Shown: positions 1 through 64,000 of the stretch, in pieces | Layout: each line of letters starts with the position of its first letter | Numbering within the stretch: position 1 is the stretch's first letter | DNA from: Paraburkholderia caffeinilytica | GTDB lineage: Bacteria; Pseudomonadota; Gammaproteobacteria; Burkholderiales; Burkholderiaceae | NCBI RefSeq assembly: GCF_003368325.1 | Contig: NZ_CP031467.1 | Span: 1,736,001-1,800,000 of the forward strand | Length of the DNA stretch: 64,000 nt | Direction of reading: 5' to 3' | Notes under the pieces: generated by a model | Database searches by the model: none | Told to the model about the DNA's origin: nothing | What the model saw: the letters and a program-made list of their open reading frames with translations, nothing else | Program-made: the position numbers and the translations under genes

Positions 1-152
<152 letters not shown>

Positions 153-184
153 GATCTTGCAATTCTGCCAATACCGCTGATGAG

Positions 185-212
185 GCCGCTCGCGTCAACC
201 TTGAGCGAGCGG
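185..212. repeat. 8-bp-stem hairpin in the hisA-hisF gap
   Basis: An 8-bp inverted repeat (CCGCTCGC at 185-192, GCGAGCGG at 205-212, 12-nt loop) lies in the 226-nt gap between hisA and hisF. No T-run follows on either strand, so it is not a standard intrinsic terminator. It could be an mRNA stability element; no function can be assigned. Confidence 0.35.
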
Positions 213-378
213 CACAGTGCCGGCGCGGCTAGCCGCGTCAGGCCGTAAGGATGTCGAACAGCGACGCCTGCGGCTTGACACGATTTCAGAACGCGCCGTT
301 GCGTGCGCCTTTAGTTCCGCCGCAGCGTCGTCTTCAAATCGATCGCGACGCCTCGCGCTTCGAGCCTTGATTCGAGCC

Positions 379-1131
379 TTAAGCGTCGTCCGATTCGCGC
401 AACCGGTCCGCATGGGTCTGCGCCGCCGCGAAGTCCAGATCGCCCGAGTAGATCGCCCGGCCGCAAATCACGCCTTCGATGCCTTCGTCCTCGACTTCGC
501 ATAGCGACTCGATATCGGCGAGGTTCGACAAACCGCCGCTCGCGATCACCGGAATCTTCACCGCGCGGGCGAGACGCACCGTCGCTTCGATGTTGATGCC
601 CTGGAGCATGCCGTCGCGACCGATGTCCGTGTAGATGATCGACTCGCAGCCGTAATCCTCGAACTTGCGCGCCAGATCGGCCACTTCATGGCCGGTCAGC
701 TTGCTCCAGCCGTCTGTCGCGACCTTGCCGTCTTTCGCATCCAGACCGACGATGATATGGCCGCCGAAAGCGGTGCACGCATCCTGCAGGAAGCCGGGAT
801 TCTTCACCGCGGCCGTGCCGATGATGACGTACGACAAGCCGTCGTCCAGATAGCGCTCGATCGTGTTCAGATCGCGGATGCCGCCGCCCAGCTGGACGGG
901 AATCTCACCGCCCACTTCCTCGATGATCGCGCGGATCGCGTCTTCGTTTTTCGGCTTGCCGGCGAACGCGCCATTCAGGTCGACGAGGTGCAGACGGCGG
1001 GCGCCGCGATCGACCCAATGCCGGGCCATCGCCGCCGGTTCCTCGGAAAATATCGTCGCCTGGTCCATATCGCCCTGTTTGAGGCGTACACAGTGACCAT
1101 CTTTCAGGTCGATGGCGGGAATCAGCAGCAT
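379..1131 (-). CDS. hisA: Phosphoribosylformimino-5-aminoimidazole carboxamide ribotide isomerase HisA
   Basis: A 250-residue (beta/alpha)8 isomerase converting ProFAR to PRFAR, the fourth histidine step. The product begins [20 protein letters not shown], the family start with the catalytic Asp in AIDLKDG near residue 9; the second phosphate-binding region (VIASGGLSN) is present near residue 200. The frame is open 23 codons further upstream but that stretch has no family match, so the MLLIPAID start is chosen. Length is normal. It lies between hisH (223-nt gap upstream) and hisF in the minus-strand his operon. Confidence 0.96.
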
Positions 1132-1354
1132 AGCAATCGGGTGTTGTCTGGGAGGTGGTTGAAGGTCGGCGGCAGCGGCTGACAAGCCAGCCCGCCGCAA
1201 CGCCGTTTCGCTAGTTTAGTACAACTCTTTCGACGCCCTTGCGCAGCGCCATATTGGAACGCATGGAGCGAAATCGTCTTGCTGCGGTTGCGGCGTGCAA
1301 CCTCCGCTCCGCTGATGGCGGAACGGCGCACGGCAACGGGATGAAGAAAGGCGC

Positions 1355-1996
1355 TCACGGGTTCCAGTGCACGAAGTTGCGATACACGCGCAGCCCCGCT
1401 TCGGCGCTCTTTTCCGGGTGGAATTGGGTCGCGAAGATGTTATCCCGCGCCACCGCCGAGGTAAAGGGCACACCGTACACCGTTTCGCCCGACGTGTGGG
1501 CCGCATTGTCCGGCACGACGTAATAGCTGTGCACGAAGTAGAAGAACGCGTTATCCGCGACGCCGTCCCACAACGGATGCGGCTGCGCCTGGCGCACGCG
1601 GTTCCAGCCCATTTGCGGGACCTTGAAGCGCGAACCGTCGTCCTGTACCTGGCCTTCCAGATCGAAGCGCAGCACCTTGCCGGGCAACAGACCCAAGCCG
1701 GGCGTACCGCCCTCGGCACTCCAGTCGAACAGCATCTGCTCGCCGACGCACACGCCCATCAGCGGCTTGGTGCGCGAGGCCTCGACGACCGCTTCCTGCA
1801 GGCCGGACTCGGCCAGACTGCGCATGCAGTCGGGCATCGCGCCCTGGCCGGGCAGCACCACGCGGTCGGCCGAGCGGATCGCTTCCGGCTGATCGACGAT
1901 CGCCACGTCCGCTTCCGGCGCGGCGCGGCGCAATGCCTGGGCAACCGAGCGCAGGTTGCCCATTCCGTAATCCACAATCGCTATCGAAGTTTTCAT
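1355..1996 (-). CDS. hisH: Imidazole glycerol phosphate synthase glutaminase subunit HisH
   Basis: A 213-residue class I glutamine amidotransferase that supplies ammonia to HisF. The triad is visible: nucleophile Cys83 in GVCVGEQ, and the C-terminal His-Glu in QFHPEKS. The oxyanion strand region [10 protein letters not shown] is intact. Its ATG overlaps the stop codon of the upstream marC-family gene by 4 nt (ATGA), implying translational coupling, which is unusual because marC has no role in histidine synthesis. Followed by a 223-nt gap and hisA. Confidence 0.96.
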
Positions 1997-2613
1997 TTCA
2001 AGTTAGGCAGCAATGCCTTCAATCCGTCGACGATGAATTCCACTGCCAGCGCCGATAACATCAAACCCATGAGCCGCGTGCCGATATTGATACCCGTGCG
2101 ACCGACCCAGCGGGCAATCGGTTCAGCGAGCCGCAGCGAAAAGAAGCAGATCGCCGCCAATACGGCGCCGATCGCCACGAGGCTCAACCGGTCGTACCAG
2201 TGCGCCGAGCCGGCCGCATAAATGATCGTGGTGCTGATCGCGCCCGGGCCGGTCAGCAGCGGAATCGCCAGCGGCACAACCGCGATGTTGTTCTTCTGCT
2301 CGGCTTCATCGCGCTCTTCCGCCGTCGAACGGCTGTTGCCGATCTGCGCGTTCAGCATGTTGATGGCCATCAGCAGCATGATGATCCCGCCGCCCACTTC
2401 GAGCGACCCGACCGAAATGCCAAAGAAGCTGATGATCTGCTGTCCGAGCAGCGTCGTCACCGCAATCACGCAAAACACCGAAATCGCCGCGATCTGGATG
2501 GTTCTACGCCGCTCGACGTCGCTCTGATTTGCCGTCAGGCTCATGAAGAACGGGATGGCGCCGACCGGATTGATCAGCGCCAGCAGCGAAATAAACGACT
2601 TCAGAATATCCAT
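1993..2613 (-). CDS. MarC/YhgN family integral membrane protein
   Basis: A 206-residue hydrophobic protein with about six membrane segments, beginning [20 protein letters not shown]; the NPVGAIPFF motif near the N-terminus and a second one-sided repeat ([11 protein letters not shown], residues about 115-125) are typical of the MarC (UPF0056) family. The family's function is unsettled; an early link to multiple antibiotic resistance in E. coli was withdrawn and a transport role is only suggested. It is embedded in the his operon between hisB and hisH and overlaps the hisH start by 4 nt. Confidence 0.88.
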
Positions 2614-2672
2614 CGCACACCGGGCGCGAGGAAGCGCGGCCGGTCCTGGTCACGAGGCTGGTAAATGAGCGC

Positions 2673-3260
2673 TTAAAGGCTGCCCTTGGTCGACGGAATC
2701 TGCCCCGCCGCGCGTTCGTCCATCTCGACGGCCATGCGCAATGCACGCCCGAACGCCTTGAACACCGTTTCCATCTGATGATGGGCGTTCAGGCCGCGCA
2801 GGTTGTCGATATGCAGCGTGACGCCGGCGTGGTTCACGAAGCCGCGGAAAAATTCGATGGAGAGATCGACGTCGAACGTGCCGATGCGCGCGCGCGTGAA
2901 CGGCACGTGGAATTCGAGGCCCGGACGCCCGGAAAAATCGATCACGACGCGTGACAGCGCTTCGTCGAGCGGCACGTAGGAATGACCGTAGCGGCGGATG
3001 CCCTTGCGGTCGCCGATTGCTTTCGCGACGGCCTGGCCGAGCGTGATGCCGACGTCTTCGACCGTATGGTGGTCGTCGATTTCGAGGTCGCCATGCGCTT
3101 CGATGTCCAGATCGAACAGTCCATGCCGTGCGATCTGGTCGAGCATATGATCAAGAAACGGCACACCGGTGGCCAGCTTCTGCTGACCGGTGCCGTCCAG
3201 ATTGATCTTCACACGGATCTGCGTTTCGCTGGTGTTGCGAACGACTTCCGCAAGGCGCAT
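2673..3260 (-). CDS. hisB: Imidazoleglycerol-phosphate dehydratase HisB
   Basis: A 195-residue monofunctional dehydratase (IGP to imidazole acetol phosphate) in the cytoplasm. Both metal-binding histidine motifs of the duplicated fold are present: HHTVEDVG near residue 70 and [15 protein letters not shown] near residue 165. No histidinol-phosphate phosphatase domain is fused, unlike the E. coli protein, and no such phosphatase gene is seen in this window. It sits 114 nt downstream of hisC and 59 nt upstream of the marC-family gene, on the minus strand. Confidence 0.96.
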
Positions 3261-3374
3261 GGTAATTCCTCGAATCTAGCTAGAAAGCGATAGTAGTGTG
3301 GGATGGAAAAACGGCGGCCCGCGCGCGCTTTCCGCAGCTTGGGAAAGCGCTCACGCAGCCGTCTGGTACGTCAT

Positions 3375-4445
3375 TCAGTGCAGCACAAGCTTCAGTCCGG
3401 CGACCAATTGGGCGTTTTCTTCGGGCGAACCGACAGTCAAACGCACGCAATTGACCAGCAATGGATGCATTTTACTCACGTTTTTGATCAAAACCCGCGC
3501 CGCCAGCAGCGTTTCGAACATAACGGATGCGTCAGGCACCCGCACCAGCAGGAAGTTGCCGGCACTCGGGAACACTTCGGCGCCCGGCAATTGGGCCACG
3601 GCTTGCGCGAGTTTCGTCCGCTCTTCGCGCAGTTGCTCGGCCTGGGCGTCGAGTACGTCGACGTGGTCGAGCAGGAAGTCGGCGGCGGCTTGCGTCAGCA
3701 CGTTGGTGTTGTAAGGCGGGCGCACCTTGTCGAACTCGGTGAGCCAGGCGGGCCTGCCGACCAGATAACCCAGGCGGATGCCGGCCAGGCCGAGCTTGGA
3801 CACCGTCCGCATCACGACGACATTGTCGAACGCATCGGCGCGTGGCAGCCAGCTTTGCTGCGCGAACGGCTGGTACGCCTCGTCGATCACCACGAGGCTT
3901 TTGTTTGCCGCGGCGATGATGCGCTCCATGTCCGCGCCGTCGTACAGCGTGCCGGTGGGGTTGTTCGGGTAGGCCAGATAGACGACCGCCGGCTCATGCT
4001 CGGCGATCGCCGCCAGCATCGCTTCCGTGTCGAGCGTGAAATCGGCCTTGAGCGGCACGCCGATGAATTCCAGATTCGCCAGCTTCGCCGACATCTGATA
4101 CATGACGAAACCCGGCATCGGCGCGAGCACCTTGGCGCCCGGCTTCGCGCACGCCACCGACACCATGCTGATGATTTCATCCGAGCCGTTGCCGAGCAGC
4201 ACGTCGCAACCCGCGGGCACGCCCATCACACGCTTGATCTTTTCAATCAGCGCTTCCGGGCGCGGCGCCGGATAGCGGTTTAGCGCGACGCCGGCCAGAT
4301 GCTCGCCCAGATGGGCGGCAAGCACCGGAGGTAGTCGAAATGGGTTTTCCATCGCATCGAGCTTGATGTAGCCCGTGGCGTCCGGAACCGGATAGCTCGT
4401 CATCGCGAGCACGTCGCGGCGGATGATGTCTTGAGGTGTCGTCAT
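3375..4445 (-). CDS. hisC: Histidinol-phosphate aminotransferase HisC
   Basis: A 356-residue fold-type I PLP aminotransferase making histidinol phosphate from imidazole acetol phosphate and glutamate. Landmarks: [11 protein letters not shown] (residues 56-66), GNGSDEII (85-92), YPNNPTGT (159-166), VIDEAY (186-191) and the PLP lysine Lys217 in [14 protein letters not shown]. The length is normal for the family. It is followed by hisB and preceded by a 201-nt gap to hisD in which no gene is apparent. Confidence 0.96.
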
Positions 4446-4646
4446 AAGTCAGTGGACCGGGCCGCACGGGAGACGCCGGCCGGGTATCGAGGTATCGGCG
4501 GCTTGCGGACTGCCCCAGCTTGGTCTGTATTGTCGTTATTTAACGGGAAATTACGCGAAATCCGTCGGCGGAGTTCGCGGACACCGGTTCGATGCCCGCT
4601 TGCGCCATCTTCGGGTTCGCCGCTTCCGGGCGCTTGTTCCTCACCT

Positions 4647-5969
4647 TCAGCCGTTCTGCCGCATCCGGTATTCGGCGCTGCGGGCATGTGCCTGCAGGCC
4701 TTCGCCGTATGCGAGTTCGGCGGCGATCTCGCCAAGCGTCTGCGCGCCGTCCGCGCTGACCTCGATTACGCTCGACCGCTTGAAAAAATCGTAGACGCCC
4801 AGCGGCGACGAGAACCGCGCGGTACGCGACGTAGGCAGCACGTGATTCGGCCCCGCGCAGTAGTCCCCGAGGCTTTCGCTGGTATAGCGGCCAAGGAAGA
4901 TCGCACCGGCGTGACGGATCAGCTGGCCCCATTGATGCGGCTCCAGCGCGGAGATTTCGAGGTGTTCCGGTGCGATGTCGTTGGCGATCGCGCAGGCTTC
5001 GGCCATATCGCGCACCTTGATCAACGCACCGCGGCCTTCGAGCGACGCGCGGATCACGTCCTGGCGCGGCATGGTCGGCAGCAGCTCGTTGATCGCGTCG
5101 CGTACGCGGGCGATGAATGCATCGTCCGGGCACAGCAGGATGGATTGCGCGAGCTCGTCGTGCTCCGCTTGCGAGAACAGGTCCATCGCGACCCAGCGCG
5201 GGTCCGTCGTGCCGTCGCACAAGACGAGAATTTCCGACGGCCCGGCGATCATGTCGATCCCGACCGTGCCGAACACGCGGCGCTTGGCCGAGGCGACATA
5301 GGCATTGCCCGGGCCGCAGATCTTGTCGACCGCCGGCACCGTTTCCGTGCCGTACGCCAGCGCGCCCACCGCCTGCGCGCCGCCGATCGTGAACACGCGA
5401 TCCACGCCGCCCAGCAACGCGGCCGCCAGCACGAGCGGATTCTTCACGCCGTCCGGCGTGGGCACGACCATGACGATTTCGCGCACGCCGGCCACGCGCG
5501 CCGGAATCGCGTTCATCAACACCGACGACGGATACGCCGCCTTGCCGCCCGGCACGTAGATACCCGCGCGATCCAGCGGCGTGACCTTCTGGCCGAGCAC
5601 CGTGCCGTCGGCTTCCGTGTACTGCCAGCTATGGCTGCCGCACTCGATCTTCTGCTTCTCGTGGTAACCGCGCACGCGCGCCGCCGCCGCTTCGAGCGCC
5701 GCGCGGCGCTTCGGCTCGAGGCCTTCCAGCGCCGCTTCCAGTTCGGACATCGGCAACTCGAGCGACTCGACGCTCTTCGCCTCGACGCGGTCGAAGCGGT
5801 TCGTGTACTCGAGCACCGCGGCGTCGCCGCGCGCCTTCACGTCGTTCAGAATCTGCGCGACCGAGCGCTCGATTGCTTCGTCTTCGCTCGCCTCGAACGC
5901 GAGCACCGCGTGCAGCAACTTCTGGAAGTCGGGCGAGCTGGAATCGAGTTTGCGAATCTTGATAGACAT
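4647..5969 (-). CDS. hisD: Histidinol dehydrogenase HisD
   Basis: A 440-residue zinc-dependent enzyme that oxidises histidinol to histidine with two NAD+ in the last two pathway steps. The product shows the family signature GPSEILVL, the zinc-ligand stretch [11 protein letters not shown], and the catalytic-base region IAPEHLEI. Length and start ([15 protein letters not shown]) agree with proteobacterial HisD. It lies 61 nt downstream of hisG and upstream of hisC in the same minus-strand operon. Confidence 0.97.
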
Positions 5970-6030
5970 ACGGGTATCCGTTTCGGTAAGGCGCGCGTTA
6001 AAAGTTCGACCACGCGCGTGGCCAAACTGT

Positions 6031-8099
<2,069 letters not shown>

Positions 8100-8339
8100 T
8101 TACGCGTTCTGCCATTCGGCGGGCGTCAGCGTCTTCATGCTGAGCGCGTGGATTTCTTCGCGCATGCGGTCGCCGAGCGCCGCATACACGAGTTGGTGGC
8201 GCTGGATCAGACGCTTGCCTTCGAAGCTCGGCGAGACGATGGTCGCAAAGAAATGCTGACCGTCGCCCTCGACTTCGAGATGCTGGCAAGCGAGCCCAGC
8301 TGCGATGTATTGCTTGACCTGTTCGGGAGTCGGCAACAT
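8100..8339 (-). CDS. BolA/IbaG family protein
   Basis: A 79-residue protein with the BolA fold pattern: EVEGDGQHFFATIVSPSFEG in the middle and the helix RLIQRHQLVYAALGDRM followed by IHALSMKTLTP. BolA-like proteins pair with monothiol glutaredoxins and act in Fe-S/iron homeostasis; the IbaG subgroup is commonly next to murA and the mla genes, as here. The conserved His of the HQLVY helix is present. It is closely packed between the ABC permease (15 nt) and murA (12 nt). Confidence 0.92.
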   Translation of the reverse strand: MLPTPEQVKQYIAAGLACQHLEVEGDGQHFFATIVSPSFEGKRLIQRHQLVYAALGDRMREEIHALSMKTLTPAEWQNA

Positions 8340-8354
8340 GAGAGATGCTCCTGA

Positions 8355-9119
8355 TCAGTGGCGCAGTTTGTAGCCGGAGGCGAGCATGCGCATCGCCACC
8401 ACGGCCAGCACCACAAAGAAACCGGCAACGATCGCAAGGCTCGCGAGCGGATTGATATCCGACATCCCGAAGAAACCGTAGCGAAAGCCGTCGATCATGT
8501 AGAAAAAGGGATTGAGCCGCGACACTTCGCGCCACACCGGTGGCAGCGTGTGCGTCGAGTAGAACACGCCCGAGAGGAACGTGAGCGGCATAATCAGAAA
8601 GTTTTGAAACGCGGCGAGCTGATCGAACTTCTCAGCCCAGATGCCCGCGATCAAGCCCAGCGTGCCAAGAATCGCCGCGCCGAAAATCGCGAACGCGATG
8701 ATATAAAGCGGCGCGCTGAAGCTGACCGGCACGAACCAGATCGTCACGATGAACACGCCGAAGCCTACCGCGAGACCGCGGGCCACGGCCGCGAGCACAT
8801 ACGCACCGAACATCTCGTAGTGCGACAACGGCGGCAACAGCACGAACACCAGGTTGCCGGTGATCTTCGACTGGATCAGCGAGGACGAGCTATTCGCAAA
8901 TGCGTTCTGCAACACGCTCATCATCACGAGGCCGGGAATCAGGAAGCTCGTGTACTCGACACCCGGATAGACCTGAACGTGGCCACGCAACGCGTGGCCG
9001 AAGATCGTCAGATACAGCAGCGCAGTGATGACCGGCGCCAGCACGGTCTGGAACGCCACCTTCCAGAACCGCAGGATTTCCTTGTAAAACAGCGTGCTGA
9101 AACCACTGTAGCCGCTCAT
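8355..9119 (-). CDS. ABC-2 type transporter permease (YadH-like)
   Basis: A 254-residue inner-membrane permease with about six membrane segments, starting MSGYSGFSTLFYKEILRFWK. The ATG overlaps the stop of the ATPase gene by 4 nt (ATGA), which fixes the start despite an open frame further upstream. The short cytoplasmic N-terminal helix and the central glycine/proline-rich hairpin (MPLTFLSGVFYSTHTLPPVW) are typical of the ABC-2/YadH exporters. The substrate is unknown; position between mla and murA suggests an envelope role, which is inference. Confidence 0.92.
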   Translation of the reverse strand: MSGYSGFSTLFYKEILRFWKVAFQTVLAPVITALLYLTIFGHALRGHVQVYPGVEYTSFLIPGLVMMSVLQNAFANSSSSLIQSKITGNLVFVLLPPLSHYEMFGAYVLAAVARGLAVGFGVFIVTIWFVPVSFSAPLYIIAFAIFGAAILGTLGLIAGIWAEKFDQLAAFQNFLIMPLTFLSGVFYSTHTLPPVWREVSRLNPFFYMIDGFRYGFFGMSDINPLASLAIVAGFFVVLAVVAMRMLASGYKLRH

Positions 9120-10048
9120 GCCAGCCCCTCGATCACTTCCGGACCGTTCATCACCTGAACGAACACATCTTCGAGATCGGCTTTGCGAACCTCGATTTCT
9201 TCGAATGCGCAGCCCGCCGCGCGGCACTGCGCGAGAATCCGCTCGACGTCGTCATAGCTCGCGAGCCGCAGCAGATGCTGGCGGCCGTTGCCGTTGCCCG
9301 AACCACTTTCCACTTCGAGCGGACGCAACTCAGCCGGCAACACGCCTTGCGCAAAACGCAGGAACAGCTGCATGCCGGCGAAGCGCTGCAGCAGCGTGCT
9401 GGTGCGCTCGAGCGCGACGACCTCGCCACGCCGCAGCATCGCGATGCGGTCGCACAGCGATTCGGCTTCTTCCAGATAGTGCGTGGTCAGCACGATCGTG
9501 TGCCCTTCGCGATTCAGGCGCGAGATGAACTTCCACAAGGTTTGACGCAGTTCGACGTCGACGCCCGCGGTCGGCTCGTCCAGTACGATCACCGGCGGCC
9601 GATGCACCAGCGCCTGCGCCACGAGCACGCGGCGCTTCATGCCGCCCGACAGCGCGCGCATGTTGGCGTCGGCTTTCTCGGTGAGGTCGAGATTGGCCAT
9701 GATCTCGTCGATCCACGCGTCGTTATTGCGCAACCCGTAATAGCCGGACTGGATGCGCAAGGTTTCGCGCACCGTAAAGAAAGGATCGAACACGAGCTCC
9801 TGCGGCACCACGCCGAGCGCGCGGCGCGCGTCGCGGAAATCGCTGACTACGTCATGGCCGCGGACCGCGATGCTGCCTTCGTCGGCGCGCGCGAGACCGG
9901 CGAGTATGCTGATGAGCGTCGTCTTGCCCGCGCCGTTCGGACCGAGCAGTCCGAAGAACTCGCCTTCTTCCACCGTGAGGCTGACGCCCTTGAGCGCTTG
10001 CAAATCTTTGTAGCGCTTCTTGACGTTACGAATTTCTATGGCTGACAT
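9116..10048 (-). CDS. ABC transporter ATP-binding protein (YadG-like)
   Basis: A 310-residue ABC ATPase of the CcmA/YadG class, partner of the downstream YadH-like permease. Walker A GPNGAGKTT at residues 36-44, signature LSGGMKRR near 143, Walker B VIVLDEPTAGVD near 160 and the switch His (TTHYLEEAE) are intact. The C-terminal extension after residue 220 is the usual accessory region of this exporter class. It begins a possible separate transcription unit, 225 nt downstream of mlaB. Confidence 0.94.
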   Translation of the reverse strand: MSAIEIRNVKKRYKDLQALKGVSLTVEEGEFFGLLGPNGAGKTTLISILAGLARADEGSIAVRGHDVVSDFRDARRALGVVPQELVFDPFFTVRETLRIQSGYYGLRNNDAWIDEIMANLDLTEKADANMRALSGGMKRRVLVAQALVHRPPVIVLDEPTAGVDVELRQTLWKFISRLNREGHTIVLTTHYLEEAESLCDRIAMLRRGEVVALERTSTLLQRFAGMQLFLRFAQGVLPAELRPLEVESGSGNGNGRQHLLRLASYDDVERILAQCRAAGCAFEEIEVRKADLEDVFVQVMNGPEVIEGLA

Positions 10049-10153
10049 GACTGTGGGCCGCGTGCGTCGCGGCGCCTAAAGGAGCCCCGAGGGGGCGCAA
10101 AAGTGCTGGGAGGGACGAAATTGGGGCCGGTTATATGCCCCGAAAAACGTTTG

Positions 10154-10192
10154 ATTATAGGGCAAAAATCGGCAGCCCCGGCTCGGCCGGGG
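10154..10192 (-). promoter_or_regulatory. Hairpin plus -10 box between mlaB and the ABC exporter
   Basis: On the minus strand a GC-rich 7-bp hairpin (10176-10192, 3-nt loop) is followed about 8 nt later by a short T run and then by a perfect TATAAT (10159-10154) about 105 nt before the ATPase start. This fits a weak terminator for the mla mRNA and a fresh promoter for the exporter-bolA-murA-his genes. No good -35 hexamer is seen, so the promoter call is tentative. The rest of the 225-nt gap shows nothing. Confidence 0.4.
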
Positions 10193-10273
10193 CGATTGGA
10201 AGCGACGCTATGGGAGCGTCAATGTCGCGCCGGCGCAACCAGCTTGCGCGGAACTCGAGCAAGCGCCAAAGCG

Positions 10274-10564
10274 CTAGCTCCAGTCGACAAGGGTATCGAC
10301 GCCGTAGGCTTGTGCGAGGCTGGCGAGACCAGCCGGCAGGTTGACGATCTCGAACGCGATGCCGCGGGCCTGAGCGGCACGCGTCCACGCGAGCAGGACG
10401 GCAAGCGCGGACGAATCGAATTGCGCGAGCGGCGCGCAATCCACGCCGTTCGCACCCGCGGCAATGCGCTGCAAACCCGCTTCGAGCGCGGCTTTCGCGC
10501 TCTCGTGGGTCAACGTCGCGCCGCTTTCGAAGTGGCTTACGACGGCGTTCAGCACTTCGCTCAC
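10274..10564 (-). CDS. mlaB: STAS-domain protein MlaB
   Basis: A 96-residue STAS-domain protein, the cytoplasmic accessory subunit of the MlaFEDB lipid transporter that stabilises the ATPase MlaF. The central stretch LAQFDSSALAVLLAW is the STAS phosphorylatable-loop region with adjacent Ser residues. Its start overlaps the mlaC stop by 4 nt. The order mlaC-mlaB at the end of the operon matches other mla loci, although here MlaA is encoded inside the cluster too. Confidence 0.88.
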   Translation of the reverse strand: MSEVLNAVVSHFESGATLTHESAKAALEAGLQRIAAGANGVDCAPLAQFDSSALAVLLAWTRAAQARGIAFEIVNLPAGLASLAQAYGVDTLVDWS

Positions 10565-11193
10565 GACTGCTTGCCTGCGGCGAGTTGCTGGTTACGCTGC
10601 GTGAGGAACTGGATCAGTCCGTCCACGCCCTTCTGCTGGATCTGCTCGCTGAACTGCTGCTGATACGCCTGGATGAGCCACGCGCCGAGCACGTTGATGT
10701 CATACACGCGCCAGCCGTTCGGCGTCTTGTACAGACGGTAGTCGAGTTCGATCGGCGAGCCGTTGTTCATCACGACCGAGCGCACCACCGTGTCGGTGTC
10801 GTCCGGATTCATGCGGAACGGCTTGTACTGGATCTGCTGGTCGCGCACTTGCGCCAACGCACCCGAATACGTGCGGATCAACAGCATCTTGAATTGCTCG
10901 ACCACGGCGTTTTGCTGCTCCGGCGTCGCGGTGCGCCAGTTGCGCCCCATCGCCAGTTGCGTGGTACGGCGGAAATCGGTGTACGGCAGGATCTTTTCGT
11001 TGACGAGCTGCGTGATATGGGTGATGTCGCCTTGCTGGATCGACTTGTCGGCGTGGATCGAGTCGATCACCTGCTGGGTGACGGTCTTAACCAAAGTATC
11101 GGGCGAACTCGAATCGACAGTTTGTGCCGATGCACCAGCACTGGCGAACGAGAACAACGCAGCAAACAGCGGAATCAGGAAGAATTTTTTCAT
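10561..11193 (-). CDS. mlaC: Periplasmic phospholipid-binding protein MlaC
   Basis: A 210-residue protein with a Sec signal peptide (MKKFFLIPLFAALFSFASAG, cleavage after about ASAQ), belonging to the Ttg2D/MlaC family. It shuttles phospholipids across the periplasm between MlaA at the outer membrane and MlaFEDB at the inner membrane. The body carries the family stretches ILPYTDFRRTTQLAMGRNWR and YKTPNGWRVYDINVLGAWLI. The frame is open upstream by 22 codons, but the signal peptide defines the start. It follows mlaA after 114 nt. Confidence 0.93.
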   Translation of the reverse strand: MKKFFLIPLFAALFSFASAGASAQTVDSSSPDTLVKTVTQQVIDSIHADKSIQQGDITHITQLVNEKILPYTDFRRTTQLAMGRNWRTATPEQQNAVVEQFKMLLIRTYSGALAQVRDQQIQYKPFRMNPDDTDTVVRSVVMNNGSPIELDYRLYKTPNGWRVYDINVLGAWLIQAYQQQFSEQIQQKGVDGLIQFLTQRNQQLAAGKQS

Positions 11194-11307
11194 ATCGAAC
11201 CTTGCCTTAAAAATAGTGCAACCGTTTGAACCGACATTAGCACGCGAGTTCAGCAGCAATCCATGCGCAAACTGCGAGAGTCGTATCGAGGTGTTACGGC
11301 CGCACGA

Positions 11308-12345
11308 TCAACGCAATTTGAATGACGGAAAGCTGAAACGCGTCGGCGGAACCAGTTGACCGGCTGGAATCTGCGTCGTTTCCGGACCGCCGTTCAGGTC
11401 GAGCGGCGGCGTTTCCGAGCTGCCGGAGGCGGCTTCAGGTGCGGCCGCCGTGCCGGTTGCACCCGTGGTAGCCCCGGTGGTTGCACCCGCTGCCGAAGCA
11501 GCTTGCGGCGGCGTTGCCGCTGCCGTACCGGACGCAGGCGCCGCCTTTGCCGCGGCACCTTGCGTGCCAGCCGCACCGCTATCGACGTCCTCGTACTTCG
11601 GCAGCGGCGCTTCATCGCCGTAGTTCGGCAGCGACTGCGATTGCTTGCCGTCCGACAGCAAATACTGGCGGCGTTGCAGATACGCGTTGCGCACGAACGA
11701 ATACTTATCCAGCGCGGCGCCTTCCAGCACGTCGCTCGCGTTCAGCAGATTCGCACGCGTGTTGATCACGTTCAGGCCGTACAGCGCCCAGCTCAGGCCA
11801 TCCGGGTGAATGTAGCTAAGCGGATTCACGTAGTAATTGCCGATCGAGCCGACCGCGTCGCGCAGCGTGCTCGGCCCGAACAGCGGCAGCACGAGGTAGG
11901 GACCCGACGGCACGCCGTAGTGGCCGAGCGTCAGGCCGAGGTCGTTGTCGTGCTTGGGCAGCTTGGCGAGCGTCGCCACATCGAACAGACCGCCGACGCC
12001 GAACACCGTGTTGATCACGATCCGCATGATGTCTTCGACGCCATCGGTGATCTTCAGCTGCAGCAGATTGTTCGCCGCGATGTAGACGTCGCCGATGTTC
12101 GAGAAGAAGTTGGTGACGCTGTCGCGCACCGGTTGCGGCGTGATGGACACGTAGCCCTTCGCGACCGGCTTCAGCGCGTACTGATCGAGCTTGTCGTTGA
12201 CGGTGAAGATGGTGCGGTTCAAGCCCTCGAGCGGGTCGCCCTTGGTCGGCGTCTGCACGGTCGAGCAGCCGGCGAGCGTAGCGGCCGCGAGCGCGAACGT
12301 CGCTATCTGGACGGTGCGCGCACCTCGTTTGCGTAGGGTCTGCAT
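11308..12345 (-). CDS. mlaA: Outer-membrane lipoprotein MlaA (VacJ)
   Basis: A 345-residue lipoprotein; signal peptide with lipobox LAGC (Cys near residue 27). The core contains DPLEGLNRTIFTVNDKLDQY and LPLFGPSTLRDAVGSI, hallmarks of VacJ/MlaA, which removes mislocalised phospholipids from the outer leaflet. After about residue 255 it carries an unusually long Ala/Thr/Gly-rich low-complexity tail (AATPPQAASAAGATTGATTG and similar), which likely spans no structured domain. In E. coli mlaA is unlinked; here it sits between mlaD and mlaC in one minus-strand operon. Confidence 0.95.
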   Translation of the reverse strand: MQTLRKRGARTVQIATFALAAATLAGCSTVQTPTKGDPLEGLNRTIFTVNDKLDQYALKPVAKGYVSITPQPVRDSVTNFFSNIGDVYIAANNLLQLKITDGVEDIMRIVINTVFGVGGLFDVATLAKLPKHDNDLGLTLGHYGVPSGPYLVLPLFGPSTLRDAVGSIGNYYVNPLSYIHPDGLSWALYGLNVINTRANLLNASDVLEGAALDKYSFVRNAYLQRRQYLLSDGKQSQSLPNYGDEAPLPKYEDVDSGAAGTQGAAAKAAPASGTAAATPPQAASAAGATTGATTGATGTAAAPEAASGSSETPPLDLNGGPETTQIPAGQLVPPTRFSFPSFKLR

Positions 12346-12356
12346 TTTTATTCTCC

Positions 12357-12920
12357 TTATTGACCGGCCGCGCCAGAGGCGGGCGGAGTCGGCGCCGCCG
12401 GCGCGGGCGCCGTGGCAGGGGCGGCCGCAGGTGCAGCCGAGCCCGCGCCCGGCTTGGATGCGCCCGAGTCCGCGGCCTTGCTATACAGGAATTGTCCGAT
12501 CAGGTTTTCCAGCACGATTGCCGATTGTGTCATCGAGATCGTGTCACCCGCTTTAAGCGTCTCGCTGTCGCCACCGGGTTCGAGCCCGATGTATTGCTCG
12601 CCGAGCAGACCGGAGGTCAGAATCTTCGCCGACGTGTCTTTCGGAAACGGGTATTGCTTGTCGATATCGATCGTGACGACAGCCTGATAGGCATTGCTGT
12701 CAAAGCCGATCGAGGCAACCCGGCCGACCGTCACGCCCGCGCTCTTCACCGGTGCGCGCGCCTTCAGTCCGCCGATATTGTCGAACTTGAGCTTGATCGG
12801 ATACGTTGCCTGAAACGACAACGAGCTCATGTTGCCGGCCTTCAGCGCGAGAAACAGCAACGCCACGAAACCCAACACCACGAACAAGCCGACCCAGAAG
12901 TCGAGAGCAGTCTTTTTCAT
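12357..12920 (-). CDS. mlaD: MCE-domain protein MlaD
   Basis: A 187-residue substrate-binding subunit of the MlaFEDB transporter. One N-terminal membrane anchor (DFWVGLFVVLGFVALLFLAL) is followed by a single MCE domain (IKLKFDNIGGLKARAPVKSA near residue 40; GLLGEQYIGLEPGG near 105) that forms a hexameric ring. The ATG at 12920 is preferred over one two codons upstream because GGGA lies six bases before it. The C-terminal 25 residues are Ala/Pro-rich. It is 90 nt downstream of mlaE. Confidence 0.94.
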   Translation of the reverse strand: MKKTALDFWVGLFVVLGFVALLFLALKAGNMSSLSFQATYPIKLKFDNIGGLKARAPVKSAGVTVGRVASIGFDSNAYQAVVTIDIDKQYPFPKDTSAKILTSGLLGEQYIGLEPGGDSETLKAGDTISMTQSAIVLENLIGQFLYSKAADSGASKPGAGSAAPAAAPATAPAPAAPTPPASGAAGQ

Positions 12921-13010
12921 CGTCATCCCAAAGTGAATCCGCCACGCTGCTCCCGCTCGCGTCACGCGCAACCTGAGGCGCGCCCCTGAGCGAAAACGTG
13001 CAGCGCAGTT

Positions 13011-13778
13011 TTAGCTGAACATCAGTGCGGTCAACAGAAAATCGAGGCCGAGCACCGCAAGCGACGCGTACACGACCGTCTTGGTCGTGGCGCGCGACAC
13101 GCCCTCCGGCGTCGGCTTGGCTTCATAGCCCTGAAACAGCGCCACAAAGGTCACCGCGAGGCCGAACACCACGCTCTTGACGACCCCAGCGCCGACGTCG
13201 CGCCAAACATCGACGCCGCCTTGCATCTGCGACCAGAAAGCGCCGGCATCGACGCCGATCAGCAGCACACCCACCACATAACCGCCGAGCACGCCGACCG
13301 CGCTGAAAATCGCGGCCAGGATCGGCATGGAAACGATGCCCGCCCACAGGCGCGGCGCGACGACGACCTTGACCGGGTCCACCGCCATCATTTCCATCGC
13401 GGTCAATTGCTCGCCCGCCTTCATCAGGCCGATCTCGGCCGTGAGCGACGTGCCGGCGCGCCCCGCGAACAGGAGCGCCGTGACCACCGGCCCGAGTTCG
13501 CGCACCAGCGAAAGTGCGACCAGCAGCCCCAGCGCCTGTTCGGAACCGTACCGGTTCAGCGTGTAGTAACCCTGCAAGCCAAGCACAAAGCCGACGAACA
13601 GTCCCGACACGGCGATGATCACCAGCGAATAATTACCCACGAAGTGGATCTGCTTCGTGACAAGACGCGGCCGGCGCAGCAACGGGAAAAATTCGAGCAG
13701 CAAGCGGAAAAAGAAGCGTGTGGCATAACCGGCCGTGCCCAACCCGTCGATCACCGAGCGACCAAGCGCACTGATCAT
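13011..13778 (-). CDS. mlaE: Phospholipid ABC transporter permease MlaE
   Basis: A 255-residue inner-membrane permease of the MlaE (DUF140) family with about five membrane segments. The family signature LVRELGPVVTALLFAGRAGTS lies near residue 90 and EQLTAMEMMAVDPVKVVVAP near residue 122. Its ATG overlaps the mlaF stop by 4 nt. Together with MlaF, MlaD and MlaB it moves phospholipids between the inner membrane and periplasmic MlaC. Confidence 0.95.
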   Translation of the reverse strand: MISALGRSVIDGLGTAGYATRFFFRLLLEFFPLLRRPRLVTKQIHFVGNYSLVIIAVSGLFVGFVLGLQGYYTLNRYGSEQALGLLVALSLVRELGPVVTALLFAGRAGTSLTAEIGLMKAGEQLTAMEMMAVDPVKVVVAPRLWAGIVSMPILAAIFSAVGVLGGYVVGVLLIGVDAGAFWSQMQGGVDVWRDVGAGVVKSVVFGLAVTFVALFQGYEAKPTPEGVSRATTKTVVYASLAVLGLDFLLTALMFS

Positions 13779-14596
13779 GACTGACCTCCGCCAATGCCGA
13801 AGTCCGCCGCGAGCGGCGTCTTGCTGGGGTAGTGAAATTTGAACGGGCCATCCGGCGCGCCGTCGATGAACTGGCGCACCGTAGGATCGGTCGACGCCCG
13901 CAGCTCAGCCGGCGTGCCTTCGGCATGCACCCCGCCGTTGGCAAGGAAATAGACGTAATCGGCAATCGCGAACGACTCCGGCACGTCGTGTGTGACCAGG
14001 ATCGACGTTGCGCCAAGTGCCTGATTCAGCGCGCGAATCAGGTTTGCGGTAATGCCCAGCGAGATCGGATCGAGGCCGGCGAACGGCTCGTCGTACATCA
14101 TCAGTTCGGGATCGAGCGCAATCGCCCGGGCCAGCGCCACGCGCCGCGCCATGCCGCCTGAAATCTCCGACGGCGCCAGGTCGCGCGCGCCACGCAACCC
14201 GACCGCGTTGAGCTTCATCAACACGAGGTCGCGGATCAGTTCTTCGGGAAGGTCGGTGTGCTCGCGGAGGGCAAAAGCGACGTTTTCGAACACCGACATG
14301 TCGGTGAACAACGCGCCGAACTGGAACAGCATGCCCATCTTGCGGCGCAGCGCATACAGGCCGTCGCGCGTCTGTTGGCCGATGTCCTGGCCATGAAACA
14401 GGATCTGGCCGCGCTGCGCGCGCACCAGACCGCCGACCAGGCGCAGCACCGTGGTTTTACCGCAACCCGAGCCGCCCATGACCGCAACGACCTGGCCGCG
14501 CTTGAAGCGCAGATTCAGGTTCGACAGGACGAGCCGGTCGCCATAACCGAAGTCGACGTCGCGCAGCTCGAGTAAGGTCTCGGGGGAGGAAGACAC
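13775..14596 (-). CDS. mlaF: Phospholipid ABC transporter ATP-binding protein MlaF
   Basis: A 273-residue ATPase of the Mkl/MlaF type. Walker A GGSGCGKTT at residues 41-49, signature ISGGMARRVALARAI near 147, Walker B LMMYDEPFAGLDP near 168, switch His in VTHDVPE. The start codon is GTG (14596-14594); an AGGA lies about 11 nt upstream and a TATAAT box about 35 nt upstream, so the 5' UTR is short. It is the first gene of the mla operon, 94 nt downstream of thiE. Confidence 0.95.
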   Translation of the reverse strand: MSSSPETLLELRDVDFGYGDRLVLSNLNLRFKRGQVVAVMGGSGCGKTTVLRLVGGLVRAQRGQILFHGQDIGQQTRDGLYALRRKMGMLFQFGALFTDMSVFENVAFALREHTDLPEELIRDLVLMKLNAVGLRGARDLAPSEISGGMARRVALARAIALDPELMMYDEPFAGLDPISLGITANLIRALNQALGATSILVTHDVPESFAIADYVYFLANGGVHAEGTPAELRASTDPTVRQFIDGAPDGPFKFHYPSKTPLAADFGIGGGQS

Positions 14597-14628
14597 GAAA
14601 CTGACAGTCCTTTTACACGGAAGGCCGA

Positions 14629-14634
14629 ATTATA
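14629..14634 (-). promoter_or_regulatory. Probable -10 element of the mla operon
   Basis: A perfect TATAAT reads on the minus strand at 14634-14629, about 33 nt before the mlaF GTG, in the short gap after thiE. No convincing TTGACA-like -35 lies 16-18 nt upstream, so an activator or a weak promoter is possible. Its position makes the mla genes independent of the thiamine riboswitch. Confidence 0.5.
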
Positions 14635-14690
14635 GGGCCATCATGGAAATGCTGCCGTGAGGTGCCCTGTCCCTTTACTGAACGTACCGA

Positions 14691-15794
14691 TTATTGCGTA
14701 AACGCATGTTGCAACGCAGAAACCGCGGCAGCCGGGTCGGCGGCCTCGGTCACGGCGCGCACCACGGCCGCGCAGCCCACGCCGGTCGCCAGCACGTCCG
14801 GCAGCACCTGCAGGTCGATTCCGCCGATCGCCACCAGCGGCACGACGCCGTCCAGCAGCCGCACATACCGCGCCAGACGCTTGAGTCCTTGCGGCGCGGT
14901 CGGCATGACCTTGGTGGTGGTCGGGAACACCGCACCCAGCGCAATGTAGCTTGGCCGGAAGTGCAGCGCCTTCAGAATCTCGTAGAAACCGTGCGTCGAC
15001 AGGCCGAGGCGGATGCCGGCGGCGGCAAGTGCCGGCAGATCTGCCGTATGCACGTCTTCCTGGCCGAGGTGGACACCGTAGGCGCCCGCTTCCAGCGCGG
15101 CTTGCCAGTGATCGTTGATGAAAACCTGGGCATCGTGCTCACGGCCCGCGGCGACGCAGCGGGCGATTTCGCGCTTCAGTTCGTCAGCGGGTTCGGCCGA
15201 TTTGCGGCGCAACTGGACCGTTTTGACGCCCAAACCCACCACCCGTTCGACCCACTCCGCGGTCGGCAGCACCGGATACAGACCGAGCCTGTCAGGGCAC
15301 CGCGCGAACGCTTGCGCCGGAGCCGCCGGCAGGCCGGCGAGGCGGGGGAAGTGCGCGATGTCGGCCGGAAAGGCGTCGTCCGCCCTGGTTTCGTCGCCGT
15401 CGCGCCAGGCCAGCGCCAGAACCAGCGCGTCGTGCGGATCGAAGCCGCAGTCGAGAAACGCCGCCAACGCGGGAATCCAGTCTTCCGCCAGATGACTTTC
15501 CAGCGCGTATTTCTCCCCGCCCAGATGCAGCGTGGCCGCATTCTCGGCGGCCACGATCACGCCGGCGCCCTGCACCTGCCAGCGCGCCACCTGCTCGCCA
15601 TGCTGCTGCGCGTCGGCGACGACGATCAGGTCGCCGCCATTCGGCTCGTCCGGCGCGGTCAGGCAGATGCGCCACGGGGCGTGCGTGGGCGGCCACTCGC
15701 CCAGGCGGGCGCGGATCCGCTCAGCGGCTTCCGTGAGTTCATCGGCGGGCGGCCAGAAGAGATCGCGGCTAGTCAAAGGCAAAGCTTGCGTCAT
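14691..15794 (-). CDS. thiE: Thiamine-phosphate synthase ThiE, long form with N-terminal extension
   Basis: A 367-residue protein. The C-terminal ~200 residues are thiamine-phosphate synthase (HMP-PP plus thiazole phosphate to TMP): [33 protein letters not shown], and [13 protein letters not shown] near the C-terminus. The first ~165 residues have no place in the E. coli enzyme; part of them ([20 protein letters not shown]) resembles the C-terminal helices of ThiD-type kinases, suggesting a decayed kinase domain. The ATG overlaps the thiG stop by 4 nt, which fixes the start and excludes the much longer open frame. Confidence 0.93.
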
Positions 15795-16612
15795 GCGGCG
15801 CTCCCATCCTGATGCCAGAACGGCATGCCGACGACCGGCGTGCTCGCGTGCGCGCTTTCGCGCTCGGCCATCGGTCCCGCCAGAAAAGCCTGGCGGCCCG
15901 CTTCGACGCCCAGCGCAAAGGCGCGCGCCATCGCGTCGGGGTGCGTCGCCTGCGAAACAGCGGTGTTCAGCAGCACGCCATCGAAGCCCCATTCCATCAC
16001 TTGCGCCGCGTGCGACGGCACGCCGAGGCCGGCATCGACGATCAACGGCACGTCGGGCAACCGTTCGCGCAAGACCCGCAGGCCGTACGGATTGATCACG
16101 CCCTTGCCGGTGCCGATCGGCGCGCCCCACGGCATCAGCGCTTCGCAGCCCGCATCGAGCAGGCGGCGGCCGATCACGAGATCTTCGGTGCAATACGGCA
16201 GCACCTTGAAGCCGTCCTTGATTAGCTGTGCTGCCGCCTCGATCAGACCGACCGGGTCGGGCTGCAACGTGTAGTCGTCGCCGATCAGTTCGAGCTTGAT
16301 CCACTCGGTTTCGAAGATTTCACGCGCCATGTGCGCGGTCGTCACCGCCTCGCCGACGGTCAGGCAACCGGCCGTGTTCGGCAGCAGCGGCACGCCGTGG
16401 CGCTTGAGCAGATCGAAGAAGCCGGCTTCGGCGCCGCCTTCGTTCATCTGCCGGCGCAGCGCGACGGTCACCATGCCGGGCCGCGCCGCATCGATCGAAT
16501 CGGACAGCGATTGCAGCGACGGATAGCGCGAGGTGCCGAGCAGCACGCGGCTCGCGAAAGTCTGGCCGTAGAGCGTGAGCGCGTCGGCGGTTTGAGTGGA
16601 AGTCATTTGCAT
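15791..16612 (-). CDS. thiG: Thiazole synthase ThiG
   Basis: A 273-residue thiazole synthase combining DXP, the ThiO-derived dehydroglycine and ThiS-thiocarboxylate sulfur. Family stretches: [40 protein letters not shown], and [23 protein letters not shown] region near residue 190 (here [14 protein letters not shown]). The ATG at 16612 has GGAG nine bases upstream; an ATG two codons later is an alternative. It lies 32 nt after thiS and is coupled to thiE by a 4-nt overlap. Confidence 0.95.
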
Positions 16613-16644
16613 AATTCTGGTCTCCGGCAAGGCGTGGCGCGGAC

Positions 16645-16842
16645 TTAACCGCCGGCCACGGGTTGCACGACATCGAGCTTGTCGCCCGGCTGCAGCGCGC
16701 GCGCCGCATGCTGGGCACGCGCGACGAAATCGCCGTTCAGCGCGACCGCGAACGGCGGACGCGCGCCGAACGCGGCGAGCGCATCGGCGACAGTCGCGCC
16801 TTCGGGCAACGACAACGGCTTCTGATTGATGTGAATGTCCAT
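16645..16842 (-). CDS. thiS: Sulfur carrier protein ThiS
   Basis: A 65-residue ubiquitin-like sulfur carrier ending in the required Gly-Gly (VVQPVAGG), which is thiocarboxylated and feeds sulfur to ThiG. The start [20 protein letters not shown] is typical; the frame is open 13 codons further up without family similarity. It is between thiO (87-nt gap) and thiG (32-nt gap). Confidence 0.93.
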
Positions 16843-16929
16843 GGTGTTCGAATACGGTTCAATCGATGGCGGGAACGGCACGGCGCGCGCTGGTTTGCCC
16901 GCGGCTATTTCGCCGCGGGCGCGCCACGC

Positions 16930-18060
16930 TCATGCCGGTTCCCGCGTGGAATCCAGTTGGAACAGTTCGCTCCAGCGCGCCGCGCTTTGCCAGTCGGCAA
17001 AAGCGTCGGCATCGCCGATGCGGCCGTCGAGCAGTGCCGCGGCGAAGCGCACGGCTTCGTCGGCGACTTCGGGCACGATCATGTAGCCGTGCCGGTACAG
17101 GCCGTTCACGCGCAGCGTCTGCGCGCCATCCCACAGCAAGGCCGGACGGTGGTCCGGCAAAGTCGGGCGGCACTGCGAATTCAGTTCGAGGATGCGCGCC
17201 TCGCCGAAGCCGGGATGCACGGAAAACGCCGCGCTCAGCAGTTCGAGCGCCGAGCGCACGCTGACCGGCGACATGTCCTCGCCTTCCACTTCGGTCGCGC
17301 CGATCACGTAGAGATCGTCCTGCTTCGGCGCGATATACAGCGGGTAGCGCGGATGCAGCAGGCGCACCGGTCGCGTCAGCTTGATACCCGGTGCATGCAC
17401 GCGCGCGACTTCGCCGCGGATGCCGCGCAGCGTAGGCAGCACGGACTTCGCGCCCAGCCCCCTGCAGTCGATCGTGACGCGAGCGGGCGGCAACGCATGA
17501 TCGTCGACCGGCGTGTTCCAGTGCGTTTCGACGCCGCGCTGGGCGAGGCCCGCGGCGAGCGCGGCCAGCACCTGCCGGTTATCCAGCTGGCCTTCGCGCG
17601 GCAGCAGCCAGCCCTGGTTGAAGCGCCCCGCCAACGCGGGCTCGGCGGCGCCGACCTGGGCGCCCGCCAGTTTGAGAAAGCCGCCGTCGAGCAATTCGGC
17701 AGGCGCGTTCGAGCGCACCCGGCGCTCGAACAGCGGCGCTTCAGTGCGGTCGGCGTGATGCCATACGACCAGCGTGCCGTTGCGCTGGAAGAACACCGGT
17801 TCGGGCAATTCGGCCAGCACGCGCGGCCAGGTGTCGAGCGAACTCGCGCCAAGACGCGTGATCAGCAGTTCAGCACTGGCGGCTTCGGCCAGCGGCGCCA
17901 GCATGGCAGCGGCGACCCAGGCCGCGGCTTGCGAGCCCGTAGCATCGCCACGCTCATAGAGCGCCACGCGATGCCCTTCACCGGCAAGACGCCACGCGAC
18001 AAGGCGCCCGCACAGCCCACCGCCGAGCACGGCGAAATCGGGTTGAGCAGAACGATTCAT
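16930..18060 (-). CDS. thiO: FAD-dependent glycine oxidase ThiO
   Basis: A 376-residue DAO-family flavoprotein that oxidises glycine to the imine used by ThiG. The FAD-binding motif AVLGGGLCGRLVAWRLAGEGH lies near residue 10 (GGGLCGRLVAWRLAGEG), and the C-terminal motif LYRHGYMIVPEVADEAV is present. An ATG at 18060 with GGAG eight bases upstream is preferred to a GTG three codons earlier. The ATG overlaps the stop of a short upstream ORF (ATGA). It is the first enzyme gene under the TPP riboswitch. Confidence 0.92.
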   Translation of the reverse strand: MNRSAQPDFAVLGGGLCGRLVAWRLAGEGHRVALYERGDATGSQAAAWVAAAMLAPLAEAASAELLITRLGASSLDTWPRVLAELPEPVFFQRNGTLVVWHHADRTEAPLFERRVRSNAPAELLDGGFLKLAGAQVGAAEPALAGRFNQGWLLPREGQLDNRQVLAALAAGLAQRGVETHWNTPVDDHALPPARVTIDCRGLGAKSVLPTLRGIRGEVARVHAPGIKLTRPVRLLHPRYPLYIAPKQDDLYVIGATEVEGEDMSPVSVRSALELLSAAFSVHPGFGEARILELNSQCRPTLPDHRPALLWDGAQTLRVNGLYRHGYMIVPEVADEAVRFAAALLDGRIGDADAFADWQSAARWSELFQLDSTREPA

Positions 18061-18173
18061 CGCGCGCACTCCGAGTCACGACGGCAAGCAAGGCCAAAGC
18101 AGCACGGCGCGCCGACATAACCGACGAAAGCGTGGCGAAGAACGAAACACATGTCTGAAGAATAGGCGGTCAT
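18057..18173 (-). CDS. Putative 38-residue leader ORF upstream of thiO
   Basis: Between the riboswitch and thiO an ATG at 18173 follows a strong Shine-Dalgarno (AAAGGA, spacing 4-5) and opens a 38-codon frame (MTAYSSDMCFVLRHAFVGYV...), rich in Cys near its end. Its TGA overlaps the thiO ATG by 4 nt, the pattern of translational coupling. thiO's own GGAG lies within it. The peptide is unrecognised; it may be a regulatory leader through which the riboswitch controls thiO translation, or chance. Confidence 0.45.
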   Translation of the reverse strand: MTAYSSDMCFVLRHAFVGYVGAPCCFGLACRRDSECAR

Positions 18174-18304
18174 CGAATCCTTTCCGTACGGCCAAAAAAC
18201 GCACGTACCCAGGACGAAACCGGCGGGTGAGGCCGGCCGGGCAATACGCGCGTCCAATGACGGACGCCGCCCGGCGGGGAATGGAAGACTGGCTGCTTCC
18301 GGAA

Positions 18305-18403
18305 ACTTCCCGCGCCGGTATTACCCGGATCGGGTGCAAAGGGTCTCTCTCAGCCTCGCCGCCGCTGCATGAAAATCACGCAGCCTGTGGGCAAAGCACC
18401 CCT
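18305..18403 (-). promoter_or_regulatory. TPP riboswitch (THI element)
   Basis: Read on the minus strand, the stretch contains the conserved THI-box landmarks in order: AGGGGTGC at the 5' end (18402-18395), the core GGCTGAGAGAGACCC, then GCACCCGATCCGGGTAATACC and a closing GGGAAG. These form the TPP aptamer. It precedes thiO by about 240 nt, so thiamine pyrophosphate is expected to repress thiO-thiS-thiG-thiE. The expression platform probably includes the GTACG/CGTAC hairpin and T run at about 18184-18210 beside the Shine-Dalgarno of the small leader ORF; that part is inference. Confidence 0.95.
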
Positions 18404-18544
18404 GTTTCGTCGAAGGTCATTAGACCATAAAAGGCGCGGCGCCCGCAAACCAGCGGCCGGCGCCATCACATGCCGTTGATCCGTCACCATCTTTCGTTTC
18501 ATCAATACGGCCGGATGCAGCGCTCTGGCACAATGCCAGGACCG

Positions 18545-18597
18545 GATGCCGCTGTCGCGCGGGCGGCATGCTTGACCGCCCGCGCGACAGCGGCATC
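18545..18597. repeat. Perfect 22-bp inverted repeat with 9-nt loop
   Basis: The arms 18545-18566 and 18576-18597 are exact reverse complements separated by 9 nt (catgcttga). Such a long perfect GC-rich hairpin lacks a T run on either side, so it is not an ordinary terminator. It lies in the 370-nt gene-free stretch 18404-18773 between the divergent riboswitch and the ABC transporter, where no other gene or clear promoter is seen. It could insulate the two transcripts, be an RNA processing site, or mark a remnant mobile element. Confidence 0.85.
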
Positions 18598-18773
18598 GAG
18601 GCGCGACCTGTGGGCCGAAATTAATTTTCACTTAAGGGCTTCGCGCCAGAATTGGGCGCTCACCCGGACGTGCGTTCGTCGAGCACGACGCCCGGGGCAC
18701 GCACCGCAAACCCGCCGTGGGACCGGCCCGACATGGGCCAGTCCAGATGGGCCAGCTCTTCACCAGGATGCTC

Positions 18774-20525
18774 ATGACACCGAATACCGCTTCCAGCCCC
18801 GCGCTGCCGCCGGACGAAAAAGTCTCCGCCTGGAGTCTGATCAAACCTTACTGGGTTTCTGAAGAACGAAAAACGGCGTGGGGCCTGCTCATCGCGATCA
18901 TCGTGATGAATCTGCTCATCGTGTGGATCAACGTGCGCCTGAACCGCTGGAGCGCCGACTTCTACAACGCGCTGCAAACCAAGAACGTGCACGATTTCCC
19001 ACACCTGCTGATGGTGTTTTCGGGGCTCGCGTTCGGCTTCATCATCCTTGCGGTGTACGGCCGCTATCTACGGCAGATGCTCGGCTTCCGCTGGCGCCAG
19101 TGGCTGACCACGCGTTATCTCAACGAATGGCTGCACGACAGCGCCTTCTATCGGATCGAACGCGACCGGCTCGCCGACAATCCCGACCAGCGGATCAGCG
19201 ACGACCTGCAATCGCTCGCCACCAGCACGCTCTCGTTGACCCTCGATCTGCTGTCCACCATCGTCACGCTGGTCTCGTTCATGACGATCCTGTGGTCGCT
19301 GGCCGGTGCACTGACCGTCACGCTCGGCGGCATGCCGGTGCAGATTCCAGGCTACATGGTGTGGGCCGCGGCGCTGTACGCGGTAGTCGGCTCAGTGATC
19401 ATCCAGAAGGTTGGCCATCCGCTCGTGTCGATCAATTACCAGGCGCAGAAAGTCGAGGCGGATTTCCGTTTCGGCCTGATCCGTTTGCGTGAAAACGCCG
19501 AGCAGATCGCCTTCTACAACGGCATGGAGACTGAGAAGAAGAACACGCGCTCACTGTTTGGCCGCATCCGCGACAACTGGTGGCAGGTGATGAAGTACAC
19601 CAAGCGGCTCACCTTCGTAACGGCCTTCTACAGCCAGATTGCAATCATCTTTCCGCTGGTGGTCGCCGCGCCCCGCTACTTTGCAGGAGCGTTTACGTTC
19701 GGTGTGCTGATGCAGATTTCGAGCGCGTTCGGCACTGTCAGCGACTCGTTTTCGTGGTTCATCAATAGCTACGGCTCCCTGGTCGAATGGCGCGCTACCG
19801 TGAACCGGTTGCGTGAATTCAAGCGCATCGTGCACGCACCGCGTCTGAAGGAATCGGTGTCGCCCGCTACCGCACATGGCGGCATCAATCTGCATTTCGT
19901 CGACGAAGACAAGCTCACCACAGCGGGCCTCCAGCTTGCGCTGCCGAACGGCAACCCGTTGTCGCGCATTCGCGATATCGCGATCAAGCCGGGTTCGCGC
20001 TGGCTGGTGAGGGGTCCTTCCGGCTCCGGCAAGAGCACGCTGATGCGCGCGCTCGCCGGCTTGTGGCCGTTCGGCGACGGCTCGATCGACGCCCCGGTCA
20101 ACGCGCGCATGATGTTCATCCCGCAGGTCAGCTACATGCCGATCGGCACGCTGAAAGCCGCGCTCGCCTATCCGTCCCCCGCGGACACCTACACCGAGGA
20201 AGAATGCCGCGAAGCACTCGTCACCTGCCATCTGTCGGAGTATGCCGACCGCCTGCAGGAATCGGGACACTGGACGCGCATTCTCTCGCCGGGCGAACAA
20301 CAACGTCTCGCCGGTGCCCGCGTGCTGCTTCACAAGCCGGACTATCTGTTCCTCGACGAAGCGACCAGCGCGCTCGATGCCGAAAACGAAGCACGTCTCT
20401 ATCACCTGTTCACCGAGCGGTTGCCGAAGGCTGCGATCGTCAGCGTCGCGCATCGCGAATCGCTGGCGGCGTTCCATGGCGAAACCCTCGAAGTCGAGCG
20501 CTCGGGCGAACCGATTGCCGCGTGA
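18774..20525 (+). CDS. SbmA/BacA (YddA)-type ABC transporter, fused permease and ATPase
   Basis: A 583-residue half-transporter. The first ~350 residues hold about six membrane segments of the SbmA/BacA fold (WINVRLNRWSADFYNALQTK near residue 45; ADNPDQRISDDL near 135). The C-terminal ATPase has Walker A GPSGSGKST near 413, signature LSPGEQQRLAGAR and Walker B YLFLDEATSALD. The ATG at 18774 has AGGA 5 nt upstream. SbmA/BacA proteins import peptides, and fused YddA/Rv1819c relatives take up cobalamin or peptides; the substrate here is unknown. Its divergent position next to the TPP riboswitch is suggestive only. Confidence 0.9.
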   Translation: MTPNTASSPALPPDEKVSAWSLIKPYWVSEERKTAWGLLIAIIVMNLLIVWINVRLNRWSADFYNALQTKNVHDFPHLLMVFSGLAFGFIILAVYGRYLRQMLGFRWRQWLTTRYLNEWLHDSAFYRIERDRLADNPDQRISDDLQSLATSTLSLTLDLLSTIVTLVSFMTILWSLAGALTVTLGGMPVQIPGYMVWAAALYAVVGSVIIQKVGHPLVSINYQAQKVEADFRFGLIRLRENAEQIAFYNGMETEKKNTRSLFGRIRDNWWQVMKYTKRLTFVTAFYSQIAIIFPLVVAAPRYFAGAFTFGVLMQISSAFGTVSDSFSWFINSYGSLVEWRATVNRLREFKRIVHAPRLKESVSPATAHGGINLHFVDEDKLTTAGLQLALPNGNPLSRIRDIAIKPGSRWLVRGPSGSGKSTLMRALAGLWPFGDGSIDAPVNARMMFIPQVSYMPIGTLKAALAYPSPADTYTEEECREALVTCHLSEYADRLQESGHWTRILSPGEQQRLAGARVLLHKPDYLFLDEATSALDAENEARLYHLFTERLPKAAIVSVAHRESLAAFHGETLEVERSGEPIAA

Positions 20526-20530
20526 AGAGC

Positions 20531-21358
20531 ATGAACAACGTGAGCGACACGACCAGCACCGATGAGGCGAGCAACCCGACTGGCATGACCACCACCGAGC
20601 TCAATCGCGTCGTCCTGATCACCGGCGCGGGCTCCGGCATCGGCGCGGCACTGGCCCGGCGCATCGCCGCGCCGCGCACCGCGTTGATGCTGCACGCACG
20701 CGGCGCCGACGACGAATCCCGCCAGCGTCTTGCACAAGTCGCCGCCGATTGCGGCGCGAACGGCGCGCGCTGCGCAACGGTGTTCGCCGACCTGGCCGAA
20801 CGCGGCGCCGCCGAACACGTGATTCATCAAACGCTCGCGAGCTTCGGCGCGCTCGATCAACTGGTGGCGAACGCCGGCCACGCGCAACGGCAAACGCTTC
20901 ACGCGCTCGACGCGGATGCGCTCAGCGCCGCCTTCGCCGCCATGCCGGCCGCGTTCGCCGCGCTCGTCAAGCGTGCCACGCCCGCCCTGGAAACGTCGAA
21001 GCGGGGGCGCGTGGTCGCGCTCAGTTCGTTCGTCGCGCATCGCTATCGCGCGGAAGCGCCTTTCGCCGCCACGGCTGCAGCGAAAGCGGCGCTCGAATCG
21101 CTGGCTAAAACCGCAGCCGCCGAACTGGCGCCGCATGGCGTGACGGTCAATTGCGTGGCGCCCGGCTATACCCGTAAAGATCGCGGCCCGAGTGCCGACA
21201 ATGCATCAGTGTGGACCCGCGCCGCAGAAGCGACGCCGCTCGGTCGCGTCGCCGAGCCCGCGGATGTCGCCGCGCTGGTCGCGTTCCTGCTCTCCGATGA
21301 AGCGCGTCACATCACCGGCCAGGTGATCCATGTCGATGGCGGCCTCACGCTCGGCTAG
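20531..21358 (+). CDS. Short-chain dehydrogenase/reductase family protein lacking the catalytic Tyr
   Basis: A 275-residue Rossmann protein: cofactor loop TGAGSGIG near residue 35, NAG motif (LVANAGHAQ), Ser motif (VALSSF), and C-terminal ITGQVIHVDGG. The SDR YxxxK motif reads T-A-A-A-K, so the catalytic Tyr is Thr while the Lys remains. It starts 5 nt after the ABC gene stop, so the two are probably one operon; ATG 20531 is chosen, with GTG 20522 or ATG 20585 possible. It may be non-catalytic or use an altered mechanism; substrate unknown. Confidence 0.88.
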   Translation: MNNVSDTTSTDEASNPTGMTTTELNRVVLITGAGSGIGAALARRIAAPRTALMLHARGADDESRQRLAQVAADCGANGARCATVFADLAERGAAEHVIHQTLASFGALDQLVANAGHAQRQTLHALDADALSAAFAAMPAAFAALVKRATPALETSKRGRVVALSSFVAHRYRAEAPFAATAAAKAALESLAKTAAAELAPHGVTVNCVAPGYTRKDRGPSADNASVWTRAAEATPLGRVAEPADVAALVAFLLSDEARHITGQVIHVDGGLTLG

Positions 21359-21539
21359 GCAACACGGCGCCGCCCCACCCGCCGCAACATCCAGAAACAC
21401 GCGTGAAGAGTTCGAAAGCATTTGCGAAGCGGGCAAGCTGTTCCGCGCTTTGAAAATCCCTTGCTGCAGCGACGATAGTCGTGCGGGCCGTACCCTGCGC
21501 GACCCGCCCCGCCACTCACTGCTACTGGACTCTCCGCAC

Positions 21540-22001
21540 ATGTCACTCGATCGCCGCTTCCATCATTTGACCCAGCGCGCAGCGCTTGTTCTTGGCGCAG
21601 CCCTGCTGCTCACGAGCACCGCGTACGCTGCGCAAGCCACCCAGCCCACTGAGCCGGCAGACGTTTGCCCCGCGCTCAAACACATCGTCGACGCCCCCGA
21701 CTTCAAGCAGCTGCACGCGCAAACCGCCGCGCAACTGCCGGGCGTATCGGCCGCGGACGACTGCCGCGCCAACTCGCACGCCTACGATTGCCACTGGCGC
21801 GCACACTGGCAAGCTGACGGCGTCGTCAGCGATCCGCTCGAAGAGTTCGGTGCCGATATCGCCGCCTGCTTTCCGAACGTCGTGCATGACGTCAACACGC
21901 CGACGCGTCAGCATTTCATCGTGACCACCGAGGATCGTCGCGTGAACGTGACGGCAAGCGTGCAAGGGCAAAACGAATTGCGCCTGCGCGTTACGCGCTG
22001 A
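21540..22001 (+). CDS. Exported protein of unknown function
   Basis: The ATG at 21540 gives 153 residues with a clear Sec signal peptide (RAALVLGAALLLTSTAYA, cleavage after AYA). The mature part has four or more Cys (DVCPALKH, ADDCRANSHAYDCHW, ACFPN), consistent with a periplasmic disulfide-bonded protein. I do not recognise a family. The frame is open for 70 codons upstream, but those lack coding character and the signal peptide argues for this start. It lies between the SDR gene and a lipoprotein gene, all plus strand. Confidence 0.72.
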   Translation: MSLDRRFHHLTQRAALVLGAALLLTSTAYAAQATQPTEPADVCPALKHIVDAPDFKQLHAQTAAQLPGVSAADDCRANSHAYDCHWRAHWQADGVVSDPLEEFGADIAACFPNVVHDVNTPTRQHFIVTTEDRRVNVTASVQGQNELRLRVTR

Positions 22002-22090
22002 GCGTGGCCCGCTTTTGCCGCGATCCGCTGCAATCCGCCAAGACCCTCTGTTATTCGCCGCACTTTCTCACCGCCACCAGGCACCGCATC

Positions 22091-22732
22091 ATGATTTCTA
22101 CGCCGAGCTTGCGCGCTTACGCTTTCACGCGGGCCCCATTGGCCGCGTGGGTCATGCTGCGGCGGCCTGGTGTCCGGCTCGCCGCCTCGGCCACCCTCGC
22201 ACTCGGCCTGAACGGCTGTGCGTGGACGCTGATCTCAGCCGCCGACGCCACCGGCTCCGTGATTCAGGCGGGCTATGCGATCGCGGCAAACTACTCGTCG
22301 CCGACCTTCATCAACGGCTCGCGCGCGGACCTGCATCACGTCTGCATCGAAGTGAATCAGACCGTATCGGTCGGCGATTTCGTGCCGGCGCTGCAACTTG
22401 CGCTCGATAGGCACGGCGTTCGCTCCGATGTCTATAATCCGGGCACATCGCCCGCCGGATGCGAGGCGCGCCTCGTCTACAACGCCGCGATCGATTACGG
22501 CCGCCGTTCGTTCAGCGACGAAACGATCCAGTATCTGTCGATCATCGATCTGACGCTGATCCAGCACGGACGCATTCTCGTCACCGCGCGTTACCAGACT
22601 GGCGGCCTCAACACCGACCGTTTCTCCACCGCATCGACCAAGCTCAATGGTCTGATCGACAAAATGGTGGTCGACCAGACCGATCTGGTGCGCCAGCCGA
22701 TGCAAACCATCCAGACGTCGCTGGCAAACTAG
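22091..22732 (+). CDS. Predicted lipoprotein of unknown function
   Basis: From ATG 22091 the product is 213 residues; a second ATG at 22154 directly precedes a lipoprotein signal (RLAASATLALGLNGC), so the true start may be 22154. After the lipidated Cys (motif LNGC) come about 170 residues with VCIEVNQTVSVGDFVPALQL and YLSIIDLTLI stretches. It recalls the Sbal_3080-type lipoproteins, but this is from memory and unsure. It ends 83 nt before a response regulator gene on the same strand. Confidence 0.72.
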   Translation: MISTPSLRAYAFTRAPLAAWVMLRRPGVRLAASATLALGLNGCAWTLISAADATGSVIQAGYAIAANYSSPTFINGSRADLHHVCIEVNQTVSVGDFVPALQLALDRHGVRSDVYNPGTSPAGCEARLVYNAAIDYGRRSFSDETIQYLSIIDLTLIQHGRILVTARYQTGGLNTDRFSTASTKLNGLIDKMVVDQTDLVRQPMQTIQTSLAN

Positions 22733-22815
22733 GCGTACGGCCTGCTTGCCATTTCTTACGCGAGAAAGAATTCGAAAGCGTTACGTGCTTTGCGCCGCTC
22801 GCGCAGATCACTAAG

Positions 22816-23565
22816 ATGACCTGGATGAACCAATCCATTCTGGTCGTCGACGACGACCCCGTCGTCCGTGAGCTCGTCAGCGAATATCTGCTAGGACGTG
22901 GCTTCAAGGTATCCACGCTCGAGCACGGCATGGCGCTGCAGCGCGCCTTGCAGGAGGAGCGTCCCGCGCTGGTCGTGCTCGACATCATGATGCCGGAGCT
23001 CGACGGCATCAGCGCGCTGCGCGCACTGCGCGTCGCCGGCGACGATATTCCCGTGATCCTGCTTACCGCGCGCGCCGATCCGATCGACCGCGTGATCGGC
23101 CTCGAACTCGGCGCCGACGACTATCTCGGCAAGCCATTCGAACCGAGCGAGCTGGTCGCGCGGATTCGCACGGTCCTGCGCCGCCGCGGCACGATTGCGC
23201 CAAGCGCGCCGGAGCATCGCGCGCCCTATCGTTTCGGTCGTTTCGAGGTGAATTTTCCGGCGCGCGAATTGCGCCGCGACGGCGAGCGGATTCCGCTGCG
23301 TTCGAGCGAATTCGCGATGCTCAAGGTGTTCGTCACCCATTCGATGAGCGTCCTCACGCGCGCGCAGTTGCTGGAGAAACTGCACGGCAATAGCGATGTG
23401 CATCGCAATCGCAGTCTTGACGTCTCGATCTGGCGCTTGCGCCGGCTGATCGAAGTGGATCCGTCCGAGCCTCGCTACGTGCAAACCGTCTGGGGACGCG
23501 GCTATGTGTTCGTGCCTGACGGTGAAATTGGCGCGGCGGAACGCAGCGCGCCGCCGCTTGCATGA
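22816..23565 (+). CDS. OmpR-family response regulator without adjacent kinase
   Basis: A 249-residue two-domain regulator: receiver (ILVVDDDPVVRELVSEYLLG; phosphoacceptor Asp in VVLDIMMPELDG; Lys in GKPFEP) and a C-terminal winged helix (RSLDVSIWRLRRLIEVDP, VQTVWGRGYVFVP). All phosphorylation residues are intact. ATG 22816 or 22825 are possible starts. No kinase gene adjoins; the next gene is convergent. It is a close paralogue of the regulator at 26009 and may share that kinase. Confidence 0.93.
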   Translation: MTWMNQSILVVDDDPVVRELVSEYLLGRGFKVSTLEHGMALQRALQEERPALVVLDIMMPELDGISALRALRVAGDDIPVILLTARADPIDRVIGLELGADDYLGKPFEPSELVARIRTVLRRRGTIAPSAPEHRAPYRFGRFEVNFPARELRRDGERIPLRSSEFAMLKVFVTHSMSVLTRAQLLEKLHGNSDVHRNRSLDVSIWRLRRLIEVDPSEPRYVQTVWGRGYVFVPDGEIGAAERSAPPLA

Positions 23566-23576
23566 TGCTTGTCCGG

Positions 23577-23593
23577 CAGGCGCCCGGCGCCTG
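23577..23593. repeat. 17-bp GC dyad between convergent genes
   Basis: An 8-bp perfect dyad (CAGGCGCC-c-GGCGCCTG) lies 12 nt after the regulator stop, before the convergent flgH. No T run follows, so it may be a weak terminator hairpin or nothing. Confidence 0.4.
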
Positions 23594-23656
23594 TCCTTGC
23601 AGCTTGAGAAAACCTGTGCGGCGTGCCGCGCGGTTCGCGCGCACCCCGCATCGACA

Positions 23657-24328
23657 CTAGAACGTCAGCACGCTGAGAAACATTCTCTGCAGCCAGCCCA
23701 TCGTGGTGGCGTCGGACACCATTCCCACGCCGGCCTGCTCGATGCGCGCATTCGCGACCTTGCTCGACGCCACATAGTTGCCTGCTTCGATATCCTTCGG
23801 ATTGATGATGCCCGACAGGCGCAAGCGGTCGCGGTTGCCGCTCATCGAGATCACCTTCTCGCCCGACACCACCAGATTGCCGGTCGACATCGTCCCGATC
23901 ACAGTCACGGCCAGCGTGCCGGTCATGCCGCTAACGTCGGTGAGACTGCCCTGCCCCTTATATTCAGTGCTGGCCGAGCCGATGTTGAACAGCTTCGCGA
24001 GCCGCGCGGCGGCGTTGGTCGACTGATCGGCGGCGGTCGCCGTGATGCTGCTCGAACGGCTCGCAGCGGCCGTCGCGCTATTGTTGCCGCTGTACGATTC
24101 CGACAAGCGGATCGTCAGCACGTCGCCAATATGCTGCGCACGCGGCGTTTCATAGAGCAGCAACGCCGTGCCGGCCTGATAGATCGCACCCTGCGTATTG
24201 ACGTTCAGCGGCGCCGACGTGAGCGGCGGCGACATCGGCGTTTCGACGATTGACGGCTGCTGGCTGCTTCCGCAAGCCGCGAGACAGGCTGCCGCGCCTA
24301 GCGCAACAGTGAGACGTAGCGCAGTCAT
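23657..24328 (-). CDS. flgH: Solitary FlgH-family lipoprotein (flagellar L-ring type)
   Basis: A 223-residue lipoprotein: signal with lipobox LAAC (Cys near residue 19), then FlgH landmarks HIGDVLTIRLSESYSGNNSA, YKGQGSLTDVSGMTGTLAVT, GNLVVSGEKVISMSGNRDRL, RLSGIINPKDIEAGN and the C-terminus WLQRMFLSVLTF. FlgH forms the outer-membrane L ring of the flagellum. No other flagellar gene is in the window, so this is a detached copy; a regular flgH elsewhere in the genome is likely but unseen. It is 127 nt downstream of small exported-protein genes on the same strand. Confidence 0.9.
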   Translation of the reverse strand: MTALRLTVALGAAACLAACGSSQQPSIVETPMSPPLTSAPLNVNTQGAIYQAGTALLLYETPRAQHIGDVLTIRLSESYSGNNSATAAASRSSSITATAADQSTNAAARLAKLFNIGSASTEYKGQGSLTDVSGMTGTLAVTVIGTMSTGNLVVSGEKVISMSGNRDRLRLSGIINPKDIEAGNYVASSKVANARIEQAGVGMVSDATTMGWLQRMFLSVLTF

Positions 24329-24408
24329 ACATGCTCCTTGGCCCGATCGGCCGGATTGAAAACGGACTTTGCGATCGTGGTGCCGACGCTTTGTTCAACG
24401 ACGCAATC

Positions 24409-24426
24409 GGGTTCACGCGTGAACCC
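24409..24426. promoter_or_regulatory. 18-bp perfect palindrome upstream of flgH
   Basis: GGGTTCACGCGTGAACCC is an 18-bp perfect palindrome, about 80 nt before the flgH start in the 127-nt gap after the 24456-25169 gene. The symmetric form and location suggest a dimeric repressor or activator site, but no matching regulator is recognised. Confidence 0.5.
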
Positions 24427-24455
24427 GCGAATAACGCGACGGATAAGGCGGGGCA

Positions 24456-25169
24456 TCAACCCGCCTCGGCACCGCTCGCCTGCCATTGCCGCACGACCGA
24501 CTTCACCCATGCGTCCGAGCCTTTCAGCAGATAGGTGAGCGTGCCGTTGCGGGTGCCCGGCAGAAAACACAAGGTGATCGAACTCACCGCGTTTTCCCAC
24601 ATATAAACCGGCAGCGCGCCCGACGACGACACGCTTTGCGTCACCAGGCGCGGCGCGCCATAACGGTCCGCGAGCGCTTCGCGCAGGTCTTCGGCGGTGA
24701 TCTCGTCGATCACGAAAGAAATCTCGTACAGACGCAGTGCGCTCTGGCCGTCGACACGCGCAAAGCGCAGCACATGCTCCAGTGCCGGCGCGCCGTCGAC
24801 GACGGCTTGCGACACCGCCCAACCGTCGTCCGCGCGATGCGCCCAGCGGCAGGCCACCGTCAGACTCTCGCGCGACTTGAGCCGCATGCCGAGCGCGCCT
24901 GCCTGCACATCCGTCTCGCAGACAGGCACGCTGCCGATCGGCGTAGCGCGCACGGTCGAGCCCGCGCGGAACTCGTCGAGCGTGATGCCGAGCGCTATGC
25001 CGCGAAACGCAAACGGCGTGTCCGGCGAGCGGCGGCGTGCTTCAGCGGAAGCACCCTTCGACGCGGCGCTGGCCGGGCTCGTTTCGCGCGAGACGGGCTG
25101 CGCCTCAGCGAGCATCGAGAACGCGCCGCCCAGCAGCGCCAGCGCGCAGACAAACCGTTTGAGTGTCAT
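24456..25169 (-). CDS. Exported protein of unknown function
   Basis: A 237-residue protein with an N-terminal signal (LKRFVCALALLGGAFSMLAE, cleavage near AEAQ). A Ser/Ala-rich linker is followed by FRGIALGITLDEFRAG, a stretch seen in several uncharacterised periplasmic proteins, and three Cys (CETDVQAG, ACRWAH, LCFLPG). No enzymatic motif is recognised. It starts 3 nt after the stop of a small lipoprotein gene, so the two are almost certainly cotranscribed. Confidence 0.8.
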   Translation of the reverse strand: MTLKRFVCALALLGGAFSMLAEAQPVSRETSPASAASKGASAEARRRSPDTPFAFRGIALGITLDEFRAGSTVRATPIGSVPVCETDVQAGALGMRLKSRESLTVACRWAHRADDGWAVSQAVVDGAPALEHVLRFARVDGQSALRLYEISFVIDEITAEDLREALADRYGAPRLVTQSVSSSGALPVYMWENAVSSITLCFLPGTRNGTLTYLLKGSDAWVKSVVRQWQASGAEAG

Positions 25170-25172
25170 GAT

Positions 25173-25370
25173 TCAGTCGATGGCGGATGAACACATGTCG
25201 AACGGGGTGGCCGCGGCATGGCCGACGACCGGAACGATTTTCAGCGCGGACGACGTCAGCCGGCACGGCAGCGCGACAACGGCGCAGCCGCCGAGCGGCA
25301 GCAGCGCCGCGCCGAGCGTCAACCACGCAGCGACTCGGATGAAACGATCAGGAATGCTCGAGGTCGACAC
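25173..25370 (-). CDS. Small lipoprotein (65 residues)
   Basis: A GTG start (25370-25368) with GAGG 5 nt upstream opens a 65-residue product with a lipoprotein signal (LTLGAALLPLGGC, Cys about residue 29) and a short mature part holding two more Cys (ALPCRLTSS, FDMCSSAID). It is 3 nt upstream of the 24456-25169 gene and 15 nt downstream of a 60-residue ORF. Similar small lipoproteins of unknown role occur in Burkholderiaceae from memory (possibly DUF6726); unverified. Confidence 0.68.
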   Translation of the reverse strand: MSTSSIPDRFIRVAAWLTLGAALLPLGGCAVVALPCRLTSSALKIVPVVGHAAATPFDMCSSAID

Positions 25371-25385
25371 ACGGGCCTCGATGCG

Positions 25386-25568
25386 TCAGGCAGTCGTGTT
25401 GACGTGATGCCCGACAAGCCCCGACGGCAGCGACGGGGCCGCCTCGCCAGTGGGCTCTTGCGCCTGCGACGTAGTCGTTGAGTTGTTTGGTGTTGCGGGC
25501 TTTTCTGCGGCCCGCGTCGGCGCGAGCGAAGAAAAGCGGGTTGAACTGAGATTGCTGTGAACGGTCAT
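25386..25568 (-). CDS. Small hypothetical protein (60 residues)
   Basis: ATG 25568 is preceded by GAGG with 6-nt spacing. The product is Ser/Thr/Pro/Ala-rich (MTVHSNLSSTRFSSLAPTRA...), without membrane segment or recognisable domain, probably disordered. Tight spacing (15 nt) to the following small lipoprotein gene supports it as the first gene of a minus-strand group leading to flgH. No function can be suggested. Confidence 0.5.
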   Translation of the reverse strand: MTVHSNLSSTRFSSLAPTRAAEKPATPNNSTTTSQAQEPTGEAAPSLPSGLVGHHVNTTA

Positions 25569-26008
25569 GATGAGCCTCGCGTGGCGCTAGGTTTCGGTTT
25601 CACGCCGCCTGCCGTGGGCCCAAGGCGTTAGGCTGTTTTCGACATGCGGCGCAACGTACTGCATGACGAATCATCTCGCCGCGCATACGGTGGCGATGCA
25701 CGAAGAAACGCGCGCTTTCCGGCGGTTCTTACGACCCATTGCGACCCCTTGCCGCCAGTAGCAATTACGCGCAAATTCTTTCCCCGGAAAAATTTAAGCG
25801 ATGCAAAATGACTTCCGCGCCGTGCTGCGGGTTGGCAAAATACGCCAACCATTACGCACGCGTTGCCAAATATGGCGACCGTGAAATATGCCGTGAGCCT
25901 TTGTTGGCGGGCCTCGCGCCCGAACCGGCGGGCGTGGCGCGAGTTTGGGTAAGCATTGGTAAGAAAACAGTCGGTCGCGCGCCGCGCGTGCCAGTCTAAA
26001 ATTTGGCC
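25569..26008. promoter_or_regulatory. 440-nt divergent intergenic region with two related dyads
   Basis: The region separates the minus-strand small-protein group from the plus-strand regulator at 26009. It holds two similar dyads: TTGGCAAAATACGCCAA at 25832-25848 and TTGCCAAATATGGCGA at 25863-25878, centres about 31 bp (three helical turns) apart, the spacing expected for cooperative operators. A TAAAAT at 25996-26001 lies only 8 nt before the regulator ATG. The region is less GC-rich than its neighbours. An open minus-strand frame at 25628-26125 has no coding character. Confidence 0.45.
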
Positions 26009-26749
26009 ATGAATCCACAGGTCCTTATCGTCGACGACGACCCGGTTGTGCGCGATCTGCTTTGCAAGTTTCTGCAGACGAACGGCTTCGACGCGTCGGT
26101 GCTGCACGACGGCACCCATCTGCAACGCCGGCTCGAACGCGAACGACCGTCGGTCGTCGTGCTCGACATCATGATGCCGAACACCGACGGCTTACGCGCG
26201 CTCACTGCGCTGCGCGCCGCCGGCGACGACATTCCGGTGATCTTCGTGACGGCGCGCGGTACGGTGGCCGACCGCATCGTCGGGCTTTCGCTCGGTGCGG
26301 ACGACTACCTGACCAAGCCGTTCGACCCACGCGAACTGCTCGCGCGCATTCACACGGTGCTGCGCCGCCGTGGGCCGTCCACCACGAGCGCGCCGGAAGC
26401 CCGCAAGCCGTACCGCTTCGGGCCGTTCGAACTCGACTTCGCCACGCGCTCGCTGTCGCGCGACGATTCGAAGCTGCCGCTGCGCGACAGCGAGTTCGCG
26501 CTGCTGAAGATTTTCGTCAACAATCCGTACAAGGTGCTGTCGCGCGTGCTGATCCACGATCTCGTGCATCGCGACAATCTCGCCTTTCGCGACCGCAGCC
26601 TCGACGTGCCGATCTGGCGCCTGCGCCGCGTGATCGAAGACGACCCGTCCAATCCCTGCTACGTGCAGACGGTGCGCGGCAAAGGCTACGTGTTCGTGCC
26701 CGACGCCGACGGCACGCCATTCGCTGACGAGGCCGCCTCAAGCGCATGA
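26009..26749 (+). CDS. OmpR-family response regulator (paired with downstream kinase)
   Basis: A 246-residue regulator with receiver (VLIVDDDPVVRDLLCKFLQT; phosphoacceptor Asp53 in VVLDIMMPNTDG; Lys in LTKPFDP) and OmpR-type winged helix (RSLDVPIWRLRRVIEDDP, VQTVRGKGYVFVP). Its stop overlaps the kinase ATG by 4 nt. It is much like the orphan regulator at 22816 across both domains, including the recognition-helix region, so the two may bind related sites. Target genes are not known. Confidence 0.94.
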   Translation: MNPQVLIVDDDPVVRDLLCKFLQTNGFDASVLHDGTHLQRRLERERPSVVVLDIMMPNTDGLRALTALRAAGDDIPVIFVTARGTVADRIVGLSLGADDYLTKPFDPRELLARIHTVLRRRGPSTTSAPEARKPYRFGPFELDFATRSLSRDDSKLPLRDSEFALLKIFVNNPYKVLSRVLIHDLVHRDNLAFRDRSLDVPIWRLRRVIEDDPSNPCYVQTVRGKGYVFVPDADGTPFADEAASSA

Positions 26750-28017
26750 AAAACCCGCTGAACACGCTATTCGGCAGAATGGCGTTGCTGTCGACAGCGG
26801 TGTTGTTGGCGATTCAGGCCGGCTGGTTCGTGCTGGTGGTGATGCAGCCGCCGCGTCACGAAATGGACGGCTTCGCGCGTGGCATTCTGCTGGTGCTGCA
26901 GGCAATCAACGGTGAGCCGATGAAGGGCGCCGCGCTCGCGCCCGCCATGCGCGTGCACCTCGTGCCCACCTGGAACATGCCGTCGCGCGTCCATCTGCGC
27001 ACGCCGACCGATCATCCGCTGGTCGAATTGAGCCGGCATCTGCGCGAGAACCTGCCGCCCGGCACGCAGATCGCCGTCGACGACCTGCGCCCACCGCAGT
27101 TATGGGTGCTGTTTCCCGGCAAGCCGAACTGGGTCGTCGTGCCGGTCGACGTGCCGCCGCGCCCACGCTTCCTGATCGAATCCATTTCGATGCTGCTGGC
27201 CGCGCTGATCCTGTCGCTGTTCGCGGTCTGGCAGATGCAGCGGCCGCTGTCGCGCGTGGCCGATGCCGCCCGCGCGTTCGGATCGGGCGGCCGGCCGGAA
27301 CCCGTGACGGTGCAGGGCCCGCGCGAGCTGCGCGATCTGATCGGTTCCTTCAACGACATGATGCGGCGCCTGAACGAGGCCGGCGACGACCAGGCGGTGA
27401 TGCTGGCCGGCGTCGCGCACGATCTGAAAGCGCCGCTCACGCGGCTCAAGCTGCGCGCGAGCGTACTGGTTGCGGAAAAAGAGCGCGCCGGCCTGATCCG
27501 CGACGTCGACTCGCTGACCAACATCGTCCAGCAGTTTCTGGAGTTTGCCGGCCAGTCCGCCGACGCGGGGCCGCCGGTCGAGGTCGACGAATTCCTGCAG
27601 GAACAGTTTTCCGCCGGCGACAGCACCGAGACGCCGCTGTTTACGCTCGATCTGCGCGCCGGTTCGTCGTTCACGCTGCCGCGCACCTTGCTCGACCGGC
27701 TGGTCACGAACCTCGTCGACAACGCACTCGAGCACGGCTCGCCGCCGGTGGATATCGCCACGGAGCGCGATGACCGGCATTGGGTGATTAGCGTGCGCGA
27801 TCACGGCCCGGGCATTCCCGACGACCGCATCGCCGCGGCGATGAAACCGTTCGTCCGGCTCGACGCCGCACGAGGCGGCGAAGGTCATTGCGGCCTGGGT
27901 CTCGCGATTGTCGCGCGGCTCGCGCATGATCGCGGCGGACGCTGCCATGTGCGCAATCACGCGCAAGGCGGGCTGGAAGTGCGGATCGAATTGCCGGTTG
28001 GACCGGCACACGCGTAA
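26746..28017 (+). CDS. EnvZ-type sensor histidine kinase
   Basis: A 423-residue inner-membrane kinase: TM1 about residues 12-33, a ~105-residue periplasmic loop, TM2 about 143-162, HAMP, phosphoacceptor His225 in AGVAHDLKAPLTRLK, then N box (NLVDNALEHG), G1 (DHGPGIP) and G2 (GHCGLGLAI). The architecture is EnvZ/RstB-like. It is cotranscribed with the regulator at 26009 (ATGA overlap). The signal sensed is unknown; the periplasmic loop has no Cys pair or recognised sensor fold. Confidence 0.94.
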   Translation: MKNPLNTLFGRMALLSTAVLLAIQAGWFVLVVMQPPRHEMDGFARGILLVLQAINGEPMKGAALAPAMRVHLVPTWNMPSRVHLRTPTDHPLVELSRHLRENLPPGTQIAVDDLRPPQLWVLFPGKPNWVVVPVDVPPRPRFLIESISMLLAALILSLFAVWQMQRPLSRVADAARAFGSGGRPEPVTVQGPRELRDLIGSFNDMMRRLNEAGDDQAVMLAGVAHDLKAPLTRLKLRASVLVAEKERAGLIRDVDSLTNIVQQFLEFAGQSADAGPPVEVDEFLQEQFSAGDSTETPLFTLDLRAGSSFTLPRTLLDRLVTNLVDNALEHGSPPVDIATERDDRHWVISVRDHGPGIPDDRIAAAMKPFVRLDAARGGEGHCGLGLAIVARLAHDRGGRCHVRNHAQGGLEVRIELPVGPAHA

Positions 28018-28039
28018 GGATGATGGAGAAGGGGGAAGC

Positions 28040-28170
28040 GGGGTTTAGCACGGGCGCTTACACGCCCTTACTGGATGGGCTTTCGTGAGGGTTGTGGCCT
28101 TATAGTCGCCCCCGGCAACCTCGATGCCGCCCTTCTCTGTCCGCCCGGTTACTTGGGGCGGACTTTTTTT
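28040..28170 (+). ncRNA. Candidate structured small RNA with terminator
   Basis: Between the kinase stop and the convergent phosphatase, the plus strand forms three hairpins in series: GGGCG/CGCCC (28052-28067), GAG(G)GTTG/CAACCTC (28087-28122) and the terminator GTCCGCCC/GGGCGGAC (28139-28163) with seven T. Such order fits a stand-alone sRNA or structured 3' UTR. It recalls multi-copy small RNAs of betaproteobacteria (a toxic small RNA family in Rfam), but identity is from memory only. No promoter could be defined. Confidence 0.4.
28139..28170 (+). terminator. Intrinsic terminator after the two-component operon
   Basis: An 8-bp GC stem (GTCCGCCC at 28139-28146, GGGCGGAC at 28156-28163) and a run of seven T (28164-28170). 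It would end the regulator-kinase transcript or the candidate sRNA. Confidence 0.88.
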
Positions 28171-28222
28171 CGTCCGCACCCGCCGACGTAGTCCGCGCAA
28201 CACCAGGCGCGGCGAGCGCGCG

Positions 28223-29149
28223 TCAGACGACCAGGCGGTCGCGCAACGTGTCGATCGTCGCCTGAGATACACCGAGGCCTTGCGTCAGATAGCTCGCCAT
28301 CGTGCCGTAGCTCGCCTGCACCTGATCGAACCCCGCCTGAAGATAACTTTCCTGGACGCTGAACAAGGGCGACTCGTTCGCGGCGGCCGCGTCACCATTC
28401 TGCGCACGCAACGTGGCGATCTGTGCCGCAATCGACTGGGCCAGATAGACGTTGCTCAGCAGATAGTCCTGCATGATGACGTCGAGCGGCACATTGGCGA
28501 TGCTGAGCAGGAGCGCCGAGACCCAACCGGCGCGATCCTTACCCGCGTTGGAATGAAACAGTTGCGCGCCGGCGCCATTGGCGAGTCGCGTGAGGAGTTC
28601 GCCGTAGCCGACGCGCTGGGCGGCGCCGGTGACGTAGCTGCGTGCCTGGGCTTCCATGAACGCGACGGCCGCGCCCGCCGTATCGAACGTTGGCGCAACG
28701 AAGTCGCTGACACCCAGGACGTCGAGCGCCTGCGACGTCGCGCCGGTCGGCAGGATATCCGCGATGCGCGCGATTTCGCCGGGCGTGCGCAGATCGTAGA
28801 CCGAGGCGATGCCGAGTTTGTCGACGGCGGTCGCGTCGGCTGCACTAAGCGTCAGCGCGTTCGCGCGATAAAAGACGCCACGGCGCATCTGCTTGCCGTC
28901 GACAGTGGGATAGCCGGCAGCCGCGCCCGCCACGTCGCGAAAGTTGCTCACGGAGGCGAGGCGCGGCGTTTCCGGTTGGTCGGCGTCCAGATTTCCGCCT
29001 CCGCAAGCCGACAGCAGCGAACTGCTCATGCCGGACAGCAGCAACACGCTTGCCGAGGATTTCAGGAACGCGCGGCGCGATTGATAGGCCCGCAAAGGCG
29101 TGCTCGCGGAGCGGCGGGATGGCGAGCAGGTTTTTGCGATTGCGTGCAT
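28223..29149 (-). CDS. Tyrosine-phosphatase-like lipoprotein with Cys-to-Ser active site
   Basis: A 308-residue protein of the Y_phosphatase3 (Lip-A/Tyr-Ser phosphatase) type: SNFRDVAG near residue 68, VFYRANAL, VYDLRTPGE near 118. The P-loop reads H-S-N-A-G-K-D-R at residues 199-206, so the catalytic Cys of HCxxGKDR is Ser (codon TCC). An RR motif (SRRAFLKSS) followed by a hydrophobic stretch and LSAC suggests a Tat- or Sec-exported lipoprotein. Probably a pseudophosphatase that binds phospho-ligands. It is convergent with the two-component operon. Confidence 0.88.
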   Translation of the reverse strand: MHAIAKTCSPSRRSASTPLRAYQSRRAFLKSSASVLLLSGMSSSLLSACGGGNLDADQPETPRLASVSNFRDVAGAAAGYPTVDGKQMRRGVFYRANALTLSAADATAVDKLGIASVYDLRTPGEIARIADILPTGATSQALDVLGVSDFVAPTFDTAGAAVAFMEAQARSYVTGAAQRVGYGELLTRLANGAGAQLFHSNAGKDRAGWVSALLLSIANVPLDVIMQDYLLSNVYLAQSIAAQIATLRAQNGDAAAANESPLFSVQESYLQAGFDQVQASYGTMASYLTQGLGVSQATIDTLRDRLVV

Positions 29150-29249
29150 TAAAGGTGGTGAGCGCGGGCGTGAGAGGACTTTCGCAGCTCGAGCGCTGCG
29201 GGCGCAGTTTAACGGGGAAAAATAATTTTTTGGTTACATCGTAGTAGTT

Positions 29250-29278
29250 GGTAAGGAACCGGAACGGGATTTCTTACC
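29250..29278. promoter_or_regulatory. Imperfect dyad in the divergent promoter region
   Basis: GGTAAGGAA (29250-29258) and TTTCTTACC (29270-29278) form an 8-of-9 inverted repeat with 11-nt spacer, in the 241-nt AT-richer gap between the phosphatase-like gene and the divergent MFS gene. It is a candidate operator; no -10/-35 pair of good spacing was found. Confidence 0.4.
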
Positions 29279-29390
29279 TTTTCGCCATTTTTGACCACAA
29301 CTGGCCGCACAACACCCCATCCCCTTAGAATACAAAAACCCCCGATCACGCCGCCGGAAGGCGAAAACCGCCTGGAGACCACAAAAACAC

Positions 29391-30650
29391 ATGCCTTCTC
29401 TCCAATGGTTCACCGAACTGACCCAGCGCGAACGCCGCACGCTCTACGCTGGCTTCGGCGGCTACGCAGTCGACGCCTTCGACTTCATGATCTACTCATT
29501 CCTTATCCCGACGCTGATTGCGACGTGGGGCATGACCAAAAGCGAAGCCGGCATGATCGCGACCAGTTCGCTGATTTCGTCGGCAATCGGCGGCTGGCTC
29601 GCGGGTATTCTGGCTGACCGTTACGGACGCGTCCGTGTGCTCCAGTGGACCATCGCCACGTTTGCGATCTTCACCTGCCTGTCAGGCTTCACTCACTCGT
29701 TCTGGCAACTGCTCGCCACCCGCACGCTGCAAGGCATCGGCTTCGGCGGCGAATGGTCGGTCGTGACGATCATGATGGCAGAAACGATCCGTTCACCTCA
29801 GCATCGCGCGAAAGCCGTCGGCACCGTGCAGAGCAGCTGGTCGTTCGGCTGGGCCGCGGCGGCCATCATCTATTGGGCGTTCTTTGCGTTGCTGCCGGAA
29901 CAGGTTGCGTGGCGCGCCTGCTTCTGGATCGGCCTGCTGCCCGCGCTGTGGATCTTCTATATCCGGCGCAATGTCAGCGATCCGGACATTTTTCTCGAAA
30001 CCCGTCGCGCCCGCGAAAGCGGTTTCGATACCTCGCACTTCCTGCAGATTTTCTCCTTCCCCCACCTCAAAACCACCCTGCTAGGCAGCGTGCTCTGCAC
30101 CGGCATGCTCGGCGGCTATTACGCGATCACCACCTGGCTGCCAACTTATCTGAAAACCGTGCGCCATCTGTCAGTCTTCAACACCAGTGGCTATCTGATC
30201 GTGCTGATCGTCGGCTCGTTCACCGGCTATATGGTCGGCGCGATTCTCTGCGACAAGATCGGCCGGCGCGCGTCGTTCATGCTGTTCGCGATCGGCTCGT
30301 TCGTGCTCGGCATGGTCTATACGATGCTGCCGGTCACCAACGGCATGATGCTCGCACTCGGCTTCCCGCTCGGTATTGTCGTGCAAGGGATATTCGCGGG
30401 CGTCGGCGCGTATCTGTCGGAGCTCTATCCGAACGCGATCCGCGGCTCGGGGCAAGGCTTCTGCTACAACCTGGGCCGCGGTCTCGGCTCGTTCTTTCCG
30501 ATCCTGGTGGGTACACTGTCGCAAACCATGACGCTTGTTAAGGCGATGGGTATCGTCGCCGGTTCGGGCTATCTGCTGGTGATCGCCGCCGCCGTGTGTC
30601 TGCCGGAAACCAAGGGCAAAGTGCTCGGCGCGACCAGCCCGACCGCCTGA
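29391..30650 (+). CDS. MFS transporter (metabolite:H+ symporter type)
   Basis: A 419-residue 12-TM major facilitator protein. Landmarks are the membrane segment 1 Asp region (GGYAVDAFDFMIYSFLIPTL), the loop 2-3 motif GILADRYGRVRVL near residue 73, GIGFGGEWSVV near 115 and the mid-loop repeat CDKIGRR near 285. These place it with the AAHS/sialate/shikimate-like carriers of organic acids. It is 17 nt upstream of a D-amino-acid dehydrogenase gene, so a role in uptake of an amino acid or its keto acid is a fair guess only. Confidence 0.9.
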   Translation: MPSLQWFTELTQRERRTLYAGFGGYAVDAFDFMIYSFLIPTLIATWGMTKSEAGMIATSSLISSAIGGWLAGILADRYGRVRVLQWTIATFAIFTCLSGFTHSFWQLLATRTLQGIGFGGEWSVVTIMMAETIRSPQHRAKAVGTVQSSWSFGWAAAAIIYWAFFALLPEQVAWRACFWIGLLPALWIFYIRRNVSDPDIFLETRRARESGFDTSHFLQIFSFPHLKTTLLGSVLCTGMLGGYYAITTWLPTYLKTVRHLSVFNTSGYLIVLIVGSFTGYMVGAILCDKIGRRASFMLFAIGSFVLGMVYTMLPVTNGMMLALGFPLGIVVQGIFAGVGAYLSELYPNAIRGSGQGFCYNLGRGLGSFFPILVGTLSQTMTLVKAMGIVAGSGYLLVIAAAVCLPETKGKVLGATSPTA

Positions 30651-30667
30651 AATCGCCGTACACAACC

Positions 30668-31933
30668 ATGAAAACGATTGTTCTGGGCGGCGGCGTCATT
30701 GGCGTCGCCACCGCGTTTTACCTGCGCCAGCAAGGCTGCGACGTCACCCTGATCGAGCGTGAGCCGGACGTTGCACTCTCCACCAGCTTCGGCAACGCGG
30801 GCGTGATCGCGCCGGGCTATGTCACGCCGTGGGCCGCGCCCGGCATGCCGGCGAAGATTCTCAAGTATCTGTTCGAGCCGGCCTCACCGCTGATTTTCCG
30901 CCCCACCCTGGATCCGGCTCAATGGCGTTGGATCGCTCGCTGGCTGCGCGAATGCGACCTCGAACGTTTTCGCGTCAACAAGCAGCGCATGCAACGCATC
31001 GCGTATTACAGCCGCGCGTGCCTGCTCGAATTCCGCGGCCGTCACCCGTTCGACTATGGTCGCAGCCAGGGCTATCTGCAATTGTTCCGCAGCGAGTACG
31101 ACGTCGAGCTTGCGCAACCGGCGCTGGCTGTCTTGCGTGACGCGGGCATCGCGCACCGCGAGGTGAGCGCCGCGCAGTGCGTCGAGATCGAACCGGGTTT
31201 GCGCTGGGCGCGCCAGACGCCGCTCTCAGGTCTCTATCTCCCCGACGACGAAGCCGGCGATTGCGCCCGCTTCACCCGCGAATTGCGCGCGATCTGCGAG
31301 CGCAACGGCGTGCAGTTTCGCTTCGACACGCGCGCGAGCTCGCTCGACGTGCGAGGCGGTACGGTTCGCGCGGTGCATATCGAGAGCGAACGCGGTAGCG
31401 AGACCTTGCAAGCCGATGCGGTAGTGGTGGCACTGGGCGTCGACAGTGCGGCGCTGCTCGCGCCGCTCGGTGTGAAGGTGCCGCTCTACCCGGTCAAAGG
31501 CTACTCGGCGACGCTGCCGGTCACCGACGACGAAAAGGCCCCGCATGCGGCACTGATGGACGAGTCGCTGAAAACAGCGATCACGCGCTTCGGCAACAAC
31601 CTGCGCGTGGCCGGCACCGCGGAGCTCGGCAATCGCCAGACGACCTTGCGCGAGCAGGCCTTGCAGACGCTGATGAAAGTACTCCGCGACTGGTTTCCGC
31701 ACGCGGCCAATCCGACCTCAGCGCACTTCTGGGTGGGCCGCCGGCCGATGACGCCCGATGGCGCGCCGTTGCTCGGCCCATCCGGCGTGGCCAATCTGTG
31801 GCTGAATCTCGGACACGGCTCGACGGGCTGGGCGATGTCGATGGGCTCGGGCCGGGTGGTTGCAGATCTGATCACGCAGCGCACGCCGGAGATCGATCTG
31901 GAAGGGCTGACGTTGGCGCGCTATCGGAAATAA
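30668..31933 (+). CDS. D-amino acid dehydrogenase, small-subunit (DadA) family
   Basis: A 421-residue FAD-dependent oxidoreductase of the DAO fold: FAD motif VLGGGVIGVATAFYL near residue 4, STSFGNAGVIAPGY near 38, and C-terminal WLNLGHGSTGWAMSMGSG. DadA enzymes oxidise D-amino acids to keto acids and pass electrons to the respiratory chain at the inner membrane. The start codon is set by the FAD motif. It forms a two-gene unit with the MFS gene (17-nt gap) and ends at a clear terminator. Burkholderia genomes carry several DadA paralogues, so the symbol is withheld. Confidence 0.9.
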   Translation: MKTIVLGGGVIGVATAFYLRQQGCDVTLIEREPDVALSTSFGNAGVIAPGYVTPWAAPGMPAKILKYLFEPASPLIFRPTLDPAQWRWIARWLRECDLERFRVNKQRMQRIAYYSRACLLEFRGRHPFDYGRSQGYLQLFRSEYDVELAQPALAVLRDAGIAHREVSAAQCVEIEPGLRWARQTPLSGLYLPDDEAGDCARFTRELRAICERNGVQFRFDTRASSLDVRGGTVRAVHIESERGSETLQADAVVVALGVDSAALLAPLGVKVPLYPVKGYSATLPVTDDEKAPHAALMDESLKTAITRFGNNLRVAGTAELGNRQTTLREQALQTLMKVLRDWFPHAANPTSAHFWVGRRPMTPDGAPLLGPSGVANLWLNLGHGSTGWAMSMGSGRVVADLITQRTPEIDLEGLTLARYRK

Positions 31934-31950
31934 GCGCGAGCCGACGTTAA

Positions 31951-31990
31951 AAAGCCGGGTCACCCTCTCGGGTTCCCGGCTTTGTTTTTT
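31951..31990. terminator. Intrinsic terminator between DadA-family gene and gltD
   Basis: A 9-bp stem AAAGCCGGG (31951-31959) and CCCGGCTTT (31975-31983), followed by GTTTTTT on plus and an A run on the other side, so it can end both the plus-strand unit and the convergent gltD. Confidence 0.88.
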
Positions 31991-32025
31991 ACCGCTTTGT
32001 TGTCTCCACCTCGTCCTCAGAGACG

Positions 32026-33495
32026 TTAGCGCGGCAGTTCTGAATGCCCCATCAGGAACGCGTCGACCGACCGTGCGCACTGACGGCCTTCGCGGATTGC
32101 CCACACCACCAGCGACTGGCCGCGGCGCATATCGCCCGCGGTGAAGACCTTGTCCACCGACGTGTAATACGCCTTGTCGCCTTCAGTCGAGGCGCGCACG
32201 TTGCCGCGCGCATCCTTGTCGACGCCGAACGCTTCGAGCACCGGCGACACCGGTTGCGTGAAGCCCATGGCCAGCAGCACCAGATCAGCCTTCATTTCGA
32301 ATTCGGAACCCGGCACTTCCTGCATCTTGCCGTCCTTCCATTCGACGCGCGCGGCGATCAGCTTTTCGACCTTGCCGTTCTTGCCTTCGAGGCGCTTGGT
32401 GGCGACCGCCCAATCACGCGAGCAGCCTTCGTCGTGCGACGACGACGTGCGCAGCTTGATCGGCCAGTACGGCCACACGAGCGGCTTGTTCTCTTCTTCC
32501 GGCGGTTGCGGCAACAGTTCGAATTGCGTGACGCTCTTCGCGCCATGACGGTTCGACGTACCGACGCAGTCCGAACCCGTATCGCCGCCGCCGATCACGA
32601 CCACGTGCTTGCCCTTGGCGAGCAACTGGTTCGCGACCTTGTCGCCGGCGTTGACCTTGTTCTGCTGCGGCAGGAATTCCATCGCGTAGTGGATGCCTTC
32701 CAGCTCACGGCCGGGCACCGGCAGATCGCGCGGCGTTTCCGAACCGCCGGCGATCACCACCGCGTCGAACTGTTCTTTCAGTTCGGCCGGTGTGATGGTT
32801 TCCTTCGCGGTGTTGCCGATGTAGGCCGGCAGAGAATCCGCCTTGCCGACGAACACGTTGGCGCGGAACGTCACGCCTTCAGCTTCCATCTGGCGCATGC
32901 GGCGGTCGATCAGCCACTTCTCCAGCTTGAAGTCAGGGATGCCGTAACGCAGCAAGCCGCCGATTCGGTCGTTCTTTTCGAACACGGTGACATCGTGCCC
33001 CGCGCGCGCAAGTTGCTGCGCAACGGCCAAACCGGCGGGGCCGGAACCGACCACCGCGACCTTCTTGCCGGTCTTGTGCTTCGACGGCAGCGGCGCGACC
33101 CAACCTTCGGCCCACGCTTTGTCGATGATCGCGTGTTCGATCGACTTGATGCCGACCGGGTCGTTGTTGATGCCGAGCGTACATGCTGCTTCGCACGGCG
33201 CCGGGCAGATGCGGCCCGTGAACTCGGGGAAGTTGTTCGTCGAGTGCAGCACTTCGATCGCGTTCTTCCAGTCCTGATGGAACACCAGGTCGTTGAAGTC
33301 CGGGATGATATTGTTCACCGGGCAGCCGTTGTTGCAGAACGGAATGCCGCAGTCCATGCAACGCGCGCCTTGAATCTTCGCTTCGTCGTCGGTCAATGCC
33401 GCGACGAATTCCTTGTAGTGCTTCACACGCGTGAGCGGAGCTTCGTACGCCTCGTGGCGGCGCTCGAACTCGAGAAAACCGGTTGCCTTGCCCAT
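32026..33495 (-). CDS. gltD: Glutamate synthase small subunit GltD
   Basis: A 489-residue NADPH-binding flavoprotein feeding electrons to GltB. N-terminal Cys clusters for two [4Fe-4S] centres ([17 protein letters not shown] near residue 47; [12 protein letters not shown] near 98), FAD motif [19 protein letters not shown] near 149, NADPH motif [16 protein letters not shown] near 300, and [15 protein letters not shown] near the end. Length is normal. It lies 133 nt downstream of gltB on the minus strand. Confidence 0.97.
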
Positions 33496-33628
33496 GTGGT
33501 TCTCTTCTCTATCTGTATCAGGTGAGGTGATCTACACCCGCCGCGTCGAAATTTCGATAGTCGAGCGCGGCGGGTACGGCTAAGTGTGACGTCTCTGCGG
33601 GTCGAACCGCTGGCGGGCCACGGGCGGA

Positions 33629-36600
33629 TTAGGCGGCGAGCACTTCCTTGTTCGCCTTCTTCGCGGCCATCTCGCCCAGTGCGCGCTTGTATTCGGTCGG
33701 GAACACCTTCACGAATTGACGGCGCGACGCATCCCAGTTTTCGAGCAGCGCCTTTGCACGCGGCGAACCCGTGAACTGGAAGTGACGTTCGATGAGACCC
33801 TTGAGCAGGGCTTCATCGGTCGTGCCGCTGTGCCACAAGCCCTTGTCGACCGTGCGTTCCTGTTCGGCCTGTTGCAGAACCGGATCGAGCGCGACCATCG
33901 ACTTGTTGCACTTGCCCGCGAACGTGCCGTCCGGGTCGTACACGTAAGCGATACCGCCCGACATGCCGGCCGCGAAGTTGCGGCCCGTTTCGCCGAGCAC
34001 GATCACCGTGCCGCCCGTCATGTATTCGCAACCGTGGTCGCCCGTGCCTTCGACAACCGCCGTCGCACCGGAGTTACGCACGCAGAAACGCTCGCCGGCC
34101 ACGCCGCGGAAGAACGACTCGCCTTCAATCGCGCCGTACATCACCGTGTTGCCGCAGATGATGTTTTCTTCCGACTTGCCGCGGAAATCGTTCGTAGGAC
34201 GGATGATGATGCGGCCGCCCGACAGGCCCTTGCCGACGTAGTCGTTGCCGTCGCCGACCAGATCCAGCGTGATGCCCTTGGCGAGGAACGCGCCGAAGCT
34301 CTGACCCGCGGTGCCCTTCAACTGGATATGGATCGCGTCGTCGGGCAAGCCGTCGTGGCCATACTTCTTGGCGATCGTTCCGGACAGCATCGCGCCGACC
34401 GTACGGTTCACGTTACGCACCGGCTGGATGAACGAGACGTGCTCGCCCTTGTCGATTGCAGCCTTCGCCTTCTCGATCAGCGTGTGGTCAAGCGCCTTGT
34501 CGAGACCGTGATCCTGCACGTCGACATGCTTGCGCGCCACTTCCGCCGACACCTGCGGCAGATAGAACACGCGCGAGAAGTCGAGACCCTTCGCCTTCCA
34601 GTGCTCGATGCCCTTCTTCATGTCGAGCAGCTCGGCATGGCCGATCAGATCGTCGAACTTGCGGATACCGAGTTGCGCCATGATTTCGCGCGCTTCTTCC
34701 GCAACGAAGAAGAAGAAGTTCACGACGTGTTCCGGCTGGCCCTGGAACTTCGCGCGCAGCACCGGATCTTGCGTCGCGACGCCGACCGGGCAGGTGTTCA
34801 GGTGACACTTGCGCATCATGATGCAGCCTTCGACGACGAGCGGCGCCGTCGCGAAGCCGAATTCGTCCGCGCCGAGCAGCGCGCCGATCACCACGTCGCG
34901 GCCGGTCTTCATCTGACCGTCGGCCTGCACGCGGATACGGCCGCGCAACTGGTTCAGCACCAGCGTCTGCTGCGTTTCGGCCAGACCGAGTTCCCACGGC
35001 GTGCCGGCATGCTTCACGGACGACAGCGGCGATGCGCCCGTACCGCCGTCATGGCCGGCGATCACGACGTGATCGGCCTTCGCCTTGGCGACACCCGCAG
35101 CCACCGTACCCACGCCCGATTCCGACACCAGCTTGACCGACACGCTGGCCGCCGAGTTGGCGTTCTTCAGGTCGTGAATCAGCTGCGCCAGATCTTCGAT
35201 CGAGTAGATGTCGTGGTGCGGCGGCGGCGAGATCAGGCCGACACCCGGCACCGAGTAACGCAGCTTGCCGATGTATTCCGACACCTTGTGGCCCGGCAGC
35301 TGACCGCCTTCGCCCGGCTTAGCACCTTGCGCCATCTTGATCTGGATCTGATCGGCCGAGGCGAGGTATTCCGCCGTCACGCCGAAACGGCCCGACGCCA
35401 CCTGCTTGATCTTCGAGCGCAGCGAATCGCCTTCTTTCAGCGGAATATCGACGATCACTTCGTCGCCGATCACGGACTTCATGGTGTCGCCGTTCTTGAT
35501 CGGAATGCCGCGCAGTTCGTTGCGATAACGGTTCACGTCCTCGCCGCCTTCGCCGGTGTTCGACTTGCCGCCGATGCGGTTCATCGCGACAGCCAGCGTG
35601 GCGTGGGCTTCGGTCGAGATCGAGCCCAGCGACATGGCGCCGGTGGCGAAACGCTTGACGATTTCCTTCGCCGATTCCACTTCGTCGAGCGGGATCGCCT
35701 TGGTCGGATCGAACTTGAATTCGAACAGGCCGCGGAACGTCATGTGGCGCCTGGTCTGGTCATTGATCAGATGCGCGTATTCCTTGTACGTCTGGTACGA
35801 GTTGCTGCGCGCCGAGTGTTGCAGCTTGGCGATCGCATCCGGCGTCCACATATGTTCTTCGCCGCGCACGCGATAGGCGTACTCGCCGCCCGCATCGAGC
35901 ATGGTCGCGAGCACCGGGTTGTCGCCGAACGCATCGCGATGCAGACGGATCGCTTCTTCCGCGACGTCGAACAGGCCGATGCCGCCGACCTTCGACGACG
36001 TGCCCTTGAAGTACTTCGACACCAGGTCTTCAGCAAGGCCGACCGCTTCGAAAATCTGCGCGCCGGTGTACGACATGTAGGTCGAAATGCCCATCTTCGA
36101 CATGACCTTCTGCAGGCCCTTGCCGACTGCCTTGGTGAAGTTGTACACCGCCTTTTCCGCCGACAGGTCGCCCTTCAGACCCGCTGCGAGCTGGCCGAGC
36201 GTTTCCATCGCGAGGTACGGGTGCACGGCTTCCGCGCCGTAGCCCGCGAGCAACGCGAAGTGGTGCGTTTCACGCGCCGAGCCGGTTTCCACGACGAGAC
36301 CCGCGCTCGTGCGCAGACCATGCTGAACGAGGTGCGTGTGGATCGCGGCGGTGGCGAGCAACGCCGGAATCGCGACGTTGTCGCGGTCGGTCTTGCGGTC
36401 CGACACGATCAGCATGTTGTAGCCGGACTTGACCGCATCCACGGCTTCCGCGCACAGCGAGGCCAGACGCGCTTCAATACCTTCCTTGCCCCAGGCCACC
36501 GGATAGCAGATGTTCAGTTCGTACGAGCTGAACTTGCCGCCCGTGTACTGATCGATCGCGCGGATCTTGGCGATGTCCTTGAAGTCGAGCACCGGCTGCG

Positions 36601-38332
36601 ACACTTCGAGACGCATCGGCGGGTTGATGTTGTTCGTGTCCAGCAGGTTCGGCTTCGGACCGACGAACGACACCAGCGACATCACCATGTTTTCACGGAT
36701 CGGGTCGATCGGCGGGTTCGTGACTTGCGCGAACAACTGCTTGAAGTAGTGATAGAGCGTCTTGTTCTTGTTGGACATGACGGCCAGCGGCGAGTCGTTG
36801 CCCATCGAGCCGACGGCCTCTTCACCCGCTTGCGCCATCGGCGCCATCAGGAACTTGAGGTCTTCCTGCGTGTAGCCGAACGCCTGCTGGCGATCCAGCA
36901 AGGCAGCGGCTTCGCGGCGTTCCGTCACGACGTCTTCGGCCTTCGGCTCGATTTCGTCGAGCTTGATCCGGACCGCATCGATCCAGCTCTTGTACGGCTT
37001 GGCGTTCGCGAGGTTGTCCTTCAATTCCTTGTCGTCGATGATGCGGCCGTGTTCCATGTCGATCAGGAACATCTTGCCCGGCTGCAGACGCCACTTCTTG
37101 ACGATCTTCGACTCGGGAATCGGCAGTGTGCCCGCTTCCGACGCCATGATGACGAGGTCGTCGTCCGTGACGATGTAGCGCGCCGGACGCAGACCGTTAC
37201 GGTCGAGCGTCGCGCCGATCTGACGGCCATCTGTGAAGGCGATCGCGGCGGGGCCGTCCCACGGCTCCATCATCGCGGCGTGATATTCGTAGAACGCGCG
37301 GCGGTTGTCGTCCATCAGCGTGTGCTGTTCCCACGCTTCCGGGATCATCATCATCACGGCGTGGACGAGCGGGTAGCCGGCCATCACCAGCAGTTCGAGA
37401 CAGTTGTCGAACGATGCCGTGTCGGATTGGCCCGGGTAGATCAGCGGCCACAGCTTCGGCAGATCGTCGCCGAGCACGTGCGACGCGATCGCGCCGGTAC
37501 GGGCGTTCAGCCAGTTGACGTTGCCTTTCACCGTGTTGATCTCGCCGTTGTGGGCGATCATGCGGTACGGGTGAGCCAGTTCCCAAGCCGGGAACGTGTT
37601 GGTCGAGAAGCGCTGGTGCACCAGCGCCAGCGCCGACACCGTGCGCTCGTCCTGCAGGTCGCGGTAGTACACCCCAACCTGGCCGGCCAGCAGCAGGCCC
37701 TTGTAGACGACCGTGCGCGCCGAGCACGACGGCACGAAGTATTCCTTGCCGTGCTGGAGCTTGAGCGCCTGGATGCGGTGGCTCGCGGTCTTGCGGATCA
37801 CGTACAGCTTCCGCTCGAGCGCGTCCGTCACCATGATGTCCTTGCCGCGGCCGATGAAAATCTGGCGGATCAGCGGCTCGCTCGCCTTGACGGTAGGCGA
37901 AATCGGCATGGTGTGGTCGACCGGCACGTCGCGCCAGCCCAGCACGACCTGGCCTTCGGCCTTCACCGTGCGCTCCAGTTCCTGTTCGCAGGCGAGACGC
38001 GACGCGTGCTCCTTCGGCAGGAACACCATGCCGACGCCATATTCGCCGTGCGGCGGCAACACCACGCCCTGCCTGGCCATTTCCTCACGATAGAAACCGT
38101 CCGGGATCTGGATCAGGATGCCCGCGCCGTCGCCCATCAGCGGATCGGCGCCGACGGCGCCCCGGTGGTCGAGGTTTTCGAGAATCTTCAGGCCTTGCTC
38201 GATGATCTCGTGGCTTTTCTTGCCCTTGATATGAGCAACGAAGCCGACGCCGCAGGCGTCATGTTCATTTTGCGGGTCGTACAGACCTTGCGCGGCGGGA
38301 ACCGGGTGAGTCGGTTGCTGGTGGTCGTTCAT
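33629..38332 (-). CDS. gltB: Glutamate synthase large subunit GltB
   Basis: A 1567-residue enzyme making two glutamates from glutamine and 2-oxoglutarate. A 26-residue propeptide precedes Cys27 ([11 protein letters not shown]), the N-terminal nucleophile of the class II amidotransferase domain (to about 430). A central domain follows, then the FMN-binding synthase domain (about 830-1210; [39 protein letters not shown]) with the [3Fe-4S] Cys pattern [15 protein letters not shown], and the C-terminal beta-helix with G-rich repeats ([18 protein letters not shown]). It is upstream of gltD in a two-gene operon. Confidence 0.98.
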
Positions 38333-38572
38333 GGGGACACCGTCTGTGAGGGGCCGGACAGGCCGTTAAAACCGTTTTTCTATTGCCGCAGTGCGCACCG
38401 CAACCGCGTCGGCGACTCGGTACGCTCGAATGCTGCGCGTGCCAAAAAGTGCCGGAATTCGGAATATACGCGACGAATCAATGGAATAGCAAATAAAACG
38501 TGATGGTCGATCCCCAATTATCAAATTGGTGCATTGCGGCTATTTTTTATTGGTTCCACATCAAAAAGGTGC
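38333..38572 (-). promoter_or_regulatory. gltB upstream region with GGTGCA half-sites
   Basis: The gap between gltB and the RAYT-like gene is AT-rich at 38480-38572. It holds two GGTGCA half-sites (about 38529-38534 and 38567-38573), the half-site form of NtrC operators, but no full palindrome. No clean sigma-70 or sigma-54 promoter was identified. The gltB promoter must lie here because a terminator precedes it. Confidence 0.3.
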
Positions 38573-38601
38573 AAAAGAAAACGGCATGCGAAGATGCCGT
38601 T
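38573..38601 (-). terminator. Intrinsic terminator after the RAYT-like gene
   Basis: On the minus strand an 8-bp stem (AACGGCAT/ATGCCGTT, 38601-38594 with 38587-38580, loop 6) is followed by TTTTCTTTT. It separates the RAYT-like transcript from gltB. Confidence 0.8.
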
Positions 38602-38630
38602 CCGGGTGCAGCCCTTTGATATGAAACGCT

Positions 38631-39338
38631 TTATTGCGTTTGCGGCGTTTCGCGCACCTTGCGTGGCCGGCCGCGCGGCAGCGGTGAAACGCGCCGGTTG
38701 GCGGCCCGTGCCGCCCATTCACGGTAGGTGTCGCTGCCCAAAACCCAGCCTTTCAAGGTGGCCTGCTGAAGCTGGCTGGCTTCGCGTTCGTCGAGCGGCT
38801 GCTCGCACAACTCCCGGTAAGCGCGCTGTCGCTCGAACGGCGTGTTGCCGAGCGACCAGTACAACGGGTGATCGGTAATCAGGCTATCGAGCGTGAGGCC
38901 GATGTGATGACGGTAGCTCGACCAGCGGTAGTCTTCCGGCACGCTCACGAGCCCGGCGCGCACCGGACACATCTCGACGACCCGGCTCGCGAGCAGGAAG
39001 TAACGCTCGCCTTCGATCACCGTGGCACGGTAGCGCCCCTCCCACAAGGTGCCGCGGCGTGCGTAACGCCGGTTGAAGTGCGCAACGTAGCGGCGTCCCA
39101 CCGCCTGCATCGCCTTCGGCAGGCTCGACTCTTCAGTCGGCGTGACGAGCAGTTGCACAGCGCCGGGCATCAGCGCATACGCGTGGATGGACAAGTGATG
39201 GTCGCGTGAAGCCGCTTTCAGACAGTCGATGAAAAGCTCGTAGTCCTGGTCGTCAACGAATGCGGGCTGCTGATCGAGTCCGCGGAGGATGACGTGCTGC
39301 GGCTGGTCAGGGACATAGAGACGTGCAAGCCGTGCCAT
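38631..39338 (-). CDS. REP-associated tyrosine transposase (RAYT)-like protein, catalytically degenerate
   Basis: A 235-residue member of the Y1 (IS200-like) transposase superfamily: PQHVILRGLDQQPAFVDDQD, ALMPGAVQLLVTP, ARRGTLWEGRYRATVI, and MCPVRAGLVSVPEDYRWSSY are the standard RAYT blocks. The HUH metal-binding motif (normally NHVHLL) reads GAVQLL, losing both His, and the catalytic Tyr of YxxxNPVRA is replaced (RVVEMCPVRA). The fold seems kept without DNA-cleavage residues, pointing to a domesticated or regulatory DNA-binding role. It lies upstream of gltB, separated by a terminator. Confidence 0.88.
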   Translation of the reverse strand: MARLARLYVPDQPQHVILRGLDQQPAFVDDQDYELFIDCLKAASRDHHLSIHAYALMPGAVQLLVTPTEESSLPKAMQAVGRRYVAHFNRRYARRGTLWEGRYRATVIEGERYFLLASRVVEMCPVRAGLVSVPEDYRWSSYRHHIGLTLDSLITDHPLYWSLGNTPFERQRAYRELCEQPLDEREASQLQQATLKGWVLGSDTYREWAARAANRRVSPLPRGRPRKVRETPQTQ

Positions 39339-39525
39339 GCTGGAGTATCCAATAGTCGCGTTGGTACATACCCGAAGGTCCGAAGAACCGCGTACGCCCA
39401 GGGTTCGGCGCGGCGCGGCTAAGCCAGAAACCGCGCGGAGCCTAGGGAGAAAGCTCTAACCGCCGCGTATGGTTTGTTTCAAACGTTGTAGTCATAATGA
39501 GCGGGCCTTTTTTGGAGGAGCACAT

Positions 39526-40251
39526 ATGAAATTAAAACAGGCCGTAACGGGGATCGCGGCGCTTGCCTGCATGACAACGGCAGCACACGCGCAATCGGCC
39601 GGTAGCTTTTTCGTCACGTCAGGCTGGTTCCATCTTGCGCCTCAATCGAGCAGCGAACCGTTGAAGGTGACAAGCATCGGCGGCAGCCCGACCAACATCA
39701 CCGAAGCCAACACCGGCGCAACACTCAGTTCAGCCGACACTCTCGGCTTCACTGCTGGCTACTTCGTCACAGATCACATCGCAGCCGAGTTCGTGATTGG
39801 CGTCCCGCCTTCGTTCGACCTGGAAGGCTCGGGCAGCCTCGCCCAATTCGGCAAGCTGGGTCAGGCAAAACAATGGAGCCCGACTCTGCTGTTCAAGTAC
39901 TACTTCAATGCTCCGACTGCCACTTTCCGCCCGTATCTCGGTCTCGGTGTGAGCCGCATCTGGTTCACGGACGAAAAGATCACCAACGGCGTATTCGAGG
40001 CAAACGTTCTGCATGGTCCGACCAGTGTCTCCACGGATAGTTCGTGGGAGCCGGTATTTAATGCGGGTTTCACCTATGCGTTCAACCAGCACTGGTTCGC
40101 GGGCGTCTCGGTTTCGTACCTGCCGCTCAGCACGACCGCCAAGCTGAACACCGCCGCAAGCACCCCGGTCGGCACGCTGAATGTGCAATCGCAAACCAAG
40201 ATCAAGCTGAACCCGATCGTTACCTACGTCAACATCGGTTACCGTTTCTAA
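39526..40251 (+). CDS. OmpW-family outer-membrane protein
   Basis: A 241-residue protein with a Sec signal peptide (MKLKQAVTGIAALACMTTAA, cleavage after AHA) and an 8-stranded barrel pattern ending in Phe (VTYVNIGYRF), as outer-membrane proteins do. OmpW stretches: LGFTAGYFVTDHIAAEFVIG, SPTLLFKYYFN and FRPYLGLGVSRIWFTDE. OmpW porins pass small hydrophobic compounds and respond to stress. The start has a strong GGAGGAG five bases upstream. It is monocistronic, with a terminator after it. Confidence 0.93.
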   Translation: MKLKQAVTGIAALACMTTAAHAQSAGSFFVTSGWFHLAPQSSSEPLKVTSIGGSPTNITEANTGATLSSADTLGFTAGYFVTDHIAAEFVIGVPPSFDLEGSGSLAQFGKLGQAKQWSPTLLFKYYFNAPTATFRPYLGLGVSRIWFTDEKITNGVFEANVLHGPTSVSTDSSWEPVFNAGFTYAFNQHWFAGVSVSYLPLSTTAKLNTAASTPVGTLNVQSQTKIKLNPIVTYVNIGYRF

Positions 40252-40308
40252 CGCGTCACGAAATTGGGGCCGTTTAGTTAGGGTAGTCGAATTTTCGCGG
40301 CTTGGACA

Positions 40309-40340
40309 ACGCTGTCATCTATCCAATGACGGCGTTTTTC
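40309..40340 (+). terminator. Intrinsic terminator after ompW-type gene
   Basis: A 10-bp stem with one G-U pair (40309-40318 with 40326-40335, loop 7) followed by TTTTTC. The following 245 nt to the DUF883 gene hold no gene; a TTGACC at 40413-40418 with TGCAAT 18 nt later (40437-40442) is a weak promoter candidate. Confidence 0.8.
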
Positions 40341-40585
40341 AGTTTGTGCGCGCCGAAGGGCCTTTGCGTCGTGTAGAGCTCACCTGACGGGCTGGCGCGA
40401 GCATTTGTAAATTTGACCAGCAACCGGGTCAACCCGTGCAATATCTGCTGAGGAATGGGGGCCGCGCCACGTTGCACGGGGGCTGCGGGTTTGGCACCGA
40501 AGTTGCGCTCTCGAGGTGTCTCCTGCTGGCAACGTGTGTCTGCGTGACGGCGTGGGACTTTTTCATCCTCATCGACGGAGCGATC

Positions 40586-40966
40586 ATGACAACACTTCCG
40601 AACACGCGAGACGCCCTCGGCGAATCCTGGACCACCACCAGCCGCCGCGCGCGGCGTATCGCTCGCCATAGCCGGCATGCGGCCGAAGATATCGCTGGTG
40701 AACTGCGCACCCTGATGTCGGAACTCGAATCCACCCTGGCGGACGGCACCCAGGCCGACGCGGCGGCGTTGCGCGGCAAACTGCGCAAGCAGCTCGACAC
40801 GGCACGCGACCGCCTGAACGACACCCGTGAGGCCATGCGCGAACGCGCTGAAGTGGCGATCGCCGACGCCGACGACTACGTGCATGAAAACCCTTGGCAA
40901 ACGATCGCGATCGTCGGCGGCGTTGCGCTGATCGCGGGCGCGCTGTTTGCGTCACGGCTGCGCTAG
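40586..40966 (+). CDS. DUF883 (ElaB/YqjD) family membrane-anchored protein
   Basis: A 126-residue protein: a charged helical segment (residues about 25-95, likely coiled coil), the YVHENPWQTIAIVGGVALIAG motif, and a C-terminal membrane anchor ending in RLR. ElaB/YqjD proteins are inner-membrane tail-anchored proteins that associate with ribosomes in stationary phase in E. coli. The ATG is preceded by GGAG with 5-nt spacing. Monocistronic, convergent with the dGTPase-like gene. Confidence 0.92.
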   Translation: MTTLPNTRDALGESWTTTSRRARRIARHSRHAAEDIAGELRTLMSELESTLADGTQADAAALRGKLRKQLDTARDRLNDTREAMRERAEVAIADADDYVHENPWQTIAIVGGVALIAGALFASRLR

Positions 40967-41022
40967 GCGGGCTGCGCCAGGCGTGGAAGCAGGGAGAAGG
41001 GCTGCCGCCGGCGCGAACCCGT

Positions 41023-42225
41023 TCAGTTGTCGTCGATCACAAACAGCCGCTGATACTCCTTCACGGCGTATCGATCGGTCATGCCCGCGATGTAATGCGC
41101 GATCAGGCGCGGTTGCTGCGACGCGTCCGCCGATTGATAGCCGGGCGGCAATAGTCGCGGATCTTCGGTGAACGCATCGAACAGACCGGCCACGACGCGG
41201 CGCGCCTTATTGGCCATGCGCATCACGCGGTAGTGACGGTACAGGTTTTTGAACAGAAAACGCTTGAGCGCGGCCGCCTGCGCGGCGATTGTTTCGCTAT
41301 GCGCGACCAGCGGCGGTGCGGCGCGCACTGCCTCCAGCGAGGCCGGCGCGTGGCTTGCAAGATTGAGTGAGGTCGTATCGATCAGGTCGACGATCAACGT
41401 ATTGATGATGCGGCGCACCGTTTCGTGAATCAGCCGGCGCCCCTCGATCTGTGGAAAGTCGCCACGCGCCGCCGCATAGTGCGTCTGCCATAACTCGACT
41501 TCGGCGAGCTGCTCCACCGTGAGCAAGCCGGAGCGCAAGCCGTCGTCGACGTCGTGGTTGTTGTAGGCAATTTCATCGGCGACATTGGCGATCTGCGCTT
41601 CGATGGAAGGCTGCCGCCCCTCCAGAAAACGCTCGCCGAGCGCGCCGAGCCGCCGCGCGTTCTCGCGCGAGCAGTGCTTGAGAATCCCCTCCCGCGTTTC
41701 GAAGCAGAGATTCAGGCCATTGAACGCACCGTAGTGCTCCTCCAGATCGTCGACCACCGCCAGGCTTTGCAGGTTGTGCTCGAAGCCGCCGTGTTCCCGC
41801 ATGCATTCGTTCAACGCATCCTGGCCCGCGTGGCCGAACGGCGTATGACCGAGATCGTGCGCGAGCGAAATGGCTTCTACAAGGTCTTCATTGACGCGCA
41901 GGTTGCGAGCCACCGAACGGGCGATCTGCGCGACTTCCAGGCTATGGGTGAGTCGCGTGCGAAACAGATCGCCCTCGTGATTCACGAATACCTGCGTTTT
42001 GTATTCAAGCCGGCGGAACGCCGTCGAATGAACGATACGGTCGCGATCGCGCTGGAATTCGGTGCGCGCGCTAGGCGCGGCTTCGGGATAGCGGCGGCCG
42101 CGCGATTGAGCGGAATGCGCCGCATACGGCGCGAGATGCGCTTCGAGTGCTTCCTGCGACGGCACGCCGCTCACGGGCGTGCCTGCCGGATCATGCTTTA
42201 CTTCGTCGCTGCGCCTGTCAGTCAC
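41023..42225 (-). CDS. Deoxyguanosinetriphosphate triphosphohydrolase-like protein
   Basis: A 400-residue HD-domain protein of the Dgt type 2 (non-enterobacterial) group. Landmarks: [20 protein letters not shown], the metal-binding His and HD in [14 protein letters not shown] and [15 protein letters not shown], and a later [13 protein letters not shown]. These hydrolyse dNTPs to nucleoside and triphosphate. The start appears to be GTG. It follows aroB after about 74 nt, the usual betaproteobacterial order aroK-aroB-dgt. Confidence 0.93.
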
Positions 42226-42299
42226 CGGACTCTCCGAAACATGGGCGGCGCCTCGTGACGCTCGTGCGTGCTGCCTTGCTGCGAAGCTACCGGGTCGGT

Positions 42300-43376
42300 C
42301 TAGACCGCGGCGGCCAGCGTGGCGTGCACCTCGGCGTCGGGTGCCTGGGTGATTAGCGTCTCACCGAAACGCTTCAGCAGAATGAATTTGATCGCGCCGG
42401 CCTCCGCCTTCTTGTCGACCCGCATGAGATCGACATAGCGCGAATCGCCGAGCGCAGGCGCCCGGGTGGGCAGATGCGCTGCCACGATCACGTCGACCAG
42501 ACGCTTGCGCGCGGTTTCGTCGAGATAACCCATGCGCACGGACAGATCAGCCGCCATCGCCATCCCGCAGCCGACCGCCTCGCCATGCAGCCATTCGCCG
42601 TAGCCGAGTCCTGCTTCGATCGCATGGCCGAAGGTGTGGCCGAAATTGAGGATCGCGCGCAATCCGCCTTCGCGCTCGTCCTGCGCCACGACCGACGCCT
42701 TGATCTCGCACGACCGCTTGACCGCCTCGGCCAGCGCTTCGGGCTCGCAGCGATTGAGCGCCTCGACATTCGCTTCGATCCAGCTGAAGAAACCGGCATC
42801 GGCAATCGCGCCGGTCTTGATCACTTCGGCGACGCCCGCAGCCAGTTCGCGCGCCGGCAGCGTGCGCAGCGCGCCAATGTCGGCGATCACGGCTTGCGGC
42901 TGATAGAACGCGCCGATCATGTTCTTGCCGAGCGGGTGGTTGATGCCCGTCTTGCCGCCCACCGACGAATCCACCTGCGACAGCAAGGTAGTCGGCACCT
43001 GGATGAACGGCACGCCGCGCATGTAGCAGGCCGCGGCAAACCCCGTCATGTCGCCGATCACGCCGCCGCCCAAGGCAATCAGCGTGGTCTTGCGATCGGC
43101 GCGCGAGCCTAGCAGTGCGTCGAAAATCAGGTTCAGGGTGTCGAGGTTCTTGTACGCTTCACCGTCCGGCAAGACGACCGTGGAGACTTGCTTGCCGAGC
43201 GGCGCCAGCGCGGCGCGCAGCGTGTCGCCGTAGAGCGGATCGACCGTGGTATTCGTGACGATGGTGACCGAACTGCCGGCGATATGCGGCGCGAACAACG
43301 CGGTCTGGCCGATCAGATCGGCACCGATATGGATGGGGTAGGCGCGCTCGCCCAGTTCGACATTGACGGTAATCAT
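42300..43376 (-). CDS. aroB: 3-dehydroquinate synthase AroB
   Basis: A 358-residue NAD+/metal-dependent enzyme making 3-dehydroquinate from DAHP in the shikimate pathway. Landmarks: [36 protein letters not shown] near residue 100, [20 protein letters not shown] near 132, and the metal-binding [10 protein letters not shown] near 254. The start ATG 43376 is chosen by family length; an ATG three codons up is equivalent. It lies 8 nt after the aroK stop. Confidence 0.97.
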
Positions 43377-43384
43377 ACGGTCCA

Positions 43385-43987
43385 TTATGACGCAGGATGT
43401 TTGGCGACGCCGACCATCTCGAGCTGCATCAGAACCATGTTGACGAGTCCGTTGACCGATGGCCGGCCGGTTTCGATCACGAAGTGCGCGCATTCCCGGT
43501 ATAGCGGATCGCGCACTTCGTAGAGCGCCTCCAGGCGCGCTTTGGGATCTTCGGTCTGCAAAAGCGGGCGATTCTTGTCGCGCCGGGTGCGCAGCCACAG
43601 ATCGTGCGGATTGGCGCGCAAGTAGATCACCACGCCCCGACTTTGCAGCGCTTCGCGGTTTTCTGGCCGCAGCACCGCGCCGCCGCCTGTGGCCAGCACG
43701 ATATTGTCGCGCGCGGTCAGGTCGGAAATCACGTGCGCTTCGCGATCGCGAAAGCCCGCTTCGCCTTCCAGCTCGAAGATCACCGGGATGCGCGCACCCG
43801 TACGCGCCTCGATTTCATGGTCGGAATCGAAGAACGGGCGATCGAGACGGCGCGCAATGGCCCGGCCCACGGTGGTTTTGCCTGCCCCCATGAGCCCTAC
43901 AAAAAATACGTTGGCGTGTGCGTCCCGCGCTTGCAACGGTGTCCCTCTGGCTAATCCGGTATGGTTCGTGCCGCAGCTTACTGGCAA
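43385..43987 (-). CDS. aroK: Shikimate kinase AroK
   Basis: A 200-residue P-loop kinase phosphorylating shikimate. Walker [10 protein letters not shown] at residues 31-39, shikimate-binding DSDHEIE near 54 and the glycine-rich [15 protein letters not shown] near 98; the lid region RRDKNRPLL is intact. The N-terminal ~20 residues are an extension of uncertain reality. It is 56 nt downstream of pilQ and upstream of aroB, a common arrangement. Confidence 0.96.
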
Positions 43988-44043
43988 AGCGGCTGCCTTG
44001 TCGAGCCTGCAGGCCGCCGCTGGATGGCGGCGGCAGCGTGCCC

Positions 44044-45888
44044 CTAATTTGTCTGAACGACGCGCGGCGTGATGAAAACAGCCAGTTCACTGCGCTGGTC
44101 CCGATGGGCCCGATGGCGGAAAAGCGCACCCAAAACCGGTATTTTGCCCAGGACAGGCACTCGCGTCACATCGTCCCGGTTGTCAGTTGCGTAAATTCCG
44201 CCGATCGACACCGTACCACCATCCTCGACTTCGACGCGCGTTTGCACGTGCTTGGTGTTGATCGCGGGCCCGGCGTCGGTCTGCTCGCCGACGCTGTCCT
44301 TGGCGACGTCGAGGTCCAGCACCACTCTGCCGTCCGGCATGATTTGCGGCTCGACCTCCAGTTTGAGCGTGGCGCGGCGAAACTGCACGCCCGACACGCC
44401 CTGTCCCACTTTCGCCTGATAGGGCAGCTCGGTGCCCTGCTCGACAACCGCTTTCATCCGATCCGCCGTCACGACCCGAGGGCTCGAGACGATTTCACCG
44501 CGCCCTTCGGCCTCCAGCGCGCTCAGCTCGATGTTCAGGAGCCGCGTCGCGCCGGCGGCGAACAAGGTCAGCCCGGCCGTGGCGGCGTCGAAACCGGAAA
44601 TCGGCCGCGCCGACAGATCGTACACGGCACCGTCCTTGCCTCCGGTCAAGCCTCGCGCAGTGCCGTCGGCGTTGACAGCCGCCATGGAAAGCCGCACACC
44701 GAGATTGCGCGAAAACCCATGCTCACCCTCGACGATACGCGCCTCGATCAATACCTGGCGGGTCGGCCGGTCGATGGAAGCAAGCAATGTCGTGATCTGC
44801 GCGAGTCGTCCTTCGAGATCGGTGACGAACAGCAGATTGGTGCGCGGATCGGCAGTCGCGGCACCGCGTTTGGACAGCACGCGCTGGTTTCCGGCGCCGG
44901 TCAGCAGACGCCGCACGTCTTCGGCGCGCGCGTAGTGCAGCTCGAATGTGCGGCTTGCGAGCGGCTCGAGATCGGCGGCACGGGCGTGCGCTTCGAAACG
45001 CTGCCGTTCACGCGCGGCCAGATCCGTGATCGGCGCGACCCAGATCACGTTGCCGTGGCGTTCCATCGCGAGTCCGTTGACGTCGAGCAAGGTATCGAAC
45101 GCGGTACGCCACGGCACCTTGTCGAGCCGGAGTGAGACAGCGCCGCGCACCCTCTCGCTCGCGACGATGTTCAGGCCGGTGAACTGGGCGAACGCGCCAA
45201 GCACCGCACCGAGTTCCGCGCGCTGGAAGTTAAGCGAGATCGGCTTGTCGTCGGCGGCGAGTTTGGCGTCGGCGGGTGTTTTCGGGGCGCCGCTCAGTCT
45301 CGCAAGCGGTGGCAGCGGGACCGGAGGGCCTTCGAGCGCCGAGGTTCCGGTGGGGTCGTCGCGCGCCGAGGCTGCGGATTGCCTCCGTAGCGGCACTGAG
45401 CCGTCGGTGTCGCCGGCCGGGTCGTCGGTGCTTCCGATGCCGGCGGTTGCTGCCCTTCGCGACACGCCAGTGTCAGCGGCGGAGTCATCCAAGGAATTGT
45501 CGTGGAACGGATTCGGCACTTCGGCAGCGATGCCGCGTGGTAGCGGCGGCACGTCGTATCGAGCATCGGGCGGCGCAGTGGCATCGTCGATCGGCATGTA
45601 TGTGGGCAGCGGCGGGGGCGATGCGTGCGCGATGCCGACGCTTATCGCCATGCTCACGACCAGACTGCGAGCCGGGTTGCGAACCGGGTTACGAATCCCG
45701 CTGCAAGCCAGGCTGCGAACCGGATTGCGAATCCCGCTGCGAGCCGGGTTACGAATCCCGCTGCAAGCCAGGCTGCGAACCGCGGTCCCACGCATACTTC
45801 CAGACAAGCCGCGACATACGCCAAAACCTGAACACACTCGAATGCCGGCCCGCGAGACAGCGACGCCGAACGCCTTCATCAGCCTCAT
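44044..45888 (-). CDS. pilQ: Type IV pilus secretin PilQ (short, AMIN-less)
   Basis: A 614-residue secretin-family outer-membrane channel. After a very long basic N-region carrying tandem repeats (residues about 36-72), the signal core ([15 protein letters not shown]) is followed by a Pro-rich segment, an STN domain ([20 protein letters not shown] near 222), an N1 domain, and the secretin domain with [20 protein letters not shown] and the end [20 protein letters not shown]. No AMIN domains are evident, making it more HofQ-like. It starts on a TGATG overlap with the PilO/PilP fusion gene. Confidence 0.9.
45684..45782. repeat. In-frame tandem repeat inside pilQ
   Basis: A 39-bp unit is repeated exactly at 45684-45722 and 45744-45782 (60-bp period, divisible by three), with related partial copies on both sides (about 45660-45790). 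It encodes the repeated peptide [16 protein letters not shown] in the N-region ahead of the PilQ signal core. Copy number may vary between strains without frameshift. Confidence 0.9.
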
Positions 45889-46817
45889 CAGGACGCCTCC
45901 GTCAGTGCCAGCGTGCGCGTCGCGCCGCCATTGGCCAGCGTGATGCTGAGCGCGTCGAGCCGCGTGACCCGTTCGGCACCGAATTGTTGCCCAGACACGA
46001 CCGTGGCGGCGCCGTCCGGCGTATCGAGCAAGGCAAGTCCATGTGTGCGATCGTGCAGCACGCCGACCAGGCGCAGTTGCGAAGCATCCGGCTGCTGCTC
46101 GCCGGATGCGAGCATCTGCGGAAGCGAGAACGGGTCGAAAAACACGATGTCTTCTTCGTCGTCCGAATCGAGGCTTTCATCGGCAAACGCGTCCGCCGTC
46201 GCGGTTAATGGCATCGGCATCGGCTTAAGCGCACCGAATACGCGCAGCGTCGCCCTCACCGCTAGCGAACCGGCATCGCGCTTGACCGTCACGTCGACGG
46301 GCACGATCAGCACCGGCAGATCAGCCAGGCCGCGCAGAAATGCCATCAGGTGGACGAAATCGGTATGCGCGGTGAGCTGGACAGGACGCATGCTGTCAAC
46401 ACCCGAGCCGCTAGTGGCGCCCGGCTCTACCGAAAGCAACGAGACGCCATTCTGCGCCGCGAGTTCGGACACGATCCGCACGTCGTCCGCAGAGGTCCAT
46501 GATGCAGGCAACTGCGCGCCCGGTGCGGCCGCAGCTTCCTTGCGCAGCGCTGGCAATTGCGACAGCGCACGGCGCGCATCCGCGAGATGCCGCGTGGCCG
46601 CCTCCAGTGCCGTGCGGCTCGCCTCGACTCCGCCGAAATCGGCCACAACCCAGCCATGCGCGCCAAGTCCGAATACCAGCGCAGCGATCAGTAGCGCGAC
46701 CAGCCAACGGCGCCGACGACTCCAGGCAGCGAGCGGCAGGCGCACACCCTTGGTCCACTGGGAAAAAGAAAGCCGCGCGCTCGCCGCGCCGCCGAACTCG
46801 GCAAAAGTCGTGCTCAT
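45888..46817 (-). CDS. PilO-PilP fusion protein (type IV pilus alignment subcomplex)
   Basis: A 309-residue inner-membrane protein. Residues about 36-60 are one membrane segment, then a coiled region and PilO-like periplasmic domain (about 75-195). After an acidic linker (ESLDSDDEED) comes a PilP-like module: the DPFSLP motif and LRLVGVLHDRTHGLALLDTPDG near 255, with a beta-domain to the end. Separate PilO (~200 residues) and PilP (~170 residues) are usual. The ATG overlaps the pilN stop by 4 nt, and pilQ follows at once. Confidence 0.82.
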   Translation of the reverse strand: MSTTFAEFGGAASARLSFSQWTKGVRLPLAAWSRRRRWLVALLIAALVFGLGAHGWVVADFGGVEASRTALEAATRHLADARRALSQLPALRKEAAAAPGAQLPASWTSADDVRIVSELAAQNGVSLLSVEPGATSGSGVDSMRPVQLTAHTDFVHLMAFLRGLADLPVLIVPVDVTVKRDAGSLAVRATLRVFGALKPMPMPLTATADAFADESLDSDDEEDIVFFDPFSLPQMLASGEQQPDASQLRLVGVLHDRTHGLALLDTPDGAATVVSGQQFGAERVTRLDALSITLANGGATRTLALTEAS

Positions 46818-47542
46818 TTCGTACCTCCTGATTGTTCAGATTTCATGAGACGTTGCGCCGCCGGGCCGAACGCAGAGGCCGTTTTCTTTGGCGGGTCGTC
46901 CCAGCGCAGATGCGCTCCGAATTCGATCGGACCGGTCACGCCGGCCGCCGCAACCGCGCCGCTGCGTGACGCCGAGGGATGCAGGTCGCTCACCTCGGCG
47001 CCCCTCACGCCGCGGATCGCACTCAAGCGTTTGAGCCACTCCGCCGACGCGATGTGTCCACGCGAGGTCGCGAGCAATTCCGTCTCATGCTCGCGCTGCC
47101 GCAACTGCTGCAACACCACGCCGTCACCGGGTTCGAAACTCAATGCATCCAGCAAATCGCGCAGATGCATAAGCGGTTCGGACAGGTTCATCGCACGCGC
47201 CATGCCTTTGCGTTGTTCGTCCTGCACCCGCAGCAACCTGGCGTGCTCCGCGAGCGGCACAGTCATTTCCGCGAGCGATCGTTCGATCGATGCGCGTTGC
47301 GCATCGAGCCGCGCCCTTTCGAATGCCTGCCACCCGACCAACGCGAGCACGGCCGCAAAACCGGCAAGCGCGGCGGCAAACCATTCGAGCAGACGCCGCC
47401 GGCGCGCGAGCCGCGCATTGCGTTGCCTGTACGGCAGCAGATTGAAGCCGCCGAGCCACGGTCGTGCAAAGCGTGCGCCACGCGTAGAAGCACGCCTATT
47501 CGGGCCCGCCGGATCGAGACGAAGAGATAAGCCGCGCATCAT
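46814..47542 (-). CDS. pilN: Type IV pilus assembly protein PilN
   Basis: A 242-residue bitopic protein. The conserved cytoplasmic N-terminal FNLLPYRQ motif (residues about 34-41), which binds PilM, precedes the membrane segment (about 55-75) and a periplasmic coiled coil plus ferredoxin-like fold. The ATG at 47542 overlaps the pilM stop as ATGATG. It forms the inner-membrane alignment complex with PilM and PilO/P. Confidence 0.88.
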   Translation of the reverse strand: MMRGLSLRLDPAGPNRRASTRGARFARPWLGGFNLLPYRQRNARLARRRRLLEWFAAALAGFAAVLALVGWQAFERARLDAQRASIERSLAEMTVPLAEHARLLRVQDEQRKGMARAMNLSEPLMHLRDLLDALSFEPGDGVVLQQLRQREHETELLATSRGHIASAEWLKRLSAIRGVRGAEVSDLHPSASRSGAVAAAGVTGPIEFGAHLRWDDPPKKTASAFGPAAQRLMKSEQSGGTK

Positions 47543-48531
47543 TCGAGTACGCCGCGCAACGCAAGTCCGAATGCGACTGCGGCGGCGGGCTCGTGCAACA
47601 GCGGATCGCGCAGTTGACGTGCAAGCGCAGCAAGCGCCGCGCATTCGAACGGCAACACAGTGCAGCCCAACACGTCAGCGATATCCGCAATCGAAAAACC
47701 CACGCCGTCGAGCAGATCGACTTCGCCGCTCAACAACGCGCAGTCGAGTACGGGGCCGTGGACGAGATCGCGCAACGCGTCGGCGAGATCGGCATGTTCG
47801 GGAGCCGGGTAGCGCATTTCGCCGACCAGGCAGTCGTCGACGATGCGCCAGCCATACACGCCGTCCGTACCGATCCAGAGCGCGACGTACGGGTCGTGCG
47901 GATCGAGTTCGTGACTCGCCGCGTAGCGCATTGCGCGTAGAGCCGCATGCGGCTCGCCGTCGATCGCGGTGAGCGAGATACCGGCGGTCGCGGCGCATTC
48001 GATACGCGCTTCGAGATGCTGGCGCGCGGTTGCGGCGATCGTCACCGAACGAATGGGTGAACGCGTTTCGTCGACGAACCAGTCGACCGCCAACGCATGC
48101 CGCTCGAGTCCTGCGATGCGCTCGACTTCGCTCATCACCGCCGGCTCGAGTTCGGCAAGCTCATGCCCGCCGTCTCCCGCGCAACCGGCGAGCGCGGCGA
48201 GCCGCGTGAGCGGCACGGTAGTGGTCAGCGTGGCCGAAGCGGGCAATGCCATCGCGCACCGCAATGCATGTGTCGCACACGCGCGCGGCAGTCCCGCGAA
48301 TGCGTCGCGCAAGGCACGCGCCACCGCGTGCCGGTCGGCGATCTCTGTGCCGGCCATCGCGCCCGTGCCGAGCGGCACGGTGCTCGCATGTTCGATATGC
48401 AGCGCGGCACGGGCGCGCGAATGCTGACTCACCACGATCAGCCGCACGGCCTGCGAACCCACATCGATTCCCGCAGCAAAACGCTGCGCGCCGAGTTGCA
48501 CACCTTGAAGCCACGAACTTTTGAACGCCAT
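47539..48531 (-). CDS. pilM: Type IV pilus assembly ATPase-fold protein PilM
   Basis: A 330-residue actin-like cytoplasmic protein: AAGIDVGSQAVRLIVVSQ near residue 20 is the nucleotide-phosphate loop, and SVTIAATARQHLEARIECAA and ECAALAALARQL are family positions. It binds the PilN N-terminus and the inner-membrane platform. The ATG at 48531 has GGAGGG five bases upstream. It begins the pilM-N-O/P-Q operon and is divergent from mrcA, as in many proteobacteria. Confidence 0.88.
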   Translation of the reverse strand: MAFKSSWLQGVQLGAQRFAAGIDVGSQAVRLIVVSQHSRARAALHIEHASTVPLGTGAMAGTEIADRHAVARALRDAFAGLPRACATHALRCAMALPASATLTTTVPLTRLAALAGCAGDGGHELAELEPAVMSEVERIAGLERHALAVDWFVDETRSPIRSVTIAATARQHLEARIECAATAGISLTAIDGEPHAALRAMRYAASHELDPHDPYVALWIGTDGVYGWRIVDDCLVGEMRYPAPEHADLADALRDLVHGPVLDCALLSGEVDLLDGVGFSIADIADVLGCTVLPFECAALAALARQLRDPLLHEPAAAVAFGLALRGVLE

Positions 48532-48753
48532 CACGCCCTCCCTCAGACTCACGCGACGAACCATTCGAACGCGAGTAACGAGGGAGGATTGTGCTTAGGC
48601 GCGCCGCTGCGCGACACTCAGCCGAATGGCTAACGTTGCGCGACGTGCGCCCTGCACGTCATCAAAGCGTCTACAGTGAAGTCATTCCCGCGCGACGTGC
48701 AGACTTGTCAAGAACTGTCAGTAAGCATGCCGAAAGCTGAAAAGCGAGGCGGC

Positions 48754-48759
48754 TATAAT
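48754..48759 (+). promoter_or_regulatory. Probable -10 element of mrcA
   Basis: A perfect TATAAT 25 nt before the mrcA ATG, in the 253-nt divergent pilM-mrcA gap. The expected -35 position (about 48731-48736) has no TTGACA-like match. The 5' UTR would be about 20 nt. No Shine-Dalgarno better than GGTGCC is visible. Confidence 0.5.
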
Positions 48760-48784
48760 CGCGGGACTGTTTTTTGGTGCCCAT

Positions 48785-51184
48785 ATGCAATCCACGTCTC
48801 CTACGTCCCCGCCGCCCGCGCCGCAGAAGCGCAAGCGCCCCCTGTGGCTCAAGCTGATCATCGGCTTTGTGGGTCTGATCGTCGCAGGCATCCTGTGCGT
48901 GCTGCTGGTGCTCGGTTATGCGTTGGTCGTGGCAACGCCGAACCTGCCGTCGCTCGAAGCGCTGACCGACTACCGGCCGAAGGTGCCATTACGCATCTAT
49001 ACCGCCGACCACGTGCTGATCGGCGAATTCGGCGAAGAGCGGCGCGACATCGTCCATATTCAGGACGTGCCCGACAGCCTGAAGAAAGCGGTGCTGGCGA
49101 TCGAAGACGCGCGCTTCTACGATCACGGCGGCGTCGACCTCACAGGCATCGCGCGAGCCGGTATCGTCGCGCTGACCAACGGCCATGCCACGCAAGGCGC
49201 CAGCACGATCACCATGCAGGTGGCGCGCAACTTCTTCCTCTCGAGTGAGAAGACCTACACGCGAAAAATCTACGAGATGCTGCTCGCGTACAAGATCGAG
49301 TCGAAGCTGACAAAAGATCAGATTCTCGAGGTGTACATGAATCAGATCTATCTTGGTCAGCGCGCATATGGTTTCGCGAGCGCAGCGCGCGTGTACTTCG
49401 GGAAAGATCTGAAGGACCTGACCCTGGCGGAATCGGCGATGCTGGCGGGTTTGCCGAAGGCGCCATCCGCTTATAACCCGGTGGTCAATCCGAAGCGCGC
49501 GAAGATCCGCCAGGAGTACATCCTGCAGCGCATGTACGAATTGCACTACATCACTCAGGAACAATACGACGAGGCAAGCAGGCAGCGGCTGGTCGTCAAG
49601 GGCGCGGGCAAGGAGTTCAGCGTACACGCGGAGTACGTCGCGGAAATGGTGCGGCAGATGATGTACGCGCAGTATCGCGAAGAAGCGTATACGCGCGGCC
49701 TGAACGTCGTGACCACCATCGACTCCGCCGATCAGGACGTCGCTTACCGGGCGCTGCGCAAAGGTCTGATGGACTACGAACGGCGCCACGGCTATCGCGG
49801 CCCGGAAGCGTTCATCGATTTGCCGTCCGATGCGGACGACCGCGAACAGGCCATCGACGACGCGTTGCTCGAGCATCCCGACAACGGCGAAATCATCGCC
49901 GCGGTGGTCACGGCGGCGAGCCCGAAGCAGGTGCAGGCCACCTTCATCGACGGCAACGTCGCGACCATTCAGGGCGACGGCCTGCGCTTCGCGCAGTTCG
50001 CGCTCGGCACGCGCGCGCAGCCGAATCAACGCGTACGGCCTGGCGCGATCATTCGCGTCGTGAAGGATGACGACGGCAACTGGTCGATCACGCAGTTGCC
50101 GCAAGTGGAAGGCGCATTTGTTTCGGTGGTGCCGCAGGATGGCGCGATTCGTGCGCTGGTCGGCGGTTTCGACTTCAACAAGAACAAGTTCAACCACGTG
50201 ACCCAGGCGTGGCGCCAGCCGGGTTCGAGCTTCAAGCCGTTCATCTATTCGGCCTCGCTCGAAAAGGGACTCGGACCGGCCACGGTGATCAACGATGCGC
50301 CGCTCTTTTTTAGCGCCGCGGAGACGGGCGGCCAGGCGTGGGAGCCAAAGAACTACGGTGGCGGTTTCGATGGTCCGATGACCATGCGCACCGCACTGCA
50401 GAAGTCGAAGAACCTCGTGTCGATTCGCATCCTGAACCACATCGGCACCAAGTACGCGCAGCAATACATCACGCGTTTCGGCTTCGACGCGGATCGTCAC
50501 CCGGCCTATCTGCCGATGGCGCTCGGCGCGGGTCTCGTCACACCCTTGCAGATGGCGGGCGCATTCTCGGTGTTTGCTAACGGTGGCTATCGCATCAACC
50601 CCTATTTGATCGCTGAAGTCACCGATCAGCGCGGCATCGTCGTAGCGCACGCGCAACCGCTGATCGCCGAGCAGAGTGCGCCGCACGCGATCGAACCGCG
50701 TAACGCGTACGTGATGAACAGCCTGCTGCAAAGCGTCGCGCAACGGGGTACGGGCGCGAAGAGCAACGTGCTCAAGCGTACCGACCTCGGCGGCAAGACC
50801 GGCACGACCAACGATTCGCGCGATGCGTGGTTCGCCGGCTATCAGCACACGCTCACGGCGATTGCGTGGATCGGCTACGACAACCCGCGCAGCCTCGGCG
50901 ACAAGGAAACCGGCGGCGGCCTCGCGTTGCCGGTGTGGATCGAGTACATGGCGCGTGCACTGAAGGGTGTGCCGGACTACAAGATGCCGATGCCCGACGG
51001 TGTGACCGAGGTCGGCTCAGAACTGTATTTCGACGACTTCACGCCGGGCCACGGTTTCGTCGCCACGGTCGGCGTCAGTCAGGCAGCGCTGGATGCCGAG
51101 GCAAGCGGCGCGTCCACGGCAGCGCCCGAGCAAGTCGGCGAGCAGGAAAAGCAGGACATCATGAATCTGTTCCGCGGGCACTAA
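48785..51184 (+). CDS. mrcA: Penicillin-binding protein 1A (bifunctional)
   Basis: A 799-residue class A PBP. N-terminal membrane anchor (about 22-48), glycosyltransferase domain (AIEDARFYDHGGVDLTGI near residue 99, GASTITMQVARNFFL near 137, KIYEMLLAYKIE), OB-like insert, and transpeptidase domain with SxxK at Ser481 (PGSSFKPF), SKN (KSKNLVS) and KTGTT. It polymerises and crosslinks peptidoglycan in the periplasm. Divergent from the pil operon and followed by a bidirectional terminator. Confidence 0.97.
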   Translation: MQSTSPTSPPPAPQKRKRPLWLKLIIGFVGLIVAGILCVLLVLGYALVVATPNLPSLEALTDYRPKVPLRIYTADHVLIGEFGEERRDIVHIQDVPDSLKKAVLAIEDARFYDHGGVDLTGIARAGIVALTNGHATQGASTITMQVARNFFLSSEKTYTRKIYEMLLAYKIESKLTKDQILEVYMNQIYLGQRAYGFASAARVYFGKDLKDLTLAESAMLAGLPKAPSAYNPVVNPKRAKIRQEYILQRMYELHYITQEQYDEASRQRLVVKGAGKEFSVHAEYVAEMVRQMMYAQYREEAYTRGLNVVTTIDSADQDVAYRALRKGLMDYERRHGYRGPEAFIDLPSDADDREQAIDDALLEHPDNGEIIAAVVTAASPKQVQATFIDGNVATIQGDGLRFAQFALGTRAQPNQRVRPGAIIRVVKDDDGNWSITQLPQVEGAFVSVVPQDGAIRALVGGFDFNKNKFNHVTQAWRQPGSSFKPFIYSASLEKGLGPATVINDAPLFFSAAETGGQAWEPKNYGGGFDGPMTMRTALQKSKNLVSIRILNHIGTKYAQQYITRFGFDADRHPAYLPMALGAGLVTPLQMAGAFSVFANGGYRINPYLIAEVTDQRGIVVAHAQPLIAEQSAPHAIEPRNAYVMNSLLQSVAQRGTGAKSNVLKRTDLGGKTGTTNDSRDAWFAGYQHTLTAIAWIGYDNPRSLGDKETGGGLALPVWIEYMARALKGVPDYKMPMPDGVTEVGSELYFDDFTPGHGFVATVGVSQAALDAEASGASTAAPEQVGEQEKQDIMNLFRGH

Positions 51185-51220
51185 AGACGCGCTCAGAAAA
51201 GACGGCAAAGTCCGCCCGAA

Positions 51221-51260
51221 AAAGAAAATCGCCGCGCTCGATTCGCGGCGGTTTTCTTTT
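51221..51260. terminator. Bidirectional terminator between mrcA and cyaY
   Basis: A 16-bp nearly perfect inverted repeat (AAAGAAAATCGCCGCG at 51221-51236 and its complement at 51244-51259) with A and T runs on the two sides. It serves both mrcA (plus) and cyaY (minus). Confidence 0.9.
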
Positions 51261-51378
51261 GAGCGGTCGCGTCGGCGGTCGCTTGAGCAAGCGACCCGTC
51301 CGGCGATCGCATCATCGGCTGCTTCAGCGGTTCCCCAAGCGGTCCCTCCCGAATCCCATTCAGGAAGGAACGGGCGCT

Positions 51379-51696
51379 TTACGCTTCGAAGTGAACCGGC
51401 TCGCCGGCCTGCTGCGTCGCGTACTCCGACAGCGCGGCAAAAAACTCCGTGCCGCTGCGCGTATCGCGCCATTCACCGTCGATGAAACGGAAGTGGAAAC
51501 CACCTGCTTTCGCGGCGATCCAGATCTCGCTCATCGGCGGCTGCAGGTTGACGATGATCTTCGAGCGGTTCTCGAATTCGAGGGTCAGGACATTGCCGCT
51601 GCGATCGAGTTCGATGTCGGCTTCCGTGTCGTCGAGCGCGCGTTCGATGGCGGCTAGCGCGGCTTCCGCGCGGGTCAGGTATTCACTATCGGACAT
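51379..51696 (-). CDS. cyaY: Frataxin homologue CyaY
   Basis: A 105-residue iron-binding protein acting in Fe-S cluster assembly. Acidic first helix ([20 protein letters not shown]) and the conserved beta-sheet stretch [20 protein letters not shown], then GGFHFRF and W(R)DTRSG are all typical. The ATG at 51696 has GGAG with 6-nt spacing, so the four-codon longer frame is rejected. It is divergent from lptM-lysA with a 35-nt gap. Confidence 0.95.
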
Positions 51697-51731
51697 GCTA
51701 AACTCCATCGATTATTTATTCAGGGACAGTC

Positions 51732-52076
51732 ATGCGAGTCGTATCTCGGATGCGCGCGGCGGTGCCCGGCCGCGCGATTGTAGCGGGTTTAGCCATTCTC
51801 GCAGGTTGTGCACTTGCCGGCTGCGGCCAACGCGGTTCGCTCTATTTGCCCACTGTGCCGCCGCTGCCGGCCAAGCCGGTTGATCGCACACAACCGCCGT
51901 CGCCGGATCAGGTGAAATCGGGCACGGGAACCCCCTCCACGACGACTGAGGTGCCGGATACGTCTGGCGCACCGCTCTCGTTGTCGCCGGAAAGCGAACT
52001 CGCCGCACCGCCCTCCGCTGCCGCGTCCGCCGCTACGCCTGCGCAGCCTGCCTCCGCCGTCACTCCCGCTCAATAA
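51732..52076 (+). CDS. lptM: LptM (YifL)-like small lipoprotein
   Basis: A 114-residue lipoprotein: signal and lipobox LAGC (Cys near 31) followed at once by GQRGSLYLP, the hallmark of LptM, which in E. coli assists disulfide maturation of LptD. The C-terminal 80 residues are Pro/Ala/Ser-rich and disordered. The E. coli protein is shorter. Conserved gene order cyaY-lptM-lysA supports the call. It ends 9 nt before lysA. Confidence 0.88.
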   Translation: MRVVSRMRAAVPGRAIVAGLAILAGCALAGCGQRGSLYLPTVPPLPAKPVDRTQPPSPDQVKSGTGTPSTTTEVPDTSGAPLSLSPESELAAPPSAAASAATPAQPASAVTPAQ

Positions 52077-52085
52077 GACTTTCGC

Positions 52086-53348
52086 ATGACTCGATCCGCA
52101 TTTGACTACGTCGACGGCGTGTTCCACGCCGAGGGCGTGTCCGCCGTCTCACTCGCCGAACAGTTCGGCACGCCGCTGTATGTCTATTCGCGCGCCGCGC
52201 TCACCGAAGCGTGGAACGCCTACGCAGGCGCTTGCGCCGGCCGCCGCGCAACCGTGCACGTCGCCGTCAAGGCCAATAGCAATCTCGCGGTGCTGAACGT
52301 ATTCGCTCGCCTCGGCGCGGGCTTCGACATCGTGTCGGGCGGCGAACTGGCGCGCGTGCTGGCCGCCGGCGGTAAAGCGGAGAACACCGTGTTTTCCGGC
52401 GTCGGCAAGCATGCGGACGAGATGCGTCAGGCGCTCGCGGCCGGCGTCAAATGCTTCAACGTCGAATCGATTCCCGAGCTCGACCGCCTGAATGCGGTGG
52501 CGGCGGAAATGGGCAAAAAGGCACCCGTCTCGCTGCGCGTGAATCCGGACGTCGATGCGAAAACGCATCCGTATATTTCCACCGGACTGAAGTCGAACAA
52601 ATTCGGCGTCGCGTTCGAAGATGCACGCGCGACGTATCGGGCCGCCGCGGCAATGACACATCTCGACGTGGTCGGCATCGACTGCCATATCGGTTCGCAG
52701 ATCACTGAAGTCGCGCCGTATCTGGACGCGGTCGACAAGGTTCTCGAACTGGTCGAGCAGATCGAACAGGACGGCGTGAAGATTCGCCACATCGACGTAG
52801 GTGGCGGCCTCGGCATCACGTACGACGACGAAACGCCGCCGGAAATCGGCGACTTCGTGCGCACCGTGCTGGATCGCATCGAAGCGCGCGGTCATGGGCA
52901 TCGTGAAGTGTATTTCGAGCCGGGCCGTTCGCTGGTCGGCAACGCAGGTGTGCTATTGACGCGCGTTGAGTTTCTGAAGCCCGGTGCGGAAAAGAACTTC
53001 GCCATCGTCGATGCGGCGATGACCGATCTCGCGCGCCCCGCGATGTACGAGGCGTATCACGCGATCGAAGCTGTCGTTAAGCACAACGTGCCCGCTCATG
53101 TGTACGACGTGGTCGGCCCGGTTTGCGAAAGCGGCGACTGGCTGGGTCGTGAGCGTCTGCTGGCGGTCGAACCGGGCGATCTGCTCGCGATTCGCTCGGC
53201 TGGCGCGTATGGCTTTGTGATGAGCTCGAACTACAACACCCGTCCGCGTGCAGCCGAGGTGATGGTTGATGGTACACAGGTGCACGTGGTCCGTGCACGC
53301 GAAGAGGTGAAGCAGCTGTTTGCGGGCGAAACGATCTTGCCGGCGTAA
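52086..53348 (+). CDS. lysA: Diaminopimelate decarboxylase LysA
   Basis: A 420-residue fold-type III PLP decarboxylase making lysine from meso-diaminopimelate. PLP Lys in HVAVKANSNLAVL near residue 61; phosphate-binding HIDVGGGLGITYDDE near 235; EPGRSLVGNAG near 278; the second-domain motif GPVCESGDWLG near 344. Length is normal. It closes the lptM-lysA unit and is followed by a bidirectional terminator. Confidence 0.97.
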   Translation: MTRSAFDYVDGVFHAEGVSAVSLAEQFGTPLYVYSRAALTEAWNAYAGACAGRRATVHVAVKANSNLAVLNVFARLGAGFDIVSGGELARVLAAGGKAENTVFSGVGKHADEMRQALAAGVKCFNVESIPELDRLNAVAAEMGKKAPVSLRVNPDVDAKTHPYISTGLKSNKFGVAFEDARATYRAAAAMTHLDVVGIDCHIGSQITEVAPYLDAVDKVLELVEQIEQDGVKIRHIDVGGGLGITYDDETPPEIGDFVRTVLDRIEARGHGHREVYFEPGRSLVGNAGVLLTRVEFLKPGAEKNFAIVDAAMTDLARPAMYEAYHAIEAVVKHNVPAHVYDVVGPVCESGDWLGRERLLAVEPGDLLAIRSAGAYGFVMSSNYNTRPRAAEVMVDGTQVHVVRAREEVKQLFAGETILPA

Positions 53349-53372
53349 ACGTCAGAGCTTGGAACCTTCGAT

Positions 53373-53407
53373 AAAAAAGGCGATGCAACTACGGCATCGC
53401 CTTTTTT
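53373..53407. terminator. Bidirectional terminator between lysA and msrQ
   Basis: A perfect stem AAAAAAGGCGATGC (53374-53387) with its complement (53394-53407), 6-7-nt loop, with A/T runs inside both arms. It ends lysA and the convergent msrQ. Confidence 0.92.
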
Positions 53408-53431
53408 CATTTACGCGCCGTACCGGGTGGT

Positions 53432-54139
53432 TCAGTGCGACTTTAACGTCCGCTCGCGCAGCCAGACGAGCAAACGCCACCCTAACAACGCGACCATGAT
53501 CGCGCCGTATAGCCTCGGCAAAATCAGGTCGTGCTTGCCCGCCTTCATCCACCAGAAGTGCAGGATCGCGAGCCCGCCGATCGCATAGATCGCGCGATGC
53601 AGCGCCTGCCAGCGGCGTCCGAGTTTGCGCACCATCGCCCGCGGCGACGTAACGGCCAACGCGATCAGCAGCACGAACGCCGCGAAGCCCACCGTGATGA
53701 ACGGCCGCTTGCCGATGTCCTTGAGAATCGCGGCCACGTCGAACCACTTGTCGAACCACAGGTACGTGGTGAAGTGAAGCGTCGCATAGAAGAACGTAAA
53801 AAGACCGAGCATCCGGCGAAACCTCGCCAACGCCGTAACGCCGGTCAATCGACGCAACGGCGTCACGGCCAGCGTGATGCAAAGAAAGACGAGCGTCCAC
53901 AGACCCGTCGAGCGCGTGATGAACTCGATCGGATTCGCGCCCAGCCGGTCAGTCATGCCGAACAGCACGATGCGCGCGAGCGGATACCACGCCAACATAA
54001 ACACCGCGATCTTTGCGGGTACGATCCAGCGCGCGCCGCTTGGGGGGCGTTTCGCAGTAGCAGCGGGGTGCACTGCCTGCCGCGCCCTGTGGTCGGTTTG
54101 CGTAGCGGTTCGAGCAACAGGTTGAGTATCGGAAGCCAT
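53432..54139 (-). CDS. msrQ: Heme-binding membrane subunit MsrQ
   Basis: A 235-residue integral membrane cytochrome b of the YedZ/MsrQ type that passes electrons from the quinone pool or flavins to MsrP. About six membrane segments; family stretches WYPLARIVLFG, LGLFTFFYATLHFTTYLWFD (heme His) and RRWQALHRAIYAIGGLAILH. A polar N-terminal extension of ~35 residues precedes the first segment. It is 14 nt downstream of msrP. Confidence 0.94.
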   Translation of the reverse strand: MASDTQPVARTATQTDHRARQAVHPAATAKRPPSGARWIVPAKIAVFMLAWYPLARIVLFGMTDRLGANPIEFITRSTGLWTLVFLCITLAVTPLRRLTGVTALARFRRMLGLFTFFYATLHFTTYLWFDKWFDVAAILKDIGKRPFITVGFAAFVLLIALAVTSPRAMVRKLGRRWQALHRAIYAIGGLAILHFWWMKAGKHDLILPRLYGAIMVALLGWRLLVWLRERTLKSH

Positions 54140-54153
54140 AGTCGCGCCGTCGC

Positions 54154-55149
54154 CTAGAAGTTTTTCTTCAAGTCCATGCCCTGATACAGCGACGCGACCT
54201 GATCGCCGTAGCCGTTGAACATCAACGTCTTGCGCTTGGGCGTGAAGAAACCGTCCTCGCCAATGCGCCGCTCGGTGGCCTGGCTCCAGCGCGGGTGATC
54301 GACGTTCGGATTCACGTTCGAATAGAACCCGTATTCGTTCGAAGCATAGGTGTTCCAGCTGGTCGGCGGCTGCTTATCGAGGAAGCGGATTTTCACCAGC
54401 GACTTCGCGCTTTTGAAGCCGTACTTCCACGGCACCACGACCCGAATCGGCGCGCCGTTCTGATTCGGCAGCACCTGGCCGTAGAGGCCCATCGTCAGGA
54501 ACGTCAGTGGGTTCATCGCTTCGTCCATCCGCAGGCCTTCGGTGTACGGCCAGTCGAGTACCGGCGTCGACAGCCCGGGCATTTGCGAGGGGTCAGCGAG
54601 GGTGATGAATTGCACGTATTTGGCATTGCCGGTCGGCTGCACGCGCTTGATCAACTCGGAAAGCGGCACGCCGATCCACGGAATCACCATCGACCAGCCT
54701 TCGACACAGCGCAAGCGGTACACGCGCTCCTCGAGCGGGGCGAGCTTCAGCAATTCGTCGATGTCGTACACCTTCGGGTTCTTGATTTCGCCCTCGACGC
54801 TCACTTTCCACGGGTGCGGACGCAAGGTACCGGCGTTGTGTGCGGGATCCGCCTTGTCGGTACCGAACTCGTAGTAGTTGTTGTACGTCGTGATGTCCTT
54901 GTACGGCGTGATCTTGTCGAGCGCGACGAACTTCGCGTTGGTCTTCGCCGCGAGCTTCTGCGCCTTCGGATCCGGCGACGAATACGCTGCGAGCGCTTCG
55001 CCGTTCACGCCGATCAGACTGCCGAGCGCCAACGCGCCCGCAGCCTGCAACACGCGCCGCCGGTTCTCGAAGACTCGCTGCGGCGTGATTTCGCTGCGCG
55101 CGATGTCATCGCCGACGAGTTGAATTTTGTCGCTTCGCCTGATCCACAT
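54154..55149 (-). CDS. msrP: Protein-methionine-sulfoxide reductase catalytic subunit MsrP
   Basis: A 331-residue periplasmic molybdoenzyme of the SUOX fold repairing oxidised methionine in envelope proteins. A twin-arginine signal ([16 protein letters not shown], about residues 28-45) precedes the domain; the Mo-ligand Cys is in [15 protein letters not shown] near 148. [21 protein letters not shown] and the C-terminal region match MsrP/YedY. It is the first gene of the msrP-msrQ operon. Confidence 0.95.
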
Positions 55150-55287
55150 CCTGCTGCTCCTTGCCGGCCCATCGGGTTGTTTATCTTACGGAGCCATCTT
55201 GATGATCGGCTCGTCTGGTCATCCGCCCAGCCATCCTTGGATACTGCTCTAACGAACACGCCGGATGCAGCGAATATTCCGCCAGAC

Positions 55288-55322
55288 GTAAAAAAACCGC
55301 CGGTGCGAAGCACGCGGCGGTT
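55288..55322 (-). terminator. Intrinsic terminator after ccsA
   Basis: On the minus strand an AACCGCC..GGCGGTT stem with inner GTGC/GCAC pairing is followed by seven T (55296-55290). It ends the resB-ccsA transcript. The remaining gap to msrP shows no gene. Confidence 0.88.
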
Positions 55323-55347
55323 CTTGGTCGGTTCAGAACGGCCGATC

Positions 55348-56559
55348 TTACAGCTTGCCGTAGCTATGCAGCCCCGACAGGAACATATTGACGCCGAGGA
55401 ACGCGAAGGTCGTCACCAGCAGGCCGGTCAGCGCCCACCATGCCGCCACCGCGCCGCGCAGCCCCTTCATCAGGCGCATATGCAGCCAGGCCGCATAGTT
55501 CAGCCACACGATCAGCGCCCACGTTTCCTTCGGGTCCCAGCTCCAGTAACCGCCCCATGCTTCCGCGGCCCACAGCGCACCGAGAATCGTCGCGATCGTG
55601 AAGAACGCGAAGCCGACGGCGATCGACTTGTACATCAGGTCGTCGAGCACGTCGAGCGGCGGCAGGCGGTCTGCCAGCACGCCGCGCTCCTTCGCCAGAT
55701 ACGCGACCGCGACCATTGCCGACAGCGCGAAACTGCCGTAACCGATGAAGTTGGCCGGCACGTGGATCTTCATCCACCAGCTCTGCAGCGCCGGCACGAG
55801 CGGCTGGATCTGCTGGGCGTCCCGCGCGACCGAGTACCACATCAGGAACCCCACCGCCGCGCCGATCACCAGCAGCACGAATGCGCCGAGCGCACGCGTG
55901 TTGTAGTGCTGCTCGTAGTACAGATAGAACAGCGCGGTGATCAGGCTGAACAGCACGAACACTTCGTACAGGTTCGAGATGGGAATATGACCGACGTCCG
56001 CGCCGATCAGGTACGACTCGTACCAGCGCACCATCAGACCGACGAAGCCCATCACCACCGCGGCCCACGTCATTTTCGACCCGATCGCGGCGCCGGTCGG
56101 CGAGCGCGACAGCAGGCCGATCCAGTAGAAGACGGTGGCGAAGACGAAGAGCGCGCTCATCCACAGAATCGCGGACTGGCTCGACAGGAAATATTTGAGG
56201 AAGAACGCGTTATCCGCACGCGTCAGATCGCCGTGATAGAGCTGGATCGCCAGCAGCGACAGCGCGGCGATGCCCACCATCAGCGGACGCACCGGCTTCC
56301 AGCGCCAGCCCAGCACGACGAACACCGGCACTGCGCAGCACAGCACCAGTTTGTCGTAGTAGTTCATGAACGGGTAATAGCGCGACAGCGCGAACCCCGC
56401 GCCCGCGACCATCACGACGGCGAACAGCCAGTCGACCACACCGAGGCGTTTCAGGAAGGGACGCTCGTCATACTGCGCGACGTTGAGCGCCTCGTTCGCG
56501 AACGCCTTCTGCGGCCGCGAAGGCGAAGAGGAGGATGAAGAAACCTGAGTCAAGTCCAT
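55348..56559 (-). CDS. ccsA: Cytochrome c biogenesis protein CcsA/CcsB (system II heme handler)
   Basis: A 403-residue polytopic membrane protein with about eight segments. The heme-handling WWD motif AWGGYWSWDPKETWALIVW lies near residue 330, with flanking His (HVPANFIGYG; WLHMRL). With ResB it exports heme and ligates it to apocytochrome c in the periplasm. The start MDLTQVSS lies 4 nt after the resB stop; a longer frame overlaps resB and is rejected. Confidence 0.95.
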   Translation of the reverse strand: MDLTQVSSSSSSPSRPQKAFANEALNVAQYDERPFLKRLGVVDWLFAVVMVAGAGFALSRYYPFMNYYDKLVLCCAVPVFVVLGWRWKPVRPLMVGIAALSLLAIQLYHGDLTRADNAFFLKYFLSSQSAILWMSALFVFATVFYWIGLLSRSPTGAAIGSKMTWAAVVMGFVGLMVRWYESYLIGADVGHIPISNLYEVFVLFSLITALFYLYYEQHYNTRALGAFVLLVIGAAVGFLMWYSVARDAQQIQPLVPALQSWWMKIHVPANFIGYGSFALSAMVAVAYLAKERGVLADRLPPLDVLDDLMYKSIAVGFAFFTIATILGALWAAEAWGGYWSWDPKETWALIVWLNYAAWLHMRLMKGLRGAVAAWWALTGLLVTTFAFLGVNMFLSGLHSYGKL

Positions 56560-56563
56560 GATC

Positions 56564-58786
56564 TTACCGGGTCGAATCTTGTGAGCGTGCGGACGGCGCG
56601 CCGGCATGGCCGGGTTTGTCGGAGACGCTGGCGGCGTCGGGTGCTTCAATGAGTTTGGCGGCCAACGCGGCGCCGACAGCGTCGCGCGTTTGGACGAACT
56701 CCTTTTCGAAATCGAGCGTTTTGCGCGCGCTCGACATCGCCATCACGACATTCGTGCCGTGATCGGTATCTTTGAGCCAGAACCAGAGGCGCCGTTCGCG
56801 GACGTAGAACATCGAAAAGATGCCTAACACGAGGAGCAGGCTGCCAAGATACACGACTTTTTTGCCCGGCGCGCGCGTCAACTGAAATACCGAAGCTTGC
56901 ACCTGCTTGAATGAGTCAAGCTGTAAATAGACTGGCGAACCATACAAAAAGCTGTCGGATATCGCATTGATCGAGCTTTGGATGAAGCGGCTGGCGTCAG
57001 CATTGGCCTGAGCGTCCGGCTCGCCCAGCTGCTCACGCGACAGTTGCCACAGGTCCCACGTCGCGCCTTCCAGCATGCGCAGCAGCAAGCCCGCGGCTTT
57101 TTCCTGCTCGCCCTTCGGCACCGAATGATCGATGAAGCCGGCGATCGCCTGGAAGCCGCCAACCGTCTGGCCGTTCGCCATCTTGATACTGTTGTCCCCA
57201 CCCGCAAACAGGGTCAGGACACGCAACGCGCTTTCTTCCAAATGCTGCTGCAGTTCGGTATTCGAACCCGGCACCGAACGCAGCGCGAAACGGTGAGCAG
57301 CCGCGGCGCGCATGGCCGGATTTTCGAGCGTGGCGCGCAGGTTCATCCATTCCTTGACCGTGCCGCCAGTGTCGGCGGGAATACGCAGGTAACGGAACGG
57401 GTCGTCCGGATTCAGGCGCATGCCGGCGAGGAACATCTTTTCGCCCGCGACGTCCACCGGCAGCATGTAGTTGTTGTACTCGCGCGCCTGGCCGTCCTTG
57501 TCGCGCACCTTGTATTGCACCGACGGGCCCACGTTATGTAGATCGAGCGGCTTCGAACTCTTCGCGCCGGAGCCGAGGCGCTCGTCGAACGCCTCTTTCA
57601 ACGTACGATTCGCGGCGACGCCACGCGCGTCGTTCTGGCCGCTGCCGTTGGAGACGTTTTCGACGTTGATCGCGCGGAAATCGGTGAATTCGACGGTCTG
57701 GCCGTCAGCCAGCGGCGTGGCCGTGCTCAACGGCGCGTTGCCGCCGATCGTGCCGCCAAACGGCGCGGTCTTCGCGCTCGCGCCGGACATCGGGAACGCG
57801 GTCATCTGCATCTGCGAACCGCCGTCCTGGAAGCTCGACTGGTAGATCGACACGCCGTCGTAGGTGAACGGCTTGTTCACTTCGACCCGCGCGGGTACGC
57901 GCGCGCCCGTCTTATGGTCGACCACGACGATGTCGCTCGCGAACAGCTTCGGCATGCCGGTCGAGTAATAGTCGACGATGAACTTGTTCAGCTCGATCGA
58001 GAACGGCAGGTCCTGGATCAGCGAGCCGTCCGGCTGGTTAAGAATCGCCGTCGACACGTGCTGCCCCTCCGGCACCCACGCATAGCCGCGGAAAGTCGGG
58101 TTCGATTGCGACAGGCGATGTTCCGGCGGAATGTCGTTGATCACCGTATTGGCGCGAATCGGCGATTTGTCGAACAGCCACATTTGCAGCTTGATCGGCA
58201 GATTGCTGTCGAGCAGGCCACCCAGACAGATCACCACAATCGCAATGTGCGCGGAAATGTAACCGAACTTGGTCAGGGCACCGCGTTTGGCGGCGATCAG
58301 CGTTGCGCCGTCCGACTCGCGTGTGACGAACTTGTAGCCAAGCTTGGCCGAGAGTCTCGCGAGCACCGCCGAGGTCTGCGCGCGCGTGCCGTGCACCGCG
58401 AACTCGCCCTTATGATGGAACGCGCGCAGGCTGCCTTCGCGAACCTTGTCCTTCCAGCTCTTCGCGTCCGCGATCATCTTCGGCGCATTGCGGATCACGC
58501 ACAGCGACACCGACACCATCAGGAAGCCGAGAATCAGCATGAACCACCACGAGCTGTACACCGTGTACAGGCTCAGCGAGCGGAAGATGTCCGCCCAGAA
58601 CGGGCCGAATTGATTGACGTAGTTGGGATACGGATCGTCCTGCGTGAGGACGGTGCCGATAATGCTGGCGATCGACAGGATCACGAGCAACGCGATCGCG
58701 AAGCGCATCGAACTCAATACTTCGATGATGCTGCGCATGATGCGATTGCCCGACTTCGACTGCAAACCCGACGTGGTGAAGCTCAT
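56564..58786 (-). CDS. resB: Cytochrome c biogenesis protein ResB (CcsB-type partner)
   Basis: A 740-residue membrane protein. Three N-terminal membrane segments (about 27-45, 78-98, 175-195), a large periplasmic domain (about 200-640), and a C-terminal membrane segment (KVVYLGSLLLVLGIFSMFYV near 655). Landmarks IGTVLTQDDPYPNYVNQFGP and SSWWFMLILGFLMVSVSLCV are family-typical. It delivers or ligates heme with CcsA. First gene of the two-gene operon; cytochrome c4, a client, is just upstream. Confidence 0.95.
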   Translation of the reverse strand: MSFTTSGLQSKSGNRIMRSIIEVLSSMRFAIALLVILSIASIIGTVLTQDDPYPNYVNQFGPFWADIFRSLSLYTVYSSWWFMLILGFLMVSVSLCVIRNAPKMIADAKSWKDKVREGSLRAFHHKGEFAVHGTRAQTSAVLARLSAKLGYKFVTRESDGATLIAAKRGALTKFGYISAHIAIVVICLGGLLDSNLPIKLQMWLFDKSPIRANTVINDIPPEHRLSQSNPTFRGYAWVPEGQHVSTAILNQPDGSLIQDLPFSIELNKFIVDYYSTGMPKLFASDIVVVDHKTGARVPARVEVNKPFTYDGVSIYQSSFQDGGSQMQMTAFPMSGASAKTAPFGGTIGGNAPLSTATPLADGQTVEFTDFRAINVENVSNGSGQNDARGVAANRTLKEAFDERLGSGAKSSKPLDLHNVGPSVQYKVRDKDGQAREYNNYMLPVDVAGEKMFLAGMRLNPDDPFRYLRIPADTGGTVKEWMNLRATLENPAMRAAAAHRFALRSVPGSNTELQQHLEESALRVLTLFAGGDNSIKMANGQTVGGFQAIAGFIDHSVPKGEQEKAAGLLLRMLEGATWDLWQLSREQLGEPDAQANADASRFIQSSINAISDSFLYGSPVYLQLDSFKQVQASVFQLTRAPGKKVVYLGSLLLVLGIFSMFYVRERRLWFWLKDTDHGTNVVMAMSSARKTLDFEKEFVQTRDAVGAALAAKLIEAPDAASVSDKPGHAGAPSARSQDSTR

Positions 58787-58804
58787 TCATACTCCGACTG
58801 AACA

Positions 58805-58853
58805 GCAAAAAAGGGTGAAGGGCTGTCGTAGGCACGACGCCCTCACCCTTTTC
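58805..58853. terminator. Terminator between cytochrome c4 gene and resB
   Basis: A long stem AAGGGTGA(A)GGGC with GCCCTCACCCTT, plus an inner GTCG/CGAC pairing, is flanked by T-rich tracts on both strands. On the minus strand it ends the cytochrome c4 transcript just before resB. Confidence 0.85.
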
Positions 58854-58900
58854 TTGTTTTGTACCGGCCTCGCCGGGCCGGTTGCTTGCGCGCGGACTTC

Positions 58901-59554
58901 TTAGTGCAAGCCCGCGATGTAATCGGCTACAGCCTTGATCTCGCTGTCCGAAAGACGCGATGCAACGGCGTGCATCGCCTCATTGTTGTTACGTGCGCCC
59001 GGGCCCTGCGTGAACGCGGTCAATTGCGCCACCGTATATTCGGTCCACTGCCCCGACAGACGCGGATACTGCGACGGAATCCCTTGACCGGTCGGCCCGT
59101 GACAGCTTGCGCACGCCGGCACGCCCTTGTCCCCAATACCGCCGCGGTAAATCTTCTGACCGAGCGGGACGGTGTCCTTGTTATGCGCATAACCTGGCTT
59201 CGGGGTCTGAGTCGAGAAATACGCCGCCACGTTGACCACGTCCTGCTCGGACAGTGCCGCAGCCATGCCCGCCATGATCGCATTGTTGCGCGTGGCCTGC
59301 TTGGCGCCCGGCTGCGTCTTGAAATCCATCAGTTGCTTGACGAGATATTCGGGATGCTGACCTGCCAGCTTCGGATACGCACCGCCAGCACTGTTGCCGT
59401 CTGCACCGTGACATGACGCGCAAACCTGCACTGCGATTGCCTGCCCCCGATTAACGTCCGGCTTTGCCGGATCTGCTGCTCGTGCCTGAATTGCCAAACC
59501 TGAAAGACCTGCCGCTACTTGAAGCACCATCAGAGTCTTGCACAGTCGATTCAT
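58901..59554 (-). CDS. Diheme cytochrome c4
   Basis: A 217-residue periplasmic protein with a Sec signal (cleavage after QARA, about residue 26) and two CASCH heme motifs, near residues 47 and 148, each in a cytochrome c domain of ~95 residues with distal Met regions (AIMAGMAAAL; EAMHAVASRL). Cytochrome c4 carries electrons to terminal oxidases. Start MNRLCKTLMVL is set by the signal peptide. It is divergent from engB. Confidence 0.94.
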   Translation of the reverse strand: MNRLCKTLMVLQVAAGLSGLAIQARAADPAKPDVNRGQAIAVQVCASCHGADGNSAGGAYPKLAGQHPEYLVKQLMDFKTQPGAKQATRNNAIMAGMAAALSEQDVVNVAAYFSTQTPKPGYAHNKDTVPLGQKIYRGGIGDKGVPACASCHGPTGQGIPSQYPRLSGQWTEYTVAQLTAFTQGPGARNNNEAMHAVASRLSDSEIKAVADYIAGLH

Positions 59555-59677
59555 TCGCACACCCTGTCTCGTCTTGTGGGATTTTAGAGGTTTTGCAAGA
59601 TACGACAGCGACTGAGTGACCGCAAAGGGCCGCCAAGGCACGCGGGCTGGCCCCCTCAGGTTTTCAGTAAACCATCG

Positions 59678-59689
59678 TATTGTACAATA
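59678..59689. promoter_or_regulatory. Symmetric overlapping -10 elements between cytochrome c4 and engB
   Basis: TATTGTACAATA is a 12-bp perfect palindrome containing TACAAT on both strands (59683-59688 plus; 59684-59679 minus) in the 216-nt divergent gap. It could seat two mutually exclusive RNA polymerases. No strong -35 on either side was found. Confidence 0.45.
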
Positions 59690-59770
59690 ACTCGCTAATC
59701 GCTAAGACGCCAGTCGGGCTTGACCCGTCCCCACTCCGGGTTCCCCGGCGTCTCGAATCCTGGCCTGATC

Positions 59771-60424
59771 ATGTCCTTCCTGCTCCACCAATCCCGCTTT
59801 TTCACCACCGTCAATCACCTGCGTGATCTGCCGGCCACCGCGCAACCCGAGATCTGCTTTGCGGGGCGCTCGAATGCGGGCAAGTCCACGGCTATCAATA
59901 TTCTGTGCAATCAGAAGCGTCTGGCGTTCGCCAGTAAGACCCCTGGCCGCACGCAGCACATCAATTATTTCTCGGTGGGAAAAGCGGACGAGCCGGCTGC
60001 GCACCTGGTCGACCTGCCGGGTTACGGTTATGCGGAAGTGCCGGGCGCCGCCAAGGCTCACTGGGAGGCGCTGCTCTCCACCTACCTGCAATCGCGCTCG
60101 CAACTGCGCGGCATGATCCTGATGATGGACTCGCGCCGCCCGTTGACGGATCTGGACCGGCGGATGATCGAGTGGTTCGCGCCGACCGGCAAGCCGATCC
60201 ACACGCTGCTGACAAAGTGCGACAAACTGACGCGCCAGGAAAGCGTCAACGCCTTGCGCGCGACGCAGAAAGGTTTGGCCGAATATCGCACCGCCGGCTA
60301 CCAGGGCGAACTGACCGCACAGCTGTTCTCGGCGCTCAAGCGGGTCGGGATCGACGAAGCGCACGAACTGATCGAAAGCTGGCTGATCCCCGATGCGAAG
60401 GGCGAAGCAGACGCACCGCAGTAA
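59771..60424 (+). CDS. engB: Ribosome-biogenesis GTPase EngB (YihA/YsxC)
   Basis: A 217-residue essential GTPase for 50S maturation. G1 GRSNAGKST near residue 33, G2 TPGRTQ, G3 [12 protein letters not shown]4 TKCDKL, G5 SALKR are all present. The start ATG 59771 ([20 protein letters not shown]) matches the family; in-frame codons upstream lack similarity. It is followed by a 251-nt gap with an antisense-oriented terminator before hemB. Confidence 0.96.
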
Positions 60425-60474
60425 CCGCATGGCATACACGTGCCCAGGCAAAAAACGCCATTCCAGCCGCCCAT

Positions 60475-61674
<1,200 letters not shown>

Positions 61675-61721
61675 TTTGACGTGTCGCCTTGCCGGCGACG
61701 CGGGTTTTCTGAAAACCGCAA

Positions 61722-61765
61722 AAAAAAACGGAGGCCGACTTCAAGTCGCGCCTCCGTTTTTTATA
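61722..61765. terminator. Bidirectional terminator between hemB and dsbD
   Basis: A stem ACGGAGGC/GCCTCCGT with an inner CGACT/AGTCG pairing, flanked by eight A on one side and TTTTTT on the other, between two convergent genes. Confidence 0.9.
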
Positions 61766-61840
61766 TGCGCTCTGCCACGCACCTCTTACAGGCGCACCGG
61801 CACGGGGTTCTTTGCGCGCGGACGGGCGAGCCGCTTCAAG

Positions 61841-63715
61841 TTACGCCCCGGGCGCGCTCGCGCGATCGAGGGTGCGCAAAAACCTGTCCGCAGACTCGTA
61901 GCCGACAACGCGCAGCACTTCCTTGCCGCCCTGGTCGAAAAAGATGATGCCCGGCGGCCCGAACAGGCTGAAGCGCTTGAGCAGCATCTGATCGTCAGCG
62001 TTGTTCGCGGTGACGTCGGCGCGCAGCAGGTTCATCTGCTTCAACTTCGCCTGAACGCGCGGATCGCTGAAGGTGAACTTCTCCATCTCTTTGCAGCTCA
62101 CGCACCAGTCTGCGTAGAAATCGAGCATAGCGGGCTGTGCAGCCGTTTTGACGGCCTCGTCGAGCTCGTTCGAGGAACGAACCGGAGCGAACGTCAGATC
62201 GCTCTGTGACACCGCATTCGGCTTGTTGGCGGCACTTGCCACACTAGCGTCTCCGCCGCCGCGCGCGGCCAGGACAGCTAGCGGACGCAGAGGGTCAGAC
62301 GAGCCGGCAGCCAGGCCGACCAGCAGCACCGCCGCCCAGATTGCGAGCGCCGCGCCGATACCACGGCCGAGCCGGCGCCACACCGAAGCGCCAGTGGCTG
62401 GGGCCGAAAAAACGCCGAGCCCCGCGGCGGCGATCAGCAACCAAAGCGCGCTCAACAGCATTGCCGCGGTCGCACCGAGCACCGGCCAGACGATCCACAG
62501 GGCCGCCGCAAGCAGCACCACGCCGAAAAACACCTTGACGCCGTCCATCCATGCGCCAGCGCGCGGCAGCAAAGTACCGGCGCCAAGACCGATGATCAGC
62601 AGCGGCACGCCGAGCCCTAGTCCCATCGAGAATAGCGCCGCGCCGCCGAGCAACGCGTCGCCCGTATGCGCGATGAATGCCAGCACGGCGAAAAGCGGCG
62701 CCGTCATGCAGGCCCCGACCACCAGCGCGGACAACGCGCCCATAACAGCCACAGCGGCAAACTTGCCGCCGGAACGTCCCGTCGACGCGCGCGACACGCC
62801 TTCCTGCCAGCGCTGCGGCAACACGATATCGAACCCCGCAATCAGGGTCAGCGCGAAAACTGTCAGCAGTACCCCGAAAGTACCCAGCACCCACGGATTC
62901 TGCAGCCACGCGCCGAGGCTCTGCCCAACGAGCGCCGCCGCAATGCCAAGCGCCGTGTACACCAGCGCCATGCCGATCACATACGCCAGCGACAGCGCAA
63001 AGCCACGGGCACGCGTCACCCGCGCGCCCTCGCCGATGATGATCGCCGACAGGATCGGGATCATCGGATACGAGCACGGCAGCAGGCTGAGCACTGCGCC
63101 GGCCACGAAATAAAGTCCGACGATCGCGAAGAATCCGCCGCCTTGCAGTAGCGACTGCGCATAGTCAGCGCTGGTGGCACGCTCATACCACGGCGCGCCG
63201 GCCGCCGCGGATTGCTGCGGGGCGGCAACCGGCGCCACGCTGCCGGCCGCTTGCAGCGCCTCACCGCTTACGTGGTACACGCGCTCCATCGGCGGATAGC
63301 AGATGCCTGCATCGGCACAGCCTTGGGACGTGACGGCGAGATCGAACGGCCCGTGGGCCTGTTTCACAGGAATGCGGATCGTCAGTTCATTGCGATAGGT
63401 TTCGACGTTCTTGTTGAAGGTCTGATCGAACTTGACATGACCGGCCGGCAATTGCGGCTCGCCGATCGTCGTCGCGCCGTTGCGGGTCGCGAACGCGAAG
63501 CGCTCGCGGTACATGTAGTAGCCGTCCGCTATCTTGTAGGTAACGTCGACTTCGCCCGGCTTCTCGGTCGCGCTGAATTTGAAGGCGACGGCGGGATCGA
63601 GAAAATCGTCGGCTGCGCGGGCCGGCGTGCCAACCTGCACGAAGACCAGGCAGCCAAGTAGGAGGAGGACGGCGTGCAATGCATGGTGTGCACGTCGATT
63701 AAGACTGTTAAACAT
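61841..63715 (-). CDS. dsbD: Thiol:disulfide interchange protein DsbD
   Basis: A 624-residue protein moving reductant from cytoplasmic thioredoxin to the periplasm. Signal peptide (cleaved near ARAAD), N-terminal alpha domain with SQGCADAGICYPP, eight-segment beta domain with LLPCSYPMIP and GACMTAPLF, and C-terminal thioredoxin-like gamma domain with DWCVSCKEME near 540. All six redox Cys are present. Reduced Cys in apocytochromes for system II may depend on it. Its start overlaps the cutA stop by 8 nt. Confidence 0.95.
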   Translation of the reverse strand: MFNSLNRRAHHALHAVLLLLGCLVFVQVGTPARAADDFLDPAVAFKFSATEKPGEVDVTYKIADGYYMYRERFAFATRNGATTIGEPQLPAGHVKFDQTFNKNVETYRNELTIRIPVKQAHGPFDLAVTSQGCADAGICYPPMERVYHVSGEALQAAGSVAPVAAPQQSAAAGAPWYERATSADYAQSLLQGGGFFAIVGLYFVAGAVLSLLPCSYPMIPILSAIIIGEGARVTRARGFALSLAYVIGMALVYTALGIAAALVGQSLGAWLQNPWVLGTFGVLLTVFALTLIAGFDIVLPQRWQEGVSRASTGRSGGKFAAVAVMGALSALVVGACMTAPLFAVLAFIAHTGDALLGGAALFSMGLGLGVPLLIIGLGAGTLLPRAGAWMDGVKVFFGVVLLAAALWIVWPVLGATAAMLLSALWLLIAAAGLGVFSAPATGASVWRRLGRGIGAALAIWAAVLLVGLAAGSSDPLRPLAVLAARGGGDASVASAANKPNAVSQSDLTFAPVRSSNELDEAVKTAAQPAMLDFYADWCVSCKEMEKFTFSDPRVQAKLKQMNLLRADVTANNADDQMLLKRFSLFGPPGIIFFDQGGKEVLRVVGYESADRFLRTLDRASAPGA

Positions 63716-64000
63716 GGAGAGGACGTTGGGTTTCAGCAGTGATCCACTGGCCGTACGCGGCCGATGCCGTCGCTTGCCATGAAAGGACTTCCGGCGTGTC
63801 GTAAGGATGGTGCAGCTGAATGTACTGCTCGAGTTCGAACGCGCGTGCCGCGCTTGTCTTGAACAGCAACTGGATCTCCTGCGCTGTTTCGACCGCGCCC
63901 TGCCAGTGATAGCTGGACTGGACGGTGCCTAACTGGGTGACGCAGGCACACAGCCGCGCAGCCAGGGCCTCCGCCGCCAGCTTCTGAGCAACGGCGGTAT
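63708..64000 (-). CDS. cutA: Divalent-cation tolerance protein CutA (partial, N-terminus beyond window)
   Basis: The minus strand is open from the right edge to a TAA at 63710-63708, coding 96 residues: AARLCACVTQLGTVQSSYHW, then EIQLLFKTS, QYIQLHHPYDTPEVLSWQAT and AYGQWI, the CutA1 body with the HPYDxPE motif. About ten N-terminal residues are missing. CutA forms stable trimers; its copper-tolerance role is debated. cutA-dsbD coupling (8-nt overlap) is a common order. Confidence 0.92.
   Translation of the reverse strand, partial: TAVAQKLAAEALAARLCACVTQLGTVQSSYHWQGAVETAQEIQLLFKTSAARAFELEQYIQLHHPYDTPEVLSWQATASAAYGQWITAETQRPLHV

Follow-up and report, generated by a model that had tools for sequence, protein, structure and literature searches.

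The gene at the centre of this analysis appears to have passed from mobility to regulation: we propose, with a probability of roughly 0.7, that a transposase of the TIRYT branch of the RAYTs has turned into a DNA-binding regulator of gltB, with the terminal repeats of the ancestral element as its operator. The window, i.e., the whole stretch of 64,000 nucleotides of Paraburkholderia caffeinilytica DNA that was analysed, presents the following features that bear on this proposal.

38,631–39,338, minus strand: gene for a RAYT/TIRYT-derived protein of 235 residues, catalytically dead by sequence
39,153–39,164, minus strand: former HUH motif (codons 59–62), GAVQ instead of NHxH
38,955–38,984, minus strand: former tyrosine block (codons 119–128), RVVEMCPVRA instead of RYIELNPVRA
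38,658–38,678, minus strand: AT-hook-like tail PRGRPRK (codons 221–227), marked by conservation of xGRP
38,580–38,601, minus strand: hairpin followed by T-rich DNA just 3' of the gene, terminator-like by eye, from an alignment of many loci
38,548–38,563, minus strand: box 1 (TGATGTGGAACCAATA), proposed operator half and diverged terminal repeat, from alignment conservation
38,502–38,521, minus strand: box 2 (ATAATTGGGGATCGACCATC), inverted and diverged, the putative second half of the operator, from alignment conservation
38,463–38,492, minus strand: putative gltB promoter, sigma-70-like, TTGCTA-18-TATATT, from alignment conservation and a promoter scan
33,629–38,332, minus strand: gltB, glutamate synthase large subunit, the proposed target

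A terminator scan called no terminator at the hairpin. The promoter scan found one promoter-like site against 0.5 expected by chance, and in the window box 2 lies 9 bp from this sole site.

The protein has the Y1_Tnp fold of the Y1/RAYT transposases, the W[EQ] and SS motifs (TLWEG and WSSY) and a C-terminal extension. In these features, and in a length near 238 residues, it resembles subclass 2.1 of TnpAY1, which passages of Quentin et al. (2018, PMC6006769) describe as being without REP association and common in beta-proteobacteria, and which, by the citation given in that paper, corresponds to group 1 of Bertels et al. The catalytic positions tell a different story: A60 and Q62 take the place of the HUH histidines; V120 and C124 abolish the catalytic tyrosine and the Y---NP signature; the NCBIfam model REP_Tyr_transpos gives 54.8 of the 80 bits of its cut-off; and no other HxH was found in the protein. 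Thus, the initial annotation correctly recognized a RAYT-like protein without both HUH histidines and the catalytic tyrosine, and the alternative HUH pair nearby that it had held could undo its reading did not turn up. As the residues needed for catalysis are gone, the protein is better regarded as a descendant of subclass 2.1, for which the name transposase is unsuitable. The REP-like hairpins that the annotation proposed to search for are unlikely partners, as the motifs place the protein in the REP-free branch of the RAYTs (subclass 2.1/TIRYT), where terminal repeats are the likelier partner. The E. coli TnpAREP (4er8), as portrayed in parts of PMC8266576, differs in cleaving REP hairpins, in having both histidines and the tyrosine and in being shorter. 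The survey of Quentin et al. (PMC6006769) calls the members catalytic, sets aside proteins without HuH or Y as probably non-functional and, taking sequences without the core motifs as non-functional, retains 722 of 924; catalytically dead members were excluded in this way, whereas those described here are conserved, vertically inherited and tied to gltB.

Codon comparisons confirm strong purifying selection on the gene despite the lost catalytic residues. Across 80 named loci (the best 80 of 334, from Paraburkholderia, Trinickia, Caballeronia and close kin), median dN/dS, from Nei–Gojobori pairs against the window, is 0.027 for the gene (80 loci), 0.060 for GltB (79), 0.071 for Dgt (70) and 0.160 for the far faster-evolving OmpW-like protein (80); the gap to GltB comes in part from the lower dS of GltB (0.31 vs 0.79), dN alone being 0.0203 for the gene against 0.0176 for GltB. 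The OmpW-like gene (39,469–40,251) is divergent and has a common upstream region with the dead gene in the named loci. Internal stops occur in none of the 80 copies of the gene and in eight loci of the OmpW alignment. A relative is present in 381 of the 398 family genomes searched, far beyond the single strain to which the annotation had considered it might be confined. Its view of a domesticated protein that lost catalysis under strong selection is well supported by the dN/dS comparison it had called for and by linkage to gltB in 79 of the 80 loci; of the frameshifts and stops that it had said could tell against it, no stop occurs in the named loci, but in g13, a genus with small genomes, the gene is broken in five genomes. 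These broken copies, together with dispersed boxes in some catalytically intact genomes (62 matches in G404), would fit a selfish element kept through linkage to a needed gene, with catalytic loss as ordinary decay; such an account is very unlikely in the face of a dN/dS of 0.027, the lack of any stop in 80/80 loci with dead sites and the presence of a relative in 381/398 family genomes. That the gene is an annotation artefact or pseudogene is scarcely credible, given the open frame, the selection and a confident structural model, with nothing found in favour of that idea.

The first histidine and the catalytic tyrosine are absent from all 80 named relatives (the best 80 of 334), with positions 60/62/120/124 reading A/Q/V/C in 52, A/Q/V/S in 11, A/Q/V/A in 11, S/Q/V/S in five and A/H/V/A in one. 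Within the same family, NHxH and the tyrosine are retained in genera g11, g3, g24, g13 and g5 and not in g8, g10, g12, g14, g16, g17, g18, g25, g7, g21, g22 and g23; some of the latter still have the second histidine, and in G023 (g23) the gene is split. All three catalytic residues are found in 103 of 161 gltB-linked loci and not in the other 58. The distribution of intact and dead labels requires 24 changes when mapped onto a tree of the GltB N-terminus, and 18 when the tree is that of the protein itself, built without the catalytic columns. Well-supported branches force at least nine in both, and six if only proteins with none of the three residues are counted as the group; the trees were quickly built, and we read the changes as losses, a direction not given by the counts alone. 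When 40 non-redundant dead proteins are compared with 103 intact gltB-linked ones (17 partly dead proteins omitted), the largest gains in entropy from intact to dead fall on both histidines (0 to 2.38 and 0 to 2.13), the tyrosine (0 to 2.35), the metal-ligand asparagine (0.27 to 3.01) and R127 (0.08 to 2.48), with neighbouring positions such as 59 and 113 also looser. Invariant in the dead set are R3, R6, W99, R102, S141, W161, T166–F168, R170, G223 and R224, and the xGRP tail is kept in 110/112 dead and 101/103 intact gltB-linked proteins. It is thus mainly the active site that was released, the basic tail and the larger part of the body being held; by these comparisons, the active site has been freed repeatedly at the gltB locus, with little change in the rest of the protein. 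A search for known DNA-binding domains gave no strong match: the Pfam AT_hook model matches only 3 of 75 members, weakly (best E 0.026), the RGRP core in the basic tail being kept.

The association with gltB is of long standing. This gene lies directly downstream on the same strand in 79 of the 80 named loci, the contig ending there in the remaining one, and in 55/57 and 69/70 fetched loci of families f8 and f49, respectively (124/127 in total); two of the three exceptions fall at contig ends, and in the third, G452, the genes are 3.7 kb apart. The link is seen also in loci of f3, f10 and f50; gltB was not found in the fetched flanks of 27 class-level relatives outside the order. As intact and dead forms occupy the same place, the tie to gltB is older than the catalytic losses. 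Hence, the link to gltB proposed from the window alone stands (79/80, 124/127), but it is common to catalytically intact relatives and so predates the loss of catalysis.

In many genera the spacer between the gene and gltB contains two copies of a box, about CTGTCCC(C/T)AATTA and CTGACCC(C/T)AATTA, and this C-rich form, when reversed, fits GGGGWSAS, given as the terminal-repeat motif of the TIRYTs in the relevant part of Di Nocera et al. (2013, PMC3733652). Scoring each family with a matrix trained on the other, with the cut at the 99th centile of shuffles, we found a box at gltB in 38/38 intact and 16/17 not-intact regions of f8 and in 49/49 and 19/20 of f49, and none in 250 bp of the gene's own sequence; a pooled matrix with a stricter cut found one in 103/103 intact and 48/57 not-intact regions. 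Of 85 two-box regions, 79 have a distance of 48, 49 or 50 bp between the last two boxes, and in 80 these two share an orientation. Among the 27 unlinked class-level relatives, the matrix places boxes upstream in 16, downstream in 12 and on both sides in nine, where shuffles give 0.2 and 0.1 loci, and never inside the gene. At the level of sequence, these matches establish the identity of the boxes of other lineages with the terminal repeats of mobile relatives; boxes upstream of gltB that match terminal repeats are new in this analysis. The flanking of related genes by GGGGWSAS boxes (on both sides in 9/27) is a likeness to the TIRYT/TIRtron as described in sections of PMC3733652; unlike it, the window has lost the gene-upstream box and has the two gltB-side boxes only in diverged form. 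Box matches are also dispersed in certain genomes, with 62 in the catalytically intact G404, many as inverted pairs 33–47 bp apart, 18 each in G687 and G716, nine in G825 and 0 to 2 in the other 16 of 20 genomes; those in the four named, all catalytically intact, could possibly be small mobile elements of this protein.

Genomes in which the gene and gltB have come apart are informative as to what the boxes accompany. The gene does not adjoin gltB in 13 genomes (G006, G021, G022, G041, G452, G609, G056, G066, G076, G086, G042, G057 and G667), representing only about four rearrangements (g7; g21 with g22; G452; g134), and all 13 have a box at gltB, with two boxes 48–50 bp apart in 10. In G006 and G609 the gene is still beside dgt and aroB, while gltB lies at a distance of about 13 kb in the former and 730 kb in the latter; in the separated g21/g22 genomes it is absent from the fetched upstream stretch, its presence elsewhere coming from the family-wide search. 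G452 and G021 have box-like sites beside the gene itself; none was seen there in G006, G022, G041 and G609. By contrast, no box was found in 22 genomes that have gltB but give no match to the gene, of which 20 are from other families, with gltB 38–77% identical to that of the window, nor at gltB in six genomes with only an unlinked relative. Conserved sites at the gltB promoter thus accompany the protein even where it is unlinked (13/13 vs 0/22), in the window by alignment only. Of the 17 family genomes without the gene, 15 are without gltB too; G001 has gltB without boxes, and G381, a 60% complete genome, has one weak box. As for the broken copies of g13, in G344, G304 and G264 (L423, L424 and L425) both the gene and gltB are broken, AroB and a GltD-like gene being whole; in G269 and G094 gltB is intact beside a broken gene, with the box absent in the former and present in the latter.

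The last two genomes lend something to the idea that the boxes are the operator or promoter element of another regulator, with the protein kept by linkage and doing something else, e.g., binding single-stranded DNA at replication forks. The boxes, however, match the ends flanking the same protein family elsewhere, are absent where the gene is absent (0/22) and persist where it is unlinked (13/13), and we consider this explanation unlikely.

In the window's own clade, alignment gives the diverged boxes as TGATRTGGMACCAATA and, inverted, its partner ATAATTGGGG. A pattern search recovers box 1 in 80 of 86 loci, with the best second arm 43 bp on in 70 of those 80; the arms match on average at 9.2 of 15 positions against 7.7 by chance, and their covariation is weak (p 0.0145, with kinship among loci ignored). 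The pair is nearly perfect in single members such as L063 (15 of 15), whereas the window's own arms match at about 7 of 15 by hand, which does not exceed the 7.7 expected on average by chance. With the matrix, no box is found in the window or its genome (L368), nor in L002, the nearest row. As the arms match poorly and the matrix is blank, the presumed identity of the window's two diverged boxes with terminal repeats rests on alignment with relatives. Box 1 is the only exact or 1-mismatch site in its genome. No TIRtron-type box was found in the 250 bp upstream of the gene in 79 loci of the Paraburkholderia group, nor by the matrix in the window's own genome.

Returning to the proposed regulator, we envisage the following course of events. 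The ancestor would have been a transposase from the TIRYT branch of the RAYTs, and the element's terminal repeats would have survived ahead of the gltB promoter, in the form of two boxes, to become an operator. Acting in trans on these former ends, the protein would probably hold both boxes as a dimer (Y1 transposases act as dimers, according to parts of PMC6006769), at a distance mostly of 48–50 bp, or of 43 bp and inverted in the window clade, and its RGRP tail may act on the AATT part of the box. Catalysis, not being needed for regulation, would have been lost repeatedly, including in the clade of Paraburkholderia, Trinickia and Caballeronia. The non-catalytic DNA-binding role suggested at the outset gains from the purifying selection and the candidate sites; that the protein binds DNA, bridges the boxes as a dimer and regulates gltB is what we infer from the sequences. 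Activation of gltB is favoured over repression, if only by a modest lean, since the boxes lie at about −55 and −100 relative to the presumed start, positions that are typical of activator sites.

Solved relatives bind single-stranded hairpins, as parts of PMC8266576 relate, and the window clade has a hairpin 3' of the gene; one might hence consider that the protein is no classical transcription factor and acts on RNA or single-stranded DNA, e.g., on a hairpin formed by the spacer or by the gltB leader. We regard this as distinctly improbable, as the boxes are mostly direct repeats upstream of the promoter (80/85 in the same orientation) rather than transcript hairpins and no Rfam family was found at its threshold.

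Beyond this locus, the comparisons make it, on balance, rather probable that a family of HUH (Y1) transposase-derived transcription factors exists, with terminal repeats as the operator of a core metabolic gene, a tie to gltB in several Burkholderiales families that predates catalytic loss and members that lost catalysis many times, independently, at that one locus. The TldR proteins, TnpB-derived, RNA-guided transcription factors (PMC13418256), are similar in that an IS200/IS605-type protein has been recast as a bacterial regulator. Within the collection of papers searched, we found no report tying a RAYT to gltB. TldR proteins come from TnpB and not TnpA, are RNA-guided and are not known to have terminal repeats as operator. 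If the regulator proposed here is real, a single-strand transposase and its ends would jointly have become the regulator and operator of a central nitrogen gene. The repeated loss of catalysis at one locus lets one ask what non-cutting proteins do, and may help explain the persistence of some RAYTs as single vertical copies; the label 'transposase' in Burkholderiales masks a gene whose product evolves at roughly the slow pace of glutamate synthase.

Some further observations concern the gltB region and the genome at large. In the Paraburkholderia alignment, a AGACGGTGTCCCC stretch ends at the gltB start codon (38,333–38,345), and might be a chance fit to GGGGWSAS, a third box or part of the ribosome site. 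Opposite gltB, the plus strand has an open frame of 1595 codons (33,716–38,503), which we take to be no gene but a mirror of gltB due to its high GC content. A second dead relative of 242 residues, 62% identical and with DAIQ and QVID, is encoded in the same genome (contig C1; L166, 5428–6156), far from gltB, where an LRR-like gene lies on one side and a larger reading frame on the other; a simple pattern found no box there. By a hand count from the match listing, 23 of 60 same-genus genomes have two matches.
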